Source: a bacterium
GTDB lineage: Bacteria; Thermosulfidibacterota; Thermosulfidibacteria; Thermosulfidibacterales; Thermosulfidibacteraceae
Length of the DNA: 14,075 bases
Assembly (NCBI GenBank): GCA_027022065.1
Contig: JALVZS010000027.1
Location: 1-14,075 of the forward strand
Reading direction: 5' to 3'
The notes beneath the pieces are model-generated. The model did not search any database. It was not told the origin of the DNA and worked only from the letters and a program-made list of their open reading frames with translations. Each line of letters starts with the position of its first letter. Position 1 is the stretch's first letter. Below are positions 1 through 14,075 of the stretch, in pieces. The position numbers and the translations under genes are program-made.

Positions 1-763
1 CGTGGTGCAGGGCCATGTGCCTGTATATCCAGGAGTTTTCAGGGGTTGGTGAATCAAGTAGGGCCTTTACTTTAAGGTGTTCCAGTGCTTTTTCTCTTAC
101 AAACCTTCCAATTACTGGAAGATCGGAAAGCTCTAAGAGATACATCCCTAACTCATAATTTGCATCTGAGGATATAGGAAGTTCCCACAGGTATCTCTGT
201 AAGAAATAGATCTTTTTACTTCTCTTTTCTTCAAGGTTTGAGGCAAGAAGATATATGGGAGGAAAAGTGTTTCCCATTTTGATGCACTTTCTAATTTCGG
301 CAAGCGCTAGTGTCTTTTCTCCCTTTTGATCCAGGATAAGGGCTATTCCCCAAGATGCTAGCTTTTCCCCATTTCTCTTTGCGTCTTTGAATCTCCTTAA
401 GGCGGTTTCTGTCTTTCCTAAGAGCATGTGAATTATGCCTGATAGAAACATGTATGTCCCAGTGCCTCCGGTTTTCTTAAGGAGTTTGTTCAAAGACTTG
501 TGCTCCTCCCAGAGCCTCTCTGGGGAGATCTTTGATAGGATAAGAAGGTGTAGATATTGAGAAAAGGCGCTGTTATCTGTGAGATAGAGCTTTTCTGAAG
601 ACTCAAGTGCTTCGTTTAGTTTTCCCGTTTCTAGATAGAGACATGCAAGGTGCCTGTAAAACCAGGGGTCTTTTTCGCATAGCCTCTTTAAGTAGCTTTC
701 AAGATCTGAAAGCCTTCCGCTCCTAAGCAGCTTGGAGACCTTTGATACCTTTAACCACCTCAT
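1..763 (-). CDS. TPR-like helical repeat protein, 5' part (runs off left edge)
   Basis: Reading the minus strand from an ATG at 763-761 gives an uninterrupted frame of 254 codons to the window edge, so the C-terminus is missing. A TAA lies in frame 9 bases upstream, so this is the first possible ATG. The product is largely helical, with TPR-like units such as FYRHLACLYLETGKLNEALE (about residues 36-55) and SGIIHMLLGKTETALRRFK (about 108-126). I see no signal peptide, membrane segment or catalytic motif. No Shine-Dalgarno sequence precedes the ATG, so initiation may be leaderless or weak. TPR proteins usually serve as protein-protein scaffolds; the partner cannot be told from here. It is transcribed divergently from the peptidase gene. 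The long open frame makes a real gene very likely; the TPR assignment is moderately sure. Confidence 0.72.
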   Translation of the reverse strand, partial: MRWLKVSKVSKLLRSGRLSDLESYLKRLCEKDPWFYRHLACLYLETGKLNEALESSEKLYLTDNSAFSQYLHLLILSKISPERLWEEHKSLNKLLKKTGGTGTYMFLSGIIHMLLGKTETALRRFKDAKRNGEKLASWGIALILDQKGEKTLALAEIRKCIKMGNTFPPIYLLASNLEEKRSKKIYFLQRYLWELPISSDANYELGMYLLELSDLPVIGRFVREKALEHLKVKALLDSPTPENSWIYRHMALHH

Positions 764-806
764 TTTGTATTAACTTTAAAACAATTTTAGCCAAAAGTCC
801 ACATCA

Positions 807-835
807 TTGACCTGAAACCCCTATGCCTGTAAAAT
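807..835 (+). promoter_or_regulatory. Sigma-70-type promoter for the M23 peptidase gene
   Basis: TTGACC (807-812) and TAAAAT (830-835) are separated by exactly 17 bases, matching five of six consensus bases in each box. Transcription would start near 842. A Shine-Dalgarno stretch (GGGAGGA, 860-866) follows just before the ATG at 870. The 106-base divergent gap 764-869 holds nothing else that I can support; the minus-strand side shows no comparably good promoter. Confidence 0.7.
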
Positions 836-869
836 AAAAGTTTAGACATACCGTATCAAGGGAGGAAGT

Positions 870-2072
870 ATGAAAAGGCCTCTTGGGGTGCTGTTGTTTT
901 TATTTTTGCTGGTTCAGGGTGTTTGGGCTCGCCAGATTAAGGTTTTTATAAACAGAGGGGAAACCTTTATAGATTCCTTGGTAGCCCATGATATCAGCAG
1001 GAAAGAGGCGGCGATGGTAGCTTACGCCTTGAAGAGGTATGTGAACCTTAACAGGCTACCTGAGGGCTTTAGCTACTACATAGACTACCAGGGAAACATT
1101 CCTGTTCAGCTGGTTATCCCTTACGATGTGGGTAAGGTCTACGATGTTGACTTAAGGAGAATAGATGTAAATCCCAAAAAACTAAAGGTAAGGATTCAGG
1201 AGAAGAGCTTTTACGGCGTTTTGGGACAGGGGGATTCCGTTTTTTACTCTATATACGACCAAACAGGGGATCCCAATTTGGCCTACCAGTTCGTCAGCAT
1301 ATTTAAGTACCGTATAGACTTTCACACATGGACAAGGCCTGGGGATTACTATGCCTTTATTTGTCAGTACCTTACAGATGATTTTGGAAATGCAAAATAC
1401 GGAAGGATCCTTGTTGCCAAGTATGTGGGGAAAAAGGTGAAGGCGGATGCAGTTTACTACAAAGGGGCATACTACGACAGCAAAGGCTACCCTCTTAAGG
1501 GCGTGTTTCTGGCATCTCCTGTAGATTCTGGTTGGTTAAGGGCACCTTTGAGGTACAAGAGAATATCCAGTAGATTTACCTACCACAGGCTCCATCCCAT
1601 ACTGGGCATAGTGAGGCCTCATCTGGGTGTGGACTATGCCGCTCCCATGGGAACCCCCATAAAGGCCGTGGCGGATGGCGTGGTTATATGGAAGGGATGG
1701 CTTGGAGGATACGGAAGAACTGTGAAGATAAGACATAGAGGAGGGATAATAACCCAGTACGCTCACATGAGTAGGTATGCAAAAGGGCTGCATGTAGGAC
1801 AGAGGGTTAAAGAGGGACAGGTTATAGGGTATGTGGGCATGTCTGGCCTTGCCACAGGGCCCCATCTTGATTTCAGGATAAAAGTGCACGGCCGCTTTGT
1901 TAATCCTTTGAAGTTCTTGGCTAGGCACGCACATTACAGACTCATAAGGGTGGCTAGAAAGAGGCTAAGGGGAAGGGCATTGGCCTATGTAAGATCTCAG
2001 CTTAGTAAGCTTGATGTTATGCTGGCAAGTGCCAAGACCCTTTCCAGCGGGACTCTAAAGGCTTCTGACTAA
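870..2072 (+). CDS. Exported M23-family peptidoglycan metallopeptidase
   Basis: This 400-residue protein is predicted to cut peptide cross-links in peptidoglycan outside the cytoplasmic membrane. Residues 1-20 form a signal peptide (charged KR, a leucine-rich core, cleavage likely after VWA). Residues about 22-210 resemble the N-terminal region of Csd3/OapA-type peptidases. The M23 (LytM) domain spans about 230-350: zinc ligands H251 and D255 in RPHLGVD, H299 in QYAHMS, and H332 in TGPHLDFRI. The last motif is H-x-D rather than the usual H-x-H, so D334 replaces the third zinc ligand; I recall HLD variants in other M23 proteins, so activity is probably retained. A basic tail (351-400) follows. 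The start has a good ribosome binding site and promoter. The gene stands alone, upstream of the long operon. Substrate specificity cannot be read from the sequence. Confidence 0.9.
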
Positions 2073-2087
2073 TTGCCTATTTTTATA

Positions 2088-2110
2088 ACATTTATTGCTT
2101 ATATAAATGT
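2088..2110. repeat. Perfect 8-bp inverted repeat upstream of the selenium genes
   Basis: ACATTTAT (2088-2095) and ATAAATGT (2103-2110) are exact reverse complements separated by 7 bases. The site lies in the 81-base AT-rich gap between the peptidase and the DUF3343 gene, just upstream of the candidate promoter. It could be an operator. As a terminator it is poor: the stem is AT-only apart from one pair, and no T-run follows. In AT-rich DNA a chance repeat is also possible. Confidence 0.35.
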
Positions 2111-2117
2111 GCCTTAT

Positions 2118-2148
2118 TTGCACTAATCTTTTTCTTGTTCTATGTAAT
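2118..2148 (+). promoter_or_regulatory. Candidate promoter of the long operon, giving a near-leaderless mRNA
   Basis: TTGCAC (2118-2123) is followed 17 bases later by TATGTAAT (2141-2148). The boxes are weak matches, but the first base of the -35 lies 36 bases before the ATG at 2154, so transcription would begin at or next to the start codon. That fits the absence of any Shine-Dalgarno sequence before this ATG. A very similar arrangement precedes the PII-like gene at 13183. Confidence 0.38.
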
Positions 2149-2153
2149 TTCCT

Positions 2154-2393
2154 ATGAAGTTTTATTTCATCTTCCGTCGCACTGTTGATGTTATGATGGC
2201 CGATGAATTGCTTTCAAAAAATAATGTTTCCTATAAAATAGTGCCTGTTCCTAAGGAGATATCTAGTGAATGTGGGCTTTGTGTGCTTACAGAGGAGCCT
2301 TGGGAAAAGGTGCTTTTCTTGTTAAAAGAAGTAAAACCCATCGCCGTTTATAATGGGGGAAAGGGGCTTGTCTGGAAAGGTGATATATCTTGA
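2154..2393 (+). CDS. DUF3343 protein, putative selenium/sulfur carrier
   Basis: A 79-residue cytoplasmic protein matching the DUF3343 pattern from memory: a beta strand with an early aromatic run (FYFIFRRT), a helix ending in [20 protein letters not shown], then the conserved SSECGLCV (about 37-44). The cysteines of this motif (C40, C43) are the likely chalcogen-carrying or redox residues. DUF3343 proteins are often annotated as putative Se/S carriers and tend to sit near selD and yedF; here the gene is the first of four selenium-related genes, which supports that role. Its TGA overlaps the start of the cysteine desulfurase gene, suggesting translational coupling. No Shine-Dalgarno precedes the ATG. 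The family call is fairly firm; a direct carrier function is inferred from context and is not proven by this sequence. Confidence 0.8.
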
Positions 2394-3531
2394 TAACGCC
2401 GCCACATCATTTCCAAAGCCCAAAGAGGTTTGGGATGCGGTTTTGAACTATGCCTGTAGCATAGGTGCCAATCCTGGAAGATCAGGTCACAGGTTGTCCG
2501 TTGAGGCTGCGCGCTTGGTATTCAACTGCAGGAGGGCACTTGCGGAGCTTTTGGGTGTTTCGGCCTGCGACAGGATCATATTCACCAAAAACGCTACTGA
2601 GGCGGCCAATGTGGTTATAAGGGGGCTTTTGGAAGGCGTTGGTGGCGGTAATGTGGTGGCCACATGCCTTGAGCACAATGCCGTTGCAAGGCCACTTAAG
2701 TACTGGTGCAGAAGGGAAGATATTGAGCTGAGGGTTGTTTCCTGCTCACCAAGTGGGGAGGTGAATCCGAAAAAGGTGCTGGAGGCTGTTGATGAAAGCA
2801 CCATCGCTGTTTTTGTGAATCATGCAAGCAACGTTTTCGGCACCGTTACACCCTTTGAGGATATAGCGGCCTTTGTGAGCGTTCCCGTGGTTGTGGATGC
2901 CACCCAGACATTGGGCAGCTATCCTTTCAGCGTGGGGGATTTTAGCAATGTGATTGTTGTTTTCACAGGGCACAAGGGGCTTTTGGGGCCTCAGGGTACA
3001 GGGGGCTTTTACATACCTGAGGGGATAGAGCTTGATCCGCTCATTCGTGGAGGAACAGGAAGCAACTCCGAGAGTGATGAGCAGCCTTCCTTTTTACCCG
3101 ATAGGTTTGAAAGTGGAACATTAAACGTTCATGGAATTGCAGGGCTTCTTGCCGGGATAAGGTGGATTAAAAGCAGGGGTATTGAGAATATAAGAAAGCA
3201 CGAGCTAGAGCTTGCCTGCCTCTTTGTTGAGGCTGTTTCTTCTGTGAAGGGCGTTGATGTATACGCTTCTGGTGACTGGAGCAGGCGCATAGGTGTGGTT
3301 TCTTTAAATGTGAGGGGCAGGGATCCCGGTGTTGTTTCCCACATACTTGACAGCGAGTACGGGATAGCCACAAGGGCGGGTCTTCACTGTGCTCCCTGGG
3401 CACACAGGGCTTTGGGAACATATCCTGTGGGGACAGTTAGATTCTCTTTCGGTCCCTTTAACACGGAAAGCGATGTTGAGGAGGCAGTAAGGGCAGTTAA
3501 AAATATAGGGGAGGGGGCAAATGGTTGTTGA
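2380..3531 (+). CDS. Cysteine desulfurase family protein (class V aminotransferase fold)
   Basis: A PLP enzyme of about 383 residues predicted to take sulfur from cysteine or selenium from selenocysteine and pass it on as persulfide/perselenide. Visible: [13 protein letters not shown] at the N-terminus, LEHNA (PLP-stacking H99), VDATQTLG, the Schiff-base lysine in [12 protein letters not shown] (K199), and the catalytic cysteine in [12 protein letters not shown] (C337). The layout resembles the TIGR01977-type desulfurases more than housekeeping IscS. Start choice: an ATG at 2353 is open but has no ribosome binding site and overlaps the previous gene by 41 bases; family members begin right at (M)IYLDNAAT, so I prefer GTG 2380, with TTG 2368 also possible. 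The 3' end overlaps yedF by 11 bases. Position between a DUF3343 gene and yedF-selD suggests it feeds selenium to SelD; a general sulfur role remains possible. Confidence 0.9.
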
Positions 3532-4105
3532 TGCAAGAGGGCTTCCATGTCCAAAGCCTGTTCTCATGACCAAGGATGCGCTGGAGAAGGTAAGCGAGGG
3601 AGTGGTGGAAGTTTTGGTGGATAATGAGGCCTCAAAGGAAAATGTGAAAAGGTTTGCGGAAAAGCAGGGTTGCTGCGTTGAAATAGTGGAGGAGGATGGA
3701 TACTACAAGTTGAGGATTGCAAAGGGCTATGTTTGCTCCCGTGAGGCTCCGGAGGAGAAGCAGGTTGAGGGAAAGAATAAGGTTGTGCTTATCCTATCAG
3801 ACTCCATGGGCGAGGAGAGGAAGCTTGGTGAGCTTCTCATGAGGGCATTTTTGAGCACTCTCAAAGAGGCCACCAACAGGCCTAAAAGACTCATATTTGT
3901 TAACAGGGGCGTCTTTCTCACCACCGAGGGCTCAAAGGTTATAGATGTGCTTAAAGAGCTGGAGGATATGGGCGTAGAGATATACTCCTGTGGCACCTGC
4001 CTTGATTACTTCGGACTGAAGGATAAGCTTCTGGTGGGGAAGATCACCAATATGTACGATACCGTGGAGGAGCTTTTAAACGCCGATTCGGTGGTGAGAG
4101 TATGA
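3521..4105 (+). CDS. yedF: Selenium metabolism protein YedF (TusA-like plus DsrE-like)
   Basis: A 194-residue two-domain cytoplasmic protein. Residues 1-70 are a TusA-like domain with the chalcogen-carrying cysteine in ARGLPCPKP (C10). Residues about 86-194 are a DsrE/DsrF-like domain with [14 protein letters not shown] and a redox-type pair in SCGTCLDYF (C157, C160). This combination is the TIGR03527-type YedF, commonly linked to selenium metabolism. It would receive Se (or S) from the desulfurase encoded upstream and hand it to SelD downstream; the hand-over is inferred from gene order and family association. The ATG has a strong Shine-Dalgarno (GGGGAGGGGG, just upstream) and lies inside the end of the desulfurase gene. 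The TGA overlaps the true selD ATG (ATGA), so the two are translationally coupled. Confidence 0.93.
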
Positions 4106-5103
4106 AGGAGCCTAGGCTTACTGAGATGGTTAGGGCCTCCGGCTGAGGGGCCAAGGTGGGGCCGGCGGAGCTGGCCCGAATACTTGAAGGACTTGAAGTT
4201 GAAGCAGGCGAGGAGGTTATAGCAGGTTTTGGAGGATTTGAGGATGCTGCTGTTGTTAAGGTGGACGATTCCCTTGCCCTTATAGCCACGGTGGACTTCA
4301 TAACTCCTGTGGTGGACGATCCTTTCATCTTTGGGCAGATAGCTGCGGCAAATGCCTTAAGCGATGTTTATGCCATGGGAGGACAGCCTTGGTTTGCCCT
4401 GAATGTTCTCTGCTTTCCCTCGTGCATACCGGAGGGTTGGGTGAGGGATATTGTAAAGGGAGGGCTCTCAAAGATAAGAGAGGCAGGAGCATTCCTGCTT
4501 GGAGGGCACACAGTTGATGATACAGAGCCCAAGTACGGGCTTTGTGTTGTAGGAAGGGTTCATCCGGAAAGGGTAATAACAAATTCATCAGCAGTTCCCA
4601 GGTGTAAAGTATTCCTCACTAAGCCCATTGGTTTGGGGGTTGTTGTAACGGCCATCAAGGCACAGATGGCATCCTCCGATGTCGTTAAAAGGACGGTTGA
4701 TGTGATGACCACCTTAAACAAAGATGCGTCTATGAAGATGGTTGAAGCTGGTGCAGTTGCAGCCACCGACATCACAGGGTTTGGTCTTCTAGGCCACGCC
4801 CTTGAGATGGCAAGATCCTCTGGAGTGGATATTGTTATAGAGGCTAAAAAGGTTCCCGTTATAGAGGAGGCCTTTGAGTATGCCTCTATGGGCCTTATAC
4901 CTGCGGGAGCTTATAGTAACAGGGATTTCTGTTCAGGGGATGTGGTGTTTGAAAGGGATGTGGGGGATCTTGAAATTCTCATGTTTGATCCTCAAACCTC
5001 TGGTGGCCTGCTTGTGGCCGTTCCCTATGAGAAGGCCCATCTTTATCCCTACTGGGAGATAGGCTATACTGTTGAGGGAAAGGGAAAGGTGAGGGTGGTG
5101 TGA
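4102..5103 (+). CDS. selD: Selenide, water dikinase (SelD), selenocysteine-containing
   Basis: SelD makes selenophosphate from selenide and ATP, the selenium donor for selenocysteine and selenouridine synthesis. The real start is ATG 4102, overlapping the yedF stop. The frame meets TGA at 4144-4146 (codon 15) in the context [14 protein letters not shown], exactly where SelD has its catalytic Cys/Sec followed by the essential lysine (K18). Reading this UGA as selenocysteine gives 333 residues, normal for the family. A stop-based reading would instead begin at GTG 4156 and lose the active site. Further motifs: [11 protein letters not shown] (about 42-52), [50 protein letters not shown] and DPQTSGGLL. 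The second cysteine of the GCGCK motif of E. coli is alanine here. A SECIS hairpin follows the UGA. The 3' end abuts nadM (TGATG). Standard gene callers will probably truncate this gene. Confidence 0.95.
4144..4177 (+). promoter_or_regulatory. UGA selenocysteine codon with bacterial SECIS hairpin
   Basis: After the UGA (4144-4146), GGGCCGGC (4159-4166) and GCTGGCCC (4170-4177) form an 8-bp stem with one G-U pair, closing a 3-base loop GGA (4167-4169). Twenty bases separate the UGA from the loop, and the loop begins with G, matching what is known of bacterial SECIS elements that bind SelB (a G in the first two loop positions, loop roughly 16-37 bases after the UGA). The hairpin lies wholly inside the selD coding sequence. 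Confidence 0.85.
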
Positions 5104-5633
5104 TGAGGGCGCTTTACATGGGGAGGTTTCAGCCCTTTCATCTCGGGCATCTTGAGGTGGTGAGAAGCATCCTTGAGGACAACGACGAGCTTATCATTGC
5201 CATAGGCTCTGCCAACTTTAACTACAATGTGAAGAGTCCCTTCACCGCAGGAGAAAGAATGTGGATGATCCATGAGGCCTTGGTTGAGGCGGGCCTTGAC
5301 ATGAGGAGGATTTACATAGCCACATATCCCAACATAGAGAACAACGCTGCCTGGTATGCGCATATAAGCTCCCTGCTTCCTCCGTTTGAGAGGGCCTATA
5401 CGGGCAATCCTCTCACGCAGATACTTCTTAAAGAAGCCGGAATAGAGGTGGTTCCTCTAAGGATGATAAAGAGGGAGCTTTACTGTGCCACCACCGTAAG
5501 GGAGAGGATGCTCAGGGGAGAGCCCTGGCAGGAGCTTGTCCCTCCTGCGGTGGCTAGAATCATAGAAAAAATCAAAGGGGTGGAGAGGCTGAGGTATCTG
5601 GCAAGAAGCGAATCGGATCCCCTTTCCTACTAG
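5103..5633 (+). CDS. nadM: Nicotinamide-nucleotide adenylyltransferase, archaeal type (NadM)
   Basis: A 176-residue nucleotidyltransferase that joins NMN and ATP to form NAD. The nucleotide-binding motif is [10 protein letters not shown] (residues 7-16, H13 and H16 of HxGH). [21 protein letters not shown]-like [14 protein letters not shown], the ATTVRER motif (about 129-135, the ISSTxxR equivalent) and [18 protein letters not shown] at the C-terminus closely follow the Methanocaldococcus-type NMNAT as I remember it, rather than bacterial NadD. The family is mostly archaeal, so ancient transfer is likely. I chose ATG 5103, whose A is the last base of the selD TGA; GTG 5100 would add one residue. 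It sits directly before cinA, another NMN-related gene, with 10 bases between, and its stop overlaps the cinA ribosome binding site. Confidence 0.92.
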
Positions 5634-5643
5634 GAGGCTTGCC

Positions 5644-6852
5644 TTGAAGGTATCCCTTCTCTTTGTTGGTGATGAGGTTGTGGATGGTATTATACCGAAC
5701 ACCAATGCAGAGTATATCAAAAGAGAGCTTCAGAACTGGGGTATTGCTGTTGCGGAAACTGCTGAGGTCAGAGATGATCTTGAAATGATAGCACACACCT
5801 TGGACTTTCTCTTTCTGTTCTCTAATTGCGTGATTGTCTGTGGAGGGTTGGGTCCTACGGAGGATGATGTTACAAGGGAAGCGGTGGCAAAGGCCCTTGG
5901 AGTACGCCTCGTTTTTAATGAGGATCTTTGGAGTCTGATAAAATCAAGGATAGAGTCTAGGGGAAGAGGTATTAGAAAGGAGCATGAGAAGATGGCCTTT
6001 GTCTATGAAGAGGGAGGCTACATAGAGAATCCTGTGGGTTTGGCTCCTGCCCTTTGGGTAAGAAAGGGCGAAAGGCTTGTGCTTCTTCTTCCTGGAGTTC
6101 CTGAGGAGCTTAGGCAGCTTCTTCCTCTGGCTGTTAAGAGCCTGTTTAAGGCGCGGGGAGATGGCATGGAGTTTAGGATATTTAAAACCGTGGGACTTAG
6201 GGAATCCGATGTGAACTCCGCCGCAAGAGAGGTCCTTTCTGGTCTTGATGTGAGATGGGGTACTGTCATAAGGGATGGAGAGGTTTGGCTCAATGTAGAG
6301 GCGGGAAGTGGTATTATGGAGATGGTTGAGAAAAGGCTTAGGGAGGCTTTGGGGGAAAATCTTTATGGGTGCGATGAGGAAACTTTGGAAGCGTTAGTGG
6401 GAAAGATGCTAAGAGAAAAAGGACTTACTCTATCCACGGCAGAGTCCTGCACCGGCGGGCTTCTGGCCAATCTTATAACCAACATTTCTGGTTCCTCTGA
6501 CTACTTCAAAGGAGGGGTTGTTTCTTACCTTGAGGAGGTTAAGGTAAAGCTTCTAGGCGTTTCCTGGGAGAGCGTAAAAGAACACACCGTTTATAGCCAC
6601 GAGGTTGCAAAAGAAATGGCATTGGGGGTTAAACGCTTAACAGGCTCGGATGTCTCCCTTTCCACCACGGGAATAGCAGGTCCCACGGGGGAACTGCCTG
6701 GGAAGCCCGTGGGTATAGTTTATGTGGGTTTGGCGCACGATTCTGAGGTTGAGAGTTTTGAGTTTCGGTTCAATTATGATAGAAAAGGAAACAAAATGGC
6801 CTTTGCCAAGGCTGCCTTAGATGTGCTTAGGAGGTATCTGCTAAGGCTATGA
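5644..6852 (+). CDS. cinA: CinA family protein (MoCF-like domain plus NMN amidohydrolase domain)
   Basis: A 402-residue cytoplasmic protein with both CinA domains. The N-terminal MoCF/COG1058 domain (about 1-165) shows [32 protein letters not shown] and LLPGVPEEL; this domain has ADP-ribose pyrophosphatase activity in characterised relatives. The C-terminal PncC-type domain (about 245-400) shows [24 protein letters not shown] and [10 protein letters not shown], and in relatives deamidates NMN to nicotinate mononucleotide. The start is TTG 5644, supported by AGGAGG six bases upstream (5632-5637) and by matching the usual family N-terminus; no ATG fits. Its neighbour nadM uses NMN too, so the pair suggests NMN/NAD recycling. 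The stop overlaps thpR by ATGA. A competence role, from the historical name, is not implied. Confidence 0.92.
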
Positions 6853-7412
6853 GGCTGTTTGTGGCTGTTGATGTGCCAGATGAGATAAAGGAAAAGCTTT
6901 ACAGGGATGCTATGCTCTTAAAGGGAAGCGGCATAAGGGCTTCTTATCCTGCGCGTTCCTCGTATCATATCACCCTTAAGTTTCTTGGTGAAGTTGCCGA
7001 AGAAAGGGTAAAAGAAATTATAGATGCGCTTACAGGGGCCTTTGATCACATAGCTCCCTTTGAGGCAAGTGTTGAGGGAAGAGGGGTTTTCCCAGGCTTT
7101 AGGAATCCCAGGGTGGTGTGGGGAGGGGTTAGAGATAACGGGGGTTTTTCGGCTCTAAAAGAGGCCGTAGATAGAGCGCTTGAAGTTTTAGGCTTTGAGA
7201 GGGACGATAAGCCCTTTGTTCCCCACATTACCTTGGGTAGAGTAAAAAAGGCCAGTATGGAAGATAAAAGAATAATTAGGCAGTTTTGTGAGGGAAAGGT
7301 TAGTTATGGGAGCCTCACCGTTGGCGAGGTGATCCTTTATAGGAGTATATTAAAACCCGAGGGGGCTGAGTATAAGAAGATACATATTTTTAAGATCGGG
7401 GGAGTTGCATGA
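6849..7412 (+). CDS. thpR: RNA 2',3'-cyclic phosphodiesterase (ThpR/LigT-like)
   Basis: A 187-residue 2H-phosphoesterase predicted to open 2',3'-cyclic phosphates on RNA ends to 2'-phosphates. The two catalytic HxT motifs are [10 protein letters not shown] (H40, T42) and PHITLGRVK (H126, T128), in the spacing typical of the family, and the protein opens with the usual [12 protein letters not shown]. The length is normal. The ATG overlaps the cinA TGA by four bases and its own TGA overlaps the next start in the same way (ATGA), so it is embedded in a coupled operon. The physiological RNA substrate is not evident from the neighbours. Confidence 0.92.
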
Positions 7413-7591
7413 GGGAAGATTTGGAGAAGGAACTTTCCATGGTGGATGAGGAGCTTGAGTATCTGTTTAAGAGGTTTGAAGAGCTTATAGAGAGAAGGAG
7501 AAGCTTGGTGGAGAAAATGAGATCCGGCAAAGAGAAGCATAGAGAGAGGGAGACCTATATAAGGCATGTAAAGCATAGAAAAGTTGAGTGA
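7409..7591 (+). CDS. Small charged coiled-coil protein, function unknown
   Basis: I do not recognise this 60-residue protein. Residues about 1-45 are an amphipathic, highly charged helix or coiled coil ([20 protein letters not shown] and onward), followed by a very basic tail rich in His, Lys and Arg. There is no membrane segment or cysteine. The helix faintly recalls the first helix of chorismate mutase (D-E-L...R), but the rest of that fold is absent, so I do not assign it. It is probably genuine: its ATG overlaps the thpR stop and its TGA overlaps the dGTPase ATG, the same coupling as its neighbours. A role as a small partner of the adjacent dGTPase or in RNA binding is guesswork. Confidence 0.65.
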
Positions 7592-8625
7592 TGACCATAA
7601 GGGGGCAATGGGAGAGGTGGGAGAAGGAACATTTACATCCCCTTGCGGCGAAAAGTGCAGAATCCAGAGGAAGGCAAAGGCCTGAGGATGAGTGCGATAT
7701 AAGAATCGCCTACCAGAGGGACAGGGACAAAATAATCCACTCTAAGTCTTTTAGGAGGCTAAAGCACAAAACGCAGGTCTTTCTAGCTCCTGTTGGAGAT
7801 CATTACAGGACAAGGCTTACCCATACCCTTGAGGTTGCCCAGATTGCCCGAACCATATCAAGGGCCTTAAGGCTTAATGAGGATCTAACAGAGGCCATTG
7901 CCATGGGGCACGATTTGGGTCACACTCCCTTTGGCCATGCGGGGGAGGAGGTGCTGAATAGGCTCTGCCCTGAGGGGTTTCATCACGCAAGACAGAGCCT
8001 CAGGGTGGTGGATGTGCTGGAAAGGGAAGGGATGGGGCTTAATCTCACCTATGAGGTGAGGGATGGAATACTTAAGCACTCTAAAGGCTTAGGGGAGATA
8101 CTTGCGGAGGGCGAAGAGAGGCCTGTGACCCTTGAGGGGGAGGTGGTGAGGATAGCGGATGTGATTGCCTATGTTAATCACGATATAGACGATGCTCTAA
8201 GGGCTGGTCTTATAAAGGAGAGTGATCTTCCCAAGGAGTGTGTAAGGTTTTTTGGGGAAACCCATGGAAAGCGCATAGATACCATGGTTAGAGATGTCAT
8301 CAGTGAAACAAGAAGGATTGACTATGAAAGGGTTACGATGTCAGAAGAGGGATTAGAGTTTCTCTACGAGCTGAGAGATTTTCTATACAAGAGGGTTTAC
8401 AGTTCCTCTGTGGTTAGGAAGGAGTTTGAGAAGGCCTTAAAGATACTGGAAGAGCTGTATCACTACTTCTACGAGCATCCTGAGAAGATAAGTTCTGGGT
8501 GGGGAAGACCGAATGATCCTGTGGAGGTTAGAGTGGCCGATTACCTTTCTGGCATGACCGACAGATTTGCCATAGAGCTTTACAAATCTCTGTTTTTACC
8601 AAAACCTTGGAGGGATGCGGGATGA
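7591..8625 (+). CDS. dgt: dGTPase-like HD-domain deoxynucleotide triphosphohydrolase
   Basis: A 344-residue HD-superfamily enzyme predicted to hydrolyse dNTPs to deoxynucleoside and triphosphate, adjusting dNTP pools. Visible: [20 protein letters not shown] (about 44-63), [15 protein letters not shown] with metal ligand H78, [14 protein letters not shown] with H107/D108, and [17 protein letters not shown] with D190, completing the H...HD...D metal site. This is the shorter 'dGTPase-like' type 2 form, not the long E. coli Dgt, so base specificity may be broader. I chose ATG 7591, one base overlap with the preceding stop; GTG 7588 would add one residue. The stop overlaps hemL by four bases. The gene symbol reflects family membership rather than demonstrated dGTP preference. 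Confidence 0.9.
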
Positions 8626-9899
8626 TGAAAAGCAAAGAGCTTTTTGCAAAGGCAAAAAGGCTTCTCCCTGGTGGTGTTAATAGCCCTGTGAGGGCCTTTG
8701 GCTCCGTTGGGGGCGAGCCTTTCTTCGTTAGGGAGGGCAGGGGTTCCAAGATATACGATGTGGATGGAAACGAGTACATAGACTATGTGTGTTCTTGGGG
8801 GCCCCTTATTCTGGGGCATGCACACCCTGAGGTTGTGGATTTTGTTAGGGATGTGGTGGCAAAGGGCACATCTTTCGGAATACCAATAGAGCTTGAGGTG
8901 TCCATGGCAGAGGCTGTGGTGGAAGCTGTTCCCTCCATTGAGAAGGTGCGTTTCGTGAACTCAGGAACGGAAGCCACCATGAGCGCCATAAGACTTGCCA
9001 GGGGATATACCAAGAGGAATAAGGTGGTTAAGTTTGAGGGGTGCTACCACGGACATGTGGATTATCTCTTGGTTAAAGCGGGCTCTGGTGTGCTCACCTT
9101 TGGCATCCCTGGAACCCCTGGTGTGCCAGAGGACTTTGCAAAGCACACACTCATTGCCAGGTTTAACGATCTGGAAAGCGTTGAATCTCTGTTTGAAAAG
9201 TACGGGGAAGATATAGCCTGTGTGATTGTTGAGCCTGTTATGGGAAACGCTGGGGTTATACTGCCGGAAAAAGGATTTCTGGAGGGGCTGAGAAGGATCA
9301 CAGAAAAATATGGAGCCCTTCTGATATTTGATGAGGTCATAACGGGGTTTAGAGTTTCCCTTGGAGGGGCGCAGGAGCGCTTTGGTATAAAGCCTGATTT
9401 GACCTGCCTTGGAAAGATAATAGGTGGAGGCTTTCCCGTTGGTGCATACGGCGGAAGGACGGACATAATGGCACATGTGGCTCCAGAGGGACCTGTGTAT
9501 CAGGCGGGAACCCTATCGGGCAACCCTGTAGCCATGGCAGCTGGCCTGAAGACCTTGGAGATACTGAAGAGGGAGAATGTGTATCCCGTGCTTGAGAAGA
9601 GGATGGAGAGATTTGGTAGGGAGGCAAAGGCCATATTTGATGAAGCGGGGATTCCCGTTACCGTAAACAGTATAGCGTCAATGGGTTGTATCTTCTTCAC
9701 AGAGGGTCCTGTTAAGAGCTTTGATGATGCTGCAAAGAGCGATACAAAGATGTACGCCAGATTCTTCTGGGCTATGCTGAAGAGGGGCATTTATTTTGCT
9801 CCCAGCCAGTTTGAGGCGGCCTTTATCTCATGGGCCCATACGGATGATGACATAGATAGGACGCTGGAGGCCATGAGAGAGGCTGTAAAGGAGATTTGA
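8622..9899 (+). CDS. hemL: Glutamate-1-semialdehyde 2,1-aminomutase
   Basis: A 425-residue PLP enzyme converting glutamate-1-semialdehyde to 5-aminolevulinate in the C5 route to haem and other tetrapyrroles. Typical motifs: [18 protein letters not shown] (about 14-31), [45 protein letters not shown] (D237), the PLP lysine in [17 protein letters not shown] (K265) and [10 protein letters not shown]. Length is normal. The ATG at 8622 has GGAGGG seven bases upstream inside the dGTPase gene; a second ATG follows at 8625, and a TTG at 8607 is open but unlikely. It is near the end of the long operon, twelve bases before the slipin gene. Other haem genes are not in the window, so the placement looks like operon packing. 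Confidence 0.96.
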
Positions 9900-9911
9900 A
9901 AGGGGGATACT

Positions 9912-10688
9912 ATGAGTGCAGCAACATACCTCACAAGCCAGATAGGCTTTGTATTAATTTTCTTTGCCGTTTTGTTTTTGGCTTCTGCTGTCAGGATACT
10001 GAGGGAGTATGAAAGGGGCGTTGTCTTCAGATTGGGAAGGTATAGTGCGACAAAGGGACCAGGGCTCGTTATCATAATTCCTATAATAGACAAGCTGGTT
10101 AAGGTGAGTTTGAGGACTGTCGTTATGGATGTGCCTCCTCAGGATGTTATAACCAAGGACAATGTTTCTATAAAGGTCAATGCGGTTGTTTACTTCAGGG
10201 TGGTTTCTCCTGAGAAGGCGGTTATTGAGGTGGAGGATTATCTATATGCCACAAGCCAGCTTGCCCAAACCACGCTAAGAAGCGTTTTGGGAGAGGTGGA
10301 GCTTGATGAGATACTCTCTCACAGGGAGAAGATAAACTCAAGGCTTCAGACGATACTGGATGAACACACCGATCCCTGGGGCATAAAGGTTACCACGGTG
10401 GAGATAAAGCATGTGGATCTTCCTGCTGACATGCAGAGGGCCATGGCCAAGCAAGCAGAGGCGGAAAGGGAGAGAAGGGCCAAGATCATAGCTGCGGAGG
10501 GAGAATACCAGGCAGCCCAGAAGCTCAGAGAGGCTGCCGATATAATCTCGCAGAGTCCTGTTGCCATACAGCTCAGGTATCTTCAAACCCTTGTGGAGAT
10601 AAGCGCTGAAAACACCTCAACTGTAATATTTCCCATACCTATAGAGATCTTCAAAGCCATCCAGGGTAGGCAGGACATTAAAACCTAG
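9912..10688 (+). CDS. Slipin (stomatin/prohibitin-type SPFH membrane protein)
   Basis: A 258-residue membrane-anchored SPFH protein. Residues about 8-30 form one hydrophobic segment, followed by [24 protein letters not shown], the standard entry to the SPFH domain; [25 protein letters not shown] and the [21 protein letters not shown] coiled coil complete the stomatin/slipin signature. These proteins assemble large oligomers at the membrane and are thought to organise lipid or protein complexes. Slipin genes are often paired with an nfeD gene; none is next to it here. The ATG has AAAGGGGG upstream and lies 12 bases after hemL. The 3' end contains the -35 region of the ATP synthase F0 promoter, so this is the last gene of the long operon. 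Confidence 0.93.
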
Positions 10689-10699
10689 TTTGTTATAAT
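10672..10699 (+). promoter_or_regulatory. Extended -10 promoter of the ATP synthase F0 operon
   Basis: A perfect TATAAT (10694-10699) is preceded by TGT, forming the extended -10 element TGnTATAAT. AGGACA (10672-10677), four of six consensus bases, lies 16 bases upstream as the -35. Transcription would start near 10706, giving a leader of about 48 bases to atpZ. The -35 lies inside the end of the slipin gene. I see no terminator between slipin and atpZ, so read-through from upstream is possible. Confidence 0.65.
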
Positions 10700-10707
10700 T
10701 GTATCAA
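10690..10707. promoter_or_regulatory. Possible Rex operator over the F0 promoter
   Basis: TTGTTAT-AATT-GTATCAA is an imperfect 18-bp dyad matching 11 of 14 fixed positions of the AT-rich Rex-box form TTGTTAAnnnnTTAACAA. It covers the whole -10 box, where a repressor would block initiation. Rex is encoded downstream, and Rex control of ATP synthase genes is known in some anaerobes. The right half is degenerate, so this is a suggestion only. Confidence 0.35.
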
Positions 10708-10753
10708 GCCTCAGTTGACTGGTAGCTTCTTGCCTGTTAAGTAAAGGGCGGGG

Positions 10754-11022
10754 ATGGAAATGAGATTGGATAAAGAAACAAGCAGGATTTTAAAAGATTT
10801 AGTGAGACTGAGCGCTGTGGGAATGGAGCTTGCCGTATCCATTGTTATAGGTTTAGGCATAGGCCTGTTCATTGATAAGAAGCTTCATTCCTCGCCCTGG
10901 GGGATGCTGGCTTTTTTATCCTCGGAATTGTAGCAGGGTTTAGGGTGGTATTTAAAGAGGTGAAAAGAGGAATAAAGAGAGAGGATGGTGGCGGAAGAGC
11001 TGATAAAACGGATGATCAATAA
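10754..11022 (+). CDS. atpZ: AtpZ (AtpZ/AtpI family), reading frame interrupted by a -1 shift
   Basis: A small two-helix membrane protein of the kind encoded at the head of F-type ATP synthase operons. From ATG 10754 (or 10760; GGGG just upstream) the frame encodes a soluble start, then [20 protein letters not shown] (about 23-41) and the family's SPWGM, but stops at TAG 10931-10933 after 59 codons, in the middle of the second helix. In the -1 frame from 10918 the missing half is intact: [18 protein letters not shown] and a charged tail to TAA 11020-11022, giving 89 residues in total. The join is at TTTTTTA (10912-10918), read in the zero frame as T-TTT-TTA, a classic -1 slippery heptamer. 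It may be programmed frameshifting, transcript slippage, a real inactivating deletion or a base-call error in the T-run. The restored frame overlaps atpI by 38 bases. Confidence 0.75.
10912..10918 (+). other. U-UUU-UUA slippery heptamer in atpZ
   Basis: The seven bases TTTTTTA sit in the zero frame as X-XXY-YYZ, the pattern on which tandem tRNAs can slip back one base; the same heptamer is used by HIV-1. GGGGGA (10899-10904) lies 7 bases upstream and might act as a weak Shine-Dalgarno-like stimulator. I found no strong stem-loop just downstream. Slipping here restores the full AtpZ frame. Confidence 0.5.
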
Positions 11023-11338
11023 AGGCGCTTTTCTGGTTTTTGCCTTCGCCTTTGTGGGGGCTTCCTTTGGGAGGTCTGATGTTTTTTTGGGGCTTACAGT
11101 GGGAAGCCTCATGGCTTATCTGGACTTTTTAGTTATATGCTTTCTCAGCAAAGACATACTTGAGCTTCGCTCAAGAGGGGTATTCTTTGGAATTCAGATG
11201 TTTAAGTATCTGGTGATGGCGATTGTGCTTGGGGTCCTTTTCTTTTACAAGGTTATAAATCCACTTGCCACCGTTATAGGGTTGAGCTTGATTACCATAA
11301 TCCCGTTTGTGGAGTTTTCAAACCTGAAGAACATATAG
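10985..11338 (+). CDS. atpI: ATP synthase subunit I-like membrane protein (AtpI)
   Basis: A 117-residue protein with four predicted membrane helices: about 14-30 ([15 protein letters not shown]), 34-54 ([20 protein letters not shown]), 68-87 ([20 protein letters not shown]) and 90-110 ([19 protein letters not shown]). The size, topology and position between atpZ and atpB fit the ATP synthase I protein family (Pfam ATP-synt_I), thought to assist c-ring assembly. Sequence motifs are weak in this family, so context carries much of the call. The ATG at 10985 follows a purine-rich AAAGAGAGAGG; an internal ATG at 11012 would shorten the overlap with the -1 frame of atpZ to 11 bases. Eight bases after its stop comes the ribosome binding site region of atpB. 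Confidence 0.8.
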
Positions 11339-11348
11339 GGAGGGCGGT

Positions 11349-12011
11349 ATGTACGAGCCTTTTGTGTTAAATCCTCTTCCCCATAAGTTTTTCCATGTGG
11401 TGCTTTCTATATATGTTTCCTTAATTCTAATCATTCTGGCGTATCTTGGGACCAGGAAGCTTTCTTTGGTGCCTTCAGGGCTTCAGAACTTCTGGGAAAT
11501 ATATGTTGAGGGCATGTATAAGTTCATGGACGATATTATCCCTGGGGATGTGAGGCCCCATGTACCGCTTATAGCAACCCTATTTATCTACATCCTCTTC
11601 TGCAACTGGATGGGAAATGTTCCGGGCTTCATCTCTCCCACGAGCAACTGGAACACCACCATAGCTCCGGCCATTGTGGTTTTCTTCTACTACCACTACT
11701 GGGGAATAAAGAAGCACGGACTTATCAAGTATCTTAGGCACCTTGGAGGGCCTGTGTGGTGGATGGCTCCCATGATGTTTGTTCTGGAAACTATAGGTCA
11801 CTTTGCCAGGGTACTTTCACTTTCCGTTCGTCTTTTTGGGAATATTATGGGAGAGGAAACTCTTGCTATTATTATGTTTTCTTTGGTACCTTTGCTAATT
11901 CCTGTTCCTCTTATGTTTTTATCTATATTTTTTGGTTTTATTCAGGCTCTTGTATTTACACTGCTTTCGGTTGTTTATATAGCTTTAGCTGTTGAAGAGG
12001 TGGAGCACTAA
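11349..12011 (+). CDS. atpB: ATP synthase F0 subunit a
   Basis: The 220-residue a subunit forms the proton half-channels next to the c-ring in the cytoplasmic membrane. The essential arginine is R161 in [32 protein letters not shown] (about 84-100), [12 protein letters not shown] and [23 protein letters not shown] (C-terminal, with Q199) are standard family segments. The protein is mostly hydrophobic, with five to six helices, and of normal length. The ATG has GGGAGGGCGG just upstream. It follows atpI by 10 bases and precedes atpE by 23 bases. Genes for b, delta and F1 subunits do not follow, so they must lie elsewhere. Confidence 0.96.
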
Positions 12012-12034
12012 TAACTTTAAAGGAGGGTGAAGGA

Positions 12035-12400
12035 ATGCTGAAGAGAGTGGTTAGGACAGGACTTATGACACTGGGAGTCGCTTTATTTGCCGTGCCCGCT
12101 TTTGCTGCTGGTGATGCAGAGTTGAAGATAGCGGCTCTCAACATGCTTAAGTATGCTGCCATTGCAGTGGGATGGGGTCTTGGAATCGCTGCTGGTCTAT
12201 GTGGCCTTGGTCAGGGATTAAGTGTTAAGGGTGCTATGGAAGGAATTGCCAGGAACCCTGAGGCTTCTGGTAAAATCCAGGTGTCCATGATTATTGGTCT
12301 TGCCATGATTGAGGCATTGACCATTTACATGTTAGTTGTTGCTTTGATCGTGCTGTTTGCCGATCCTTTCAAAGCGGTTGCTTTGGTTGCTGGGCACTAA
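12035..12400 (+). CDS. atpE: ATP synthase F0 subunit c with N-terminal signal-like extension
   Basis: The 121-residue c subunit forms the rotor ring. The hairpin consists of a first helix (about 33-68) with [14 protein letters not shown], the polar loop ARNPEASGK (72-80) and a second helix (82-109) carrying the ion-binding glutamate E93 in [10 protein letters not shown]60 is present, but the residues after the glutamate are A-L rather than the S-T of well-known sodium-binding c subunits, which favours protons. Residues 1-24 (KRVVRTG, hydrophobic core, VPAFA) look like a cleavable signal peptide; Aquifex aeolicus is known to have such an extension. The mature protein would be about 97 residues. 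The start has AAAGGAGGGTG upstream. A strong terminator follows. Confidence 0.95.
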
Positions 12401-12418
12401 GTCTTTTTGCTAAAATAG

Positions 12419-12450
12419 CGGGAAGGGAAGTGTTCCCTTCCCGTTTTTTT
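12419..12450 (+). terminator. Rho-independent terminator after atpE
   Basis: CGGGAAGGGAA (12419-12429) and TTCCCTTCCCG (12433-12443) form a perfect 11-bp stem with loop GTG, followed by seven T (12444-12450). It ends the F0 operon and separates it from rex. Confidence 0.95.
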
Positions 12451-12457
12451 CTCCCTT

Positions 12458-12481
12458 TTATTGTGAATGTACACACAATAA
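12458..12481. promoter_or_regulatory. Rex-box-like operator upstream of rex
   Basis: TTATTGTG (12458-12465) and CACAATAA (12474-12481) are perfect 8-base inverted arms. The core TTGTGAA-TGTA-CACACAA (12461-12478) matches 12 of 14 fixed positions of the Rex consensus TTGTGAAnnnnTTCACAA. It lies 21 bases before the rex ATG and just after the atpE terminator, so autoregulation by Rex is the natural reading. No clean -35/-10 pair could be fixed around it. Confidence 0.75.
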
Positions 12482-12501
12482 GTAAAGAGGGGTGTTGAGA
12501 G

Positions 12502-13143
12502 ATGAGAAAGTTTAAGGTGCCGGAGGTTACCATTTTCAGACTCTCCCTTTATCTTAGGTGTCTTTCTGAGCTTGAAGAAGAGGGGGTTGAGGTTATATCT
12601 TCTGCGGAGCTTGGACAGCGGTGTGGGATAAACCCTGCTCAGATAAGGAAAGATCTTGCCTATTTTGGAGAGTTTGGCACAAGGGGTGTGGGTTACTATG
12701 TAAAGGATCTTAAGGAGGACATAAAGCGCATAATGGGCCTTGACAAGGAGTGGGAAGTGGCCCTTGTAGGTGTGGGGAACCTTGGAAGGGCCCTTCTTTC
12801 CTATCAAGGGTTCAAAAGGCACGGGTTCAAGATAAGCGTTGCCTTTGACAAGGTGGTGGACGAGGAAAGGCTCTCTGCTATGCCGGAGGGGTGCACCCTC
12901 TATCATGCGGATAAAATGGTGGAGGTTATAAGGGAGAGGAAGATAAAGCTTGCCATAATAGCGGTGCACTTTTCCGAAGCCCAGAAGGTTGCCGATGTGC
13001 TTGTGGAGGCGGGGATAAAGGGAATCCTCAACTTTGCTCCGGTCAGGCTCAACGTTCCCAAGGATGTGGTGGTTAGGCACATAGACCTGGGAGTGGAGCT
13101 AGAGATGCTTACCTTCTTCCTCTCTGCCCGTATTGGTAAGTGA
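12502..13143 (+). CDS. rex: Redox-sensing transcriptional repressor Rex
   Basis: A 213-residue homodimeric repressor that binds DNA when NADH/NAD+ is low and releases it when NADH rises. Residues about 5-75 form the winged helix: [32 protein letters not shown] (recognition region) and [14 protein letters not shown]. The Rossmann domain follows, with [16 protein letters not shown] (GxGxxG at 90-95), FDKVVDEE and [31 protein letters not shown]. The C-terminal helix [12 protein letters not shown] is the domain-swapped helix of Rex dimers. Length is normal. The ATG is preceded by AGAGGGG nine bases upstream. A Rex-box-like palindrome sits directly upstream, and a weaker one lies over the F0 promoter. 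I recall that rex sits next to atpE/atpB in Desulfovibrio as well. Confidence 0.95.
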
Positions 13144-13145
13144 TT

Positions 13146-13174
13146 TTGCAAATCTTTCCCTTTTCTGCTAAGTC
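13146..13174 (+). promoter_or_regulatory. Candidate promoter giving a leaderless PII-like transcript
   Basis: TTGCAA (13146-13151) and an extended -10-like TGCTAAGTC (13166-13174) are separated by a 17-base spacer. Transcription would start at about 13181-13183, at the ATG itself. No Shine-Dalgarno precedes that ATG. The arrangement resembles the gap before 2154: both contain TTTGCA, then AATCTTT, and TTCC close to the ATG. Confidence 0.38.
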
Positions 13175-13182
13175 ATGATTCC

Positions 13183-13491
13183 ATGAAAAAGGTGGTGATT
13201 GTAACCAGTCCCTTTAAGCTTGATGATTTGAAGGATGTATTAGGAGAAGTGGGAGTAAGAGGTATAACTATCACGGAGGTAAAGGTGCCCTCCGAAGAGG
13301 CTAGAGTCATAGGGCTTGACTTTGCCTCAAAGATAGCGCTTGAAACGGTGATCATGGACGATATGGAGGAGGATGTGGTAGAGGCTGTCCTCTCCATATC
13401 TCAGGATGCTGACGGGATGATCTACATTATTCCCGTTGAGGATGCGGTGCGTATAAGAACGGGAGACACTGGCAAGGAGGCCCTGGTTTGA
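13183..13491 (+). CDS. PII-like signalling protein with shortened T-loop and altered B-loop
   Basis: A 102-residue relative of GlnB/Gln[21 protein letters not shown] at the N-terminus, GITITEVK (strand before the T-loop) and [14 protein letters not shown] (C-terminal signature, R90 and R92) match PII closely. The middle does not: the T-loop (about 35-50) is roughly eight residues shorter and lacks the GRQKGH and YRG segments, including the uridylylated tyrosine 51; the B-loop TGKIGDGK is replaced by SQDADGM, so ATP/2-oxoglutarate binding is probably changed or lost. The trimeric fold may persist. There is no amtB, glnA or nif gene beside it; it is coupled to rpiB by a four-base overlap and leads to glyA, suggesting control of carbon or one-carbon metabolism, which is speculation. 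The ATG has no ribosome binding site. Confidence 0.82.
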
Positions 13492-13970
13492 GGATAGCTC
13501 TGGCCTGCGATCATGGGGGTTTCAGGCTTAAAGAATCCGTAAAAGAATTTCTTATGTCCCAAGGGTTGGAGGTTCTGGATTTTGGTACATTCTCCGAGGA
13601 TTCCGTGGACTATCCCGATTTCGCAATAAAGGCCATTAAGGCCCTGTTGAGGGGGGAGGTGGATAGGGCCATACTTATGTGTGGGACAGGCATAGGTATG
13701 AGCATTGTGGCAAACAGGTTTCCGGGGATCAGGGCGGCTTTGTGCCATGATGTTTACACTGCGAGAATGAGCAGGCTGCACAACGATGCCAATGTGCTTG
13801 TTATGGGAGGTAGGGTGCTTTCTCCTGAGGTGGCGCAGGAGATGGTGAAGGTTTGGCTTACCGAGCCCTTTGAGGGGGGAAGGCACGAGAGGAGATTGAG
13901 GAAGATAGAGGACATAGAGAGAATGATAAAGGAGGAGGTTTATGAGGCCTCAAAAGGTGTGGGAGATTGA
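13488..13970 (+). CDS. rpiB: Ribose 5-phosphate isomerase B
   Basis: A 160-residue RpiB/LacAB-family isomerase interconverting ribose 5-phosphate and ribulose 5-phosphate in the pentose phosphate pathway. Visible: [14 protein letters not shown] (D8, H9), [16 protein letters not shown], the catalytic cysteine in [15 protein letters not shown] (C65), and [24 protein letters not shown] (H98). The start is TTG 13488, with AAGGAGG seven bases upstream (13474-13480) and overlapping the preceding TGA; it gives the exact family N-terminus, and no ATG or GTG does. The last 29 bases overlap glyA in another frame. The rpiB-glyA order is common in bacteria. Confidence 0.95.
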
Positions 13971-14075
13971 TCCTGATATAGCTAAGGCTATACTGGGGGA
14001 GCTGGAGAGACAAGAGTACACCCTTGAGATGATAGCCAGTGAGAACTTTGCGAGCCCTGCTGTTATGCAGGTGCA
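13942..14075 (+). CDS. glyA: Serine hydroxymethyltransferase, 5' part (runs off right edge)
   Basis: Only the first 44 codons are inside the window. The product interconverts serine and glycine with tetrahydrofolate, supplying one-carbon units. Residues 9-44 show the typical start of the enzyme: [16 protein letters not shown], then [20 protein letters not shown], where the IASENF motif is characteristic. The ATG is preceded by AAAGGAGGAGG (13928-13938), a strong ribosome binding site placed inside rpiB, and the gene overlaps rpiB by 29 bases in a different frame. The PLP lysine and the rest of the enzyme lie beyond the window. Confidence 0.93.

Follow-up and report, generated by a model that had tools for sequence, protein, structure and literature searches.

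Introduction

To our knowledge, few bacterial housekeeping genes have a conserved -1 frameshift, among them dnaX, chelatase and some others. In dnaX, E. coli employs ribosomal slippage at A_AAA_AAG and Thermus employs transcriptional slippage at a run of nine A; the slipping machine, ribosome or RNA polymerase, differs between the lineages. The atpZ gene described here resembles bacterial dnaX in having a conserved -1 shift at a homopolymer-like site, by which one gene would give a long and a short product. Unlike dnaX, atpZ has a U-run, encodes a tiny membrane protein and shows neither a recognisable stem nor any consistent stimulator of Shine-Dalgarno type, and it is the long form, not the short form, that would need the shift. 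The likeness to prfB (RF2) lies in a full-length conserved protein reached only via a shift that the majority of a lineage, though not every member, possesses; however, the RF2 shift is +1 with autoregulation at UGA, and no such feedback is evident for atpZ.

Homopolymer recoding in an ATP synthase gene has been described as the chloroplast atpB correction of Oenothera I-iota (PMC8254509), a rescued mutant with an A-run in the beta subunit gene, whereas the atpZ break is conserved and natural. The -1 frameshift gene clusters of GeneTack likewise consist of frame transitions that evolution has conserved at heptamers of poly-A/T, where all seven consensus heptamers are A-rich and the main text is silent on ATP synthase (PMC3711429). 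As in Bacillus pseudofirmus OF4, the atpZ considered here lies directly upstream of atpI in the atp operon and encodes a small hydrophobic protein, but the OF4 gene is described as an ordinary one. In an alkaliphilic Bacillus, Mg2+ acquisition has been connected with AtpZ (PMC4453477). Published frameshifting of atpZ or of an F0F1-ATPase subunit was not found in the open-licence literature.

Results

The two frames of atpZ. The window, a stretch of 14,075 nucleotides, is contig C27 of genome G000 (1.57 Mb, 251 contigs, 88% complete); its relevant features are collected in Table 1. A first-pass annotation of this DNA held that the zero frame of atpZ stops mid-helix after 59 codons and that the -1 frame encodes the missing half. 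Both points were borne out: the 0 frame breaks off inside helix 2 and ends at TAG 10931-10933, and the -1 frame past the break (TTT ATC CTC GGA ATT GTA GCA GGG TTT ... TAA, ending at 11022) supplies the second membrane helix. Against Pfam PF09527 (cut-off 26.6 bits) the 0-frame product alone scores 44.2 bits over profile 2-40, and the fused protein scores 64.8 bits over profile 2-53 of 54. By hydropathy profile the fused protein has two hydrophobic stretches or helices and the short form one. With its full-length PF09527 match, two helices and adjoining atpI and atpB, the fused form has the attributes of the AtpZ family.

Table 1. Features of the atpZIBE region, in window coordinates
Feature	Position	Strand	Remarks
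Promoter-like pair TTGACT-N17-TAAGTA	10715..10743	+	Just upstream of atpZ; putative, from recurrence by eye in relatives
atpZ, 0 frame	10754..10933	+	ATG 10754; product of 59 aa, comprising TM helix 1 and a truncated TM helix 2; TAG 10931-10933
GGGGGA, possible Shine-Dalgarno-like stimulator	10899..10904	+	7 nt before heptamer; weak
Slippery heptamer T_TTT_TTA, predicted shift site	10912..10918	+	Same heptamer at homologous codon in G002; T9 in G005-G008
atpZ, -1 frame after predicted shift	10918..11022	+	Rest of TM helix 2 and charged C-terminus; TAA 11020-11022; homologous part in G005-G008 under purifying selection
atpI	11012..11338	+	ATG 11012 overlaps -1 frame stop (ATGATCAATAA); weak PF03899 match, just below cut-off
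atpB (subunit a)	11349..12011	+	PF00119, E 1.8e-53
atpE (subunit c)	12035..12400	+	PF00137, E 1.5e-14
Terminator-like stem after atpE	12417..12445	+	Likely end of atpZIBE

Read in codons from ATG 10754, the 0 frame runs CTG GCT TTT TTA TCC TCG GAA TTG TAG. The six T at 10912-10917 and the A at 10918 form T_TTT_TTA in X_XXY_YYZ phase, and the phasing for tandem -1 slippage proposed in the first-pass annotation is correct. The change of frame must fall in 10879-10931 (the last -1 stop ends at 10878, about 17 codons before the 0-frame stop). The other genes of the window contain 18 in-phase X_XXY_YYN heptamers in 4127 codons, giving about 0.08 expected in the break stretch; alone this is a weak argument, because homopolymers also attract deletions. 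In-phase T_TTT_TTA occurs in none of those other genes. Without regard to phase the bare heptamer is common (3 in the window versus 4.4 expected), so evidence resides in phase and conservation and not in the motif itself. A second in-phase heptamer, T_TTT_TTG at 11083-11089, lies inside atpI, where the frame is unbroken.

Elsewhere in the window, in selD (4104-5103, with an ATG in the 4102-4104 region), an in-frame TGA (4144-4146) occupies the catalytic Sec/Cys position, and the ORF caller begins this gene too late, at GTG 4156. It appears to be a selenoprotein gene. Together with atpZ, the window thus holds two likely recoding events.

Shared breaks among relatives. The lineage is one order, the sole one of its phylum in the genome set, and is represented by nine genomes, eight of them with atpZ; the ninth (G001, 71% complete) has neither atpZ nor atpB. 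In six of the eight, atpZ is broken at the same codon column, each time with a slippery run. G002, from the window's family, reads GGT TTT TTA TTA TAG in the 0 frame, and its -1 frame restores ...GFLIIGVASGFYS. Four members of another family (G005, G006, G007 and G008) read GCT TTT TTT TTG TAG, that is, GC-T9-G followed directly by TAG, and their -1 frame restores, for example, ...AFFFVGVASGFY. Comparison of the heptamer among related genomes, as the first-pass annotation had suggested, places T6A (G002) and T9 (G005-G008) at the same codon, and the fused proteins align gap-free across the junction. Divergence between the two families is large, since AtpB identity is only about 70%. The five broken relatives derive from separate records and projects and different assemblers. 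Putative public records for six relatives are JALVKL01 (G002), WFSL01 (G004), JAJSAC01 (G005), JALUVF01 (G006), WFSI01 (G007) and QMPS01 (G008); they are labelled 'Aquificota bacterium', 'Thermodesulfobacteriota bacterium' or 'bacterium' and stem from several projects and assemblers.

In G003 and G004, atpZ is uninterrupted at the break column. Close relatives of this kind had been named beforehand as evidence against a shift, and to that extent these two genomes count against it, but they are only two of eight and the other six are broken. G004 and G007 belong to the same genus, the former intact and the latter shifted. Two histories would account for this: an old shift with later loss in G003 and G004, or repeated gain at a Phe-Phe codon pair; an AtpB tree built for the order of gain and loss did not settle the placement of G003, G004 and G007 and did not separate single from repeated gain. 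The uninterrupted G003 gene (L046 4440-4460) has no in-frame ATG, GTG or TTG after the upstream stop (...TAA GGA AGG CTT GAG GAG AGG GTA ATC GCA...), and perhaps uses a rare ATC/ATT-type start or contains an upstream error.

Selection past the break and a control set. Among G005-G008, dS on either side of the break runs from 0.4 up to saturation, and dN from 0.04 to 0.22. Past the break, the -1 frame gives a dN/dS of 0.09-0.11 where computable, and the same changes read in the 0 frame nearly all alter the amino acid. An 18-base block around T9, TGGCTTTTTTTTTGTAGG, is invariant in these four genomes; elsewhere in the gene 40% of third positions before the break and 27% after it are invariant. 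The T9 is kept intact even though silent TTT-to-TTC changes could break the run. Runs of nine T are rare, at most a handful per genome, but one stands at this codon in each of the four genomes. Three attributes of a programmed -1 ribosomal frameshift coincide here: X_XXY_YYZ in phase within the frame overlap, conservation in divergent relatives and selection on the shifted frame.

The control comprised 386 genomes, 230 of them with a PF09527 match; nearly all matches were listed, three weak ones excepted. Among the matches listed, a stop inside the PF09527 match was found in none of about 222 genomes outside the lineage, and all but one (G009) of these extend to profile position 47 at least. 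Broken genes of the lineage have matches cut at positions 40-44 or containing a stop. Error or decay as a general cause is disfavoured because control genomes are without such a break. G009 was considered as a further broken atpZ and rejected, its match being degenerate and uninterpretable. A degenerate AtpZ-like stretch in this unrelated genome (L124, G009:C85:73252 downwards) also has GGCTTTTTTATATC and is too broken to interpret.

Operon layout. Whether broken or uninterrupted, atpZ ends its full frame at the atpI start in each of the eight genomes. In G000, G002 and G003 the stop overlaps that start by 11 nt, counted from the A of the ATG to the end of the stop codon; in G004-G008 the stop codon ends 4 nt ahead of the ATG. 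The 0-frame stop is situated about 80-90 nt upstream of the atpI start. An alternative in-frame atpI ATG at 10985, upstream, is a less likely start. Ahead of atpZ, TTGAC followed about 17 nt on by a T/A-rich hexamer recurs by eye at the same place in relatives; a strict promoter consensus scan did not pick up the pair at 10715..10743.

Stimulators and slippage context. Near the shift site, the broken genomes have no stem or Shine-Dalgarno-like element in common. Folds of the 50-80 nt after the site revealed no consistent downstream stem or pseudoknot across genomes, with stems in G002 and G007 only. GGGGGA is present in the two T6 genomes (window and G002) and missing in the T9 genomes, and it is weak as a stimulator because WGM codons account for its bases. 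A terminator-like hairpin before the T-run is strong in the window only and is not conserved. General frame sloppiness at T9/A9 runs was considered and rejected; other T9 sites include A9 runs in long intact frames, where routine slippage was unseen. A run of 21 T near a contig end (G000:C119, about 8812-8832; L109), far longer than the lineage's other T-runs, is possibly an assembly artefact.

Discussion

Homopolymers are prone to insertions and deletions in both sequencing and replication, and the named relatives are metagenome-assembled genomes, so an error of sequencing or assembly, or the recent loss of one base that made atpZ a pseudogene, has to be weighed. This was the main rival named in the first-pass annotation, as a deletion or error in the T6 run, and it has become very unlikely: five further genomes have their break at this codon too, the -1 part is under purifying selection, the T-run is invariant despite saturated synonymous divergence, about 220 genomes elsewhere, many likewise fragmented, are without such a break, and T6 is a poor spot for short-read indel errors. 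Phase variation, in which changes of tract length would switch full AtpZ on and off within a population, is scarcely more credible. T9 is a mutable tract and the on-state length is one base away, but the four T9 genomes share one phase, a tract as short as T6 would seldom vary, and accessory ATP synthase genes are not typical phase-variable loci. Least probable of all is a split gene encoding separate N- and C-terminal proteins, or stop readthrough to an AtpZ-AtpI fusion. Helix 2 is itself interrupted by the break, and no start codon of the -1 part would yield a whole helix. Readthrough of TAG into atpI gains something from G005 and G006, whose 0 frame is open into atpI after the TAG; it was rejected since the open link is interrupted in G000, G007 and G008 and is not conserved. 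Because the breaks are shared, selection is kept and about 220 outside genomes are intact, error, pseudogene decay and phase variation fit poorly and recoding fits best.

We therefore favor conserved -1 recoding at the U-run as the probable source of full-length AtpZ, a two-helix membrane hairpin of about 89 aa, as judged from comparative sequence data. Against it stand the uninterrupted genes of G003 and G004, by which a shift is not required in the lineage, the lack of a conserved downstream stem or upstream element, and the relative shiftiness of U_UUU_UUA, the HIV site, which is shift-prone but in E. coli falls well below A_AAA_AAG (PMC5009743). If recoding does occur, RNA polymerase might slip instead of the ribosome, adding one U or dropping two in the T-run, with the full frame in some mRNAs and ribosomes never shifting. 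Four relatives have exactly T9, and bacterial transcription is known to slip where nine A or T follow one another (PMC5009743); transcriptional slippage runs are given as Tn with n>8 (PMC3711429). The hairpin ahead of the window's T-run also points this way. But the window and G002 have T6 then A, under the usual lengths, and the hairpin is not conserved, and we consider transcriptional slippage unlikely, though the most substantial of the alternatives and a serious one for T9. Ribosomal -1 slippage is compatible with both site types, T6A and T9, and the ribosome is the better candidate for the slipping machine.

In ribosomal recoding, tRNA-Phe and tRNA-Leu on U_UUU_UUA would re-pair one base back, as would Phe/Phe and Phe/Leu pairs on the U9 run of relatives, and the ribosome would continue in the -1 frame. 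Unshifted ribosomes would stop within 1-5 codons, yielding an AtpZ of 56-59 aa without the second helix. Conservation is lacking in the 0-frame tails (SSEL, L or nothing), which makes a function for the tail of the short form doubtful, and short AtpZ may be a by-product. Shifted ribosomes would terminate on the atpI start or 4 nt before it, and unshifted ones at the 0-frame stop upstream. Coupling of AtpI to the shift is a natural inference because frame-shifted ribosomes alone would end at the atpI start; the shift would probably set the level of full AtpZ, and from this stop/start layout we tentatively suggest that it might also set the translationally coupled level of AtpI, a role somewhat short of an even chance.

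Automatic annotation of genomes of this lineage likely calls a false, truncated atpZ. A case in an ATP synthase operon, with a U-run and not an A-run and kept across an uncultured lineage, would widen the list of conserved -1 shifts. The shift could even be a regulatory valve, its efficiency following cell state (e.g., Mg2+) and setting AtpZ, AtpI via coupling and hence c-ring assembly; such a phylum-wide device, which would be the first recoding switch in an ATP synthase operon, is a speculative and rather improbable extension. If true, it would link decoding to ATP synthase assembly.
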